DNA of 60,323 nt from Prochlorococcus sp. AG-402-P18. Its GTDB lineage: Bacteria; Cyanobacteriota; Cyanobacteriia; PCC-6307; Cyanobiaceae. The translations under genes and the position numbers were made by a program. The DNA is taken from NCBI GenBank assembly GCA_003216275.1, contig QCJC01000011.1:1-60323 (forward strand), in the 5' to 3' direction. Position 1 is the first letter of the stretch, and each line of letters opens with the position of its first letter. Positions 1 to 60,323 of this stretch are shown piece by piece. The notes beneath the pieces are model-generated. The model saw nothing but the letters and a program-made list of their open reading frames with translations. It had not been told where the DNA came from and made no database searches.

Positions 1-1340
1 GCAAATTAAAAGATGCAGAATTATCTACTCGAAAAGCGATTGAACTGAATCCTAGTTTCACTGATGCTCATCACAACCTTGGAAGCATATTGAGAAATCT
101 TGGCAAATCACAAAACGCAGAATTTTCATACCGCAAAGCAATTGAACTTAATCCTGATTTTGCAGATGCTTATTTTAATCTATTTCACCTCTATGAAGAA
201 ATAAATAATTTAGAAAAATTAAAAGAATCATTAAACGAATTTAATAAGATAAATAGTATTGAAAATGAACTACTGCTTTTCCGCTCTAGATTAAGTTTTA
301 GGAATAAGGAGCAACAAGCTGCTAAAGAATTAATTGATAATATCTCTCCTGAATGGATAGAGAAATGTAATAGCAATCAAAACATAATATTTTGGAATTA
401 TAAAGCATTTATAGAGGATAAAATCGGCAACTATGATTTTGCATACTCTTGCTTTGAAAAAAGTCAAAAGGATCCATCTTATCACAGATTCAGTAAAGAT
501 TCATTCTTAGAAGATATTAATTCTTTTAAAAATAACATTATAAAAAAAGGGATAAGATTTAATATTCGCAATGATGAAATTGAAGATTATAATCTTGCTT
601 TTTTAATAGGATTTCCTAGATCTGGAACTACTCTGTTAGATACTGTTCTTAGAAGTCATAAAGATATTGAAGTAATAGAAGAAAAACCTCTAATTTCTAC
701 TATTGAAAACTTAGTTATAGAAAAATTCAATACAAAACGAGATAGTCTTTATAGTATTTCTGAAAATACTATAAACATACTCAGAAAAAAATACTTTGAA
801 CTATTGAAGGAATATACGAATCCAAAAGGAAAACTTCTCATAGACAAATTACCCTTACATACATCAAGACTTCCATTGATTAATCTTCTATTCCCTAACG
901 CCAAAATAATTTTTACTCATAGGCACCCTTACGACACAGTTCTTTCCTGCTTTCAACAATCTTTTAAACCAAATAGCGCAATGGCGAACCTAGTAAGTCT
1001 TAGATCCTCTTCAATAATGTATGATCAAGTTATGAATGCTTGGGATATATATAAGAACAATCTACCTCTTGATGTTATAACATCCAAATATGAACATCTG
1101 ATTCAGAATTTTGATAATCATACCATGAAATTATTAGAGTTTTTAGGAGTTGGATGGGATGAAAAAATTAGAGACTATAGAAAAACAGCACTAGAAAGAG
1201 GCAAGATAAATACTCCCTCATCTTCTCAAGTTGTTGAACCCCTATATAAGTCATCCATAGAGAAATGGAGAAACTATGAGAAATACTTTGAAGATTGTCA
1301 CCAATATCTAGAGAAATGGATTTCATATTTTGACTATTAA
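1..1340 (+). CDS. TPR-sulfotransferase fusion protein, 5' end cut by the window
   Basis: The reading frame is open from base 3, so the start lies outside the window. The first ~190 bases encode two TPR units with the recurring AIELNPxFxDA pattern. The C-terminal part is a PAPS-dependent sulfotransferase domain: the phosphosulfate loop FPRSGTTLLD is encoded near 611-640 and the second nucleotide-binding motif THRHPYDTVLSCF near 916-955. Such proteins transfer sulfate from PAPS to a sugar or protein acceptor; the TPRs probably bind the acceptor. The substrate cannot be told from sequence. This fusion is common in variable regions of marine picocyanobacteria, often near cell-surface genes. The domain call is firm; the role is inference. 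Confidence 0.85.
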   Translation, partial: KLKDAELSTRKAIELNPSFTDAHHNLGSILRNLGKSQNAEFSYRKAIELNPDFADAYFNLFHLYEEINNLEKLKESLNEFNKINSIENELLLFRSRLSFRNKEQQAAKELIDNISPEWIEKCNSNQNIIFWNYKAFIEDKIGNYDFAYSCFEKSQKDPSYHRFSKDSFLEDINSFKNNIIKKGIRFNIRNDEIEDYNLAFLIGFPRSGTTLLDTVLRSHKDIEVIEEKPLISTIENLVIEKFNTKRDSLYSISENTINILRKKYFELLKEYTNPKGKLLIDKLPLHTSRLPLINLLFPNAKIIFTHRHPYDTVLSCFQQSFKPNSAMANLVSLRSSSIMYDQVMNAWDIYKNNLPLDVITSKYEHLIQNFDNHTMKLLEFLGVGWDEKIRDYRKTALERGKINTPSSSQVVEPLYKSSIEKWRNYEKYFEDCHQYLEKWISYFDY

Positions 1341-1347
1341 TTATCTC

Positions 1348-1471
1348 TCTTTACAAGCACTACTTCCAAGAAGATAAAAAACAAGCGAACTTACAAACCT
1401 GGGTAAATTTTGAAGAAAAACATCCCAATACCTTCAGTGGAATATATCAACTTTGGGTTTCCAAAACGTAG
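1348..1471 (+). pseudogene. 3' remnant of a methyltransferase-like gene
   Basis: Directly after the sulfotransferase stop, a different frame reads about 40 residues, including QTWVNFEEKHPNTF and GIYQLWVSKT, and ends at TAG 1469-1471. It has no start codon and no upstream domain. The ending resembles, from memory, the C-terminus of class I SAM-dependent methyltransferases from cyanobacterial surface-polysaccharide clusters. I read it as the tail of a deleted gene. The coding look is visible; the family is a tentative recollection. Confidence 0.35.
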
Positions 1472-1511
1472 AATTGACTACTTCCACCGAACAAAAATAT
1501 TTATTCTTTAA

Positions 1512-1580
1512 GAGAAAACACCTTTCTACGATTTCTTCATAAAAGCGCTGACAAGGTCACAAAACGAACACGTGACAAAC
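1512..1580 (+). repeat. island repeat module, copy A
   Basis: The core 1512-1536 contains CTTTCTACGATTTCT preceded by GAGAAAA. About 30 bp downstream are two related heptamers 11 bp apart, AACGAAC at 1563-1569 and GACAAAC at 1574-1580. Copies B to E have the same order. The remaining DNA from 1341 to 1729 holds the methyltransferase-like remnant and AT-rich sequence with no gene I can support. This copy lies downstream of the restriction gene. Confidence 0.6.
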
Positions 1581-1729
1581 CTATTACTTCCATTCTTTAT
1601 ACTTATCTCTGTAATTAGATGAACTATATGTAGAGAATTAATTTTCAAATTCAATCAAAAGTTTTGTATATCACTTCTTGTGTAATAAGAACCTTTCTTG
1701 AACTTTTGAAATGACTTAGTATCTTTGAT

Positions 1730-2506
1730 TTAATAAAAATAATCCTTAAATTGTTTAGGAAAATCACTATCACCAATATCTTTAAAAATTTCTAATATTA
1801 GTTTGGTTGTATTATTCTTACCAGATAAAAAATCCCAAAATTCATCCCCTACTCTGGCATCATAAGAAGGAATTAGAGGAGGTATTTTGCTTTTATTTGC
1901 TATCCAAAAATCTTTTTTATAAGGATTATAAGGAAAAGCAATAAAACACTCAAAATCAAAACCTGTGTTCTTTAATGCATAACTGGCATACCATAAAAGT
2001 GCCGTATCAAAAAAAGAAGTTGTACTTTTTTTATTTGGTTGAGCAGTTTTAATGTCAATCAAATATTCTTTATTATCTTTTCTCAAATAAATATCAGCAC
2101 CTTGTCCACCCGGAATTGGATTGGATTTTGAAACGATATTACTTTGCATAATAAAATTTTGTAATTCTTTAAAAAAATCAGTTGAAGAAGTCAGATCTCC
2201 CTGAATTCTTCTATTCCTAAATTCAGTTATTTTATTTTGAATATTGTCTGGAATTGCAGGAACTGATTTATTAAAAACATTTTCATCAAGAACATCAAAA
2301 TTATTTATTCTTGCAATATCTTTTGCAAGTCTCTCCCAGAATGAACCTAATGAACCTTCTAAACCCCCAACTTTCGATCTTATTTTTCTTTCTGTTGGGA
2401 AAATTAAATCTAAAGGATGGAAAGTGGTAATTTTTTGTCTTTTTTTCAAATATCCAACAATCGAATCTTTAATATTTTCCTCGATAACATTTTCTAAAAT
2501 ATTCAT
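1730..2506 (-). CDS. TdeIII-family type II restriction endonuclease (probable)
   Basis: 258 residues. The N-terminal part has the family-like block GGLEGSLGSFWERLAKDIA. The centre carries a PD-(D/E)XK-type nuclease core, GADIYL followed by EYLIDIKTAQPNKK (about residues 138-162), then FFDTALLWYASYALK. This layout matches TdeIII-type enzymes, whose prototype cuts GGNCC. The nuclease would cleave unmodified invading DNA, but no methyltransferase gene is in the window. It follows a truncated type ISP-like gene on the same strand with a 13-bp gap, and repeat copies B and A lie on either side. The family call is from motif memory; the sequence specificity of this protein is unknown. Confidence 0.65.
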   Translation of the reverse strand: MNILENVIEENIKDSIVGYLKKRQKITTFHPLDLIFPTERKIRSKVGGLEGSLGSFWERLAKDIARINNFDVLDENVFNKSVPAIPDNIQNKITEFRNRRIQGDLTSSTDFFKELQNFIMQSNIVSKSNPIPGGQGADIYLRKDNKEYLIDIKTAQPNKKSTTSFFDTALLWYASYALKNTGFDFECFIAFPYNPYKKDFWIANKSKIPPLIPSYDARVGDEFWDFLSGKNNTTKLILEIFKDIGDSDFPKQFKDYFY

Positions 2507-2519
2507 AAATAATTTTAAA

Positions 2520-3158
2520 TTAAATTGAAATTTTACTCCCTAATTTTCTAATAATAATACAACTTAACTGTGGAGAAAACAGACTTTCTACGATTTCTCT
2601 TAAGAGACGATCAATTAGGGCAATGACAAACTCGCGACAAACAGAGAGATTGATTGCTTCTTCTTGATGAGGTCGAGGTTGTCTTAAATCTTTTTTGCGT
2701 CCACTTGATAAGTCCTTAGCAGATGCAGGGAAAATGATTTGAGATGTTCGTAAGTCCTCCAATAAGACCCTTACAACGTGATGAGTTTTAAGTATTCGAT
2801 CAGCATTGGGTCCTATCCGATCAGTACTTGAAACAAGAACTCGACCCTGAAATCTGGCATCACTTGCAGCACTGATAAAACTATCCATATCTGCCTTCTT
2901 GATGCTTCCTTTAGGGGCAAAACACTTCGCTTGTACTGCCCAAGTCTTTCCAGATTGATCATTAAATACCAGATCGATTCCGCAATCAGATCCCCATTCA
3001 GAGCGTTGTGGATGTTCGTCCCATAACCAGACTTCATTGACCTGTGATTTCCAGACAGGATCTATCTTCAAAAACCATTTAACAAACTTCTCAAACTGCT
3101 TTCCCCTAATGCCTGAGTCGGGATCTAATGATTTGTAGAACTCGTCAAAGGTCGCCAC
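2520..3158 (-). pseudogene. Truncated type ISP-like restriction nuclease/helicase (N-terminal Mrr-like domain)
   Basis: The first ~165 residues look like the N-terminal nuclease domain of COG4889/LlaGI-type enzymes: VNEVWLWDEHPQ, then the Mrr-like active site GIDLVFNDQ..WAVQAK and KADMDSFISAASDARF. The start of the helicase domain is present (PRPHQEEAI, about residues 168-176), but the ATPase motifs and the methylase are missing. After AINLSV the frame runs through repeat copy B and stops at 2520. Family members are normally far above 1000 residues, so this 212-residue ORF is a remnant. Start ATG is at 3158. An isolated nuclease domain could still be made, but I have no evidence that it acts. 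Confidence 0.7.
2573..2642 (+). repeat. island repeat module, copy B
   Basis: The core 2573-2598 contains CTTTCTACGATTTCT preceded by GAGAAAA. Two exact GACAAAC heptamers follow at 2625-2631 and 2636-2642, 11 bp apart. The copy occupies the 3' end of the truncated nuclease/helicase gene, where homology to that family appears to stop (about 2650), so it may mark the recombination junction. Confidence 0.65.
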
Positions 3159-3245
3159 TTTTTATTTTTGGATCCTTTGTTCTTGTTTCTATTTTGCAGG
3201 TTCTCATCAGTTTGTCTTATCAGAGGTGATGAAAGATTCACATGC

Positions 3246-3274
3246 TTGACGACCTACGAAAGATTTAATAGTAT
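3246..3274 (+). promoter_or_regulatory. Sigma70-type promoter for a small RNA
   Basis: TTGACG at 3246-3251 and TAGTAT at 3269-3274 are separated by 17 bp, close to the bacterial housekeeping consensus. The predicted start is about 3281, directly ahead of two stem-loops. The rest of the 3159-3355 gap shows no ORF that I believe. Confidence 0.55.
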
Positions 3275-3280
3275 ATCTGT

Positions 3281-3357
3281 ACTAGGGCGTCTCCTCACAC
3301 AATCCGTCCTACTCAAAAGCATCTATCCAAGGGTCGCGTTTGGAGGGGTGCTTTTTT
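3281..3357 (+). ncRNA. Candidate small RNA with Yfr1-like CTCCTCACACA loop
   Basis: The predicted transcript is ~77 nt. A 7-bp stem (TAGGGCG 3283-3289 with CGTCCTA 3305-3311, one G-U pair) presents a 15-nt loop holding CTCCTCACACA at 3291-3301. A second hairpin with a T run follows. Yfr1, a cyanobacterial small RNA that represses outer-membrane protein mRNAs, carries the conserved single-stranded element ACUCCUCACAC, and here 10 of those 11 positions match. In Yfr1 the element lies between two stem-loops; here it is in a hairpin loop, so this is a relative or mimic rather than a clear orthologue. Promoter, loop and terminator are visible; function is inference. Confidence 0.5.
3315..3357 (+). 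terminator. Rho-independent terminator of the candidate small RNA
   Basis: AAAAGCATC at 3315-3323 pairs with GGTGCTTTT at 3347-3355 (one T-G wobble). The inner stem TCCAA 3326-3330 pairs with TTGGA 3340-3344, and the loop is 9 nt. Ts run to 3357. It ends next to the possible ATG at 3359 of the following gene, which would usually stop read-through into it. Confidence 0.6.
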
Positions 3358-3382
3358 GATGCCTCGAATTAAAAAGAGAATT

Positions 3383-3658
3383 ATGAATCAACCAATCAGA
3401 GAACCAATCCCAACTCCAACAGGATGGTTGGTATCACCTACTAGGGAATTCTGTATGTTCTTTATTCGTGATCCAAAATCCGAAATGGCATTTCCGAGAG
3501 TGTATACACAACTCTGGTATTGCCTAGAAGATGGCACTCCAACCAAATTAAAAAATACAAGAAGAATTGATCTCGAATCTGCTATTGAAACTTGGCATGA
3601 ACTCTTAACCCAAGATTGGGAACTAATGGAACATCAGATAAATGAAGATGCTGCCTAA
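3383..3658 (+). CDS. DUF1651-like small protein
   Basis: 91 residues from ATG 3383, preferred because AAGAGA lies just upstream. An in-frame ATG at 3359 sits at the end of the terminator T run and has no ribosome-binding site. The body resembles the picocyanobacterial DUF1651 family: GWLVSPTREFCMFF near the start, KLKNTRRIDLESAIETWHEL in the middle and a Trp-rich end. Function is unknown for the whole family. It converges with the next gene, and the stop codons overlap by 4 bp. The family assignment is from pattern memory. Confidence 0.6.
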   Translation: MNQPIREPIPTPTGWLVSPTREFCMFFIRDPKSEMAFPRVYTQLWYCLEDGTPTKLKNTRRIDLESAIETWHELLTQDWELMEHQINEDAA

Positions 3659-4095
3659 CCGTAATTAACTCTAAATTGCTCAAAAGGCAGACCAGTTTTA
3701 CCCTCGATTTCTTTTTCTAACGAGATCCACCATTCCTCTTCGTCTAATGACACGTCATAAAACCTTCTTGCGAAATGTGCGTTTATTTCATCAATACTTT
3801 TAACCCCATATTCATCTAATGCTTCTTGCTGTGAATCAAAAACTCCTTCACCTTCACCATCAATAACAACACTGACTTCCCACCAATTTTTACTTTCCCA
3901 TTCTGGTAGCAAATCAAGTAATGCTTGTGGAGCAACAAGTTCTACTGACCAATTTCCACCACTTCTAAACCTTTCATTTCCATCTAAATCGTCATCGTTT
4001 ATGTGATCCAAATAATTGTCTGCTCTCATCCTCTCAACTTGTTCTCGATTGAATTTTTTTATCCAATCTTCTATTTCTTTTTTAGTTTTATACAT
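3655..4095 (-). CDS. Hypothetical acidic protein
   Basis: 146 residues, not recognised. It is rich in Asp, Glu and Trp, with no signal peptide or membrane segment. The N-terminus looks helical (KKEIEDWIKKFNREQVERMR). The centre reads like a compact alpha/beta fold (NWSVELVAPQALLDLLPEWE, then WWEVSVVIDGEG). Such small acidic proteins in islands are sometimes antitoxins or phage-derived inhibitors, but nothing here proves that. The start is ATG at 4095. It is followed in the same direction, on its upstream side, by the two small membrane genes, so all three could share a transcript. Confidence 0.55.
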   Translation of the reverse strand: MYKTKKEIEDWIKKFNREQVERMRADNYLDHINDDDLDGNERFRSGGNWSVELVAPQALLDLLPEWESKNWWEVSVVIDGEGEGVFDSQQEALDEYGVKSIDEINAHFARRFYDVSLDEEEWWISLEKEIEGKTGLPFEQFRVNYG

Positions 4096-4106
4096 TTTTC
4101 GATCCT

Positions 4107-4232
4107 CTATTTCAGAAATGGAAGCAACTTACTGAAGGTCGCTGGAAACGAACCAACAATGAGTGCCACTGCTCCAAGAACAACCGCCACGATTGCTGCA
4201 TCCACTAAAAGATCCTTCCAGTTGTATTTCAT
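4107..4232 (-). CDS. 41-residue single-pass membrane protein
   Basis: It reads MKYNWKDLLVDAAIVAVVLG and ends FSKLLPFLK. One hydrophobic helix covers residues 12-30, with a short charged N-terminus. Its ATG (4232-4230) overlaps the TGA of the upstream ORF as ATGA, the usual sign of translational coupling. No homologue is recognised. A small membrane partner, holin-like or toxin-like protein are possible readings, none demonstrated. Confidence 0.5.
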   Translation of the reverse strand: MKYNWKDLLVDAAIVAVVLGAVALIVGSFPATFSKLLPFLK

Positions 4233-4399
4233 CTCAAAGTGACCATTTCTGGAGTAGTGCATTCAGTTGGATATGAGATCACATTCTTTGCTGTAAATCC
4301 AGCACCTATCGCAACAAGTCCAATTACAAAGATCCATTTAGATCTCTCACCAGAGAGCAGTCTGTTCATAAAATTGACGTACTGATGTGAAATTTCCAT
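4229..4399 (-). CDS. Small single-pass membrane protein, upstream partner of the 41-residue ORF
   Basis: 56 residues from ATG 4399; a TTG four codons upstream would also fit. Residues ~20-36 (SKWIFVIGLVAIGAGFTA) form one membrane helix, followed by a short tail with one Cys (SYPTECTTPEM). It is not recognised. It is divergent from the secreted-protein gene at 4428, with only 28 bp between starts, and translationally coupled to the downstream small ORF, so the two probably act together. Confidence 0.5.
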   Translation of the reverse strand: MEISHQYVNFMNRLLSGERSKWIFVIGLVAIGAGFTAKNVISYPTECTTPEMVTLR

Positions 4400-4427
4400 C
4401 AACGATAACAATAATGTTTTTTATTCA

Positions 4428-4820
4428 ATGACCTTCAAAACTATTAAAAGTATTTGTATTAATTGCTTCGCGCTTCTACTTTTTCTCTACCCGTCAAAAA
4501 TAGATGCTCTATCACATGAGTGGGTTGCAGTTCCAAAGAGTCAGTATGGAGAGCAATTATGGGATAAGAACAGCGTGCAAAAAAATCAAGATGGATCCAT
4601 ACGAGTATTCAGCAAATTTATTCCTAAAAGCACTACTGACATTACCCAAGACATTCTGTATACGATGGATGTCAACTGTTCGGAAAATTCTTTTAGAGAT
4701 GTTGCAGTAGGAGCAAAGGAATTTAATGAGTTCAAGAATCAAGATTCTGAATGGAAAGATCCCAATGGAGATAAATTGATTTTGGGTGTTATCGATCAGG
4801 TTTGTACTTTTGGAAATTAG
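4428..4820 (+). CDS. Secreted hypothetical protein (surface-adhesin E-like)
   Basis: 130 residues. The N-terminus is a signal peptide: KTIKSICINC, then FALLLFLYPSKIDALSHE, with likely cleavage after DALS or nearby. The mature part begins WVAVPKSQYGEQLWDKNSV and has two Cys residues (DVNCSE and QVCTF) that could form a disulfide. The pattern Trp-Val near the start, Asp-Lys-x-Ser-Val, and a Tyr-x-Met-Asp-x-x-Cys strand resembles small surface-adhesin E-type domains seen widely in bacteria. It would be exported to the periplasm or surface. The family call is weak. Confidence 0.55.
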   Translation: MTFKTIKSICINCFALLLFLYPSKIDALSHEWVAVPKSQYGEQLWDKNSVQKNQDGSIRVFSKFIPKSTTDITQDILYTMDVNCSENSFRDVAVGAKEFNEFKNQDSEWKDPNGDKLILGVIDQVCTFGN

Positions 4821-4852
4821 ATGCAAAAGAAGACTACAAACGTCTAACAAAA

Positions 4853-4996
4853 TGCGACTATATTGCGACGATATGGCTAATAAGCACTTTTCCTCATCTC
4901 TTAAAATCCCTTTGCCTCGTTAGAGTGGGGAAGCGAGTTCAAGACCTATTTTAAAAACTGCGACTAAAATACAACGAGTTGCGACTAACTTGCGAC
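4853..4996 (+). repeat. TGCGAC repeats with ~11-bp period
   Basis: TGCGAC occurs at 4853, 4864, 4959, 4980 and 4991, with a degenerate TACAAC at 4970. Spacings are 11, then 11, 10 and 11, so they fall on one face of the helix. The layout of two groups separated by a spacer resembles the GTGGAA pairs in copies C and D, with a different hexamer. The stretch 4821-5522 otherwise has no gene I accept. Confidence 0.6.
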
Positions 4997-5208
4997 TAAA
5001 ATGATCTTAAAAGATCTTAGTATTTATAAGGGTTTAGAAAGAGATTTATAGTCTAAATCCAGAAGATGCGTATAAATCCTTAGTCTGTATAAATGATACT
5101 TTTCATATTCATTTATCTATATTTTCTGACTAGTCTTATAAAAGTAGTCAATATCAAAAATATAAATTATCAAATAGTTGATAAGAAAATAACCAATTCC
5201 TCTAAAAC

Positions 5209-5363
5209 GTTCTCTCTACACTTTCTCTACATTTCAGGTGTAGAGAAAATGAACTATCTACGATGTCTTTACAGAGAAGGTGACACGTGGAACTTGCGTG
5301 GAACTTACTCTTCAAATCCCTGTCACCTTGGCACTTAAATTTCTACGTGGAACTCACGTGGAA
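5209..5363 (+). repeat. island repeat module, copy C
   Basis: The inverted repeat TTTCTCTACA 5222-5231 and TGTAGAGAAA 5239-5248 is followed by the shared core at 5243-5268 (here CTATCTACGATGTCT). CGTGGAAC pairs follow, with GTGGAA at 5287 and 5298, then 5347 and 5358, each pair 11 bp apart. The guaA-like direct repeat starts 16 bp after the last repeat begins. Copy D has the same order and spacing. Confidence 0.7.
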
Positions 5364-5373
5364 CAAGAACTTT

Positions 5374-5424
5374 GAGTGGTGGAGTGGGTTTTACTGCCCT
5401 AAACTATTCCCACTCCATAGCACC
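5374..5424 (+). repeat. Displaced copy of the guaA 3'-end direct repeat (att-like)
   Basis: 51 bp match the sequence at 6752-6802 with three mismatches (48/51). The right part reproduces the last codons and stop of guaA (GAGTGGGAATAG on the minus strand). A third, poorer partial copy starts at 5438 (GAGTGGTGGACAAGGATTT), and another GTGGAA pair follows at 5475 and 5486. A duplicated gene 3' end next to accessory DNA is the classic trace of site-specific integration. Confidence 0.7.
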
Positions 5425-5522
5425 TGCTCAAGTTATTGAGTGGTGGACAAGGATTTCACCCCCTATTATACGGTGTGGAAGTGGTGTGGAAGTGGATCTA
5501 AGCAAAACATGAAAGATTTCTA

Positions 5523-6431
5523 CTAACAATTTTCTCTTATCCATTGCTTAAATTCACTATCACGATGTCCCATTGAAACTACTTTCCTCGCATCAACACA
5601 AGCACCTTGTAAATCTCCAATTTCGACTTTTCTCACAGTTCTATTCATATACGCTTCTGCAAACTTGGGATTAATCTTGATTGCCTTGGTGTAGTCAGCA
5701 ATTGCTGCTTCATAATCGTTTAGATTACTCTTCTCATTCCCACGGTTGAAATACGCTTCTGCAAACTTGGGATTAATGTTGATTGCCTTGGTGAAATCAG
5801 ATATTGCTCCTTCATGATCTTTTAAATTACTCTTGGCATTTCCACGATTGTTATACGCTTCTGCATCCTTGGGATTAATCTTAATTGCCTTTGTATAATC
5901 AGCAATTTTGCCTCGATAATCCTTTAACCTGCCCTTCTCATTCCCACGGTTGAAATACGCTTCTGCAAACTTGGGATTGATCTTAATTGCCTTTGTATAA
6001 TCAGCAATTGCTCCTCGATAATCCTTTAACTTGCCCTTCGAAAATCCACGACCGTAATACGCTACTGCATCATTTGGATTGATCTTGATTGCTTTTGTGT
6101 AATCAGTAATTGCTCCCTCGTGATCGTTTAAATAAGACTTCGCAAGTCCACGGTTGTAATAAGCATCTGCATCATTTGGATTGATCTCGATTACCTTGGT
6201 GAAATCAGTAATTGCTCCAAAATAATCACCTCTTTCTGCCTTAACATATGCACGAATAAGATAAAAATCACTGGTTTCTGCATGTATCTTTTCAGTAACG
6301 GAAAGCATCAGTGCAGCACTTGTAAAAACAGAACCCGTTCCTATTACCAAAGGTTGTCCCAAAGATAAAAATGAGACTAAGGCACCTATAAATGCATGTC
6401 GTTTATTCATATAACTAATATTCTTACTCAC
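5523..6431 (-). CDS. Exported or membrane-anchored TPR protein
   Basis: 302 residues. Residues ~10-45 are hydrophobic (HAFIGALVSFLSLG), ending near KIHAET, so it is exported or anchored. The remainder is about seven 34-residue TPR units with the recurring block ADYTKAIKINPK and YNRGNAKS-type turns, ending in a Cys-containing tail. The DNA repeats with a 102-bp period (for example at 5651 and 5753), so units can be gained or lost by recombination. TPR arrays bind partner proteins; the partner is unknown. It is enclosed by the two guaA-like repeats and preceded by core copy E, which suggests that it arrived as a unit. Confidence 0.8.
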   Translation of the reverse strand: MSKNISYMNKRHAFIGALVSFLSLGQPLVIGTGSVFTSAALMLSVTEKIHAETSDFYLIRAYVKAERGDYFGAITDFTKVIEINPNDADAYYNRGLAKSYLNDHEGAITDYTKAIKINPNDAVAYYGRGFSKGKLKDYRGAIADYTKAIKINPKFAEAYFNRGNEKGRLKDYRGKIADYTKAIKINPKDAEAYNNRGNAKSNLKDHEGAISDFTKAININPKFAEAYFNRGNEKSNLNDYEAAIADYTKAIKINPKFAEAYMNRTVRKVEIGDLQGACVDARKVVSMGHRDSEFKQWIRENC

Positions 6432-6445
6432 ATTCTAATTAAATT

Positions 6446-6471
6446 GCAGAAAAACATCTTTTACGATTTCT
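6446..6471 (+). repeat. island repeat core, copy E (degenerate)
   Basis: CTTTTACGATTTCT preceded by CAGAAAAACAT matches the shared core with a few changes. It lies 15 bp upstream of the TPR gene start. No 11-bp hexamer pair is clear after it. The 6432-6751 gap otherwise contains copy D and AT-rich sequence. Confidence 0.45.
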
Positions 6472-6579
6472 AGTAAAAAGAATAGCAAAGAAATATCTTA
6501 TTATCTATTAAAAGTAGATAAAATAAAAAAATATAATTATGGGAATAGTTAATTAGGTCATTTTAATTTGACTAATACG

Positions 6580-6741
6580 TTTTCTCTACAAGTTCTCTAC
6601 GGTTCAGGTGTAGAGAAAAACGACTTTCTACGATTTCTCCGCAGAGAAGGTGACTAAGTGCCAAGTGGAAGTGGTGTGGAAGTGACAAATGAAAACCTTG
6701 TCACTCAGTCACGTCATTTCTGGTGTGGAAGTGGTGTGGAA
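6580..6741 (+). repeat. island repeat module, copy D
   Basis: A perfect 11-bp inverted repeat, TTTTCTCTACA 6580-6590 and TGTAGAGAAAA 6609-6619, overlaps the core 6613-6638 with CTTTCTACGATTTCT. GTGGAA follows at 6665 and 6676, then 6725 and 6736. The guaA repeat starts 16 bp after the start of the last one, exactly as in copy C. Confidence 0.7.
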
Positions 6742-6751
6742 GTGAGTTTTT

Positions 6752-6802
6752 GAGTGGTGGACTGGGTTTTACTGCCCTAAACTATTCCCACTCAATAGTA
6801 CC
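6752..6802 (+). repeat. guaA 3'-end direct repeat (att-like, at guaA)
   Basis: The partner of 5374-5424. Thirty bp lie downstream of guaA and 21 bp are its final codons. The 3' end of guaA is a known integration target of tyrosine-recombinase elements in several bacteria; no recombinase gene is visible in the window. Confidence 0.7.
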
Positions 6803-8368
6803 AGGTGGTTTACTTGTTATGTCTAAAACAACTCTATTAACTCCTTCAACCTCATTGACTATACGATTAGAAATTATCTCTAAGACTTCATATGGCAAGC
6901 GTGACCAATCCGCAGTCATTCCATCTTCACTTGAAACACAACGAAGAACAATAGGCCAAGCGTAAGTTCTTTGATCTCCCATTACCCCAACTGAATAAAC
7001 AGGAAGTAGCACAGCAAAGGCTTGCCAAATCTCATTATATAAACCAGCATTAGTAATTTCTTCTCTAACAATTAAATCTGCATCCCTTAGACAATTTAGT
7101 TTTTCATTCGTAACTTCACCTAAAATCCGTATAGCTAAACCTGGTCCTGGGAATGGATGTCTTCGGACAATTTCATCAGGTAGTCCAAGTGATTTTCCAA
7201 CTTTCCTAACTTCATCTTTAAACAAACGTCTCAAAGGTTCTACCAGCTTAAATTGCAAATCCTTTGGTAAGCCACCAACGTTATGATGACTTTTTATTTT
7301 AACCGCAATTCTCTCACCTGTTTTTGGATCAATATTTGTTCCTGAACTTTCAATCACATCTGGATAAAGTGTACCTTGAGCTAAATAATCAAAGGGACCT
7401 AAGCGAAGACTTTCCTCTTCAAAAACCCTAATAAATTCTCTTCCAATAATTTTACGCTTTTGCTCAGGGTCTGTGACTTCTTTTAATTTTGAAATAAATC
7501 TTTCTCTAGCATTTATGTATTGAACATTAATATTAAATTTCTCATCAAAAAAAGACATCAAAAATTCTGGCTCACCTTTTCTCATAAAACCTTGATCAAT
7601 AAACATGCACGTCAACTGTTCTCCGATTGCTTTATTTAATAAGAATGCAAGGGTTGATGAATCTACACCGCCAGAAAGAGCCAATAAAACCTTTTTATCT
7701 CCTACTTGTTGCTGTACTTGTGAAACAGCTTCATCGATGAATATATTAGTTGTCCAGTCTGGCTCGCATGAACAAATATGATATACAAAATTTCTTATTA
7801 AAACCATGCCCTGAGTAGAGTGCACTACTTCAGGATGAAATTGAACTCCATATAAACTCCTCTCATGCAAAGCGATAGCCGCTTCTGGAGTATTAGAAGT
7901 ATGCGCTAATGTTATAAATCCTTTGGGTAACTCTTGAACTGAATCTCCATGACTCATCCATACAGTAGAGCCACTCATAACATTAGTTAGTAAGGCTGTT
8001 GGATCATCCACATCTAATGGGGCCTTACCATATTCAGCTTTACCAGTCGCAGCCTTCACAATCCCTCCAAGCTGATGAACCATTAATTGCATTCCATAAC
8101 AAACACCAAGAATTGGAATACCTAAATTCAAAATCTCTGGATCACAATATGGGGCACCTTCCTCATAAACAGAACCTGGTCCGCCACTAAATATGATTCC
8201 TTTAGGCTGAAGAATCTTTAATTGTTCAGCAGTTGTTGTGTAACTCATAACTAGCGAATAAACCTCTGTCTCTCTAATTCTTCGAGCAATTAATTCAGAA
8301 TATTGAGAGCCAAAATCGAGAATTACGATTGCTGGATTACGTTTGCCCTCTGAAATCGATGAAGCCAT
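6782..8368 (-). CDS. guaA: GMP synthase (glutamine-hydrolysing)
   Basis: 528 residues, full length. It aminates XMP to GMP with glutamine and ATP, the last step of guanine nucleotide synthesis, in the cytoplasm. The N-terminal class I amidotransferase domain (about 12-200) has its nucleophile in [15 protein letters not shown] and its His/Glu in HPEVVHS. The ATP-pyrophosphatase domain begins with the loop [16 protein letters not shown]. The C-terminal dimerisation domain ends in KPPGTIEWE, typical of the family. The stop region is part of the duplicated att-like repeat, so the accessory DNA is joined without disrupting the protein. Confidence 0.98.
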
Positions 8369-8434
8369 ATCAACTAAATAAAACCATACGAAACATTCTT
8401 AACAAATAGCCTAATTAATAGAACAGGAATATGC

Positions 8435-9580
8435 CTATGCCTTAAGAATTAACCCTAAAGAATTTATTTGTTTTAAGCCTTCAAAACCAGCCCAACGAAT
8501 TTGTCTTTTACGGTCAAATAAAACAGATCCTATTTCCATAGAAGAAGATAAATATCGATTCACATAGCTCTTACTTTTAATTTCGATTTCTTGTGCCATC
8601 CTCCCCCAAATCAAAGCAACCTCTTTGCGATGATTTAGTTCAAGAGCTATTAAAGCATTTTCTACCGAAGTTGATTTATTTATTAATTTAATCAAATCAA
8701 AAGAAATATCCTCTTTCACTGCAAGCGAAGTTAGGGTTTCAAGCCTCCCATCTGCTAGATGATGATGAGTATGAAAAACACCTCCAGATAACTTTACTAA
8801 CTTTCCATGATAGCCAAACAATAATAGCTTCTTTACGCCATTTTCAGCAGCCGCAACAAGAAGAGGCCCCAACCAATTCCCTGTTTTAACAATTTGATTG
8901 ACTGGTAGTCCATATTGACGTGCTAAATCCATTCCATTTTCACCAATCACAAAAGTTAAGGATCCATCAAATCCAGACTCTTGACATTTGTTTTGCAGAA
9001 TCTCTTTGCAATTTTTTAACTGGTCAGGAGACGCACTAATTTGAACTTCAGCCTGTGTACCTATAAGCGATAATCCATCAACTATTCCAAATGCTTTATT
9101 ACTTGTCTTTAGAGCGCGATCTTTGCCATGTGGTAAAACAATCTCTAATCTGATTGAGTAGCCATTTGGTAATAAAGGAAAAAGATTTGTACATAACAAT
9201 TCACGTGCAAACTTAGATGTACATGGCTCCCCAGATAATTCGAACTTACCTACGCCATGACCACCATGAAAATCAAGCCATTTAGGGAAACCGGATTGAG
9301 TGCTGCTTTTACATTCAGAATTTGATTTGATCAATTGAACATAAGCCCAAATTTCTAAACCTCTAGTTATGTCAAGAGATAATCCAGACTCACAATGACA
9401 AATTGCTAAAGATCTTTTTCCCTGTTCAAGTAGAGAAGAAGAGGAAATAGGTACAGAAATAGAATCTTTTTGATTTGGTAAATTAATTTCTACAATATCT
9501 TCTACTTCATTACCAATCAGAATATTCATTGCAGACTTAGCTGCAGCAGCTACCCAAACTGGCAGAGTGAATTCCTTCAA
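8435..9580 (-). CDS. cbiD: Cobalt-precorrin-5B (C1)-methyltransferase CbiD
   Basis: 381 residues. It methylates C-1 of cobalt-precorrin-5B in the anaerobic (early cobalt insertion) branch of corrin synthesis, as used by picocyanobacteria making pseudocobalamin. The family signature is seen in the N-terminal VWVAAAAKSAMNIL, in the central HGGHGVGKFELSGEP and in LFGYHGKLVKLSGGVFHTHHH, the His-rich block of CbiD. It lies 66 bp upstream of guaA on the same strand and is divergent from the aminotransferase gene. The family call is strong; it cannot be a precorrin methylase of the CbiE/CbiF type, which has a different fold. Confidence 0.93.
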   Translation of the reverse strand: MKEFTLPVWVAAAAKSAMNILIGNEVEDIVEINLPNQKDSISVPISSSSLLEQGKRSLAICHCESGLSLDITRGLEIWAYVQLIKSNSECKSSTQSGFPKWLDFHGGHGVGKFELSGEPCTSKFARELLCTNLFPLLPNGYSIRLEIVLPHGKDRALKTSNKAFGIVDGLSLIGTQAEVQISASPDQLKNCKEILQNKCQESGFDGSLTFVIGENGMDLARQYGLPVNQIVKTGNWLGPLLVAAAENGVKKLLLFGYHGKLVKLSGGVFHTHHHLADGRLETLTSLAVKEDISFDLIKLINKSTSVENALIALELNHRKEVALIWGRMAQEIEIKSKSYVNRYLSSSMEIGSVLFDRKRQIRWAGFEGLKQINSLGLILKA

Positions 9581-9659
9581 ATCATTCGAAGAGCTGACGA
9601 TAGAGCAAATTCCCTAAATAATTTTTTAAAATAATAATAATCCAGATTTACATAAGTAA

Positions 9660-10817
9660 ATGCAGAGCAAACTCAATCTAATGATTCCTGGACCAACACC
9701 GGTGCCAGAAAATGTTTTGAACTGCATGAGCAAACATCCAATTGGTCATAGAAGTGGAGACTTTCAAGAACTTGTAGAAAAAACCACTAAACAACTTAAA
9801 TGGCTGCACCAAACAAATGGAGAAGTATTGACAATCACTGGGAGTGGAACTGCGGCTATGGAAGCGGGAATAATTAACACTTTAAGCAAAGGTGATGAAG
9901 TTATATGTGGAGACAATGGAAAATTTGGCGAAAGATGGGTCAAAGTTTCAAAAGCCTATGGATTGAATGTAAAAGTGATAAAAGCAGATTGGGGTCAACC
10001 TCTAGATCCAAATCAATTCAAAAAATTACTTGAAGAAGATATAAATAAAAATATTAAAGCAGTAATAATGACTCATTCAGAGACATCAACGGGAGTCATA
10101 AATGATCTTCAAGCAATTAATCATGAAGTAAAAAATCATGGGAAAGCCATTATGATTGCAGATTGTGTAACAAGCCTTGGTGCATGCAATATTCCAATGG
10201 ATGAATGGGGAATAGATGTAATAGCTTCAGGCTCTCAAAAGGGTTACATGATTCCACCAGGTTTAAGCTTTGTTGCCATGAGCAAAAAAGCATGGGATGC
10301 TAATGCGGTATCAAATTTACCTAAATTTTATCTAGATTTAAAACTATATTTAAAAACAGTAAATAAAAATAGTAATCCTTTTACCCCTGCAATAAATCTA
10401 TATTTTGCTTTAGAAGAATCACTCACAATGATGCAAAAAGAAGGATTGAATAATATCTTTGCTCGTCATGCTCGTCATCGAAATGCAACCCAAGCGGGAA
10501 TGAAAGCAATGGGATTTAATCTATTTGCAAAAGAAGGTTTTGGAAGTCCTGCAATAACAGCTGTGCAGCCTGAGGATATAGATGCTGAGAGTATCAGAAA
10601 ATCAATAAAAAATGACTATGACATTCTCCTTGCTGGAGGACAAGATCACTTAAAAGGAAAAATCTTTAGAATTGGTCATCTGGGTTTTGTTAATGATAGG
10701 GATATCATCAGTGTAGTTAGTGCTTTGGAAAGTACTTTAGACAAAATGGGAAAGCTTAAATCTCCTGTTGGGCAAGGAATTGCAAAAACAATTTCAGTCC
10801 TGAATAATGAGTCTTAA
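9660..10817 (+). CDS. Class V aminotransferase (serine/alanine-glyoxylate type)
   Basis: 385 residues, PLP-dependent fold type I. The N-terminus MIPGPTPVPENVL and the phosphate-binding region GSGTAAMEAG are typical of serine-glyoxylate and alanine-glyoxylate aminotransferases. The PLP lysine lies in SGSQKGYMIPPG. It would convert glyoxylate to glycine in photorespiration, using serine or alanine. Old cyanobacterial annotations call this family 'soluble hydrogenase small subunit', a naming artefact. The start is ATG 9660, 79 bp from the divergent cbiD start. The exact amino donor is not determined by sequence. Confidence 0.9.
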   Translation: MQSKLNLMIPGPTPVPENVLNCMSKHPIGHRSGDFQELVEKTTKQLKWLHQTNGEVLTITGSGTAAMEAGIINTLSKGDEVICGDNGKFGERWVKVSKAYGLNVKVIKADWGQPLDPNQFKKLLEEDINKNIKAVIMTHSETSTGVINDLQAINHEVKNHGKAIMIADCVTSLGACNIPMDEWGIDVIASGSQKGYMIPPGLSFVAMSKKAWDANAVSNLPKFYLDLKLYLKTVNKNSNPFTPAINLYFALEESLTMMQKEGLNNIFARHARHRNATQAGMKAMGFNLFAKEGFGSPAITAVQPEDIDAESIRKSIKNDYDILLAGGQDHLKGKIFRIGHLGFVNDRDIISVVSALESTLDKMGKLKSPVGQGIAKTISVLNNES

Positions 10818-10964
10818 GAACTTTAATATTTATAAAATAAATTTAAATTGTCAAAATCAAATTCAGCTATAGTTATTTGAATTTCCTAATCGATCATAAT
10901 CTTTTTCAATTTATTCGTTAAGTCAAAAGTAGTTAATATTTTGGTGAAACTTTCAAAAATTTAT

Positions 10965-11150
10965 TTAGTTTTTTATTAAATGAAGAACTTGCGGTCCAAC
11001 ACCGCCAGCTCTTCTCTCTTGATCAAGAGCTTTTAAAATTAAACCAGCAGAAGTTTGTAAATCTCCTTCGTCTGCATGCACTGAAGCATTCTTAAAAAAA
11101 TATCCAGCTTCTTTTAAAAACGCCTGTTTTTTTACCTGTACTGAATTCAT
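10965..11150 (-). CDS. Small conserved hypothetical protein
   Basis: 61 residues, starting MNSVQVKKQAFLKEAGYFFK and ending GVGPQVLHLIKN. It looks alpha-helical, soluble and amphipathic, with a basic N-terminus. No domain is recognised, though the tail LDQERRAGGVGPQVLHLIK looks too ordered for a chance ORF. The flanks (10818-10964 and 11151-11371) are AT-rich with no other support for genes. I believe it is a real picocyanobacterial small protein of unknown role. Confidence 0.55.
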   Translation of the reverse strand: MNSVQVKKQAFLKEAGYFFKNASVHADEGDLQTSAGLILKALDQERRAGGVGPQVLHLIKN

Positions 11151-11371
11151 TATAAAATTTTAAAACGCAAAAATTAATTTTTATACTATATCAAAACATA
11201 GTTACTTTAGTAAGAAGATAGACATTGAATGAAATTAAAAAAAATTGTTAATTCTTTAAATTGCAAATAAAGTTTTTTCTTTATTCAAGCAGCATAAATA
11301 AGCCAATACAAATCTATATTTTAAACTAAAGCTAGACAGAAGAAAAAAAAATAGATACTTTAAAATCGATA

Positions 11372-11806
11372 ATGTATCTTAAAATCATGTCAAATGAGAT
11401 AAAGCGATGCTTTTTACCAATTTCAATAATTTTTGTCGTTTGCGCAACTACTTTAGGTTTGAAAACTAACGCAGCCGGCACAAATGGAGCAGACATATAT
11501 TGTTTCATGCGAAATGGAGGGAATAATCATGAGCCAAGCTGGCAAGCAGCATATCAATTTATAAAAAATCAAAAGCCAGGTCTATTCAAAACTTCTCCTA
11601 AACAAGCCGCTTCATTTATTGTTGAAGAAGTTGTCCAAGATCCTCAAAAATATCAAGATTGCATTAGTTACCTGGGAGATCTATATACAGGTAATTCTTC
11701 ATTAAAAGTAAATGATGTTAATGAAATCGAAAATGAACCGCAATCATCAATTGAAAGCGTAGAACAGACTCCAAAAGGAATGAATATAGATCGTTATAAT
11801 TATTAG
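11372..11806 (+). CDS. Exported cyanobacterial hypothetical protein (DUF6554-like)
   Basis: 144 residues; an internal ATG at 11390 is an equally good start. A hydrophobic segment (LPISIIFVVCATTLGL) followed by KTNAAG indicates a cleaved signal peptide. The mature part, GADIYCFMRNGGNNHEPSWQ then KTSPKQAASFIVEEVV, ends the conserved portion in YQDCISYLGDLY and has two Cys residues. I recall this as a cyanobacterium-specific family (DUF6554-like) with no known role. The C-terminal ~35 residues are low-complexity. It probably acts in the periplasm or lumen. Confidence 0.7.
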   Translation: MYLKIMSNEIKRCFLPISIIFVVCATTLGLKTNAAGTNGADIYCFMRNGGNNHEPSWQAAYQFIKNQKPGLFKTSPKQAASFIVEEVVQDPQKYQDCISYLGDLYTGNSSLKVNDVNEIENEPQSSIESVEQTPKGMNIDRYNY

Positions 11807-11968
11807 TTCAACTAGCTTTGCACTCATTATAAATAATCAAAATAAGCTAACTGATTGAAAAAAATTACTTTAAATAATAAAAAAATCTTATAAAACCTAA
11901 AAATGCTATTTTTAATACATTGACTTATGACTCTGTAAGTGCAAAATTTAGATAGCTAATTAATACGT

Positions 11969-12382
11969 ATGCACAATCGGGATGCGGTTTTCTTAGAAGA
12001 TCTTTGTCCAAAGCTACGTAATCGAAGATGGCGTAAATCCTTGCATGAGTACACAGGTAAAAGCTGTATATATTGTGGGAAAAACTCAGAATCTATCGAT
12101 CATGTTTTACCTAGAAGTAAAGGGGGCTTGAGCTTAACTGAGAATTGTGTGCCAGCATGTCTTTCATGCAATGGAAGTAAAACTGACAATGATGCTTTTG
12201 AATGGTATAGAAAACAAAAGTTTTACGATCCAAGGAGATCTATGGCTCTAAGAGCATGGACAGAAGGAGATATACGGCTAGCTCTTAGACTTTTAAATTG
12301 GGCAGAGCCTAAAAAACATGCAAGAAAAAACAAAGAAACAAACTCTCCATTAAATGAAGATTATTCGTGGCAAGCAGCTTAA
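11969..12382 (+). CDS. HNH endonuclease family protein
   Basis: 137 residues. The HNH core reads CIYCGKNSESIDHVLPRSKG, then LTENCVPACLSCNGSKTD: two CxxC zinc pairs around the Asp-His catalytic pair. The C-terminal extension RKQKFYDPRRSMALRAWTEG is typical of the picocyanobacterial members. Such proteins nick or cleave DNA, but many chromosomal ones have unassigned roles. It sits in the core block, not in the island, and is not next to a phage gene. Confidence 0.85.
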   Translation: MHNRDAVFLEDLCPKLRNRRWRKSLHEYTGKSCIYCGKNSESIDHVLPRSKGGLSLTENCVPACLSCNGSKTDNDAFEWYRKQKFYDPRRSMALRAWTEGDIRLALRLLNWAEPKKHARKNKETNSPLNEDYSWQAA

Positions 12383-12386
12383 ATTT

Positions 12387-12533
12387 TTACCATACTTCGC
12401 AGGCAAGAGAAGAATTATATCTTTCACATATAGAAGCTAAATTCGTTGGGCGCTCAGGGACAATTAAAATACATATCAATAGACAAATAGATGCAATTAA
12501 AGGTTTTATGAGGTTTTGGTTTTTCTTTTGCAC
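12387..12533 (-). CDS. Candidate 48-residue small exported or membrane protein
   Basis: From a GTG at 12533-12531 the ORF reads NLIKPLIASICLLICILIVP, a membrane or signal segment, then ERPTNLASICERYNSSLACE and ends VW. The short tail with two Cys around a small loop looks like a real peptide rather than noise, and I have a weak memory of similar endings in picocyanobacteria. A longer frame extends to 12635 but its N-terminal part looks random. The opposite-strand ORF in this 260-bp gap is less convincing. Confidence 0.4.
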   Translation of the reverse strand: MQKKNQNLIKPLIASICLLICILIVPERPTNLASICERYNSSLACEVW

Positions 12534-12643
12534 GTGCAATCTTCTATTTTTTTTTATTCTTGTAATTCCATTGTAAGAATTCAGACTAGGCTTTAAGCAA
12601 GAAGCAATCATGACCAAACAAACAACATAATACATTTGTACTA

Positions 12644-13540
12644 ATGATTCAAGACTTTGTCAACCGTCTAGACCCTTTGGCACAAAATTCAAAACTAATC
12701 ATTTTTGGTGGTGGATATAGCGGTCAAAGGATAGCAAGTGCTGGTCGATCTTTAGGAGCAAACGTTTTGTGCAGCCGAAGAGAAAAGTATAGTCAAGGAG
12801 CTGATTTTATATTTGATTCTGATAAGGAATTCTCTAATGAAATTCTTGAAGGAGCAACACACGTATTAAGTTGTATCCCGCCATTGTCCAATGGCAAAGA
12901 TCCTTTATTAAGTAAGCTCAGATCTCAATTATTAAATTCAAGACATTTAAAATGGATTGGCTACTTATCAACTACGGGTATATATGGAGATACAAAAGGA
13001 AAATGGGTAAGTGAAAAGACAACTCCTAATCCAAAACAAAAGAGAAGTATTCGGAGATTTGCATGCGAAAAAGAATGGTTAGAAACACAGCTTCCTGTGC
13101 AGATACTCAGATTGCCTGGAATTTATGGACCTGGAAGATCCGCATTTGACAGCCTTTTTAATGGAACAAGCAAAATGATTGATAAACAAGGACAGGTTTT
13201 CTCAAGAATTCATGTCGATGATATTGCTGGAGCTGTTTTATTTTTAATTAATCTCTGGGCTAAAGGTAATAATCCACAAATTGTTAATGTAGCTGACGAC
13301 ATGCCGACAAGTAATCTTGAAGTTATTACTTTTGCAGCAAAATTAGCCAACAAACCTATCCCATCAACAATACCTTTTGAAAAAGCTGTAGCAACAATGA
13401 GTCCTATGGCTTTATCTTTTTGGCAAGAAAATAGAAGAGTTGATAATAATTTATTATGCAAACAATTGGGCTATTGCCTTATTCACCCAGATTTCAAATC
13501 GGGATTAAAAAATTGTTTAGCCGAATTAGAAATAAATTAA
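12644..13540 (+). CDS. NAD(P)-binding atypical SDR / epimerase-like protein
   Basis: 298 residues. The Rossmann start KLIIFGGGYSGQRIASAGRS matches the extended/atypical SDR group (YeeZ-like). Further on are the THVLSCIPPL strand, YLSTTGIYGD (the active-site Ser-Thr-Tyr region, with Tyr in a TGIYGD motif), and LRLPGIYGPGRSAFD. It probably binds NADPH and modifies a sugar nucleotide or a related substrate; the substrate is unknown. ATG 12644 is the only reasonable start. It lies upstream of pdxA in the same direction with a 188-bp AT-rich gap. Confidence 0.8.
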   Translation: MIQDFVNRLDPLAQNSKLIIFGGGYSGQRIASAGRSLGANVLCSRREKYSQGADFIFDSDKEFSNEILEGATHVLSCIPPLSNGKDPLLSKLRSQLLNSRHLKWIGYLSTTGIYGDTKGKWVSEKTTPNPKQKRSIRRFACEKEWLETQLPVQILRLPGIYGPGRSAFDSLFNGTSKMIDKQGQVFSRIHVDDIAGAVLFLINLWAKGNNPQIVNVADDMPTSNLEVITFAAKLANKPIPSTIPFEKAVATMSPMALSFWQENRRVDNNLLCKQLGYCLIHPDFKSGLKNCLAELEIN

Positions 13541-13728
13541 GTTTCTCTATTTATTAAAACTTCTTATAAAAATATTTCTTTTAAAATATAGGCATATTAC
13601 TTGCATAATTGTAATCTATTAAAGTATAACCAATGTCATAAAAACTTATCACAGTTTATTATAAGCCAATCATTAGTCAAAGCGTTACTAATGGTGAAAA
13701 ATAACAAATCTCAAAAATACAGCTTACC

Positions 13729-14751
13729 ATGAAAAAAATTAAAACATCAAATAATCATAACAATACTCTGGTTATTTCATTAGGGGATCCTGCAGGCATA
13801 GGAACTGAAATAACATTAAAAGCTCTTGGCTCTAATCGATTGCATGAAAATATAGAACCTTTGCTTGTAGGATGCAGACAGAACATATATGAGACTTATT
13901 CAAAATTAATTGATCATGGAATAAATAATATACCTAATCCAAATAATCTCAATATAATTGATATTCCTTTAAAAAATAAAATTACTCCAGGTATAGTAAG
14001 TAAAGAAAGTGGATCAGCAAGTTTTAATTGGCTTTTTAATGCCACGAAAATACTTTTAGAGGGTAAAGGAAAAGCTTTAGTAACAGCTCCTATATCCAAA
14101 ATTGCATGGCATAAAGCAGGTCACAAATTTCCTGGTCAGACTGACCTATTAGGAAATCTAACTAGTCGAAAAACTTCTATGCTTTTTACAGCCATTTCAC
14201 CAAATAATGGATGGAGGTTTAATACCTTATTAGCTACAACACACATACCTCTAGAAAAAATAAGTTCTTATTTAACGAAAGAATTAATTACTTACAAGTT
14301 AAATTCTTTATTAAATTTCTGTAAAAGATTTACAGATAAGCCATCCATTCAGATTGCAGGATTAAATCCACATGCAGGGGAAGAAGGAAAAATTGGAATT
14401 GAAGAGAAAAATATCATTATTCCTATTATAAATGCATGGAAATTAGATAATCCAAACATTAAGATTGTCGGACCTGTGCCACCAGATACTTGCTGGATTT
14501 CAGCAGCTGAAGCATGGAAAGATGAATCAAATAAAAGTGCACCTGATGGCATACTTGCTCTTTATCATGATCAAGGTCTTATTCCTGTTAAGCTAATTGC
14601 CTTTGATGAAGCTGTTAACACTACGCTTGGACTACCTTTTGTTAGGACATCTCCAGATCATGGAACTGCTCTAGACATATCGGGAAAGTTTATAGCTAGA
14701 GAGACAAGCATGATTGCAGCAATTAATAATGCTTGGATTCTTTCTAGATAA
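13729..14751 (+). CDS. pdxA: 4-hydroxythreonine-4-phosphate dehydrogenase
   Basis: 340 residues. It oxidises 4-phosphooxy-threonine in the DXP-dependent route to pyridoxal phosphate, in the cytoplasm. Family motifs: ISLGDPAGIGTEITLKAL at the start, TAPISKIAWHKAGHKFPGQT, the metal-binding His in ATTHIPL, GLNPHAGEEG and LYHDQGLIPVKL, and the final HGTALDISGK. It converges with accB, with only 16 bp between. A 7-bp inverted repeat at 13671-13693 (CATTAGT, ACTAATG) lies 35 bp upstream of its ATG. Confidence 0.96.
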   Translation: MKKIKTSNNHNNTLVISLGDPAGIGTEITLKALGSNRLHENIEPLLVGCRQNIYETYSKLIDHGINNIPNPNNLNIIDIPLKNKITPGIVSKESGSASFNWLFNATKILLEGKGKALVTAPISKIAWHKAGHKFPGQTDLLGNLTSRKTSMLFTAISPNNGWRFNTLLATTHIPLEKISSYLTKELITYKLNSLLNFCKRFTDKPSIQIAGLNPHAGEEGKIGIEEKNIIIPIINAWKLDNPNIKIVGPVPPDTCWISAAEAWKDESNKSAPDGILALYHDQGLIPVKLIAFDEAVNTTLGLPFVRTSPDHGTALDISGKFIARETSMIAAINNAWILSR

Positions 14752-14767
14752 ATTTAAAAACCTTTTA

Positions 14768-15262
14768 TCAAGGCCTTAATCTCATCAAAACTTGTCCAAA
14801 CTCTACTGGTGTTCCATTCTCAACAAGAATTTCAACAACTTCACCACTTACCTCAGATTCTAACTCATTCATTAATTTCATTGCCTCAAGAATACAAACA
14901 GCTTGGCCAGTACTAATTTTTGATCCAATCTCAACAAAAGGGGGCTCATCTGGTCCTGGAGCTCGATAAAAAGTACCTACCATAGGAGCAGTTACTTCAA
15001 CCAAATCCGAACGAGATCCAGGCACTGAAGGAGGAGGAGTACTTGGTGTGGGAGGCGTTTCGACTTTTACTTGAGGTAAAGGAAGATCACTCTCATCAGA
15101 GCTAATTATCCTCGAAGAAGCTATCGAATCAGAGGAAACGCCAAGATTACGTTTGACCTCCAAACAAAAATCCTCTCCCTCAAGTCGAAATTCTTGAATA
15201 TCACTATCAGCTAAAGCTGCTAACAAGCGATGAAGTTCTTCGTGATCAAGGTTCATAGTCAT
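14768..15262 (-). CDS. accB: Biotin carboxyl carrier protein of acetyl-CoA carboxylase
   Basis: 164 residues. It carries the biotin that shuttles CO2 to acetyl-CoA in the first step of fatty acid synthesis. Layout: an N-terminal helical domain ([16 protein letters not shown]), a Pro/Ser-rich linker (about 50-85), then the biotinyl domain with [13 protein letters not shown] and the biotin lysine in [12 protein letters not shown]. It overlaps the upstream efp by 4 bp, a widely conserved cyanobacterial pair, so it is very likely translated from the same message. Confidence 0.97.
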
Positions 15263-15822
15263 TGTGTTTCTCGGCCTAAATAACTGTCATTTCGAGTATC
15301 TACTCGAATTGTTTCACCAACTGAAATAAATAAAGGAACCATGACTTGGGCTCCTGTTTCCAAGATTGCAGGCTTGGTGCCCCCTGTCGCAGTGTCACCT
15401 TTAACCCCAGGATCAGTTTCTTTTATTTCTAAAGCAACTGAATTGGGCAATTCAACTTCAAGAGGTTTTTCATTCCAAGACACTACATTAACCTCCATAC
15501 CTTCTTTGAGATATTTTCTACTTTCACCTATTTGTTTTGCAGTTAAGCGTGTTTCTTCATATGAAGTCATATCCATAAAAACAAAATCATCTCCATCCAT
15601 ATAAGTGTGCTGCAAAGTTGATTTTTCAAGCAAAGCTTGCTGAACCATTTCACCGGCTCTAAAAGTTTTTTCAACAACACTTCCGCTCTGAACAGATTTT
15701 ATTTTAGTCCTGACAAACGCAGAACCCTTGCCTGGCTTGACATGTAGAAATTCAACAACACGCCAAACTGCACCGTCTAACTCAATCGTAGTGCCAGTGC
15801 GAAAGTCGTTACTTGAAATCAT
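15259..15822 (-). CDS. efp: Elongation factor P
   Basis: 187 residues, full length. EF-P binds beside the ribosomal P site and relieves stalls at polyproline. The N-terminal KOW-like domain has the modification loop [14 protein letters not shown], with the usual Lys or Arg position at its tip. Two OB domains follow, ending in [20 protein letters not shown]. It is first of the efp-accB pair and divergent from the cyclophilin gene (63 bp between starts). Confidence 0.97.
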
Positions 15823-15885
15823 TCACACAAAAGATACCAATGGATCATAAGTCTGTGCCAAAGTCATGCAAAACATAGAATTAAC

Positions 15886-16962
15886 ATGGCAAAAAAGATT
15901 TGCATTCTTGCCTTAGTAACAATCCTATTTTCTTTGAGTTCTCCATGGATTGACCCTGCCATTGCAAGCCTCCCAAATGGTAATCGACTAAAAGATCCTT
16001 ATGCAATATTAAGGAATTCTTTACCAATAGAACAGAAAGAATTACGTGAATTACAAAACAAACTAGAAGATACCAGTGATGATCTTCGTGGTAGCAGATG
16101 GTCAGCAATCAGCAAAGCCACCTCAAGAAGTCAATTTTTAGTTGGCAACAGAAAAAATCTCATTCTTGAATCAATGCCAGATGAGAATAAAGAAAAAGCA
16201 ACTATGCTACTTTCGTATTTGAAAGAGGATCTAGATAAATTAGGTCAAATTGCAAACGAAAAAGACAAAGCTTTATTTCTTGAAACCAGAGGTAAAAGTT
16301 TAAAAAAAATTGATGACCTTGAGTCTCTTTTAATAAGCAATAAATTTCCCTATGAAATTCCCGAGGAATATGACAAATTGCCAAGACTTTTAGGAAGAGC
16401 AAATGTAGAAATAAAAACATCTAAAGGAAATATGAATGCAATTATTGACGGATATAATGCCCCTCTAACAGCTGGAGCATTCATAGATCTTTCATTAAAG
16501 GGTTTTTATGATGGTTTACCGATTAATAGAGCTGAAGAATTTTTTATTCTTCAAACTGGAGATCCTAAAGGAGAAGAGATTGGATACATAAATCCTGAAA
16601 CCAATGAATTAAGAACAATTCCACTCGAAATAAGAACTCCCAATTCTAAAGAGACACTCTATGGACAAACTTTTGAAGAAGTAGGTCTTTACACTGAAAC
16701 ACCTGTTCTTCCATTTGCAACTTTAGGAACACTTGGCTGGGCTCATTCTGATACAGAGTTAAATGATGGTTCATCTCAATTCTTCTTCTTCTTATATGAA
16801 GCCGAGCTAAATCCAGCAGGACGAAATCTTATTGATGGTAGAAATGCCGCTTTTGGTTATGTAATTGAAGGATCTGAAATATTAGGCAAACTAGGTGTAG
16901 AAGATAAAATCAATGAGATAAAAGTGATAAGTGGATCAGAAAATTTAAAAATGAACGCTTAG
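15886..16962 (+). CDS. Cyclophilin-type peptidyl-prolyl isomerase, exported (TLP38/TLP40-like)
   Basis: 358 residues. A signal peptide ends near PAIASLPNG (about residue 28). The first ~150 mature residues form the helical domain of thylakoid-lumen cyclophilins. The cyclophilin domain starts near 180 (VEIKTSKGNMNAIIDGYNAP) and contains GFYDGLPINRAEEFFILQTG and SQFFFFLYEAELN. Catalytic-site residues are partly changed from the classic cyclophilin pattern, as in plant TLP40-type proteins, so isomerase activity is not certain. It likely works in the lumen or periplasm on photosynthetic protein assembly. It is followed by thiL after 13 bp. Confidence 0.85.
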   Translation: MAKKICILALVTILFSLSSPWIDPAIASLPNGNRLKDPYAILRNSLPIEQKELRELQNKLEDTSDDLRGSRWSAISKATSRSQFLVGNRKNLILESMPDENKEKATMLLSYLKEDLDKLGQIANEKDKALFLETRGKSLKKIDDLESLLISNKFPYEIPEEYDKLPRLLGRANVEIKTSKGNMNAIIDGYNAPLTAGAFIDLSLKGFYDGLPINRAEEFFILQTGDPKGEEIGYINPETNELRTIPLEIRTPNSKETLYGQTFEEVGLYTETPVLPFATLGTLGWAHSDTELNDGSSQFFFFLYEAELNPAGRNLIDGRNAAFGYVIEGSEILGKLGVEDKINEIKVISGSENLKMNA

Positions 16963-16975
16963 ATTGTAAAATAAA

Positions 16976-17959
16976 GTGCCAATAACAATTAGAGATATAG
17001 GCGAAATCGAACTGATTAATCGTTTAAAAAGATTTATGCGATCGGATCAAATAAATGATGATGTAGCTGAAATAAAAGCCCTGAATAAAAACTTACTTGT
17101 TAATACTGATTTACTTGTAGAAGAAATTCATTTTTCTGAAAAAATATCAAATGCTCAAGATATTGGCTGGAAAAGTATCGCTGTAAATGCTTCTGATCTC
17201 ATTTGCAGCGGCTCAGAAAATATAACTTCTTTCACTGTTGGACTTGTTTTGCCACCCAACACGCATTGGGAATGGGTAGAAAACCTATACATTGGAATGC
17301 ATAAAGCAATGAAAGTTTTTGGGGGAGAAATCATTGGTGGAGATTGCACAGCTGGAGATATAAAAATGATTGCCATTACAGCATTTGGAGAGATGAATCA
17401 GCCAAGACTTCATAGAGGTAATGCTTTACCAGGAGATTACATAGTCAGCACAGGATTCCATGGATTAAGTCGATTAGGTTTAGCTCTTCTAACGTCCGAA
17501 AAATTACCAAGTGAAGTCAAGCTAAGTCCTAGTCTTATTAGTAGAGCCATAAAAGCTCATAAACGCCCTCAAGCAGCTATTGAGGCTCTTAGAGCACTAA
17601 ATGCGTCTAGACCTGATTCAACTATGCTCAGAGCAGCAGGAACCGATAGTAGTGATGGACTGCTGCAATCCGTTAAAGGAATTTGCGAAAGTAGCAATTG
17701 CCAAGCTGTTTTATTAAAAGATGCTCTTCCAAAAGATCCTGAATGGCCAAAAGATTTGAATTGGAATAAATGGTTACTTAATGGAGGCGAAGATTATCAA
17801 ATGATACTTAGCCTCCCTCAAAACTGGGCAAAAGCACTATTAAAGAAATTAAAATCTGCTCGAATTATTGGATTTATCAAGAAAGGTAGACCAGTCGTAT
17901 TATGGGATAATTCCGAGGAAATCAAAGTTGAAAAACTCAGTCTTTTTCAGCACTTTTGA
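16976..17959 (+). CDS. thiL: Thiamine-monophosphate kinase
   Basis: 327 residues from GTG 16976. It makes thiamine diphosphate from the monophosphate. Motifs: VNTDLLVEEIHFSE, the metal-binding Asp stretch; GWKSIAVNASDLICSGS; IIGGDCTAGDIKMIAITAFG; ATP contacts in GTDSSDGLLQSVKG; and LNGGEDYQMILSLP near the end. It is downstream of the cyclophilin gene and converges with gap2 (16 bp). Confidence 0.95.
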   Translation: MPITIRDIGEIELINRLKRFMRSDQINDDVAEIKALNKNLLVNTDLLVEEIHFSEKISNAQDIGWKSIAVNASDLICSGSENITSFTVGLVLPPNTHWEWVENLYIGMHKAMKVFGGEIIGGDCTAGDIKMIAITAFGEMNQPRLHRGNALPGDYIVSTGFHGLSRLGLALLTSEKLPSEVKLSPSLISRAIKAHKRPQAAIEALRALNASRPDSTMLRAAGTDSSDGLLQSVKGICESSNCQAVLLKDALPKDPEWPKDLNWNKWLLNGGEDYQMILSLPQNWAKALLKKLKSARIIGFIKKGRPVVLWDNSEEIKVEKLSLFQHF

Positions 17960-17975
17960 ATAGTGATTTTATATT

Positions 17976-18998
17976 TTATTTCCATTTTTGAGCAACAATT
18001 TCTGCCAAATCAACAACTCTTTGACTATAACCCCATTCGTTGTCATACCAAGCCAATACTTTGACCATATTGTCATCGATACACATCGTCAAAGCTTCAT
18101 CGACGATAGTTGATTCATTAGTTCCAGCATAGTCAGTAGAAACTAGCGGTAAATCTCCATATTTTATTATTCCTTTCATTTCTCCCTGTGAAGCGGTTTT
18201 CAATAATGCGTTTACTTCTTCCGCACTAGTTTTACGACTGGATTCAAAGACCAAATCAACTGCAGAAACGTTTGGAGTTGGAACTCTCATTGCAATTCCT
18301 GTCAATTTGCCCTTCATTTGTGGATACACCAGTGCTACAGCTTTTGCTGCGCCAGTAGATGTAGGCACCAAATTCATTGCAGCTGCCCTAGCTCGTCTTA
18401 AATCGCGATGAGCATTATCTAAAATTCTTTGATCTCCAGTGTAACTATGAATTGTGGTCATAAGACCCTTATTGATCCCTAAATTCTGATCTAAAACTTT
18501 AACTATCGGTGCAAGACAATTAGTAGTACAACTTGCATTACTAAGAATATCAAAATCATCGTGAGAATACTTATCAGCATTAACACCAACCACATAAGTA
18601 CCTACACCATCACCTTTACCAGGTGCAGTTAGAATTACCTTTTTGGCGCCTACTTGTAAATGCTTACTAGCTCCAACATCAGTATTGAATACACCGGTTG
18701 ATTCAATAACTAAATCTATTCCCCACTCTTTCCAGGGAAGATTTAATGGATTGCGATCCGAGTAACATTTTATTTTTTTCCCATTTATCTCGAAAGTATC
18801 ATCAGTATGAGATATCTCAGCGTTTTTAATCTCTCCAAGAATTGAATCATACTTCAATAAATGAGCACAAGTCTTTGGATCAGAAGTCACGTTGATACCA
18901 ACAACCTCGATGTTCGTATTCTCACCTCTACTCAACCAACAACGCATAAAATTGCGTCCAATTCGACCGAAACCATTAATTGCAACACGCAAGGTCAT
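17976..18998 (-). CDS. gap2: Glyceraldehyde-3-phosphate dehydrogenase, photosynthetic type
   Basis: 340 residues. It catalyses 1,3-bisphosphoglycerate to glyceraldehyde-3-phosphate in the Calvin cycle, as a tetramer in the cytoplasm. Nucleotide-binding start [17 protein letters not shown]; catalytic Cys in [14 protein letters not shown]; the fold's C-terminal [15 protein letters not shown]. Cyanobacterial Gap2 uses NADPH and NADH. A short inverted repeat lies upstream (19034-19055). Confidence 0.97.
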
Positions 18999-19033
18999 TT
19001 CAAGAACGGCTAAACCGCTTAGCTACTGGCCGC

Positions 19034-19055
19034 TGATCATACAGAACGATGATCA
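19034..19055. promoter_or_regulatory. Inverted repeat upstream of gap2
   Basis: TGATCAT 19034-19040 and ATGATCA 19049-19055 are perfect inverted arms 8 bp apart, 36 bp before the gap2 start. It could be an operator or an RNA hairpin in the leader; no known binding motif is assigned. Confidence 0.35.
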
Positions 19056-19176
19056 TTTTCTGTGCATTTTGAAAAATAATTGAAGTGTTAAGCAAATAAA
19101 AAGCACAAAAACTCTGCAATTCTTTAAAAAATGAGCCTTTTATTTGTGAAGGAGGTATCTTTCACTCGACACTGAA

Positions 19177-20631
19177 GTGAAATTGAAGCAGACACAACTA
19201 TTACTACCTCACATCCACTTTGTTGGAATTGGAGGTATTGGTATGTCTGCTTTAGCAATGATTCTCTCTAAAACTGGCTATTCCGTATCAGGTTCTGACC
19301 AAAAAAATAGTCCCATTTTAAAAGAGTTAGCAGCAAATCATATACAGATATTTCCAACTCAAAAAGAATCAAATCTTGACAAAATTGTTGAAAATAACTA
19401 TAACAATATTTTAGTTGTAATAAGTTCCGCAATACCTGCAGAAAATCCAGAATTAAGAAGAGCAAAAAGATATAACTTACCAATCAAACACAGATCTGAA
19501 ATACTAAAATTATTAATCGATCAAAAGAGATCAATAATCATATCAGGATCACATGGAAAAACAACAACAAGTACATTTATAACAACAATTCTTGCCATTG
19601 CCAAAGAAAACCCTACAGCGGTAATCGGTGGTATAGTTCCTATTTACAAAAAAAATTACAACGTTAGTAATAGTAAATTATTAGTCGCAGAAGCAGATGA
19701 ATCAGATGGATCATTAATAACATTCAATCCAAATATTGGAATTATCACTAATGTAGAACTTGAACATGTCGATCATTATAAAAATCTAGAAGATTTAATC
19801 ATAACTATGAAACAATTTGGGCAAAATTGTAACTGCTTAATCGCAAATTATGACTGTCAAAACCTTAAAAAGAATATCAAAGCATCAACATGGTTTTCAA
19901 CACAAATAATTGATAGTATAGATTTTGCACTCATTCCAAACGAATATAATGGTTGTGAAACATTAGCAAAGTATTATGAACAAGGAAAATTTATAGATAT
20001 TGTAAAATTATCCATTCCTGGAATACATAATTTAAGTAATGCAATCGCAGCAATTGCAGCATGTAGAACAGCTGGAATCAATTTTAAGGATATAAAAAAA
20101 GGCATTGAGCATTTAAAGTTACCTGCAAGGAGGTTTGATTATAAGGGATTATGGCAAAATAGATTAATAATTGATGATTATGCACATCACCCTAGTGAAA
20201 TTGATGCAGCCATATCAATGGCCTCTCTTATAATTAAAACAAAAAATAATATTTCTGAAATATCACCGAATAGATTAGTAACTATCTTTCAACCACATCG
20301 TTTTAGTAGGACTAAAAAATTCGAAAAAGACATTGCAAAAAGTCTTATTAAATCTGACTTAGTATTTATAACTCCAATTTACTCTGCTGGAGAAGAAGTA
20401 ATAAAAGGAATCAGCAATCGTTCAATTAGTTATGAGATGAAAAGATTAAACCCAAGTCTTGAAATATATACTCCAGATAATAATGAAGAATTAATAAAAT
20501 TAATCAAAAATAAAACAATCGAAAAAGATTTAATTTTAATTATGGGTGCAGGAGATATTAATATGGTATGTGCAAATTTATTTTTAGAAGTAATCAATAA
20601 TAAATCAATTAGAAAGAATTTAGCTGCTTAA
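19177..20631 (+). CDS. murC: UDP-N-acetylmuramate--L-alanine ligase
   Basis: 484 residues, from GTG 19177. It adds L-alanine to UDP-MurNAc, the first amino-acid step of peptidoglycan synthesis. The Rossmann-like start is [14 protein letters not shown]; the ATP loop [14 protein letters not shown]; the metal-binding block [16 protein letters not shown]; and [15 protein letters not shown] perfect AAGGAGGT lies at 19149-19156, 20 nt before the GTG, which is too far for the usual spacing, so the true start may be a different codon or the sequence may be atypical. murB follows after 3 bp. Confidence 0.96.
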
Positions 20632-20634
20632 AAG

Positions 20635-21510
20635 ATGAATTCATTTCAATTAAAAAAAAATATTTCATTATCAAATTTTACAACTTGGAGAATAGGAGGA
20701 CCTGCAGAATGGATTGCTGAACCAAAAAATAATGAGGAAATAAAATATTTAATTCATTGGATAAATAAGAAAAAAATTTCATGCAATATTATTGGTGCTG
20801 GATCTAATCTACTAATCAATGACAAAGGAATTAAAGGCTTAAGCCTTTGTATGCGCCAGCTCAAAGGAGTTCAAATTGATAAAAATACTGGAGTTATCGA
20901 AGTCTTTAGCGGAGAAATGCTTCCTACTTTAGCCAGAAGAGCTGCTTCATATGGACTTCATGGACTCGAATGGGCTGTAGGAATACCAGGAACCATTGGT
21001 GGAGCAATAGTTATGAACGCAGGGGCTCAAGGACATTGCATATCGGATCATTTGGAAAGTATTACAACAATATCTTTGACTGGCGAACACCAACTGATCA
21101 AAGCTAGTAATCTCAATTTTAGATATCGATACAGTCTTCTTCAGGATGAACAATTAATTGTCGTATCTGCACGACTAAAGCTGCAACCTGGTCATCCAGA
21201 GAAAATTCGTCAAATCACTCGTGAGAACCTACATCACCGAGTAAGAACTCAACCATATAAAGACCAAACCTGCGGAAGTGTTTTTCGTAATCCTGAACCT
21301 ATGAAAGCTGCTAGATTAATAGAAGAGATTGGTTTAAAAGGATTTCGTATTGGTGGCGCTGAAATATCCAAAATTCATTCAAACTTTATAATTAACGCAA
21401 ATAAAGCTTCCTCATATGACGTACAAGAATTAATTAAATATATCCAAAAAAAAGTTTTTGATTCCTATGGAATCTTGTTAGAAACAGAAGTCAAACAATG
21501 TGGCTTTTAA
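20635..21510 (+). CDS. murB: UDP-N-acetylenolpyruvoylglucosamine reductase
   Basis: 291 residues. It reduces the enolpyruvyl group to lactyl using NADPH and FAD. The FAD domain starts NFTTWRIGGPAEWIAEP, with IIGAGSNLLINDKG and GLEWAVGIPGTIGGAIVMNA. The proton-donor Ser is in TCGSVFRNPEP. It is type II-like, lacking the long Tyr loop. It lies 3 bp after murC, in the usual cyanobacterial murC-murB order. Confidence 0.96.
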   Translation: MNSFQLKKNISLSNFTTWRIGGPAEWIAEPKNNEEIKYLIHWINKKKISCNIIGAGSNLLINDKGIKGLSLCMRQLKGVQIDKNTGVIEVFSGEMLPTLARRAASYGLHGLEWAVGIPGTIGGAIVMNAGAQGHCISDHLESITTISLTGEHQLIKASNLNFRYRYSLLQDEQLIVVSARLKLQPGHPEKIRQITRENLHHRVRTQPYKDQTCGSVFRNPEPMKAARLIEEIGLKGFRIGGAEISKIHSNFIINANKASSYDVQELIKYIQKKVFDSYGILLETEVKQCGF

Positions 21511-21547
21511 ATTTAAACACTAAAATCACTAACAATAGGAAAATCTC

Positions 21548-21895
21548 ATGGCTGGATTCGGACTACCAAATTTTGGACAACTAACTGAAGCTTTTAAAAA
21601 AGCACAACAAATTCAGCAGAATGCTCAAAAACTTCAAGAAGAACTTGAGGTTATGGAAATAGAAGGAGCCAATAATGACAATCGCGTAAAAATATGTTTA
21701 TCAGGTAATCAAAAGCCTTTGAGAGTGAAAATTGACCCATCTCTTCTTTCTGAAGAAACCACAATAATTGAAGAAGCCATACTTGATGCGATGAAGTCCG
21801 CTCACGAAATCTCAACTTCTACGATGAAAGACCGAATGGAAGATTTGACTGGTGGATTCAAACTGAACCTTCCTGGTATGGGAGATGAGACTTAA
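21548..21895 (+). CDS. YbaB/EbfC-family nucleoid-associated protein
   Basis: 115 residues. The helix-rich start [20 protein letters not shown] and the centre [20 protein letters not shown] are typical of YbaB/EbfC, small DNA-binding dimers that coat or bend DNA. The last 38 bp overlap the convergent rsgA 3' end. The start is ATG 21548 with AGGAAA upstream. Confidence 0.9.
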
Positions 21896-22802
21896 TCATT
21901 TCCTCAATACTTTCGCGATAAAAGGAATATCTTTCAAAATCTTTGTCAACCACACAACCTGGCTCATCTCTATGCAAACAATTACGGAACTTACATTTTG
22001 AGTGAGTAAACTGTGCGCGAAATTCAGGAAACAAACCTGCAAAGCCAGATATATCGTTTACTATTTCAGGACGATTAAAGCCTGGAGTATCAGCAAGAAG
22101 TGATCCATCTCCAATAGAAAAAAGTTCAACATGTCTGGTTGTATGTTTACCTCTTCTTAATTTTTTTGAAACTGATGAAGTCGGTAATGAAAGAGTTGGA
22201 ATTAATTGATTAATTAAACTTGTCTTTCCTACTCCAGAGGGGCCGGCTAATACGGTTAATCTTGTTTCTCTAAATCGTTCGATTAACAAATCCATACCTT
22301 GAAGATTCTTCATAGATACTGGTACAGAATCATAGCCCCAAGATTTGAATTTTTGAATATATAAATTCAAATCAGTTTGTTTAATTAAGTCAATTTTGGT
22401 TAAAATAATTAAAGGTTTGATATTTGCAGATTCAGCTGTAATTAAGAAACGACTAGTTTGCTCACTATCAAAGGAAGGATGCTCAACAGAGATACAAATA
22501 GCAATTAAAGTAACATTTGCTACTGCTGGACGTTTTAAAAAACTTATTCGAGATTCTACGCCAGCAATTATAGCTCTTTTATTTTTGTAATCTATAGACT
22601 CAACAAGAACGATATCGCCAACATGTATAACAAAACCTTGATAATCTAATTTACTTCTTCTTTTGCATAATAATCTAATCTTTTCAGAAAATTGATCCAG
22701 GCAATATCCTTCAAAATGTTGATGATTAATTTCTACTATTAAAAAATTAGCTTTAAGAGCGACAACAATTCCCCTACAACTAATAGAATTATTTTTATTC
22801 AC
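21858..22802 (-). CDS. rsgA: Small ribosomal subunit biogenesis GTPase RsgA
   Basis: 314 residues. A circularly permuted GTPase that releases late 30S assembly factors. The G motifs occur in permuted order: ILTKIDLI (G4, about 137), [14 protein letters not shown] (G1), then [13 protein letters not shown] (G3). An OB-fold precedes them, and a C-terminal zinc finger follows ([14 protein letters not shown] with a later His). The 3' end overlaps ybaB by 38 bp. The gene overlaps the TusA-like ORF by 8 bp upstream, so it is the last gene of the dnaJ group. Confidence 0.95.
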
Positions 22803-23034
22803 TAAATACTATTATAGAAACCATTTTAGAATCTTTATTCTCTATATTTACTTTATAACCTTTCTCTTGCAATCCCTCTATGACATTAACTTCAGCTTCA
22901 CCTATATCCAAATCTACTTTTAAAACTTCATTTGATGATAGCTTTTCCAAAGCCACGCAACATTTGACAAAATTCACCGGACAAACAATACCTCGCAAAT
23001 CTAAATAATGATCAGTTAATCTATTAATCTCCAC
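22795..23034 (-). CDS. TusA/SirA-family sulfur-carrier protein
   Basis: 79 residues. The fold is TusA-like: HYLDLRGIVCPVNFVKCCVA, with the persulfide Cys in CPVN rather than the canonical CPxP, then EVLKVDLDIGEAEVNVIEGL. Such proteins relay sulfur to tRNA or cofactor synthesis. The loss of the second Pro makes catalytic details uncertain, but the Cys is kept. It sits in the middle of dnaJ and rsgA (1-bp and 8-bp overlaps). Confidence 0.85.
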   Translation of the reverse strand: MEINRLTDHYLDLRGIVCPVNFVKCCVALEKLSSNEVLKVDLDIGEAEVNVIEGLQEKGYKVNIENKDSKMVSIIVFSE

Positions 23035-24167
23035 TATTTTTTTCCAAATAATCGACTAAATAAACCACTTTTATGATAATGATGTTGAGGTCCCCTCGCA
23101 GAATAATGACCAGCTAATTCCTCTAATAAATTCCTTTCAGAATCAGATAATTTTGTAGGTAATTTAATCTTTACTGAGACTTGATGATTTCCTCTAGCAA
23201 CAGGATTTCCAAGTTTAGGTACTCCCTTGTTCTCTAAATTCAAAATAGAGTTGGGTTGTGTTCCTAGTGGAATTTGTAACTTAGTTGGGCCATCTACAGT
23301 ATCTATTTCAATAGTATCTCCTAATATTGCCTGAAGATAACTTATATTTACTTCGGATAAAATAGTTAATCCCTCCCTCTTAAGATTCGGATGATTTTTA
23401 ACTTTTAAAAATACATATAAATCTCCAGATGGACCACCTTTTAATCCAGCGTTACCCTCTCCTGAAACTCTTAAACGTGTTCCGCTATCAACTCCAGCAG
23501 GAATATTAATTCTTAATTGTTTTCTTACTTGTTTAACACCTTTCCCACCACAAGAAGTACAAGGATCCTTAATCACTTGTCCCGTTCCACCACAATTTGG
23601 GCATTCAGCGACTTGGGTAAAGCTTCCAAAAGGTGTACGTGTAGCTCTTCTTACTTGACCAGCTCCACCACATGTAGAACAGGTCACTGGACTAGTTCCT
23701 TTTTTAGCTCCAGTCCCTCTGCACACATCGCAGGTTTCTAAATGAGGAACCTTGATCTCTTTTTCTTGTCCAAAAATAGCTTTATCAAAATCAATAGTGA
23801 GGTCGTAACGTAAATCATCTCCTTGCTGAGGTCCACGCCTTTGGGGGCGAGAACCTCCAGGTGAGCCAGAGCCACCAAAACCATTAAAAAAGGTCTCAAA
23901 CAAATCTGCAAAACCACCCATATCTCCCATGTCTGGCATGCCAGCTGCACCTCCTAATCCAGCTTCTCCAAATTGGTCATAACGAGCTCGCTTTTGAGAA
24001 TCGCTTAAAACTTCATATGCTTTACCTATTTCCTTAAACTTTTCCTCTGCACCTGCTTCCTTATTTACGTCAGGATGATATTTTCGAGCTTGCTGTCTAT
24101 AAGCTCTTTTTAAAGTATCTGAATCAGCATCTCTACTGACACCTAAGAGTTCGTAAAAATCAGCCAT
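23034..24167 (-). CDS. dnaJ: Chaperone DnaJ (type I Hsp40)
   Basis: 377 residues. It delivers unfolded proteins to DnaK and stimulates its ATPase. The J domain has the HPD motif in [10 protein letters not shown] Gly-rich linker with [18 protein letters not shown] follows. The zinc domain has all four CxxCxGxG repeats ([24 protein letters not shown] and CTSCGGKG). It is downstream of grpE (44 bp). A second DnaJ-type gene may exist elsewhere. Confidence 0.97.
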
Positions 24168-24211
24168 TAATCCATTTAAACAAATTCACTTCCTTTTCGA
24201 TCATCTTGTAG

Positions 24212-24979
24212 TTAATTCTCATCGTTAGTTGAATCCTCTGAAGATTTATTTTGTTCTTGATTTGGAATAACCTGATCAGAAATCTCTTCATCAGCAGGTT
24301 GGGATCCCGGTCCCATAGAAACTTTGACTAAAGCATGCCTTAAGACACGACCATTCAAGTGATACCCCCTCTGTAATTCTTCAATCACAATATCTTCAGC
24401 TTTTTCATCACTTGGCTCTCTCATAACCGCTTCATGCAATTTGGGATCAAAAGGTTGATCAATAACTCGCATAGGAGCAACACCTAATTGCTTAAGTACT
24501 TCTACCAATTGCTTATAAAGTCCTTGATAACTTCTATGTAATGCCTGAGCTTCTTCACCTTCAGGGTTTAATTGTTGTCTTGCTCTTTCAAAATTGTCAA
24601 CAACTGGAAGTATTTCACTAAGAGTGGTACACGTGAGCTGGATTTTTAAATCGTCTTGATCTCGACTTTGACGCTTTCGGAAATTATCAAAATCTGCAGC
24701 AATTCTCATGTATTGGCTGTTGAGCGTTTCATGCTCTTTTTCTAATTGTTGTAACCTTGCTTCAGTATCTAAACCTTTTGTATTTGACTCTGAGACAGGT
24801 GGAGTTTGATCATTAATATCCTCACCCAATTCTGACTGCTTGGCAGGGTTGTCAGTGGATTGATCTGGATTAGATGATTCATTACTTGTATTAGAACTTA
24901 CAGAATTTTCAATAGAGTCATTTTCTGATGAACCATCCTGAGATAATTCATGTTCTGAGGAGGGAACGTCTGAATTCAT
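24212..24979 (-). CDS. grpE: Nucleotide exchange factor GrpE
   Basis: 255 residues. The first ~85 are acidic and Ser/Asn/Gln-rich, a disordered extension. The core has the long helix [20 protein letters not shown], then the conserved [12 protein letters not shown], and a beta domain ending in [16 protein letters not shown]. It swaps ADP for ATP on DnaK. No CIRCE element was seen upstream. Confidence 0.96.
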
Positions 24980-25072
24980 ATAGTTTGATTAGCTATTAAT
25001 ACATGTTGATACCAAAGGGTTTTTTGTACAAGCTACGGAAGCCCACACCTATTACTATCTTAAAAAAATAAT

Positions 25073-25558
25073 TTATGAATCAACTTCAAACACAAGAGCA
25101 ACACCATTATTGCAATAACGTTTACCAGTTGGCCTTGGTCCATCATTAAAAACATGCCCCTGATGACCATTACAGCGCCGACAATGATATTCAGTTCTTG
25201 GAACAATTAATTTGAAATCTGTTTTTGTTTCAATTGCATCAGGTAAGTGATCGAAAAAGCTTGGCCAACCTGTTCCACTATCAAATTTGGTTTTGGAAGA
25301 AAATAAAGCAAGCCCGCATCCTGCACAGCGAAAAATTCCTTTTCTTTTTTCATCATTCAAGGGGCTTGAAAATGGCCTCTCTGTTCCTTCCTTACGCAAG
25401 ACATTAAATGAGTCTTTCGATAAACGTTTTTCCCATTCTGCATCCGTCAAAGTTTTATAGTTATCCATAGGTTTCGAAGAAGCAAAAGCGCTTTTTGGTT
25501 TAATAATAAAACCAGAAAGAGTATTCAAGAATCCAATCATTAAAAATCTACGGTTCAA
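25073..25558 (-). CDS. msrB: Peptide methionine-R-sulfoxide reductase, exported (Tat-like signal)
   Basis: 161 residues. The catalytic domain (about 40-160) has the two CxxC zinc pairs (FRCAGCGLALF and YHCRRCNGHQGH), the substrate motif GTGWPSFFDHLP, and the catalytic Cys near the end (RYCNNGVAL). The N-terminus has twin Arg (NRRFLMIG) followed by a hydrophobic segment and SAFASS, so it is probably exported by Tat to the periplasm or lumen, where it repairs oxidised methionine. Confidence 0.9.
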   Translation of the reverse strand: MNRRFLMIGFLNTLSGFIIKPKSAFASSKPMDNYKTLTDAEWEKRLSKDSFNVLRKEGTERPFSSPLNDEKRKGIFRCAGCGLALFSSKTKFDSGTGWPSFFDHLPDAIETKTDFKLIVPRTEYHCRRCNGHQGHVFNDGPRPTGKRYCNNGVALVFEVDS

Positions 25559-25630
25559 AGAAATTTTTCAATTCGATCAATAATAATAAAATTTTCTCAT
25601 TAAAAAGTGAAAAAAATTAATTTATAAAAA

Positions 25631-26638
25631 ATGATTTCCAACTCTTTCAAAACAAATGAATTGGCTAACTACCGATTAAGTATTGCTCCAATGATGGATT
25701 GCACAGATAGGCATTTTCGTGTCCTTATGCGTCAAATTACAAAAAGATCGCTTTTATACACAGAAATGATTGTCGCTCAAGCACTCCATTACAGCAACAA
25801 TAGAAATAAATTATTAGATTTTGATGAAATAGAACATCCTATTTCCATACAACTTGGAGGGGACAATCCAAATCTTTTAGCTGAAGCAGCAAAAATGGCA
25901 GAAGATTGGGGTTATGACGAAATTAATTTAAATGTTGGATGCCCAAGTCCAAAAGTGAAATCAGGAAACTTTGGTGCTTGCTTAATGGGAAAACCAAAAA
26001 TAGTAGCTAAATGTATAGAGAACATGAAGAAATCATGCAATATCCCAATCACAGTAAAACACCGGCTTGGTATTGATAATCTTGATAATGATGATTACCT
26101 AATAAAATTTGTCGATACTTGTGCAATTGCTGGGGCGAACAGATTTATAGTTCATGCAAGAAAAGCATGGCTAAATGGATTAAATCCCAAAGAGAATAGA
26201 ACCATTCCACCTCTGCAATATGAGAGAGTTGAAAAATTAAAAAATAAAAGACCTGAATTACTTATCGAACTTAATGGTGGGATAAATACAATAAATGATT
26301 GTATTAAAACTCTAAAGATATTTGATGGTGCAATGGTTGGTAGAGCTGCATACACGCATCCATTTATATGGACTAACATTGACCCAATGATTTTCGGGGA
26401 AACTCAAGATTATCAATCACGGTCAAAAATAATTAAAAAAATTATTCCTTTTGCTCAAAAAAATTTAGAAAACAATGGACGTCTTTGGGATATATCTAAG
26501 CATGTTCTAAATCTTATTGAAAATATACCAAATGCAAAAGCATTCAGAAAAGAATTAAGTGAAAAATGCCAAAACAGCAAAGCAGATGTTTCTATTTTAA
26601 AAAATATTGCCCAGCAATTAGAAGATGCTGGGCATTAA
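25631..26638 (+). CDS. dusA: tRNA-dihydrouridine synthase A
   Basis: 335 residues. It reduces U20/U20a in tRNA with FMN and NADPH. Motifs: the start LSIAPMMDCTDRHFR, the catalytic Cys in VKSGNFGACLM (between the DusA blocks NLNVGCPSPKV and the FMN-binding ITVKHRLGID), and RFIVHARKAWLNGL. The C-terminal ~60 residues form the tRNA-binding helices. The final codons overlap a hairpin that acts on the other strand (the terminator at 26599-26633). Confidence 0.94.
   Translation: MISNSFKTNELANYRLSIAPMMDCTDRHFRVLMRQITKRSLLYTEMIVAQALHYSNNRNKLLDFDEIEHPISIQLGGDNPNLLAEAAKMAEDWGYDEINLNVGCPSPKVKSGNFGACLMGKPKIVAKCIENMKKSCNIPITVKHRLGIDNLDNDDYLIKFVDTCAIAGANRFIVHARKAWLNGLNPKENRTIPPLQYERVEKLKNKRPELLIELNGGINTINDCIKTLKIFDGAMVGRAAYTHPFIWTNIDPMIFGETQDYQSRSKIIKKIIPFAQKNLENNGRLWDISKHVLNLIENIPNAKAFRKELSEKCQNSKADVSILKNIAQQLEDAGH
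26599..26633 (-). terminator. Rho-independent terminator of the RRM gene, inside dusA
   Basis: On the minus strand GCCCAGCA and TGCTGGGC (26633-26609) form an 8-bp stem with a 9-nt loop, followed by a T run (26604-26599). It lies in the last codons of dusA, so a coding sequence doubles as the terminator for the gene at 26656. Confidence 0.7.
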
Positions 26639-26655
26639 AGGTGAGAAAAAAGTCT

Positions 26656-27147
26656 TTAAGTTTCTGCGCCGCCATATTCAGCGGAAGAATCCTCTCCGCC
26701 TTCAGGCGAAGCTCCTCTTCTTCTTCTGCTACGGCCCTGATCAAAGCTATTAGCATCTTGTGACGCATTGCCATGACTACGATCTTCCCAACCTTTAGCT
26801 CCAGACGGTCTATCTTGAGCTGATTGATCACCTTGAGCTCCACCGCCATAGCCGCCACCTTGGCCACCACCGCCGTAACCGCCACCGCCTCTCCTTGGAG
26901 CACTACCCCGTGGTTCAGCTTTGTTAATTCTTAACGGACGACCCATAAGCTCAGCTCCTTGCAGAGATTCAATTGCTGAAGCTTCAACTGCTTCATCAGC
27001 CATCTCAACAAAAGCAAAACCTCTTTTGCGTCCTGTATCTCGTTCTAAAGGTAAAGAACAATTTGCCACCTCCCCAAAGGGAGAAAACAATTCAATTACG
27101 TCTTCCTGCTCAGCGCGGAAGGGTAAGTTGCCAACAAAAATACTCAC
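26656..27147 (-). CDS. RNA-recognition-motif protein with Gly-rich tail (Rbp)
   Basis: 163 residues from GTG 27147; the frame could extend to ATG 27198, but VSIFVGNLPFR is the usual start of this family. One RRM (residues 1-80) with RNP2 IFVGNL and RNP1 KRGFAFVEM. The tail is Gly-rich (RRGGGGYGGGGQGGGY), then polar. Cyanobacterial Rbp proteins bind single-stranded RNA and some are cold-induced; partners are unknown. It has its own terminator inside dusA. Confidence 0.88.
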   Translation of the reverse strand: MSIFVGNLPFRAEQEDVIELFSPFGEVANCSLPLERDTGRKRGFAFVEMADEAVEASAIESLQGAELMGRPLRINKAEPRGSAPRRGGGGYGGGGQGGGYGGGAQGDQSAQDRPSGAKGWEDRSHGNASQDANSFDQGRSRRRRGASPEGGEDSSAEYGGAET

Positions 27148-27273
27148 TTGAAAATTGGACTGAAAATAAAATGTAACTAAGGGGCTATAAATAGCCAAAA
27201 TTTAATGACTCTAATTGAATCATCCTTAACACTTTAATACCGGAAGCCCTCAAATAGATTTAAAAGAATTTTT

Positions 27274-28665
27274 TTACTCAAATAATTTTTCTCGCCAAAG
27301 AAAAAGTTGCTCTCCTACTCTTTCAAATCCAGTTCCCCCATCACTCAATCTTGACTCAACAACACTTGAAGGCAAAAGCTTGTCATAAATATCCTCTTCA
27401 AAAAAAGTATTAAATTTTTTCCATCTATCCAATGAAATGTCTGTTAATAAAATTTCTTCTTCTAAGCATTCTTTAACAATGCGACCAACTAATTGATAAG
27501 CCTCACGAAACGGTACTTCTTTTGCCACCAAATAATCGGCGACATCAGTAGCGTTTGAAAAATCTGATAAAACAGCTTTATTAAGTTTTTCTTTTCTAAA
27601 AATCAAACCTTCTTCAAATAAAATAGATATGGCTTTTAACGAATCCCTAACTGTCTTGACACTATCAAAAATAGCTTCTTTGTCTTCTTGAAAATCTTTA
27701 TTGTATGCAAGTGGCAATCCTTTAATCATTGTAAGCATTGCTTGCAAATGTCCAAATACGCGTCCTGACTTACCTCGAACTAGCTCAGGAACATCCGGGT
27801 TCTTCTTTTGTGGCATAAGACTACTTCCAGTAGCACATCTATCAGTTAATTTTATAAATGCAAATTCTTCAGATGCCCATAAAATAACTTCTTCAGATAA
27901 TCTACTTAAATGCGCCATAATTAATGATGAAGCTCCCAAAAACTCCACAACAAAATCTCTATCACTGACAGCATCCAGACTATTCGTATAAATATCTTGA
28001 AATTGTAAATCTGCAGAGGTAATATCTCGATTAATACATATAGATGTTCCAGCTAAAGCCGCTGCACCCAATGGAGAAATATTAACTCTTTTTCGTACGT
28101 CTTCTAATCGATTTCTATCTCTTTGAGCCATTTCAACATATGCCAATAGGTGATGAGCCAAAGATAACGGTTGTGCTCTCTGCAAATGTGTGTAGCCAGG
28201 AATAAGTGTATGTAAATTTTTCTCTGCTAATAAAAAAAGAGATACTTGAAAACGTTTTAAATCGTTATCAATTTCATCAATACGCTTTCTCAACCATAAT
28301 CTCAGATCTGTTCCAACTTGATCATTTCGACTACGACCTGTGTGCAGTTTCTTACCAATTGGACCAATTAAACTTATTAATTTTTTTTCTACCGCAAAAT
28401 GCACATCCTCATCTGAAATATCTGGTTGAAATAAACCATCAGCTGCTGATTTTCTAATCTCCTCAAGACCATTTTCTAATTTAATAGCCTCTTCCTTAGT
28501 TATTATTCCTTGCATTCCAAGCATCCTTGCATGTGCAATTGATCCATCCAAATCTTCCTCTAATAAACAAATATCAAACTCAATAGAAGCATTAAATTGC
28601 TCTATGAAAGGGTGAAGTCCCTCATCAAATCTATCGCTCCACGTTTTACCCAATGAATCACCCAA
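27274..28665 (-). CDS. argH: Argininosuccinate lyase
   Basis: 463 residues. It splits argininosuccinate into arginine and fumarate, the last step of arginine synthesis; argG is also in this window. Fumarase-superfamily signature [16 protein letters not shown] with the catalytic Ser, and [19 protein letters not shown]. It is an all-helical homotetramer. It is downstream of the RsbU-type gene with 46 bp between and probably has its own promoter. Confidence 0.97.
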
Positions 28666-28711
28666 ACTACTACTACAAATAAAGCAATGTTATTAGCAAT
28701 TGTCAGGCAAT

Positions 28712-30115
28712 TTACTGACTTAATTCAGGAAGCGTTAATTCTTCGTTTACTTTTAGAACTACCATTGAGGCATCATCTTCGAGTTGATGATCAACACCAA
28801 CAAAACCATCTAAGCGCTTAAATAATTTATTTAATATTTTTTGAGCTCCTAAACCATCCCTAGCAAATTGATCTAGGAGAGCTATCAAGCGATTTTCATC
28901 AAAACGTTCACCAGATAAACCTGACGCTTCAGTAACCCCATCAGTGTAGTAAAGAAGAACATCGCCAGGCTGAAGAATTATCTCACCGCATCCATATTGA
29001 GCATCAGGTTGAAGACCAATCAACAAACCTGGAGCATCTAATCGAGTAATTGATTTTGACTGAAAACTCCATAGCAACGGAGGATTGTGTGCTGCATTAG
29101 CAAAACGTAATTTTCTTGACCTTGCATCAAAATCTGAATAAAACAAAGTTACAAAACGATGAGATTGAGTCAAATCTTCAAGAGCTAGTTGATTCAAGTC
29201 ATGCAATATCGAATCTGGTGGTAATCCACTCAAAACTTCTGCTCTTAACATTCCTCGAAGCATAGTCATAAGCAATCCTGCAGGAACCCCTTTACCCATA
29301 ACGTCCCCAATTACAAAAGCCCAACGGCCACTAGCTTTTGCGTTGCCAACCAAGTCTGAACGTGTTGGCATAAAGTCGTAATAATCACCCCCAAGTTGAA
29401 AAGCAGGTCTACAACAAGCAGCTAATTCAACTCCTTCAATAGTTGGGCAATGATCAGGTAATAATTGTGCTTGAATCTCTGCTCCAATACTAAGCTGTCT
29501 ATCTACTTTTTCATGATTCCGAATTACTTGAAAAATAACATCATTTTCTATAGCAACACCTGTCAAATCTGCAACTAATTGCAGATGCTTTCTATGAGCA
29601 TCACTTCCAAAAATAATATCATTTTTATCAAATGCATAAAGACGGCCTCGTTGTCTTCCACGAGAAACTATAGATGTTGCAAAAACATTAGCAAAACCAA
29701 AATGTCTTTGGACAAGACGATCAAGCAATAAAATATTTTGCTCTTGAATACCAAAACCTGGTTTCATTCCTTCTTCTAGAAGAATTAATTTTCTATATAA
29801 TTCTTGATTTTTTTCTATGGGTGTAATTTTTAATTGATCACGCCAAATACTCCCGTCATCTTGAAAAGGAATTAATAAAGATCCTTCGGTACCTACTAAT
29901 CGAGTTACTAAAACAGGAATCAATTCTAGAAAACGATTTAGATTCGTGAAACTACGCAGAGCAAAGCTTAAGGAGAGCAATAATTCTTGATTAACAATTT
30001 GCTCTTGAACAAGATTATCAATTAAATCTGTTAAAGAATTAGATGCGGCCTTTGATAACAAATTAGCTTTATAAGAATTATTTTGATGAGAAATCGGAGA
30101 TTTTTGTGTCACCAC
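28712..30115 (-). CDS. RsbU/SpoIIE-type serine phosphatase with GAF-like domain
   Basis: 467 residues. The N-terminal half (about 40-210) resembles a GAF sensor (HFGFANVFATSIVSRGR). The PP2C-like SpoIIE domain starts near 225 with QLGGDYYDFMP, IGDVMGKGVPAGLLM, YYTDGVTEASGL and EDDASMVVLKV, which carry the metal-binding Asp residues. Such proteins dephosphorylate anti-anti-sigma factors in partner-switching. No STAS or anti-sigma gene is beside it here. It is upstream of argH and downstream of ftsY, on the same strand. Confidence 0.88.
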   Translation of the reverse strand: MVTQKSPISHQNNSYKANLLSKAASNSLTDLIDNLVQEQIVNQELLLSLSFALRSFTNLNRFLELIPVLVTRLVGTEGSLLIPFQDDGSIWRDQLKITPIEKNQELYRKLILLEEGMKPGFGIQEQNILLLDRLVQRHFGFANVFATSIVSRGRQRGRLYAFDKNDIIFGSDAHRKHLQLVADLTGVAIENDVIFQVIRNHEKVDRQLSIGAEIQAQLLPDHCPTIEGVELAACCRPAFQLGGDYYDFMPTRSDLVGNAKASGRWAFVIGDVMGKGVPAGLLMTMLRGMLRAEVLSGLPPDSILHDLNQLALEDLTQSHRFVTLFYSDFDARSRKLRFANAAHNPPLLWSFQSKSITRLDAPGLLIGLQPDAQYGCGEIILQPGDVLLYYTDGVTEASGLSGERFDENRLIALLDQFARDGLGAQKILNKLFKRLDGFVGVDHQLEDDASMVVLKVNEELTLPELSQ

Positions 30116-30170
30116 TGTCTCCCTCTAACGAAAAAAAACTTTGCAAACTTTATAAAAAATATCTTGAAGT

Positions 30171-31445
30171 TCATCTATTAGTTAAAAGTGCTTCTATAAA
30201 TTCAAAACTATTAAAAGGTCTCAGATCTCTGAGTCCCTCTCCAGCTCCAATAAATCTCACAGGAAGGTGAGCCTCTGAAGCAACTGCCATAGCGACACCA
30301 CCTCGGGAAGATCCATCTAGTTTAGTAAGCACTACACCTGTCAAATCTGCTGAATCAGCAAAAGCAAGCGCTTGACGAAGGCCATTTTGGCCTTGACTAG
30401 AATCAAGCACTAATAGTGACTCAACATTTGCATTAGGAGCTAGCTTATCTATTATTTTTCTAATTTTTTTAAGTTCTTCCATTAAATTATTTTTCGTTTG
30501 TAATCTTCCAGCTGTATCTACTAACAACAAGTCTATATTTTTTGACTTACTAGCACCAATAGCATCAAATACTATTGATGCAGGATCAGCATTCTGAGAT
30601 TCATTTGCAATAACCTCTACACCAGTTCTCTCGCCCCATATTTTTACTTGTTGAACTGCTGCTGCTCTAAAGGTATCTGCCGCAGCAATCATTGCAGAAA
30701 AACCACTTCTTCTAGCAACACTTGCCAACTTACCAAGAGTCGTTGTCTTACCGACTCCGTTAACTCCAACTAACATCCAAATATTTAAACATCCTTTTTT
30801 AGGAGAAAGTAAATCGACACCACTCTCTTTAATTGGTTTTTCTAAAACATTTACTAATTGTTCTTTTAAAAAACGTATTCCTTCTGAAGCATCAACAACC
30901 TCCTCATTTAACCTAGTCCTTAATGAATCCAAAATTTGATCAGTAGCTGTGACACCCGCATCTGCTCTAAGTAAAAGAGTCTCCAAATCATCAAGAACTT
31001 CAGGAGTAAGTGGATCATCTCCTAATTTATCTAATAGATCAGTAACAAACCCTTTTCGAGTTTTTTCTAATCCTTGTTTTAAACGACCTAACCAATCAAT
31101 ATCATCTAGGGAAAATTGATCTACTTTTTTGCCTTGAGCTGCTAAAACCTGAGCTGACCAAGTAAAATTATCATCAAAATCTCCAAGCTTCGGTTCATCC
31201 TCCACTTTAAACTCTTCTTCATATTTAATTTTCTTTTGATTATCAATATTTAATTTTTCATCCTTTACGAGATTATTATCCACAGAATCTTTATCTTGAT
31301 TAGAAGTAGTTTCTAATTCTTTTTGTTTAATTTGTTTCTGTTTTAATTGTAAATAAGCTTTTTTAGCCCAATCTAAAGAATCATCATTACCTAATGAAGA
31401 ATCTAAATTAGACAAATTTTCACTTTTCAAAGAATCATCTCTCAT
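30171..31445 (-). CDS. ftsY: Signal recognition particle receptor FtsY
   Basis: 424 residues. A GTPase that docks the SRP-ribosome complex at the membrane. The first ~120 residues are acidic and Lys/Gln-rich (A domain). The NG domain has GVNGVGKTTTLGKLA (G1), AADTFRAAAVQQ, DTAGRLQTKNNLMEEL (G3) and LTKLDGSSRGG (G4). The last part is GEGLRDLRPFNSFEFIEALL. It is 2 bp from nusB. Confidence 0.97.
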   Translation of the reverse strand: MRDDSLKSENLSNLDSSLGNDDSLDWAKKAYLQLKQKQIKQKELETTSNQDKDSVDNNLVKDEKLNIDNQKKIKYEEEFKVEDEPKLGDFDDNFTWSAQVLAAQGKKVDQFSLDDIDWLGRLKQGLEKTRKGFVTDLLDKLGDDPLTPEVLDDLETLLLRADAGVTATDQILDSLRTRLNEEVVDASEGIRFLKEQLVNVLEKPIKESGVDLLSPKKGCLNIWMLVGVNGVGKTTTLGKLASVARRSGFSAMIAAADTFRAAAVQQVKIWGERTGVEVIANESQNADPASIVFDAIGASKSKNIDLLLVDTAGRLQTKNNLMEELKKIRKIIDKLAPNANVESLLVLDSSQGQNGLRQALAFADSADLTGVVLTKLDGSSRGGVAMAVASEAHLPVRFIGAGEGLRDLRPFNSFEFIEALLTNR

Positions 31446-31447
31446 AA

Positions 31448-32077
31448 TTAATTCATTATTAAATTAGAATTTTGTAGATTTCTTAAAACTCCATTAATCA
31501 TTCTTCGTCCTTGATCATCACTATAACGATTGGCAAGATTTACAGCTTCATTGCAAGTTACAGCAATTGGAGTTTTAAAATCTATCAAATCAACCAAAGC
31601 CAATCTTAAAATATCTCGATCAATCCTAGGTAATCTTTTCAATCGCCAACCCTCCATAACGCTATCAAGTTTAGTATCTATTCCATCTTTTTTGCTAATG
31701 ACTAACTGAACACGTTTCAAAGCTAAATCACGAGTTTCTTTTTGATCACTTAAAGCTAACAATCTTGGTAGTTCAATACTTTCAGATAGACTGTTTAAAA
31801 TTTTTTCTGAATCATTTAAACAAATTTGTAAATGAATTCTTGATTCTTTAATTAATCCAGCATCATCTTGTAACTCACTATCAAGAAATTCCTGATTCGC
31901 TTTTTCTAGCTTTAATGCACAAAAATCTAATTCCTCTCTCCAATGATCAGTTAAAGATTCTATTGCAGCACTAAGTAAACTTTCAATCTCCATTTTTTCA
32001 AGTTTCAATAATTCATTCCGTTTAATTTGACCTAATAACAAAAGAGCTAGTTCTCTAGAAATCGATTTTAATTGCAT
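31448..32077 (-). CDS. nusB: Transcription antitermination factor NusB
   Basis: 209 residues, longer than the usual 140-160 because of an N-terminal insertion of charged sequence. The C-terminal core DRDILRLALVDLIDFKTP, AVTCNEAVNLANRYSDDQ and RRMINGVLRNLQ is typical NusB, which binds boxA RNA with NusE to prevent termination in rRNA operons. It is encoded right upstream of ftsY, with 2 bp between, in the DUF502-nusB-ftsY group. Confidence 0.92.
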   Translation of the reverse strand: MQLKSISRELALLLLGQIKRNELLKLEKMEIESLLSAAIESLTDHWREELDFCALKLEKANQEFLDSELQDDAGLIKESRIHLQICLNDSEKILNSLSESIELPRLLALSDQKETRDLALKRVQLVISKKDGIDTKLDSVMEGWRLKRLPRIDRDILRLALVDLIDFKTPIAVTCNEAVNLANRYSDDQGRRMINGVLRNLQNSNLIMN

Positions 32078-32095
32078 AATTAATATCTAAAATAT

Positions 32096-32824
32096 TTATG
32101 ATGACGAAGACGCCCTTAACTGTGAAAACAAACTAGAAAATGAAGTATTTGTAGAAGTATTTCTTTCATCTGGGTTTACAATTCCTGCAGAAATAATTGT
32201 TCTAAAAGCATCTTCAACAGATATATCTAAATCTTTCACGGAACCTTCTGGAACTAATGTATACCATCCAGTTGTTGGATTTGGGGCAGTGGGAATAAAA
32301 ACACTCAATAAAGGCTTATCTGGCTCAGACTGAAGAGAAGGTCCAACAATACCAGTTACAAAACCAACACTGAACAAACCCTCTCGAGGATATTCAACTA
32401 AAACAACTCTTCTAAACCTGGTCGAGTTATCTCTTAGAAAAGTTTCTAAAAGTTGCTTGAGTGTTTTATAAACTGAACCAGCTAAAGGAATACGAGACAG
32501 AGTTCCTTCACCAAATTCGAGTAACCATCTTCCTACAAAATTTCTAGCCATCAAGCCAATTAATAAAATTCCTAGCAAAGGAACAGTCAAACCTAATGCA
32601 AGATTGATTAAATCTTGAAGTAAAGGATTTAGAGTAATAAAAGGATTTAGCTGCTTAGGTATCGAAGTTAAAATTGCCAAGACAAAACGACTGACAATTG
32701 TTGACAGCCAAATTGTGGTAGCTAAAGGTATAACTACCAGAAGACCTGCAATCAGGTCATTTTTTAGATCCTGCTGCAGCCTTGAGGCTAAAGTCAGGTC
32801 TTGCTTTGGAGAGGACTGCACCAA
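32096..32824 (-). CDS. DUF502-family membrane protein
   Basis: 242 residues. Two membrane helices are seen (LIAGLLVVIPLATTIWLSTI and LINLALGLTVPLLGILLIG). The conserved DUF502 features follow: RIPLAGSVYKTLKQLLETFL, VVLVEYPREGLFSVGFVTG and VFIPTAPNPTTGWYTLVPEG. Its role is unknown. It is widely conserved and heads the nusB-ftsY group. Confidence 0.9.
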   Translation of the reverse strand: MVQSSPKQDLTLASRLQQDLKNDLIAGLLVVIPLATTIWLSTIVSRFVLAILTSIPKQLNPFITLNPLLQDLINLALGLTVPLLGILLIGLMARNFVGRWLLEFGEGTLSRIPLAGSVYKTLKQLLETFLRDNSTRFRRVVLVEYPREGLFSVGFVTGIVGPSLQSEPDKPLLSVFIPTAPNPTTGWYTLVPEGSVKDLDISVEDAFRTIISAGIVNPDERNTSTNTSFSSLFSQLRASSSS

Positions 32825-33003
32825 ATAAAGAGAGTCCGATTAATGTATATGTGTACAATCTAACCAAATTCAGTGCATTAATTAAATAATTTAAGCTATT
32901 AATAGAAATAAAACATCAAAAAGAGTTTTTGAACAAGAAAAATCAGTACTTAATTTAAGTTCCTTTAATTAAAAGTTGAAAAATTATTAATGAAACAAAA
33001 ACT

Positions 33004-33945
33004 GTGGACTTAACAAACTCTATTGAACTTACAAAGAAAATTAAAGAAGAGGCTTTGAAAGAAGGTTTTGATGCAGTAGGAATTGCAAAAGTTCCAGGAT
33101 CTTCAAGAATCAAACTGAGATCAGCTGCATTAGAAAGATGGCTAGAAGCAGGATATCAAGCAAAAATGAAATGGATGGAAAACAATCGAAGAAAAGATAT
33201 AGAAAACATGCTTGATGGTGTAAAAAGTGTTATTGCCGTAGGACTGAATTACCACATTGACATAGATAACAAATCCAGAGATCTTTCAATCGCAAGATAT
33301 GGGTGGGGCAAAGATTATCATAAAGTTATGAAAAAAAAATTAAAAAAAGTCGGCCAATTTTTAGAAAAAGAAAGTCCAAACACGCAATGGAAAATATGTG
33401 TTGACACGAGTGCATTATTAGATAAGGTTTGGGCTGAAGAAGCTGGCATTGGATGGATTGGAAAACATAGCAATCTTATTAACAATAAAATTGGTTCCTG
33501 GATGTTTATAGGTCATCTATTATCTACTGAAAGTTTACAAGCAGATGAACCTTCTAAACCACTATGTGGTAATTGTGAAAAATGTATTGATGCTTGCCCA
33601 ACCAAAGCTATCGAAGAACCATTTATTATTAACTCGAATAATTGTTTAGCGTATCATACCTTAGAAAATAGAGATAAAGAATTACCAACAAATATATCTA
33701 AGAATATGGGTAATTGGGTTGCAGGTTGTGATATTTGTCAAGAGGTTTGTCCATGGAATCACCAAAGAATACCAACAACATCTGAACCAGAACTTCAACC
33801 TTTTGAATGGATTTTAAATATAAATAAAAAAGAAGCTTTGTTATGGACTGACGAACAATGGAAAGAAAAATTAAATGGATCAGCATTAAAAAGAATTAAG
33901 CCATGGATGTGGCGTAGAAATATAAATTCAAGCTCGAATATTTGA
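33004..33945 (+). CDS. queG: Epoxyqueuosine reductase
   Basis: 313 residues from GTG 33004. It reduces epoxyqueuosine to queuosine in tRNA using cobalamin and two [4Fe-4S] clusters. Cluster motifs: CGNCEKCIDACPTKAI and GCDICQEVCPWN. The N-terminal cobalamin-binding half has VIAVGLNYHID and TSALLDKVWAEEAGIGWIGK with the catalytic Asp. The upstream gap (32825-33003) is AT-rich and divergent from the DUF502 gene. Confidence 0.95.
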   Translation: MDLTNSIELTKKIKEEALKEGFDAVGIAKVPGSSRIKLRSAALERWLEAGYQAKMKWMENNRRKDIENMLDGVKSVIAVGLNYHIDIDNKSRDLSIARYGWGKDYHKVMKKKLKKVGQFLEKESPNTQWKICVDTSALLDKVWAEEAGIGWIGKHSNLINNKIGSWMFIGHLLSTESLQADEPSKPLCGNCEKCIDACPTKAIEEPFIINSNNCLAYHTLENRDKELPTNISKNMGNWVAGCDICQEVCPWNHQRIPTTSEPELQPFEWILNINKKEALLWTDEQWKEKLNGSALKRIKPWMWRRNINSSSNI

Positions 33946-33950
33946 TCAAT

Positions 33951-34820
33951 ATGAAAAAAAATATAGGATTAATTTATTCTTTCTTACTGGGTTTTAGCCT
34001 TTTTGAGCTATCTCTTAAAATAAATCCAGCTAAAGCATTTTTTCCAAGAATAAATGAACCAAGCGTAGAAGAACTAATAATTACATCAAACAAAATTGGC
34101 AAAACAGCTACACAGCTCATTAAATATGGACAAAACCAAGATGCTATTAAACTTTTAAAGCTTGCAATTAAATTAAATCCAAAAGGAAAGAATCTTTGGA
34201 TAAGCCTTGGAGAAGCTCAAATTCGATCAAATAAAAATAAAGATGCACTATTTTCATTAAATAAAGCAATAAATTTAAGCCCTGAAAACGAAGAGATATA
34301 TTTTACAAAAGCTTCTATATATATGAATTTGAATAATCCAGAAATTGCTAAAAATATTATTAAAAAAGGTTTATCAATTAATAATCATAATGAAAAAGGT
34401 TATTTTCTTTTAGGAAATACAGAAATTATGTTAAAAAATTATAATTCAGCATTAATTGCTTTTAATAAATCATCCAACATAAATTCAAATTTTTGGCAAT
34501 CTATTAACAATGAAGGTCTTATTTTATATGAATTAAATAACCCAAAAAAAGCTATATCAAAATTTAAAACAGCACTTAAAATAAGTAACAATGCAGAACC
34601 CATGCTTGCTTTAGCAATAGTTCTCTTTTCATTTGAAAACAATTCAAAAAAGTCAATTATCTTAGCAAAAAAAGCTTTAATATCTAATCCTAATTATGTT
34701 TCGAAAGAATACCAAAAAAAGCAATTATGGGGTAAAAAATTACAAAAATCAGCAACACTTTTATTTAAAACACAAGAGATGATTAAAGCAGTTCAAGAAG
34801 CAAAAGAAAAAAGTCAATGA
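33951..34820 (+). CDS. Exported TPR protein
   Basis: 289 residues from ATG 33951; the in-frame TTG at 33942 overlaps the queG stop and is less likely. The N-terminal signal peptide ends near INPAKAFFP. About five TPR units follow (KLAIKLNPKGKNLWISLGEA is a good example). The C-terminus is Lys-rich. It likely acts in the periplasm or at the membrane as a scaffold; the partner is unknown. It lies 83 bp before the topoisomerase A gene. Confidence 0.78.
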   Translation: MKKNIGLIYSFLLGFSLFELSLKINPAKAFFPRINEPSVEELIITSNKIGKTATQLIKYGQNQDAIKLLKLAIKLNPKGKNLWISLGEAQIRSNKNKDALFSLNKAINLSPENEEIYFTKASIYMNLNNPEIAKNIIKKGLSINNHNEKGYFLLGNTEIMLKNYNSALIAFNKSSNINSNFWQSINNEGLILYELNNPKKAISKFKTALKISNNAEPMLALAIVLFSFENNSKKSIILAKKALISNPNYVSKEYQKKQLWGKKLQKSATLLFKTQEMIKAVQEAKEKSQ

Positions 34821-34903
34821 GTTAATGTTTAACAAAAAACTGGATTTTAAGAAATTAGTTAGTAACCTAAATAATAGAAGTTAGGCCTCTTACATAATCA
34901 AAG

Positions 34904-37387
34904 ATGGCCAAAGAACGCCTGAAACCAATATCGTTGCATCAAGAGATGCAACGCTCTTATCTCGAATACGCAATGAGCGTAATCGTTGGAAGAGCATTGC
35001 CAGATGCTAGAGACGGCTTGAAGCCAGTACAAAGAAGAATTCTTTTCGCTATGCATGAATTAGGCCTCACTCCAGAGAGGCCATATAGAAAATGTGCTCG
35101 TGTCGTTGGGGATGTACTTGGGAAATACCATCCTCACGGAGATCAAGCCGTTTATGACGCACTTGTAAGACAAGTCCAAGTTTTTAGCTCGAGATATCCA
35201 ATTCTTGATGGTCATGGAAACTTTGGATCAATTGATGATGACCCTCCAGCTGCAATGAGATATACAGAAACTCGCTTGGCTCCTATTGCTAACGAGGCCA
35301 TTTTAAGTGAAATAGACTTAGAGACCGTTGACTTTTCTCCAAATTTCGATGGCTCACAACAAGAGCCAGATGTTTTACCTGCTCAATTACCTTTTTTAAT
35401 TTTAAATGGAAGTACGGGAATAGCTGTAGGAATGGCAACAAGTATTCCTCCACATAATCTAAATGAAATAGTAGAAGCATTAATAGCAATAATAAAAAAA
35501 CCAACTTTAGAGGAGGAAAAATTATTAGATATTATCCCTGGACCAGACTTTCCAACAGGAGGAGAAATTCTATTAAGCAATGGAATAAGAGATACGTATA
35601 CAAAAGGAAGAGGAAGTATACCTATGAGAGGAATAGCTCATATTGAAGAAATAAATCCTGGCAAAGGTAAACACAAAAGAAATGGAATAATAATTACGGA
35701 GCTTCCTTATCAATTAAATAAATCTGCATGGATTGAAAAACTGGCTGATTTAGTTAATAACGGAAAAGTTAATGGTATTGCAGATATTAGAGATGAAAGT
35801 GATCGAGATGGAATGAGAATCCTTGTTGAATTAAAAAGAGATTCCGATCCAAACAAAATTCTAGATTTTTTATATCAAAAAACTTCATTACAGAGTAATT
35901 TTGGCGCAATATTACTTGCACTAGTTAATGGTCAGCCAGTACAACTTACATTAAGAAAATTATTAGACAATTTTATAGAATTTAGAGAAAACACAATTCT
36001 GCTTAGGACAAAATTCTTATTAAAAAAAATCAAAGATAGAGAAGAAATAGTTGAAGCATTAATACAAGCTATAAATAATGTTAAAAAAATCATAAATTTA
36101 ATAGAAAATTCAAAAGATACAATTGAGGCAAAAAATAAGTTGATAATTTCCCTAAAAATAAATGAAAAGCAAGCTAATGGAATATTAAGCATGCCATTAA
36201 AAAGATTAACAAGTCTTGAGAAAAATTCACTAAGAAAAGAAATAGATGATTTAAAAGTTGAAAGAAAAGAACTTGAACTAATCATTAATGATAGAAATAA
36301 GTTGATGAAGGTAATGATTAAGGAATTGAAAGAACTTAAAAAAAGATTTGGAAGCGAGAGAAAAACTAAGTTAATTGAAGGTGGAGATGAACTAATAGCT
36401 GCACGCATAGCCAATCAAAGACCGAATAAAGAACTTCAAAGAAAACATGCTTTAAAAGAATTATCAAAAGATTCTGAAATAATTATTCAAGCAAATAAAG
36501 TAATGAAAATAGTCTCCTCACTAACCATAAAAAAATTAAAATTAAAAGAACATGTTCAACAACAAAAAGATTTTATACCACCCAAATTAATTTGGCCAAT
36601 TAAAAATGAACCAAAAATCTTAGCTATTAGTGAACTTGGTAAAATAGGAATTCTTAAATGGGAATTTGCAGGTCAAAAATCAGGAGCATTAGAAGATTTT
36701 TTACCTGCTGGTTTAGAAAAAGATAGAATAATTAATTTAATTCCAATACCTGACAACCAAGATACTAGTTTAGGTTTAATTAGTAGTGATGGAAAATTTA
36801 AAAGAATAGCAATTAATGATATATTGGACATCTCTAATAGAGCAACAACAATTTTAAAGTTAAAAGAAAATATTAAACTTAGAAGTTGTTTTCTTTGTGA
36901 AGAAAATGGATATATTATAATAATAACTGATATTGGAAGGATTATTAAGTATCAAATAAAAGAAAAATATTTTCCTTTTATGGGAAAATTAGCCCAGGGT
37001 GGAAGTATCTTAAAATTGTTTCCTGGAGAACATTTAATCAACACATTAAGTATAAAAAATAATCAAAATAAAGATTTAATTTTAATATCGAATAAAGGTA
37101 CATTTATAAAACATAAGATTAAAGAGTTAAGAGTATCAAAAAAAGGCGAATTAGGAAAAATAGGAATAAATATTAAAGATAGTAAAACAACTAAAACTAG
37201 GATAATTAACTCTTTTATAAATAATAATTATGTTTATATAAAAACCAATAAAAATAGATATGAAAAACTTGAAAATGAAAAAATTCATTTAGAGTCTTAC
37301 AAAAAAGAGAGAAGTTTAGTGTTAAACTTAAATGAAAATGAATTTATAGATTCAGTTTTTTCAATGATCTTGCCAGAAAATAATTAA
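34904..37387 (+). CDS. Type II DNA topoisomerase subunit A (GyrA/ParC paralogue)
   Basis: 827 residues. It breaks and rejoins DNA strands through the active-site Tyr in [14 protein letters not shown]. The winged-helix start [20 protein letters not shown] and the [14 protein letters not shown] block are normal. The C-terminal propeller is Lys/Ile-rich and I cannot find the GyrA-box (QRRGGKG), which is essential for wrapping and supercoiling, so it may be a ParC-like relaxing/decatenating enzyme. From what I know of the genus, a second gyrA gene lies elsewhere. It converges with purF (4-bp overlap). Confidence 0.92.
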
Positions 37388-38841
37388 GATAAAGAGTTTT
37401 TTTCAACCCAAGATAAATATTCATCTGTTACAGTGCCGGTAACATATTGACCATTAAAACAAGATAAATCTAATTCTTTTACTTTACTATCTTTAACTAT
37501 AGCTTTGCTAAGATCATCTATCTCTTGGTAAATCATTTTATCGATTAATAAATTTTTTTCTATTTGATTTATATTCCTATTATAAGCAATTAATTCATTT
37601 CTACTTGGCATATTTATTCCATAAACATGGGGATATCTGATGGGTGGAGCCGCAGATGTAAAAGTTACTTGATTAGCACCTGCAGTTCTTGCCATTTGAA
37701 CGATTTGTTGAGAAGTTGTACCTCTAACAACAGAATCATCAACTATCAAAACATTTTTATTTTTAAATTCAGTACTCATTGCATTTAACTTTTGACGAAC
37801 AGATCGTTTCCTCAAAGATTGACCAGGCATTATAAAAGTTCTACCAACATATCTATTTTTAAAAAATCCTTCTCTATACTCTATACCTAATTGTCTAGCT
37901 ACTTGCATTGCGGCTGGTCTAGAAGAATCAGGAATTGGCATTACAACATCTATATCTCCTAAAGAAACTTGCTTTTTTATTGTCTCTGCCAATAAATCAC
38001 CCATTCTTAATCTTGATTTGTATACTGATATACCATTCATTATTGAATCAGGTCTTGCTAAATAAACATACTCAAATGAACAAGGGAATAACTGAGGATT
38101 ATCAGAACATTGTTTAGAAAAGAACTCTCCCTGAGATGTAATAAAAATTGCTTCGCCAGGTTCAACATCTCTAACAATTTGATAATCATTATTTTCAATA
38201 ACTAATGACTCACTTGCAATAATCCACTCAGGCTGATTATTTTTAGAAATTCTTTTTCCTATTACCAAAGGACGAATTCCAAAAGGGTCTCTAAAAGCTA
38301 AAAGACCATGACCAGCTATTAAAGAGATTGAAGAATAGGACCCCTCAACCCTTTTATGAACTGTTTTCACAGCATTAAAAAGATGATCGGGATGGATATC
38401 TTTTCCTTTTATTTCGAAATTTAATTCGGTAGCAAGAACATTTAGCAACATCTCAGTATCACTTGAAGTATTTGTATGCCGTCTATCAACTTTAAAAAGT
38501 TCTTTTTCTAACTCTCGTGTATTTGTTAAATTTCCATTATGAACAAGAATGATTCCATAAGGTGCATTTACATAAAATGGTTGCGCTTCTTCTTCTCTAT
38601 GAGCTGCCCCTTTTGTAGCATATCTCACATGGCCTAATCCAATCTTTCCTATCAAACTTCGCATATCTCGCGTCCGATAAGCTTCTCTAACTTGGCCTTT
38701 TGATTTATTAATATGAAAAACACTTCCATCCATTGTTGCTATACCAGTAGAATCTTGACCTCTGTGTTGAAGTAACAACAAGCTATCGTAAATCTGCTGA
38801 TTACATTGTTCTGAAGAAACAATACCGACTATACCGCACAT
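37384..38841 (-). CDS. purF: Amidophosphoribosyltransferase
   Basis: 485 residues. It commits PRPP to purine synthesis by adding ammonia from glutamine. The N-terminal nucleophile Cys is at position 2 (MCGIVGIV), with [10 protein letters not shown]. The PRPP loop is [17 protein letters not shown]. Cys residues in FPCSFEYVY and the C-terminal [12 protein letters not shown] are where the B. subtilis-type 4Fe-4S cluster ligands lie. It has a 4-bp tail-to-tail overlap with the topoisomerase gene and is 54 bp downstream of purL. Confidence 0.97.
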
Positions 38842-38895
38842 ATTTATATCTCCACCTTGAACAAAATCATTTTATTCATAAGATTATAAATCATA

Positions 38896-41313
38896 CTATT
38901 TTATTTTTGAAATTTTATTATAAATAGCATTATTATATGCATTTCTTAGTTCTAAGATATTAATATTTATTATTAATTTTTTATCTTGATAAATTTCTAA
39001 TTGTTTGTTATTGACTTGGCCTAAATGGGTTATTGAAAATAAGTTAGTTTCTTTTGATGATAATTCTTTATAATAATTTTTTAATTTTAATACTTGTTTT
39101 TTAGAACAACTAATTAATATTCTTGCACCTCCCTCAGAAAAAAGTAACCTTTCTAGAGATTTATGGCTTTTTGGAAGAGTGATTTGTGCTCCTAAACCAG
39201 AAGAAATACAGCATTCAGAAAGAGCTACAGCCAATCCTCCATCTCCTAAATCATGGGCTGAATTTACAATTCCTTGATGTATTATATTTCTCAAGAAAAA
39301 CTGAACTTGTTTTTCTAAGTATAAATCTATCTCAGGTGGTCTTCCTGTTTTTAAACCATGAATATACTCTAAAAAAGAGGAAGCTGATAATGTTATTCGA
39401 TTATCAATTTTATTATTTTCTTCAAAAGGTAAGCCAATCATAAATATTTGATCTTCTTTGTCTAACCATGATTTTTTACAAATATTTTTTATATTTTCAA
39501 TTAGTCCAACCATTCCAATAACTGGTGTTGGATGTATAGGTATAATATTTTTATTAGATATTTTTGTATCATTGTATAATGATACATTACCTCCTGTAAC
39601 TGGAGTATTTAATATTTGACATGCATTGGCAATGCCATCACATGACATTGATAATTGCCAAAAACCTACTGGATTCTTTGGAGAAGAAAAATTCAAATTA
39701 TTTGTAACTGCCAAAGGTTCAGCTCCTACACAACTTAAATTTCTTGCAGCTTCTGCAACTGCAGAAATACTTCCTCTTTTAGGATCTAAAAATACCCATC
39801 TATCATTACAATCAACAACAGAGGCTATTGCTCTATCAATATTTTCTTTTGAACCAAAATCATTTTGAGATCGGAGTCTAATAACAGCAGCATCAGCTTC
39901 TCCAGGCGATAGAATTGTATTAGATTGAACCTGATAATCATATTGTTTATATATCCAATTCTTAGAAGCAATTGTAGGAGTTTTTAATAAATTTATTAAA
40001 ACTTCATTCCAACTTATAAATATATTATTTTTTATTGTTTCTATTCCATTAATTGAAGATTTAGGTAATAAGGTTTCTTTCCATTTCCAATGTTTTTGTA
40101 AATATTCAGGGACTGAATTAATTAATAAATTTTTATCTATTGGAGTATCATCAGCTAGTGCTGATGCTGGTAAATCAGCAACTACTTTTCCCTTATGTTT
40201 TACCCTTACAACTTTTTCTTTTAACACCTTGCCAACAACTTCAACATATAAACCCCAACGTACAAACAAATCAGTTAAATATTTTTCTGAACCTGGTTTA
40301 ATAACGAATAACATTCGTTCTTGTGATTCAGATAATAAAAATTCATAAGGAGTCATATCTTTTTCTCTTGCAGGAACACAATCAAGATCCAATTCAATTC
40401 CTACATCACCTTTAGAAGCCATTTCAGAAGAACTACAAGTAAGACCTGCTGCTCCCATGTCTTGTGCAGCTACCACATATCCTGTTTTAAAAGCTTCTAA
40501 ACAAGCTTCTATTAAACCTTTTTCTAAAAAAGGATCACCGACTTGAACTGCAGGTCTATCATCTATAGAACTTTTTGAAAGTTCTGAACTTGCAAAACTT
40601 GCTCCACCCATTCCATCTCTACCAGTAGTATTTCCTACATAAAGAACTGGATAATCAATTCCACTTGCTCCAGAACAAACTATATCGTCCGTCTCCATTA
40701 AACCTAATGCCATAGCATTAACTAAAGGATTACCTGAATAACTACTATCAAAACCAACCTCTCCTCCAACAGTTGGCACGCCTACACAATTGCCATAATG
40801 AGAAATTCCTGATACGACACCTTCCAATAAGGCAATATTTTTTTGATCATTAAGTGGTCCAAATCTTAAAGCATTCAATAAAGCTATTGGTCTTGCACCC
40901 ATTGTAAAAATGTCTCGAAGTATTCCTCCAACACCGGTTGCTGCTCCTTGAAAAGGCTCCACCGCCGATGGATGATTATGACTTTCGATTTTAAAAACTA
41001 ATCTTTGTCCTAAACCTACATCTACTACTCCTGCATTTTCTCCTGGGCCAACAAGAATTCTGTGACCTGTTGTAGGGAATTTTTTTAATAAAGATCTTGA
41101 GTTTCGATAACAACAGTGCTCTGACCACATAACACCAAACATTCCTAGTTCATTTCTATTGGGAGGTCTTTTAAGTCTTTTACAAATTTCCAGATAATCT
41201 TCAACCTTTAATCCCTCATTGGATAATGATGTGACGACATCATATTCGACAGAAAATTTTTCTGAATTTATTAATTTTTCAAAATCACTGTTTATGGATA
41301 AAGATGACATCAT
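38896..41313 (-). CDS. purL: Phosphoribosylformylglycinamidine synthase II
   Basis: 805 residues, small-form PurL working with PurQ and PurS. It makes FGAM from FGAR with ATP and ammonia. Motifs: [60 protein letters not shown] and TSDL-like repeats of the PurM fold in the second half ([16 protein letters not shown]). ATG 41313 abuts the stop of the PRC gene, so both are on one message. Its start has two adjacent Met codons. Confidence 0.97.
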
Positions 41314-42093
41314 TTAAATCCAAGGATCAAGTTCTTCATTAGTGTCATTTGTTTTCCTTTGTTTTAGATTCATTCTATGAAATTCTTCTCTTCTATCCAC
41401 ATTTAAATCATCTATCCAGTCATCAAAAAATTGACTAGAATCTTCATTTGTATAAGAATCATCAAAACCTTCTGATTCTTCTTCAACAATTTGTTCATCG
41501 ATCCATCCTTCTAAACGATCTGAAGCTTTAAAAGTAAAATCTTCAAATTTTGTTTTAAATTTTCTGCTTTTAATAAGAAATTCTTCTTTTAAACTTGCTT
41601 TATATAGTGGTAAATCTTCAAATGTATTAAAATTACATGAAATAGATCCAGGTTGTTTATCAATAATCTGAGATATAGATAAACGCCATCTGCTTGTTCC
41701 TGGAATTAATGGATTTGATCGACTTACTAAATAATATAATATATTACCTGTTTTAGATTCAAAAACAAAATCAGCAACAATTCCTATTTTTTGACCAAGC
41801 TTATTATAAATCAAAGCGTTCATTAATGTTGGAAAACGGTCTAAAGTTTGCTGATCTGAAGAAGATCCATTTCCTTTCACATAAACTTCTTGATCATTCA
41901 TTCCTTTTAATTGATCAAGTCTCCAAACTTTTCTTTGAAGCCTAAAATTAGATGGTCGGCTAATCCATCCTAATAATCTATGAACAGGAGGATGCATCCA
42001 GGCAGATATACCTGTACCATGTTCGATACCTTTATCGCATCTTACATTATGATTTAATAAATCACTTAATAATAATTTAGTTGGTATATTCAA
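41314..42093 (-). CDS. PRC-barrel-like protein between dnaN and purL
   Basis: 259 residues. The central part (about 90-150) shows PRC-barrel-like strands, NALIYNKLGQKIGIVADFVF and NILYYLVSRSNPLIPGTSRW, then SISQIIDKQPGSI. The N-terminal WISRPSNFRLQRKVWRLDQL is also barrel-like. The C-terminal ~90 residues are acidic and low-complexity. Conserved in picocyanobacteria at this place, with no known function. It is coupled to both neighbours (2 bp from dnaN, 0 bp from purL). Confidence 0.75.
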   Translation of the reverse strand: MNIPTKLLLSDLLNHNVRCDKGIEHGTGISAWMHPPVHRLLGWISRPSNFRLQRKVWRLDQLKGMNDQEVYVKGNGSSSDQQTLDRFPTLMNALIYNKLGQKIGIVADFVFESKTGNILYYLVSRSNPLIPGTSRWRLSISQIIDKQPGSISCNFNTFEDLPLYKASLKEEFLIKSRKFKTKFEDFTFKASDRLEGWIDEQIVEEESEGFDDSYTNEDSSQFFDDWIDDLNVDRREEFHRMNLKQRKTNDTNEELDPWI

Positions 42094-42095
42094 AA

Positions 42096-43256
42096 TTAAT
42101 TTCTTATTTGTATAGGCATTACCAAATATTTAAAATTAACATTACTGTTAACTGGAGAGAAAATTGCTGGTGTTGTTGGTGCATTACAACTTAACTTAAT
42201 CAAATCTGATTCTATAACTTTTAAACCGTCTAATAAATATCTTACATTAAATGCAATTTGAAAAGATTCTCCTTTAAAAGATACAGGTAAAGATTCTGAA
42301 CCAGTTCCAATATCTTGAGCATCAGTCGTTATTTTAATTAATTTGTCTGAACTATCAGTAGATATTTTTATCACATTATTATGTTGATCAGCTAATACAG
42401 CAATTCTTTCTAATGAAGCAATAAATTCTTTCCTATCAAATTCTAATATATTTGAAAAAGAATCTGGTAATAATTGAGAATAATTTGGATAAGAACCTTC
42501 TAATGCCCTAATAGTTATTATTTCATCATCAGAAATAAAAACGACTTGTCCTTTATCAATAAAAAAATTAATTGGTTGATTATGATCACAAGAACTTAAA
42601 AATTTCTCAACTTCTCTTAATGACTTTGATGGTAATGTAATAGAAAATTTACTTGAAGAAATTAAATCATTTTCATTTTCTAATTGAGATAAAATATTAT
42701 TAATATTTAACACTGCTAATCTATGTCCATCTGTAGCAGCAGACTCTATTCCGTATCCATCAAAAGTCAGATTTACACCAGTTAATAATTGTTTAGCATC
42801 ATCACTGCTACTTGCAAATAAAGTTGATTTTATAGAATTAGATAATAATAAAGGATTTAATTTTAATGACGTTCCAGTTTCTACTAAAGGTAAATCAGGA
42901 AAATCATCAGCAATCATTCCTTTTACTTCATAAGTACCACTTTTACTAATTAATTGGACTTGTTGACTAATTTCATCAGAGCTTAGAGTTAAAGGAGAAT
43001 CACTGGATAACTTAGAAACAATTTCTACAAATAATTTTGCTGGTAATGTAATCGCTCCACTTTTTTGAACCGAAGCAGATATTGAAGTTTGTATGCCTAA
43101 ACTTAAATCAAATCCAGTTAGACGTAATTTTCCTGTTCCTTCATCTGCAGCTAATAAGACATTTGCTAATACAGGATGTGTTGGCCTATTTGATACTGCT
43201 CTACTAACAAGCTGTAAAGCAGAGTTAAGTTCAGATTGAGAACAATTTAATTTCAT
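42096..43256 (-). CDS. dnaN: DNA polymerase III beta sliding clamp
   Basis: 386 residues. A dimeric ring that tethers replicative polymerase. Three repeated domains are present, with a conserved start MKLNCSQSELNSALQLVSRA, AATDGHRLAVLNI in domain 2 and FNVRYLLDGLK in domain 3; the C-terminus ends KYLVMPIQIRN, close to the usual MPMR-L tail. First gene beside the putative origin and transcribed away from it. Confidence 0.97.
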   Translation of the reverse strand: MKLNCSQSELNSALQLVSRAVSNRPTHPVLANVLLAADEGTGKLRLTGFDLSLGIQTSISASVQKSGAITLPAKLFVEIVSKLSSDSPLTLSSDEISQQVQLISKSGTYEVKGMIADDFPDLPLVETGTSLKLNPLLLSNSIKSTLFASSSDDAKQLLTGVNLTFDGYGIESAATDGHRLAVLNINNILSQLENENDLISSSKFSITLPSKSLREVEKFLSSCDHNQPINFFIDKGQVVFISDDEIITIRALEGSYPNYSQLLPDSFSNILEFDRKEFIASLERIAVLADQHNNVIKISTDSSDKLIKITTDAQDIGTGSESLPVSFKGESFQIAFNVRYLLDGLKVIESDLIKLSCNAPTTPAIFSPVNSNVNFKYLVMPIQIRN

Positions 43257-43630
43257 CCAGTTATCTCAAAAAAAATTCCAGTGATTTAAGAATTTCATAG
43301 CTATTTAAAAAAGGCAATACCGTTAAAAAAAACGAAACTTTTTTTTTCTACTATTTTTTTTTATTCTTTATATGAAATTAATTAGTAGTAGTAGTTCTTG
43401 TGGTTTCTGTGGTAATTGGTGGAAATCTAGATAGGGACTAATGTTTATCATTTTTTTGATGTGGAAAACAATTTATAAAAGTGGAAGATCAAGATCATTT
43501 CCACTGAATTAATTTTTTGTGGAAAAAGAATTTTTCAATTTTCAATTTTATTATTGTTTTTTCCACAAAAAAGAAAATGAAAAAAAAAGATTCCCCCAGA
43601 CACTTCTTGAATTGGCTTGACTATTTGTCT
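43257..43630. other. Putative replication origin (oriC) between dnaN and thrC
   Basis: 374 bp without a gene. Exact DnaA boxes TTTTCCACA: reverse at 43460-43468 and 43518-43526, forward at 43559-43567. Weaker TGTGGnnnn boxes (7/9 or 6/9 matches) lie at 43399, 43408 and 43418. An AT-rich T-tract (43331-43370) and four tandem TAG trinucleotides at 43383-43394 precede them. The beta-clamp gene next door and an A-rich to T-rich shift of the plus strand on either side agree with an origin. TTTTCCACA is the box I know from cyanobacteria. Confidence 0.75.
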
Positions 43631-44737
43631 TCATAACCCCATTGTTTTAGTTATCTCAGTGATATTGGCTTCTACGCCACTATGAAACACTGAATCATTA
43701 TTTGATATTGCACAATCAGGATCTTTTAGACCGTTTCCTGTTAATACACAAACAATTTTTGAATCTTTTGGTACTTCTTCTTTGAGTTGTAATAAACCTG
43801 CAATTGAGGCAGCACTAGCAGGCTCGCAAAAAATACCTTCTTCCCTACCTAGTATTTTATATGCATTGATAATTTCTGAATCGGTTACGGACGAAAATTT
43901 TCCATTACTTGAACTTTTGGCTATCATTGCTTTTTCTTTATTGACTGGATTACCAATTCTTATAGCAGTGGCTATAGTTTCAGGATTTGCAACAGTGTGA
44001 CCTTTTACTAATGGAGCTGATCCAATTGCTTGGAAACCCATCATTCTAGGGAGTTTCCTAGATTTTTTAGCTATGAAATATTCTTGAAAACCCATCCAGT
44101 AAGCACTTATATTTCCTGCATTTCCCATGGGTATACATAGCCAATCTGGTGCACATCCAAGGTTTTCTATTATTTCAAAAGCAGCAGTTTTTTGACCTTG
44201 TAATCTGAAAGGATTTACAGAATTAACTAAAGTAATTGGATATTTTTCTGATAACTCTTGAACGATATCTAACGCTTTATCAAAATTCCCTTTAATTGCT
44301 AATACTTCTGCACCATATACTAAAGCTTGAGCTAATTTTCCCTGAGCAACATAACCATCAGGGATAATTACAAAAGCTCTCATTCCTCCTTTACTTGCGT
44401 AAGCAGCCGCAGATGCGGATGTATTGCCTGTGCTTGCACATATAACAGCTTCACAGCCATCTTCTTTCGCTTTACTTATTGCCATTGTCATCCCTCGATC
44501 TTTAAACGATCCTGTTGGATTAAGGCCATCATATTTGACATATACTTGGACACCTTTTCCTATTCGCTTAGATATTGACTTCACTTCTATAAGAGGAGTT
44601 GCGCCTTCATGAAGTGTGATTATCGGTGTCTTTTTTGTGACTGGTAACCATGGTTTATATGCTTCAATAAGCCCAGGCCAATTATTTTTTTTTGGACTAG
44701 TGCTGAAAAGCTGTTTTAATTTTGAAGATAATGCCAC
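43631..44737 (-). CDS. thrC: Threonine synthase
   Basis: 368 residues. PLP enzyme converting O-phosphohomoserine to threonine. PLP lysine in [16 protein letters not shown]; phosphate-binding [15 protein letters not shown]-terminal [16 protein letters not shown]. It is the shorter (class II-like, archaeal/plant-type) form. The gap at 43257-43630 lies downstream of its stop, not upstream. Confidence 0.95.
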
Positions 44738-44763
44738 TTCTTCATCAAGTAGTTTTTAACAAT

Positions 44764-45327
44764 CTAAGTCTTAGAGCTTCCATCTTTTAGTTTTTTCAAA
44801 GGTGAGTTGGAATAAAATTCAATTAATTCAGTTAATGATTCCGCTTTTTTAAGTGTGTTATTTAATGCATTTAGATTAATAGCAATATTTTTGTTTGGAT
44901 AAGCTTTAAAAATATCGATAAGATTAATTTTTTGGTTATTATTAAAAGAACTAACGATAATTGCAGAACGTATTGCTTTTCTACTTATATTTGTATCTAA
45001 AATTTTATTAGGATGAATAATTTTTGTTATTCTATTTAAAAAAACTTTTCCTATTTTGCTATTCATTAATTTACTACTAATTGTTATAGGAACTTCTATT
45101 TCATAAGATAGTGCAGTAACTAAATCTTTTTCATTTTGACTTGTAATTTTTATAAGATTTTTTAATTGTTTACTTGCAACTTTTGTTTTTTGAAATCTGC
45201 TTAATGTTTCAACTTTAATTGATCTGGTAAAAGTTCCTTTGTAAAGATATATATTTTCTGCAGCTTTCACTTTTGGTATCATTAAAAATAATACAATTAT
45301 TCCAATATATTTATTCTTCAAGATCAC
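44764..45327 (-). CDS. Exported DUF1400-like protein
   Basis: 187 residues. Signal peptide IIVLFLMIPKVKAAENIYLY, then a mature domain resembling cyanobacterial DUF1400 (YKGTFTRSIKVETLSRF; MNSKIGKVFLNRITKIIHP). In other species DUF1400 precedes an alpha/beta hydrolase; here it stands alone. Its function is unknown. It abuts the upstream UbiB-like gene (no gap), so it is likely co-transcribed with it. Confidence 0.65.
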   Translation of the reverse strand: MILKNKYIGIIVLFLMIPKVKAAENIYLYKGTFTRSIKVETLSRFQKTKVASKQLKNLIKITSQNEKDLVTALSYEIEVPITISSKLMNSKIGKVFLNRITKIIHPNKILDTNISRKAIRSAIIVSSFNNNQKINLIDIFKAYPNKNIAINLNALNNTLKKAESLTELIEFYSNSPLKKLKDGSSKT

Positions 45328-47193
45328 TTATTGATTTACTCCTGCAGCAACTTTTACTAATCTTACCATACTTTTTTCAGAAGTTTTTCTTACAATTCCA
45401 TAACCCATTTCAAAAGTATTTTTTTCTTTCAGAATTCTTGGAAGTCTTTTGAATATTATCCTTCTTTTAAAACCTGGTTGTGATCCAGTAATTTTTAGTA
45501 CTCTTTTTAATGATGATAGATTTATATTTTTTTTGTTTGGAATGCTTGAAGAATTTGCTATTGTTTTAGATCTTAGTTTTCTTGGTAGTTTGTTATTCAT
45601 TTTTATTAATGTTTTCCATCCCATTGAGTCAATTTTGGTTGCTAGCGCATTTACTATTTCATTTCTTAAGGTGGATCCTTTTTTAGAAAATAAAAAATCA
45701 ATGGCTTGATCAAATATTTTTTCAGTATCTAATTGCTTTTCTTTAGTAGCACTTGAAAGAAGATCATTTAATCTTTCCCACTTTAAAATATTTTCATCAA
45801 ATAACATTTCTTTTAAACTATCTCTTAATTCAGGATTTTCATCTTCCATTAATCTTCTAGCAAAATATGGATAAGCTGCTCCTAGTATTTTGAAGTCAGG
45901 ATCTACACTTAGTGCAATTCCTTCTAAAGTTATCAATGATCTAATAATTAATGCGTAATAAGGAGGAAGTTTAAATGGAAATTTATACATTATTCCAGAC
46001 ATGTCATCTGTTACAGCTTTAAAATCCATTTTGTTTACTCCTATTTCTAAAGCACTAGTAAATACATTTTCAAATGCCGGAACAATTGGCTTTAAATCAA
46101 TATCTTTAGAAAGAAATCCCAATTGAACAAAGTCATTTGATAACTTATCAAAATTTTTGTTTACAAGATGTACTACTGCTCTTATTAAACCAATTCTTGA
46201 TTCTTGTGTAATGTCACTCATCATACCAAAATCTAAATAACATAATCTTCCATCTTTCATTGCTAAAATATTTCCAGGATGAGGATCTGCGTGGAAAAAA
46301 CCATGTTCAATTAATTGTTGAAGACTACAACTTACGCCTATTTCAATCATTTTATTTGGGTCTATTCCTAATTTTTTTACAGCTTCTATATTCGTTAATT
46401 TTATTCCATCTATCCATTCCATAGTAAGTATTCTTCTGCTAGTAACTTCTCTGTAAATCTTTGGAACAGCAATTTGGTTATTATTTAAATGAAGTGTTTT
46501 AAATTTTTCGGCATTATTTGCCTCATTAATATAATCCATCTCCTCAAAAATACGTTTTCCCAATTCATCAATTAAAGCAACTAAATCACTTCTTATAATT
46601 CCAATATTGTTTTTAAACCATATAGCTATGTTTCTTACTATGTATAAGTCTAAAGTTATTTGTTCTCTTAAACCTGGTCTTTGAACTTTAACAGCGACTT
46701 TTTCTCCATTTTTAAGAGTTGCCTTATGCACTTGTCCTAGAGAAGCCGCTGATATTGGTTCTTTTTCAATGTCTTTAAAAATATTATTAACGCTATCTTC
46801 TAGATCTTCTTCAATGCAAGCCATTGCTAGTTTGCTATCGAAACCTGGTAATTGGTCTTGTAGTTGTGCTAATTCTTCTAAAACTACTTGTGGAACAATA
46901 TCTGGTCTTGTAGAAAGTGCTTGACCAGCTTTAATGAATGCAGGACCTAAGTCAACAAGTAAGTTTGTAAATTCTTTTGCTCTGTAAATTTTTCTTTCAT
47001 TGTTTTTTAGAGATCCAATTATTTTTTCCCATCCAACTCCCAACAAGAATAAGCCAATCGGTAAAAGTGTTTGCCAAAGTCTTCGAACTAGACGAATTGG
47101 ATTTTTTTTGTAAATTGAATCAATAGCATCCGGGTCGTACTTCAGTAGACCTGAGGCTTCAATAAAATCACTTAATTCTTCAGCCATTTCCAT
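45328..47193 (-). CDS. ABC1/UbiB-family atypical kinase
   Basis: 621 residues. Motifs: the N-terminal KxGQ (FIKAGQALSTRPDIVP), the Ala-rich loop ISAASLGQVHKATL, the VAVKVQRPGL Lys, and HADPHPGNILAMKDGRLCYLDFGMM. Such proteins have ATPase activity that supports isoprenoid quinone synthesis; cyanobacterial members probably serve plastoquinone and tocopherol pathways. A hydrophobic C-terminal part is expected. It diverges from recN (70 bp between starts) and abuts the DUF1400 gene. Confidence 0.9.
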   Translation of the reverse strand: MEMAEELSDFIEASGLLKYDPDAIDSIYKKNPIRLVRRLWQTLLPIGLFLLGVGWEKIIGSLKNNERKIYRAKEFTNLLVDLGPAFIKAGQALSTRPDIVPQVVLEELAQLQDQLPGFDSKLAMACIEEDLEDSVNNIFKDIEKEPISAASLGQVHKATLKNGEKVAVKVQRPGLREQITLDLYIVRNIAIWFKNNIGIIRSDLVALIDELGKRIFEEMDYINEANNAEKFKTLHLNNNQIAVPKIYREVTSRRILTMEWIDGIKLTNIEAVKKLGIDPNKMIEIGVSCSLQQLIEHGFFHADPHPGNILAMKDGRLCYLDFGMMSDITQESRIGLIRAVVHLVNKNFDKLSNDFVQLGFLSKDIDLKPIVPAFENVFTSALEIGVNKMDFKAVTDDMSGIMYKFPFKLPPYYALIIRSLITLEGIALSVDPDFKILGAAYPYFARRLMEDENPELRDSLKEMLFDENILKWERLNDLLSSATKEKQLDTEKIFDQAIDFLFSKKGSTLRNEIVNALATKIDSMGWKTLIKMNNKLPRKLRSKTIANSSSIPNKKNINLSSLKRVLKITGSQPGFKRRIIFKRLPRILKEKNTFEMGYGIVRKTSEKSMVRLVKVAAGVNQ

Positions 47194-47263
47194 ATGGCGA
47201 CTTTCTATCTCTCTTCTAATTGATTTTGGGCCTAGTTTGCGTCTTTTTGGTTACTTTGAATTC

Positions 47264-48949
47264 ATGCTAAGTATTCTTCGATTTCAAAATATAGCTTTAT
47301 TTGGGAGCTTAGAAGTTGATTTTTCTACTGGTTTTACTGCTTTTACAGGTGAAACAGGATCGGGTAAGTCAATATTTATTGATACATTAAATGCTTTGTT
47401 AGTAAGTAAAAAAACTTCTCTTGATAATCGACTTGTAAAAAAAGACTCTATTTTTTCATGTATTGAGGGTGTTTTTTCAGTGTCACCTCTTATTAAAGAA
47501 TGGTTAACTAACGAAGAACTTGAAGTAGATGATGATTTGATAGTCTCACGTGAATGGCGCTTGAAAGAAAATAAATATAAATCTAGATTTAGAGTGAATG
47601 GTACTTTAGTTAATAGAGAACAAATTTCATCATTGAGATCTTTATTACTTGATTTTACATTACAAGGAGATTCTTCTACTTTTAATGACCCTACGAATCA
47701 ATTATACTTATTAGATTCATTATCTTCTAATAAAATAAAAGAATTGAGTAAAAATGTAAGTGAAGGATGGAAAATTTGGAGTGATTGTAATACTCAATTA
47801 AAACAAGCTCAAGAACAAATAAATAATTTAAAGATAGAATCTGAAGAAATGAAAAATATTTATGATGATTTAGTGCAGTTATCTTTAGAAGATCCAAATG
47901 AAGATATTAAATTAGAAACCAATCAAAATCGTTTGTCAAATTTATTAAGATTGCAAGAAGGAATAAGTTCTTTATTACTTCGATTAAGTGAGAGCTTAGA
48001 TGAATACCCTTCTCTTTTAGATCATACTAATTTTTGTATTAACGAATTAAAAATTTTATCTAAGATAGACTCTTCAATTCAAACTATTTTAGACAATTTT
48101 TCATTAATAACGAATGATTTTTATGAAGTAACATGTCAGATCAAAAAATATCAAAGAACATTAGAAGTAGATCCTTGTTCTTTGAATGATTTACAAAACA
48201 GGCTTTCTTTGCTCAAATTTTATCAAAAGAAATATCATAGAAATTTAGCAGAACTTATTCAATATCAAGACGAGATATCATATGAGCTCTCATTGCGAGA
48301 GTCCTCGAATAACATTGAAGAATTATTGTCGATTGAAATTGATAAAAGAAAAAAAAGAGATAAGTTGAATAATGAATTATCAAGTTTTAGAAAAAAAATA
48401 GCTTTACAATTTGAAGAAAAATTAATAAAAAATTTAAAGAAATTAGGTATTCCTAATGTTCGTTTCAAGGTTGTTTTTCAGGAATCTGAACCCACTATTA
48501 ATGGAATAGATAAAGTAAATTTTTTCTTTTCAGCAAATCCAGGGTATCCGTTGGCACCTTTGTCAGAGTTGGCTTCAGGTGGTGAGAAGGCTAGAGTTCT
48601 TCTTGCAATTAAAGCAATTTTTGCTTCTTTTAATACTAGAAATCTTTTAATTTTTGATGAAATAGATTCTGGAGTAAGTGGATCGGTTAGTAGTTGTGTT
48701 GCTAAAATGCTTCATAAACTTTCGATACATACTCAGGTTTTTTGTGTCACTCATCAACCCTTAATTGCAGCATTTGCAGATAATCATTTTGCTTTCAAAA
48801 AACAATTAATTGCTGGTCAATCAATTTCAACACTCACTAATTTGGGTGAAAGAGAGGCTAGGCAAAAGGAATTAGCTTCATTGGCAGGCGGAAATATCGT
48901 AGAAGCGAATGCTTATGCGGCGAGCTTGCTGGAACATAAGGCTGCCTGA
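47264..48949 (+). CDS. recN: DNA repair protein RecN
   Basis: 561 residues from ATG 47264, since MLSILRFQNIALFGSLEV is the usual RecN start; a TTG at 47237 would add 9 residues. SMC-like ATPase of double-strand break repair. Walker A GETGSGKS near residue 35; coiled coil over ~160-380; signature LSELASGGEKARVLLAIKAI; Walker B LLIFDEIDSGVSGS. It is followed 44 bp later by uvrA. Confidence 0.94.
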   Translation: MLSILRFQNIALFGSLEVDFSTGFTAFTGETGSGKSIFIDTLNALLVSKKTSLDNRLVKKDSIFSCIEGVFSVSPLIKEWLTNEELEVDDDLIVSREWRLKENKYKSRFRVNGTLVNREQISSLRSLLLDFTLQGDSSTFNDPTNQLYLLDSLSSNKIKELSKNVSEGWKIWSDCNTQLKQAQEQINNLKIESEEMKNIYDDLVQLSLEDPNEDIKLETNQNRLSNLLRLQEGISSLLLRLSESLDEYPSLLDHTNFCINELKILSKIDSSIQTILDNFSLITNDFYEVTCQIKKYQRTLEVDPCSLNDLQNRLSLLKFYQKKYHRNLAELIQYQDEISYELSLRESSNNIEELLSIEIDKRKKRDKLNNELSSFRKKIALQFEEKLIKNLKKLGIPNVRFKVVFQESEPTINGIDKVNFFFSANPGYPLAPLSELASGGEKARVLLAIKAIFASFNTRNLLIFDEIDSGVSGSVSSCVAKMLHKLSIHTQVFCVTHQPLIAAFADNHFAFKKQLIAGQSISTLTNLGEREARQKELASLAGGNIVEANAYAASLLEHKAA

Positions 48950-48993
48950 TGAGCATATTTTTTTATACAATTGAATATTAATTATTTTCCCTA

Positions 48994-51942
48994 ATGGGAA
49001 TTTCAGACCCTACATCAAAAAAAAATACATTAAATAGTGATTTTTCAAATGAAGAAGTCATAACTGTTCGGGGTGCAAGACAACATAATTTAAAAAATGT
49101 TGATCTATCAATTCCAAGAAATAAATTGGTGGTTTTTACAGGTGTGAGTGGAAGCGGTAAGAGTTCTTTAGCATTTGATACTATTTTTGCAGAAGGTCAA
49201 AGAAGATATGTTGAAAGTTTGTCTGCTTATGCAAGGCAATTTTTAGGACAAGTTGATAAACCTGATGTTGATGCAATAGAAGGTTTATCTCCTGCAATTT
49301 CTATTGATCAAAAATCAACTAGTCATAATCCTCGGTCTACAGTTGGGACAGTAACTGAAATTCATGATTATCTACGTTTGCTTTTTGGTAGAGCAGGTGA
49401 ACCGCATTGTCCAGAATGTTCCAGACCGATTAAGCCTCAGACTATAGATGAAATGGTTGATCAGATTAAAACTTTACCCGAAGGAACACGTTATCAATTG
49501 CTTGCTCCAGTTGTTAGGGGCAAAAAAGGTACTCATTCAAAATTATTATCTGGTCTTGCTGCAGAAGGTTTTGTACGTGTAAGAATTAATAAAGAAGTTA
49601 GAGAGTTGGGAGATAATATCGAGTTAGATAAAAATCAGATTCATTCTATAGAGGTAGTTGTTGATAGATTAATTTCAAGAGAAGGTGTTGAGGAGAGACT
49701 AACTGATTCATTAAGCACGACTTTAAAAAGAGGGGATGGTTTAGCAATAGTGGAAGTTGTACCTAAAAAAAATGAGGAACTTCCAGAAGGCATTGATAGG
49801 GAAAGACTATATTCAGAAAATTTTGCTTGTCCAGTTCATGGAGCAGTTATAGAAGAATTATCCCCGAGATTATTTTCATTTAATAGTCCTTATGGTGCCT
49901 GTCCTGATTGTCATGGTCTTGGCCATTTGAAAAAATTCACTTGTGAGAGAGTGATTCCTGATCCTTCTTTGCCTGTTTATGCAGCTGTTGCACCATGGAG
50001 TGATAAAGATAATTCATATTATTTTTCATTATTATTTTCAGTAGGTGAAGCTTTTGGGTTTGAAATAAAAACTCCATGGAAAGATCTCAATGAAAGTCAA
50101 AAAAATATTTTGTTAAACGGTAGTAAAGAACCTATTTTAATTAAAGTTGATAGCCGATATAAACAAGACTCAGGATTTAAAAGACCATTTGAAGGTATTT
50201 TACCAATCTTAGAAAGACAATTACAAGATGCTAACGGTGAATCGGTTCGTCAAAAATTAGAGAAATATCTTGAACTAGTTCCTTGTGCAACTTGTCATGG
50301 CAAAAGATTAAAATCTGAGGCTTTAGCTGTAAAGTTGGGACCATATTCGATAACTGATCTCACATCATCAAGTGTTTCAAAAACGCTTGAGAATATAGAG
50401 GAATTGATGGGTCTGGAAAAGTCTACAAATTCAAAACAATTACTTTCAAATAAACAAAAAAAGATTGGAGAACTTGTTTTAAAAGAAATTAGATTGCGTC
50501 TTAAGTTTTTGTTAGATGTTGGACTTGACTATTTAACTTTAGATAGACCTGCTATGACTTTATCTGGAGGAGAAGCTCAAAGAATTCGACTTGCAACTCA
50601 AATAGGAGCAGGCTTAACAGGTGTTCTTTATGTCCTAGACGAACCAAGTATTGGTCTTCATCAAAGAGATAACGATAGACTTTTGTCTACCTTAAAAAGA
50701 TTACGTGATCTAGGAAATACGTTAGTTGTTGTGGAGCATGATGAGGATACGATTCGAGCAGCTGATCACTTAGTAGATATAGGCCCAGGAGCTGGCGTAC
50801 ATGGAGGTAAAATCATTGCGGAAGGATCCCTGGATAGTGTGCTTTGTGCTAAGGATTCTTTAACAGGCGCCTATTTAAGCGGGCGTTCATCAATTCCTAC
50901 TCCTAGTAAGCGAAGAGATTCAGTTAATAGAAAATTACGGTTGATTGATTGTGATAAAAATAATTTAAAAAATGTATCAGTCGACTTTCCTCTTGGAAGA
51001 TTAGTTGCTGTAACTGGTGTTAGTGGAAGCGGTAAGAGTACTTTAATAAATGAGTTACTTCATCCCGCTCTAAATCATTCTTTAGGGTTAAAAGTACCTT
51101 TCCCAAAAGGTTTGAAGGAACTTAAAGGAATTAAATCTATTGATAAGGTTATTGTTATTGATCAATCTCCTATAGGAAGAACTCCAAGATCAAATACGGC
51201 TACATATACAGGAGCATTTGATCCCATACGTCAAGTTTTTTGTGCTTCTGTTGAAGCTAAAGCTAGAGGATATCAAGCTGGTCAGTTTAGCTTTAACGTT
51301 AAAGGAGGACGATGTGAAGCTTGTCGGGGACAGGGAGTAAATGTAATAGAAATGAATTTTCTTCCTGATGTCTACGTTCAATGTGATGTCTGTAAAGGAG
51401 CTAGATTTAACCGTGAGACATTGCAAGTTAAGTATAAAAACTATTCTATTTCTGATGTTTTAGAGATGACCGTCGAACAAGCAGTCGATGTTTTTTCTGC
51501 AATACCCCAAGCTGCAGACAGATTAAAAACACTTTTAGATGTGGGTTTGGGTTATATCAAACTCGGTCAACCTGCACCGACTTTGTCTGGAGGAGAAGCT
51601 CAAAGAGTAAAACTAGCTACAGAATTATCTCGAAGGGCAACTGGTAAAACTCTTTATTTAATTGATGAACCAACAACTGGTTTAAGTTTTTACGATGTTC
51701 ATAAATTAATGGATGTCATACAAAGATTGGTTGATAAAGGAAATTCAATTATTGTTATTGAACACAATTTAGATGTTATTAGATGTGCAGACTGGATCAT
51801 TGATATGGGTCCCGAGGGAGGAAATCGTGGAGGTGAAATTATTTCAATGGGAACTCCGGAGCAAGTTGCATTAGATTCACAAAGTCATACAGGACATTAT
51901 TTAAAAAAAGTTTTGAAGTTACATGCATCTAAAAAACTTTGA
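48994..51942 (+). CDS. uvrA: Excinuclease ABC subunit A
   Basis: 982 residues. Damage sensor of nucleotide excision repair, an ABC ATPase dimer. Walker A motifs GVSGSGKSSL (about residue 50) and GVSGSGKSTL (about 678). Zinc fingers CPECSRPI/CPVHG..CPDCHG and CEACRGQG..CDVCKG are present. The two signatures are LSGGEAQRIRLATQ and LSGGEAQRVKLATEL. Normal length. Confidence 0.97.
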   Translation: MGISDPTSKKNTLNSDFSNEEVITVRGARQHNLKNVDLSIPRNKLVVFTGVSGSGKSSLAFDTIFAEGQRRYVESLSAYARQFLGQVDKPDVDAIEGLSPAISIDQKSTSHNPRSTVGTVTEIHDYLRLLFGRAGEPHCPECSRPIKPQTIDEMVDQIKTLPEGTRYQLLAPVVRGKKGTHSKLLSGLAAEGFVRVRINKEVRELGDNIELDKNQIHSIEVVVDRLISREGVEERLTDSLSTTLKRGDGLAIVEVVPKKNEELPEGIDRERLYSENFACPVHGAVIEELSPRLFSFNSPYGACPDCHGLGHLKKFTCERVIPDPSLPVYAAVAPWSDKDNSYYFSLLFSVGEAFGFEIKTPWKDLNESQKNILLNGSKEPILIKVDSRYKQDSGFKRPFEGILPILERQLQDANGESVRQKLEKYLELVPCATCHGKRLKSEALAVKLGPYSITDLTSSSVSKTLENIEELMGLEKSTNSKQLLSNKQKKIGELVLKEIRLRLKFLLDVGLDYLTLDRPAMTLSGGEAQRIRLATQIGAGLTGVLYVLDEPSIGLHQRDNDRLLSTLKRLRDLGNTLVVVEHDEDTIRAADHLVDIGPGAGVHGGKIIAEGSLDSVLCAKDSLTGAYLSGRSSIPTPSKRRDSVNRKLRLIDCDKNNLKNVSVDFPLGRLVAVTGVSGSGKSTLINELLHPALNHSLGLKVPFPKGLKELKGIKSIDKVIVIDQSPIGRTPRSNTATYTGAFDPIRQVFCASVEAKARGYQAGQFSFNVKGGRCEACRGQGVNVIEMNFLPDVYVQCDVCKGARFNRETLQVKYKNYSISDVLEMTVEQAVDVFSAIPQAADRLKTLLDVGLGYIKLGQPAPTLSGGEAQRVKLATELSRRATGKTLYLIDEPTTGLSFYDVHKLMDVIQRLVDKGNSIIVIEHNLDVIRCADWIIDMGPEGGNRGGEIISMGTPEQVALDSQSHTGHYLKKVLKLHASKKL

Positions 51943-52127
51943 ATGATACTTTAGATTTATTTTTTAGATATATTCCTTAATTTAAATAGGATACGATTAA
52001 TATCATTTTTCTTGTAATCATAGTTCAGGACTTATTTATTTGATATGATTTATTTTATTCAAAGCAATCCTTATGCTTTCTTTATATTTAAAGATCTAGA
52101 AATGAGCTAGTAATCTCATGATTCAAG

Positions 52128-54275
52128 GTGTTTTATTTGGGATTGAGACTTTTACATTTAAATTTGCATGGCTTAATTCGTTCACATGATCTTGAATTAG
52201 GAAGAGATTCAGATACTGGAGGTCAAACTTTATATGTTTTAGAACTAGTCAAAGGCCTTGCAGCAAGGCCAGAAGTAGAAAAAGTTCAGCTTTGTACAAG
52301 ATTAATTATTGATAGACGAGTATCCTCTGATTACTCAAAGCCGTTTGAGAAAATATCAGCAGGTGCTGAAATTATTAGATTAGCTTTTGGGCCTAAACGT
52401 TATATACGAAAAGAACTCTTGTGGCCTTATCTAGATGATTTGGCTGATCAATTAGTTCAAAGATTACAAAAAGAAACCTCTTTGCCTGACTGGATTCATG
52501 CTCATTATGCGGATGCTGGTTATGTTGGTTCACTAGTAAGTAGGAGGCTAGGAGTGCCTTTTGTTTTCACTGGACACTCATTAGGGCGAGAAAAGCAAAG
52601 AAGATTATTAGCTGCTGGAGTAGATCATGATCAAATAGAGCAAAATTATTCAATTAGTAAAAGAATCGATGCTGAAGAATTGGCTTTAGCACATTCAAAT
52701 TTACTTATAACAAGTACAAAGCAGGAATCTGAAGAGCAATATGCACGTTATGGACGTTTTAATTCTAATGATGTGGAAATTATCCCTCCAGGCGTTGATT
52801 TAAATCGTTTTTATCCAACAAACGTTAATTTGGAGGAAGAGGACAAAGAACTTGATAAACTTTTTATACCCTTTTTGAGGAATATAAAACTTCCTCCATT
52901 ATTGGCTATTTCTAGGGCTGTTAGAAGAAAAAATATTCCTGCTTTGATCGAAGCCTATGGACGCTCTCCAGTTTTACAACAAAGACATAACCTTATTTTA
53001 ATTCTAGGTTGTCGTGAAGATTCTCGACAGCTTGATAAACAGCAAAAAGAAGTTTTTCAACAAGTTTTTGAACTTGTTGATAAATATAATTTATATGGAA
53101 AAGTTGCTTATCCAAAATATCATACAAGAGAACAAATACCTTCTATTTATCGCTGGGTTGCAAAGAAAAAAGGCTTGTTTGTTAATCCAGCTTTAACAGA
53201 ACCTTTTGGTTTGACCCTATTAGAGGCTGCAGCTTGTGGTTTACCTATGGTAACTACAGATGATGGAGGCCCAAGAGATATTGTATCTAGATGCGAAAGT
53301 GGTCTACTTGTTGATGTAACTGATTTAGAAGCTTTTCAAGATGGTTTAGAAACTGCTGGTTCAAATTCTTCTTTATGGCAAACATGGAGTCGTAATGGAG
53401 TGGAGGCTGTAAGTAGGCATTTTAGTTGGGATGCTCACGTATGTAATTACATAGCAATGATGCAAAAACGTTTAAAATTTCTCGCACCTCGTACTTGGAC
53501 TGTTGGTAATCTGAAAGAAAAAAATCCTCTTGGTCAAAAAATATTGTTTCTTGATTTAGATAGCAAACTTGAACAACCAGAGAGTAATAAAGGTTTGTTG
53601 AATTTGAACAAAAAATTAAATGATAAAAGTTTAAAAAATGATATTCAATTGGGAATATTAACTGGGAGATCTATTAAAGCTGCTCGCTATAGATATTCAG
53701 AATTACATTTACCTCAGCCTTCCGTTTGGATATGTAGAGCTGGAACTGAAATTTATTATGCTGATGAAACTCAATCAGATATATTTTGGCAAGATTTAAT
53801 AACTGTTGATTGGAATCGCAAAGGTGTAGAAAAAGCATTATTTGATTTAAAAGATTATTTAGAGCTTCAATCTGAGGATCAGCAAAGTCCATTCAAAGTT
53901 AGTTACTTACTTAAAGAACCGGGAGATAGTATTTTGCCTTTAGTACGTAAAAGATTCAGACAATCTGGACTTGCTGCTTCTCCATATTTGAGATGTCATT
54001 GGTATTTAGATGTTATTCCTTTAAGAGCATCCCGAGCAGAAGCCATAAGATTTTTGAGCTTGCGTTGGGGTTTATCTCTTCAAGAATTTCTTGTTTTTGC
54101 AAGTCAACATGGTGATGATGATCTGATTAAGGGGCTAACATCTGCTGTTGTTCCTTTTGAACATGATTTGTCTTTAGATGTTCTCAGATCACATCAAAGT
54201 GTTTTCTTTGCATCAAATAATCAAGATTATTTTATTGAGGGTTTAAAACATTTTCGATTTATTAAAAATTTTTAA
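52128..54275 (+). CDS. Sucrose-phosphate synthase with HAD (phosphatase-like) domain
   Basis: 715 residues from a GTG at 52128. Family GT4: start RLLHLNLHGLIRSHDLELGR (Gly-rich UDP-glucose and fructose-6-P site), FVFTGHSLGREKQRR and NPALTEPFGLTLLEAAACGL. The C-terminal ~240 residues form a HAD domain: FLDLDS with the first two Asp, LGILTGRS, and ASQHGDDDLIKGL. In DxDx(T/V) the last position is Lys, so phosphatase activity is uncertain. Together it makes sucrose phosphate (and perhaps sucrose), a compatible solute. The 51943-52127 gap is AT-rich with no gene seen. Confidence 0.88.
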   Translation: MFYLGLRLLHLNLHGLIRSHDLELGRDSDTGGQTLYVLELVKGLAARPEVEKVQLCTRLIIDRRVSSDYSKPFEKISAGAEIIRLAFGPKRYIRKELLWPYLDDLADQLVQRLQKETSLPDWIHAHYADAGYVGSLVSRRLGVPFVFTGHSLGREKQRRLLAAGVDHDQIEQNYSISKRIDAEELALAHSNLLITSTKQESEEQYARYGRFNSNDVEIIPPGVDLNRFYPTNVNLEEEDKELDKLFIPFLRNIKLPPLLAISRAVRRKNIPALIEAYGRSPVLQQRHNLILILGCREDSRQLDKQQKEVFQQVFELVDKYNLYGKVAYPKYHTREQIPSIYRWVAKKKGLFVNPALTEPFGLTLLEAAACGLPMVTTDDGGPRDIVSRCESGLLVDVTDLEAFQDGLETAGSNSSLWQTWSRNGVEAVSRHFSWDAHVCNYIAMMQKRLKFLAPRTWTVGNLKEKNPLGQKILFLDLDSKLEQPESNKGLLNLNKKLNDKSLKNDIQLGILTGRSIKAARYRYSELHLPQPSVWICRAGTEIYYADETQSDIFWQDLITVDWNRKGVEKALFDLKDYLELQSEDQQSPFKVSYLLKEPGDSILPLVRKRFRQSGLAASPYLRCHWYLDVIPLRASRAEAIRFLSLRWGLSLQEFLVFASQHGDDDLIKGLTSAVVPFEHDLSLDVLRSHQSVFFASNNQDYFIEGLKHFRFIKNF

Positions 54276-54330
54276 TTCATAAAAATAAATATTATTGATT
54301 TTAATTCTTGATAATAATTTGTTTAAATTT

Positions 54331-54573
54331 TTACTCTTCAAGTATCAGCTTTAGTTGTTGATACGGTTGCTCTTCACTTATAAAACCCCATTGTTTGAAA
54401 ATCTCAGAATCTTTATGTGTAATAACTTGAGCATCATTTCTTTTGACTACTTTGAACCCTTCTGCTGACATTCGTCTCATGAGTAATGCCGATTCTTCAA
54501 ATCGAGCTGCCATGGAATCTAGACTCTCACAGTCTTTAGTTAAACCTTCTTCTTTCCACGTGAAATATGTCAT
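54331..54573 (-). CDS. Conserved cyanobacterial hypothetical protein
   Basis: 80 residues, starting MTYFTWKEEGLTKDCESLDS. It looks alpha/beta and soluble, with FEESALLMRRMSAEGFKVVK and a C-terminal QWGFISEEQPYQQLKLILEE. I recall this as a short picocyanobacterial family, but no function. It lies between sps and mraY and is on the mraY strand. Confidence 0.65.
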   Translation of the reverse strand: MTYFTWKEEGLTKDCESLDSMAARFEESALLMRRMSAEGFKVVKRNDAQVITHKDSEIFKQWGFISEEQPYQQLKLILEE

Positions 54574-54600
54574 TTTTAAAAATAAGGGTTAAAGCTTACC

Positions 54601-55704
54601 CTAAAAAATTAGATTTATTAATACTAATAATAATGTAGTAAACCAAAAGCTGGCTACAATTGAACTTTCACTATAACCTTTAAGTTCAAAGTGATGATGT
54701 ATTGGGGTCATTAAAAAAAATTTATAGCCTTTTCCTCTTACTAGTTTGGAAATTTTAAAAATACTTACTTGGATTATGACTGATATAGACTCTATCGCAA
54801 GTAGACCTCCTATTATTAGTAGAGACCATAAATTATTTGATATTAATGCTATTCCTCCTAGAGATGCTCCAATGGCTAAAGATCCTGAATCTCCCATGAA
54901 AATTTTTGCAGGATTTTTGTTTAAGATAAGAAATCCCATGCATGCTCCAGCCATTACTATACAAAGTTCAGCTAGTGACTGATTATTACTTGGATTTTCT
55001 ATAAATATATCTACCGCTAATCCAGCAAAAATTAATACACTACATCCACTTAATAATCCATCGAGACCATCTGTTAAATTAGTAGAATTGCTTTCTGCTA
55101 ATAATACAAATAATCCTAATGGATAAATTAAATTTTTAATATTAAAAAAGTTATTAGCTATTTGAATATTATTAGGTATGTAATTATTAATTGCACATAT
55201 ATAAAGAAAAATAAGGCTTACTGAACTTTGTAAGATTAATTTTTCATTTGACTTGAGACCAGTATTTAATTTCTTTTTTAAACTTAGCCAATCATCAATT
55301 AGGCCAATAAACATAAAAAATATTATTAGGAAACTTAATATTAAAATGATATTATAATTTTCTTTATTGAAGTATATTATATTAGCTATAATTACTGCTG
55401 TAGGGATAAAAAATATTCCTCCCATTGTGGGGGTTCCTTTTTTTTGTAAATGAGCTTTTGGACCTTCTTCTCTAATTATTTGCTTAATTTTTATTTTGTT
55501 TAGTTTTGGTATCCCTAAAGAAGTTATAATTGAACATAAAAAGGCAGTTAGAATGAAAGTAACTACTAAATTGCTATTCGGATAATTTAAATCTATAAAA
55601 GTACAACTTGAAAGTACTATTCCAAATAAAATTAACAAATGAAAATTACTACTATGAAAATATAAAATATTATTTTTATCTAGAAGATTTTTAAGTTTTT
55701 TCAA
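54601..55704 (-). CDS. mraY: Phospho-N-acetylmuramoyl-pentapeptide-transferase
   Basis: 367 residues, about ten membrane helices. It transfers phospho-MurNAc-pentapeptide to undecaprenyl phosphate to form lipid I. Conserved: KKGTPTMGGIFFIPTAVI, the DD motif in GLIDDWLSLKKKLN, NLTDGLDGLLSGCS, FMGDSGSLAIGASLGG, and HHHFELKGYSE near the end. It acts in the plasma membrane. The rest of its operon is not here; murC and murB are on the other side of the origin. Confidence 0.96.
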   Translation of the reverse strand: MKKLKNLLDKNNILYFHSSNFHLLILFGIVLSSCTFIDLNYPNSNLVVTFILTAFLCSIITSLGIPKLNKIKIKQIIREEGPKAHLQKKGTPTMGGIFFIPTAVIIANIIYFNKENYNIILILSFLIIFFMFIGLIDDWLSLKKKLNTGLKSNEKLILQSSVSLIFLYICAINNYIPNNIQIANNFFNIKNLIYPLGLFVLLAESNSTNLTDGLDGLLSGCSVLIFAGLAVDIFIENPSNNQSLAELCIVMAGACMGFLILNKNPAKIFMGDSGSLAIGASLGGIALISNNLWSLLIIGGLLAIESISVIIQVSIFKISKLVRGKGYKFFLMTPIHHHFELKGYSESSIVASFWFTTLLLVLINLIF

Positions 55705-55720
55705 AATTTAACTTATTAAT

Positions 55721-55999
55721 CTAGTCTTCCCATTCTTCATCTGTTGCTTCATCTTCATCAGCTTTGTAATCTTCTTTTTCTCCCATTAAAGCTGAGAGCT
55801 CTTCTTCTTCGATTGTACTTATTTCTTGATCATTTGAATCCTCATCAGCCACTAATCTGCCACTAGTTTCTAACCATGAAAGCAAGTCAGGTTCTTCTCT
55901 GAGAGGTAGGACGGGTGCTGGCTCTTCTCTACCGTAACGAGTGAGGGCAGGGTTGATACCGTCTAAACTGGATAAATTGATTTTTTCTAGATCGCTCAT
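55721..55999 (-). CDS. DUF3134-like protein
   Basis: 92 residues. INPALTRYGREEPAPVLPLR, EEPDLLSWLETSGRLVADED then an acidic tail (EEEELSALMGEKEDYKADED). It resembles DUF3134, a small cyanobacteria-specific family with no known role. It is 16 bp upstream of mraY. The acidic tail could be disordered. Confidence 0.7.
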   Translation of the reverse strand: MSDLEKINLSSLDGINPALTRYGREEPAPVLPLREEPDLLSWLETSGRLVADEDSNDQEISTIEEEELSALMGEKEDYKADEDEATDEEWED

Positions 56000-56057
56000 A
56001 TCAGAATTTTGATCGATGAATTAACATAGTGCATTATGGATTAATTTTCTAATCTTT

Positions 56058-56264
56058 ATGCTGACTTCAAAGCTGATATTAATTGTTTTGACTTGGTCGA
56101 TGGCTTTAATAGTGAGTTTTTTGCTTCGTATAGGAGGGAATCTTCACCCTCAACCTTTTTGTATAAATCATTTTTTAGTCTGGTCTTTGGTTTTTGCTCC
56201 TTCTTTCCTTCTTCTTGCGTATTTTTTCTGTAAGAGAACTTTCTCTGTTGACTTAAGCAATTAA
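56058..56264 (+). CDS. Small two-helix membrane protein
   Basis: 68 residues, MLTSKLILIVLTWSMALIVS then LLRIGGNLHPQPF and HFLVWSLVFAPSFLLLAYFF. Two hydrophobic helices around a short loop. Its function is unknown. It is followed by another small membrane protein 14 bp later, so the two are probably co-expressed. The antisense ORF over the same DNA is Lys-rich and less convincing. Confidence 0.55.
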   Translation: MLTSKLILIVLTWSMALIVSFLLRIGGNLHPQPFCINHFLVWSLVFAPSFLLLAYFFCKRTFSVDLSN

Positions 56265-56278
56265 CTAATTTAGGGATC

Positions 56279-56491
56279 ATGTTCTTCAGACGAGTTTTAA
56301 TTCCTTACTTTGTTTTTTCATCAAATAACGATGTGAAAGATTTTTTGATTTTTGGAAAGGATATTAATACTTGGTTGATTTATGTGCTTATTTTTTTTGG
56401 AATCACTCTTTTGGCATTTGGATGGGTTTGGTTGTCTGGATTTCTAGTAGATATGCAATCAGGAAAATCTATTAAACAGCCATGGGAATAA
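56279..56491 (+). CDS. Small single-pass membrane protein
   Basis: 70 residues. A central hydrophobic segment (WLIYVLIFFGITLLAFGWVW) and a short charged tail (DMQSGKSIKQPWE). No family recognised. ATG 56279 lies 14 bp after the previous small ORF. The 150-bp gap to argG (56492-56641) is AT-rich and presumably holds the argG promoter. Confidence 0.6.
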   Translation: MFFRRVLIPYFVFSSNNDVKDFLIFGKDINTWLIYVLIFFGITLLAFGWVWLSGFLVDMQSGKSIKQPWE

Positions 56492-56641
56492 TTTTGGCTG
56501 CGCTTTCAAAAACTTTTTACTAAACTCTTTTGAGTATTGAATTTTTTTTAAAATTCTATATTGCGTATCTATTTTCAAATTCTGCCCAACAGTTCTCTAT
56601 ATTTGTTAGAAATAATTGCAAATCCTTAAAGGATTAATCAT

Positions 56642-57847
56642 ATGGGAAGGGCAAGAAAGGTTGTTTTGGCTTATTCAGGTGGAGTAGATACCAGTGTATG
56701 CATTCCTTATCTGAAAAAAGAATATGGTGTTGAAGAAGTGGTTGCTTTTGCTGCGGACTTGGGTCAGGGTGACGAACTCGAAGGCATTAAAGAAAAAGCT
56801 ATTAAATCCGGTGCTTCCAAATCAATTATTGCTAATTTAGTAAAACCGTTTATTGAGGATTTTGCTTTTCCAGCAATTAGATCAAATGCTTTGTATCAAG
56901 GCAAATACCCTCTTTCGACCGCATTAGCTAGACCATTAATTGCAAGAAAACTTGTTCAAATCGCAAGGGAGCTAAATGCGGATGGAGTTGCTCATGGGTG
57001 CACTGGAAAAGGCAATGATCAGGTTCGCTTTGATGTGACTATCGGAGCATTAGCTCCTGATTTGAAATTACTCACGCCAGCGAGAGAATGGGGGATGAGC
57101 CGTGAAGAAACTATTGCTTATGGTGAAAAATATGGAATAGTTCCTCCTGTTAGTAAAAAAACTCCTTATTCAATTGATTTAAATCTTTTAGGTAGAAGCA
57201 TTGAAGCTGGGCCTCTTGAAGACCCGTTTCAAATGCCAGCAGAAGAGGTATATGGTATTACTTCTTCTATTTCAAATTCACCTGATGAACCTGAATTGGT
57301 GGACATTAGTTTCGAAGTTGGCTATCCCGTTGCCATTAACGGGGAAAGATTAGATCCAGTATCTATTATCAAGAAGGCTAATAGTATTGCAGGGAGGAAC
57401 GGTTTTGGTCGATTAGATATTATTGAAGATAGAGTAGTGGGAATTAAAAGTAGAGAAATTTATGAAACACCTGGGTTACTTTTATTAATAAAAGCTCACC
57501 AAGAAATAGAGAGTTTAACTTTGCCTGCAGACTTATTAAATACTAAGTTTAGATTAGAAAGACAATGGGCTAATCTTGTTTATCAAGGGTTTTGGTTTAG
57601 CCCATTAAAAGAAGCTTTGGATGGCTTTATAAACTGTTCACAACAACAGGTTAACGGAACAGTAAGGATAAGGCTTTTAAAGGGTAATGCTGACGTGATT
57701 GGACGTAAGTCTTCAAATAATAGTTTATATATTTCTGATCTATCTACATATGGAAGTGATGATAACTTTCAACATAAATCAGCCGAAGGGTTTATATATA
57801 TTTGGGGATTGCCCAATAGAATTTGGTCATGGATAAATAAATCATAA
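56642..57847 (+). CDS. argG: Argininosuccinate synthase
   Basis: 401 residues. It joins citrulline and aspartate with ATP. N-type ATP-pyrophosphatase loop [20 protein letters not shown]; conserved [32 protein letters not shown]. argH is on the other side of the origin. It converges with rpsF (21 bp). Confidence 0.97.
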
Positions 57848-57868
57848 AATTCATCCATTGTTAGGTCT

Positions 57869-58297
57869 TTATTCTGGCTTGTCGTCTTGTTTGCTGTCTT
57901 TATTTGTTGATTCAGGCTTATCCTCTTTAGGTTTTACTTCTTCTGTGTTCGTTTCAGATTTATCTGATTCTTCTTTGCTGGTGGGTTTTGGTGTTGGTAA
58001 AGGACCATCTTGTATGACTGTGAGGTAACGAATAACGTCTTCACTTAATCTCATGGCTCTTTCTAAGACAGCAACTTGTTGGCCATCGCCTTTGTGACTG
58101 AGTTGAACGTATATGCCTTCTTTGTGTTTAGAAATGGGATATGCAAGCCTTCTTTTCCCTCTCATTTGACTATCTAAAACTTCAACACCTAATTCAACAA
58201 GCATTTCACTGTATTTTTTTAGATGGCTATCTACTTCTTCTTCCGGGATGTCCGGACGAAGAATATACATAGTTTCGTAATAAGGTTGATCAGACAT
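57869..58297 (-). CDS. rpsF: 30S ribosomal protein S6 with acidic tail
   Basis: 142 residues; the usual S6 core is ~95. Core: [40 protein letters not shown] and [12 protein letters not shown]. The rest (about 100-142) is charged, Lys/Glu/Ser-rich and low-complexity ([20 protein letters not shown]). A long extension is known in cyanobacterial S6. It is separate from rpsR. Its leader contains paired segments (58306-58342). Confidence 0.95.
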
Positions 58298-58305
58298 AGG
58301 AATTT

Positions 58306-58342
58306 CCGATTAGGACTTTGATATGGCTCTAAAGAGCATCGG
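58306..58342 (-). promoter_or_regulatory. Possible structured rpsF leader
   Basis: On the minus strand CCGAT (58342-58338) pairs with ATCGG (58310-58306), enclosing a small hairpin GCTC/GAGC (58337-58334 and 58329-58326). It ends 8 bp before the rpsF ATG, so it would include the ribosome-binding region. Autoregulation of rpsF by an S6:S18-binding leader is known in many bacteria; fit to that motif is not tested. Confidence 0.35.
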
Positions 58343-58373
58343 ATTGTTTATTTTATCCTCAAACTGGTCATTT

Positions 58374-58832
58374 TTACAATTGCATTTTTGTTGCTTTGCT
58401 AATTCCATGTAGGTTTGGTTCATTGCCTTTTGCACAACACCAAACAGAGTAAGTAATTATTGAAAGCAGGCTTATTAATAAAGTACTTGAAAATGTTCTA
58501 ATAATTAATGTATTACTAAACGGACTTAAGAATATTTGAAATATATAGCTTATTATTATTATACCTATATTGATTAATAAAGATTGAAGTGCATTGAAAC
58601 GTAAAAAATAAGATACTTTTTGATTTCTTACTATACCAATAAAAACACCTAAAAAGATTAACAAACTACCAAAAGGTATTGATCTTTCTATAAGGATGAT
58701 AGGAATTAAAGGTATTTGTATAATTTGAATAAACGGATATTTTAAATACAAATGATTCCCAAGGAATAATCCATCTGACAATGGAATCATATATATAATT
58801 ATGGCTAATAATTTTCCCCCAAGAGAAGGCAT
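58374..58832 (-). CDS. Tic20-family membrane protein
   Basis: 152 residues, four predicted hydrophobic helices. Conserved YFLRFNALQSLLINIGIIII and the opening IIYMIPLSDGLFLGNHLYLK resemble Tic20/Ycf60, the inner-envelope translocation component of chloroplasts whose cyanobacterial homologues have no assigned role. It lies between aroE (17 bp) and rpsF, on the same strand. Confidence 0.8.
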   Translation of the reverse strand: MPSLGGKLLAIIIYMIPLSDGLFLGNHLYLKYPFIQIIQIPLIPIILIERSIPFGSLLIFLGVFIGIVRNQKVSYFLRFNALQSLLINIGIIIISYIFQIFLSPFSNTLIIRTFSSTLLISLLSIITYSVWCCAKGNEPNLHGISKATKMQL

Positions 58833-58849
58833 AGTGAATTTAATCTCTG

Positions 58850-59743
58850 CTAAGAATAGAGCATTAAATGTTTTTTCGCAGTTGATTTCATTGATTCAGT
58901 AGGGATTGTGTCAAACCCGCTCCATAGCTTTATGGACAAAGCTCCTTGTTCTACAAGCATATCAAGACCATCAAGCGTTAAACAGTTTTTTTCTTTTCCA
59001 ATTTTGAGCCAGTTTGTTGGTCTTGGAGTATAAATTAAGTCATACAGAATGGTTTGACTAGAAAGGCTTTGCCATATTTTATTACCAAGAGGAATATTTT
59101 TTTCTGAAATATTTTTGGTATTCATTCCGACTGGGGTTGTATTAATAATTAAATTTGCTTCCTCAATATATGAAGCGAGATCTAATGTTTCACTGCAAAT
59201 ACCTTGAACAATTGTATTATTATTTTTTGATAGGTGAGTCATATCTTTTATAAAATTATTTAATCTTTCTTCATTCCGACCTATTATTGTTATTTGTTTA
59301 AGCCTTAATCTATTTAAAGCAAATACAACTGCTCTAGCGCTTCCCCCACAACCTATTACGACCACTTGTTTGTTTTTTAAATTTTGAGCCTGTAATGGTT
59401 TAAGAAATCCTTCTACATCTGTATTTGCTCCGATCCATTGATTATTCTCTCCTGGAATTAATGTATTAACAGCTTGTATACTATTTGCTGTCGCAGTTAA
59501 TCTTTTGCAGCTTTTTAATGCTTCTTGTTTATGAGGAATAGTGATATTTAATCCTTTGCAATTCATATGTCTTAATGCTTTTGCTATTTGTTCAACTTTG
59601 TTTTTTTCGCAGGATATTGCCAAATAGCACCAATCAAGACCCATTTTTTCATATGCCGCATTGTGCATAACTGGAGACAGGGAATGACTCACTGGCTGTC
59701 CAAGCAGTCCTACTAGATTGGTTTTTCCAGTAATAGTGCTCAT
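58850..59743 (-). CDS. aroE: Shikimate dehydrogenase
   Basis: 297 residues. It reduces 3-dehydroshikimate with NADPH in aromatic amino acid synthesis. Shikimate contacts HSLSPVMHNAAYEKMGLD; catalytic Lys in NITIPHKQEALKSC; NADP loop VVIGCGGSARAVVFALNRL; TTPVGMNTK. A normal-length family member. It diverges from dnaK, with 120 bp between. Confidence 0.96.
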   Translation of the reverse strand: MSTITGKTNLVGLLGQPVSHSLSPVMHNAAYEKMGLDWCYLAISCEKNKVEQIAKALRHMNCKGLNITIPHKQEALKSCKRLTATANSIQAVNTLIPGENNQWIGANTDVEGFLKPLQAQNLKNKQVVVIGCGGSARAVVFALNRLRLKQITIIGRNEERLNNFIKDMTHLSKNNNTIVQGICSETLDLASYIEEANLIINTTPVGMNTKNISEKNIPLGNKIWQSLSSQTILYDLIYTPRPTNWLKIGKEKNCLTLDGLDMLVEQGALSIKLWSGFDTIPTESMKSTAKKHLMLYS

Positions 59744-59863
59744 TTGCTTAGTGACAGATTTTCAAATAATTAATGGACTGTTCGGGAACCACGCCTCGCC
59801 TCCAAGTGGTTTCACTGACGAGGATGTCTATTACAGAAAGAAAAATCAAGGAGCTCATCACTC

Positions 59864-60323
59864 ATGGGGAAGGTTGTTGGAATTGACTTGGGAACTACAA
59901 ATAGCTGCGTTGCTGTCATGGAGGGTGGTAAACCCACTGTAATAGCAAATGCTGAGGGATTCAGGACAACACCATCTGTGGTGGCTTACACCAAAAATCA
60001 AGATCAACTTGTTGGCCAAATTGCTAAACGCCAAGCAGTTATGAATCCTGAAAATACCTTTTATTCCTCCAAGAGATTTGTAGGTAGAAGAGTTGATGAG
60101 GTCAATGATGAATCAAAAGAAGTCAGTTATGGGGTTGAGAAAGCTGGATCTAATGTAAAACTTAAATGCCCAATACTTGATAAACAATTCTCTCCTGAAG
60201 AGGTAAGTGCACAGGTTTTAAGAAAGCTTTCAGATGATGCCGGAAAATATCTTGGAGAGTCAGTGACTCAAGCAGTCATAACTGTCCCTGCATATTTCAA
60301 TGATTCGCAACGTCAAGCTACAA
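59864..60323 (+). CDS. dnaK: Chaperone DnaK (Hsp70), 3' end outside the window
   Basis: The first 153 residues are visible, open to the window end. Start ATG 59864, with AAGGAG at 59848-59853 at good spacing. ATPase start [20 protein letters not shown]; then [20 protein letters not shown]; and [16 protein letters not shown]. This resembles DnaK2-type, the main cyanobacterial Hsp70. Works with dnaJ and grpE, which are far away in the window. No CIRCE operator is seen in the divergent gap with aroE. Confidence 0.97.

Follow-up and report, generated by a model that had tools for sequence, protein, structure and literature searches.

The window analysed here, i.e., the whole 60,323-nt stretch of contig QCJC01000011.1 from Prochlorococcus sp. 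AG-402-P18, carries near its start a compact series of features on the plus strand, namely a candidate promoter, a LexA (SOS) box, a hairpin whose loop holds a motif of the Yfr1/Yfr10 type, a terminator-like fold, and a DUF1651 gene (Table 1). A preliminary description of this DNA had placed a promoter, a hairpin with the motif in its loop, and a terminator at 3246-3357, and these coordinates hold. The account was incomplete in that the LexA box and the DUF1651 gene, whose leader the RNA would be, were absent from it.

Table 1. Positions of the features in the window.
Feature	Positions	Strand	Remarks
-35 element TTGACG	3246-3251	+	Promoter scan; CTTGAC in 16/16 other-genus copies
-10 element TAGTAT	3269-3274	+	17 nt spacing from -35; 9/12 consensus
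LexA (SOS) box TAGTATATCTGTACTA	3269-3284	+	Overlaps -10 and predicted transcription start (~3281)
Hairpin 1	3283-3311	+	7-bp stem 3283-3289/3305-3311; 15-base loop 3290-3304
Loop motif CTCCTCACACA, Yfr1/Yfr10-type seed	3291-3301	+	10/11 Yfr1-motif bases
Terminator-like long imperfect hairpin	3315-3357	+	Stem 3315-3355; T-run 3352-3357
DUF1651 gene, 91 aa	3383-3658	+	PF07864 1.8e-26, 92.8 bits vs cut-off 22

The hairpin and the terminator-like fold together have a minimum free energy of -26.2 kcal/mol (z -2.73), which none of 200 shuffles equalled, and the loop bases are predicted to be unpaired at 0.95-1.0, i.e., the loop is open in the predicted fold. A simple terminator scan with loops of 3-8 allowed listed none on 2500-4200, which leaves the fold and conservation as the evidence for the terminator; the T-run is kept in 43 aligned copies (see below). 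Taken alone, the promoter of the window is at chance level, with 2 such sites on 2500-4200 against 4.4 expected. The match to 10 of the 11 bases of the Yfr1 motif is present in the loop as the preliminary description had it. It is the one such match in the window, where 0.33 are expected, and because 29 of 100 shuffled windows had at least one, it is not significant alone.

The DUF1651 gene begins 25 nt after the T-run. In the 19 copies with a locatable ATGAATCA at this place, the start codon lies 25-27 nt 3' of the T-run. The promoter scan found nothing promoter-like between the T-run of the window and the start codon. Given this short distance and the lack of another promoter-like site, read-through into DUF1651 is likely. 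The 17 named loci encoding a near relative of the protein are all from Prochlorococcus. The model of its fold is of middling confidence (pLDDT 76) and had no Foldseek match at E 0.001 or better; rows 1, 4, 6, 9, and 10 of that search were PC4 or PUR proteins, with E 0.2 at best, which is not significant. A second structural comparison gave Z scores of at most 4.7 (for a row that is neither PC4 nor PUR), with PC4/PUR rows at about 4.2. The viral structure library gave nothing at E 0.001, and the PDB held no sequence relative at E 1. The modelled resemblance to PC4/PUR single-strand nucleic-acid-binding proteins, among other rows, is only a hint.

DUF1651 genes have been described as widespread in marine cyanobacteria, several of them lie within genomic islands, and some belong to the small set of host genes that respond to cyanophage infection with a rise (PMC5490813, PMC2518516). 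The host-response genes PMM0684, PMM0819, and SYNW1658 belong to the same Pfam family, and the main-text portions of the report on them (PMC5490813) mention neither a leader RNA nor LexA control. In the main text of a mitomycin C study of Synechococcus WH8102 (PMC3744912), the three DUF1651 locus tags looked for do not occur. A phage origin was considered and rejected. Relatives of the DUF1651 protein were absent from the viral contigs and from 50,697 phage records, and inspection by eye of 200 nt from each of the six viral contigs that have the box pattern revealed no hairpin and terminator of this kind.

LexA boxes and leaders of DUF1651 genes

A covariance model built from 19 copies of the RNA matched 39 of 41 genus genomes at E 0.01, Yfr10 matches included. 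From the 142 in-genus matches we extracted a non-random set of 82, most of them top-scoring with some lower-scoring ones picked in addition, and split it by a rule (CTTGA plus a box-like pattern upstream) into 30 S-type copies and 52 others, the latter mostly Yfr10-like with a few decayed relatives. A search of 400 family genomes found a match at E 1e-5 in at least 48 (Yfr10 matches included), a lower bound given that few candidates were scored per genome. All 17 of its matches outside the genus were fetched; one (L198) has no LexA box and was excluded, and the other 16 are S-type. A DUF1651 gene lies 3' of the RNA in 27 of the 30 in-genus S-type copies vs. 1 of the 52 other model matches. Behind the other-genus S-type copies the DUF1651 profile was detected in 11 of 16 cases and was not detected in 5. 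In the genome of the window itself, a second unit of this type with DUF1651 is present on contig 7, and a further copy, on contig 20, has a damaged box and lacks DUF1651.

The box TAGTATATCTGTACTA agrees with the consensus reported for Prochlorococcus genomes (TAGTACA-N2-TGTACTA, PMC2921402) at 13 of 14 positions and differs by one base from the box of Nostoc recA, AGTATATCTGTTCT (PMC3091678 Table 1). An 11/12 LexA box was present in 27 of the 28 best-scoring model matches, many of which had themselves built the model, and Yfr10-type matches lack it. A CTTGA-type -35 element occurs in 27/27 in-genus copies, which is no test because these rows were partly chosen by CTTGA. CTTGAC is kept in 16/16 copies from other genera, for which the -35 element was not a selection criterion. 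In an alignment of 43 copies, whose in-genus rows were partly chosen by box and -35 and which leaves out the poorly aligning hairpins of S-type copies L144, L102, and L112, the columns of the box half-sites show 0-5 changes, the middle of the box 7-8, and the upstream spacer 4-19. The spacer drifts, while few changes fall in the -35 element, the half-sites, the stem, the loop core, or the terminator arms.

Since the in-genus copies were partly selected by -35 and box, the other-genus copies and the DUF1651 genes are the cleaner evidence. A LexA box of at least 10/12 lies within 330 nt upstream of 27 of the 31 DUF1651 genes examined, a test free of that selection, compared with 2% per 330 nt in a shuffled control (one stretch shuffled). 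The 31 genes comprise 30 with kept loci, mostly the best per genome, and the third gene of the genome of the window, out of 171 matches.

Among the 27 boxed genes, 13 have an S-type leader and 14 a T-type leader (L155, L156, L160, L162-L165, L168, L170, L172-L174, L178, and L179). The T-type consists of the LexA box, a stretch of little structure, a terminator-like T-run, and DUF1651, without the Yfr10-like hairpin, and carries a loosely similar UCCCCRUCRCAARC element. The two types were told apart by eye, and box and T-run were located by pattern in 11 of the 14 T-type leaders. As 14 of the 31 genes pair the LexA box with this other leader, the hairpin is dispensable for DUF1651 control. The box with a terminated leader is common among DUF1651 genes, and the Yfr10-like hairpin is one version of that leader.

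With respect to the LexA regulon described for cyanobacteria (PMC3091678, PMC2921402), the box of the window fits the consensus and overlaps the promoter. The named targets include recA, lexA, umuC, umuD, ssb, and uvrA; an RNA leader or DUF1651 gene was not seen among those of the main texts, to which the comparison was confined. Elsewhere in the genome of the window, a gene read as UmuD-like, from a partial lexA-family match below the family cut-off, has a LexA-type box (TAGTTCATATGTACTA) that begins 34 nt before its start codon. The lexA gene has a box (GGTACATATGTATT, also listed as the lexA box of MIT9211) that overlaps the listed TTG start, and its true start is probably further downstream. 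As a separate observation, a LexA-like palindrome, TAATACATTTGTACTA, lies at 12628-12643 of the window, directly 5' of the ATG of a 298-aa ORF.

The hairpin loop and Yfr2-type RNAs

The genome of the window contains four CTCCTCACACA sites. They are those of a canonical Yfr1 on contig 3 (L058, 60.2 bits with Rfam Yfr1), of two Yfr10-type hairpins on contigs 20 and 29 (36.2 and 28.8 bits with Rfam Yfr10), and of the window. The preliminary description had proposed a Yfr1-like RNA distinct from the real Yfr1, a second RNA with that seed. It is indeed separate from Yfr1, which lies on contig 3, and it has a Yfr1-type seed, which it shares with three further sites rather than one. The proposed covariance search, in turn, went against the Yfr1 label, as a search with Rfam Yfr1 (RF01116) at E up to 10 returned nothing on 3150-3450. 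In addition, the Yfr1 motif is unpaired between two stems, whereas the motif of the window, with 10/11 of the conserved bases, sits in a hairpin loop.

This layout is that of Yfr10 (RF02362), in which a ACUCCUCACAC-type motif in a 5' hairpin loop is followed by a terminator within ~78 nt (PMC2518516, PMC6778093). Rfam Yfr10 scored 19.0 bits on 3150-3450 against a gathering score of 43, a weak test because the Yfr10-type copies of the same genome miss that cut-off too. Unlike Yfr10, the window RNA has a LexA-boxed promoter, a role as DUF1651 leader, and a drifting loop. Yfr103 was ruled out as an identity for the window RNA, its Synechococcus paralogues being 290-328 nt long (PMC5069720).

Yfr2 binds both Yfr1 and Yfr10 (PMC6778093) and has been described as the partner of Yfr10 (PMC2518516, PMC6778093). 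An Rfam Cyano-1 RNA (RF01701) adjoins each of the two own-genome Yfr10-type genes (54.6 and 63.3 bits), and its 5' end holds AUGUGAGGAGU. From this place beside Yfr10 and from the 5' motif, Cyano-1 appears to be the Yfr2 family. No Cyano-1 RNA was found in the window at the gathering score. The Yfr10 gene adjoins Yfr2 in HL strains. Of 20 in-genus copies of the unit, 3 had a Yfr2-type (Cyano-1) RNA in the flanking sequence fetched, and one occurred at 4 of 10 loci outside the genus. In 4 of the 6 genomes of another genus, g34, that carry the unit, Yfr2 is ~110 nt upstream of it; in the fifth only 56 nt of contig precede the unit, and in the sixth (G263) Yfr2 was not found in 3 kb. In two of these genomes the loop pairs with the g34 Yfr2 over 10 bases, none of them a wobble.

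The layout and the g34 loci could suggest that the element is an ordinary Yfr10 paralogue, i.e., an independent sRNA gene that merely lies 5' of DUF1651 and is regulated as Yfr10, and one g34 copy adjoining Yfr2 reaches 35.4 bits with Rfam Yfr10, compared with 36.2 for the Yfr10 of the genome of the window. We regard this as unlikely, given that the LexA-boxed promoter of nearly all best-scoring matches (27/28) is absent from Yfr10-type ones, that DUF1651 follows closely, and that the window copy itself scores just 19 bits. Our comparison suggests that the window RNA may work like Yfr10, judging by layout and predicted pairing, and that it is a variant distinct from it by its promoter, its link to DUF1651, and its score below the (weak) Rfam cut-off.

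The loop motif becomes significant through the homologous S-type loops, which resemble the 11-mer more than shuffled loops do (mean match 8.6 for the 30 in-genus and 8.4 for the 16 other-genus copies; shuffled 6.3). The exact 11-mer is kept in none of these 46 copies, and within the same genomes it is perfect in 46 of the 52 other model matches (mostly Yfr10) vs. 0 of the 30 S-type copies, which argues for a weaker or different constraint on the S-type loop. Over 40 distinct hairpins the six outer pairs of hairpin 1 form in 92.9% of cells, compared with 20-44% when slid. Covariation in the stem is slight (two pairs, three cells), and partner shuffles often equal it (28 to 119 of 500). The last U and C of the UCCUC loop core are invariant in 40/40 distinct hairpins, and its other bases are mostly conserved across several genera. 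A pairing of the loop with the terminator, CUCAC with GUGAG, was considered as an antiterminator and rejected; by eye it is possible in some copies and not in type A.

Both Yfr2-type RNAs found in the same genome have a 5' end with a perfect 9-bp complement to positions 3291-3299 of the window. With G-U pairs allowed, an unbroken run of 9 or more pairs with the 5' end of Yfr2 is possible in 36 of 46 loops, as against 3.5% of shuffled loops, and the other 10 form fewer. S-type loops match Yfr2 over a mean of 8.8 bases (other genera 9.2; shuffled 6.0) when G-U is allowed, and over 6.3 bases (other genera 6.8; shuffled 4.5) by Watson-Crick pairs only. In 2000 simulations with changes at the same positions and a background spectrum, the number of loops that kept the pairing averaged 17.5 of 43 and never exceeded 27 vs. 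36 observed, a count favoured by the transition-tolerant score with which the motif was located. Counted between nearest neighbours, transitions and transversions number 47 and 20 in the motif, 59 and 52 elsewhere in the RNA (P 0.03, a weak excess for the motif), and 64 and 91 in the promoter spacer (P 0.0001). If all changes are taken as transitions at random positions, the retention of pairing has P 0.0005; these P values for loop drift are too small because the copies are related. The drift of the loop thus tolerates wobble pairing.

The predicted energy of the window RNA with one of the two Yfr2 RNAs is -10.9 kcal/mol (shuffled loops -4.6; 0/300 as good), and Yfr10 with the first gives -9.7 kcal/mol. 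With the second Yfr2 the window RNA reaches only -8.0, and 8 of 300 shuffled loops were as good. Over the family, the plain loop-Yfr2 duplex shows a modest gain, with a median of -13.6 vs. -11.2 for shuffled loops, and Yfr10 has -17.3. By computation, the loop is able to pair with a Yfr2-type RNA, so the preliminary suggestion that the RNA could bind the Yfr2 family finds support as a predicted pairing; for Yfr10 the pairing is published.

CUCC-rich loops are common, and a motif match expected 0.33 times per window could by itself be accidental, the element having no regulatory RNA function. We consider this very improbable in view of the invariant UC, the UCCUC core mostly kept over several genera, and pairing tests in which the loops exceed shuffled and simulated ones.

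A candidate SOS-controlled leader RNA and its surroundings

Given the recurring unit of box, hairpin, terminator-like fold, and DUF1651, we see about an even chance that the element is a Yfr10-like 5' leader RNA of DUF1651 that is SOS-induced, self-terminating, and Yfr2-pairing, with read-through. Transcription from the LexA-repressed promoter would start at ~3281 and produce the 5' leader of the DUF1651 mRNA. Many transcripts would end at the leader terminator and give a ~77-nt Yfr10-like RNA with the seed CUCCUCACAC in its open loop, and the remaining ones would read through to yield the DUF1651 protein. Inactivation of LexA by DNA damage or phage infection would increase both RNA and protein. 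Like Yfr1 and Yfr10, the released RNA would pair with Yfr2-family RNAs at their 5' end. It might also pair with ribosome-binding sites, and in this way the SOS response would be coupled to the Yfr1/Yfr2/Yfr10 network.

Alternatively, the leader could be a purely cis-acting attenuator. The LexA-controlled leader would then serve only to set or condition read-through into DUF1651. Either a protein or the leader itself would read the loop, and the terminated fragment would have no role in trans. The tie of the RNA to DUF1651 fits this, as do the T-type leaders of sister genes, which manage with box, terminator, and a UCCCCRUCRCAARC-like element without the big hairpin, and the loss of the exact seed. 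On the other hand, the loop has no shared pairing position in the first 150 nt behind the RNA, an antiterminator pairing that fits all copies was not seen (by eye only), and the way the loop drifts fits wobble pairing with a partner elsewhere. We hold an exclusively cis-acting leader to be possible and less probable than the Yfr2-pairing leader. A leader that acts in cis and an RNA that acts in trans are compatible, and both can hold.

More speculatively, the Yfr2-pairing leader may be a movable, SOS-inducible Yfr2 antagonist, made as the terminated leader of a phage-response gene. Captured Yfr2 would shift the control of carbon and energy metabolism by Yfr1 and Yfr10, and read-through would supply the small, perhaps nucleic-acid-binding DUF1651 protein. 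We put this forward tentatively; if true, a single promoter would respond to an attack by making an RNA as well as a protein. The window RNA may tie DNA damage or phage attack to the small-RNA network of Prochlorococcus. If the leader RNA does pair with Yfr2, it would be the first element that, to our knowledge, links the SOS response to the Yfr1/Yfr2/Yfr10 network, and it would exemplify how a single sRNA seed comes under a new switch. Furthermore, the LexA box offers a direct and testable reason for the rise of DUF1651 genes in cyanophage infection. An earlier description of an SOS-linked, Yfr10-like DUF1651 leader was not found in the main-text portions of the literature searched.

The RNA segment is exchangeable for another version (67-68% identity) between kept flanks (98-100% over 60 nt upstream). 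In the pair L081 and L067, for example, the 60 nt upstream are 100% identical and the 300 nt downstream 92%, and the RNAs are 67% identical. The preliminary description had taken kept flanks with a lost loop as evidence against its proposal; the outcome of this check is mixed, for the segment can be swapped and the exact 11-mer is lost, and the pairing capacity is largely kept. It had also supposed that mobile DNA brought the RNA. The neighbours of the unit are common to a few close relatives and different elsewhere, which is compatible with that part.

On the minus strand, 1730-3158 of the window holds two adjacent restriction-endonuclease-like genes, TdeIII-type and Mrr-type. The start of the mrr-like gene and the intergenic region next to it (3113-3237) recur nearly letter-identical at three different RNA loci, namely the S-type leader of the window, a T-type leader (L140 in G023), and the Yfr10-type hairpin on contig 29 of the same genome (L061). 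Behind this one neighbour, cassettes of regulatory RNA are apparently exchanged for one another. Separately, L028 (G000:C29, ~849, minus strand) has a LexA box and a terminated leader before an unrelated Cys-rich small ORF (MGRIKTPK...), for which Pfam gave nothing at E 0.1. At L036 another LexA-type box precedes a Cys-rich ORF similar to this one.
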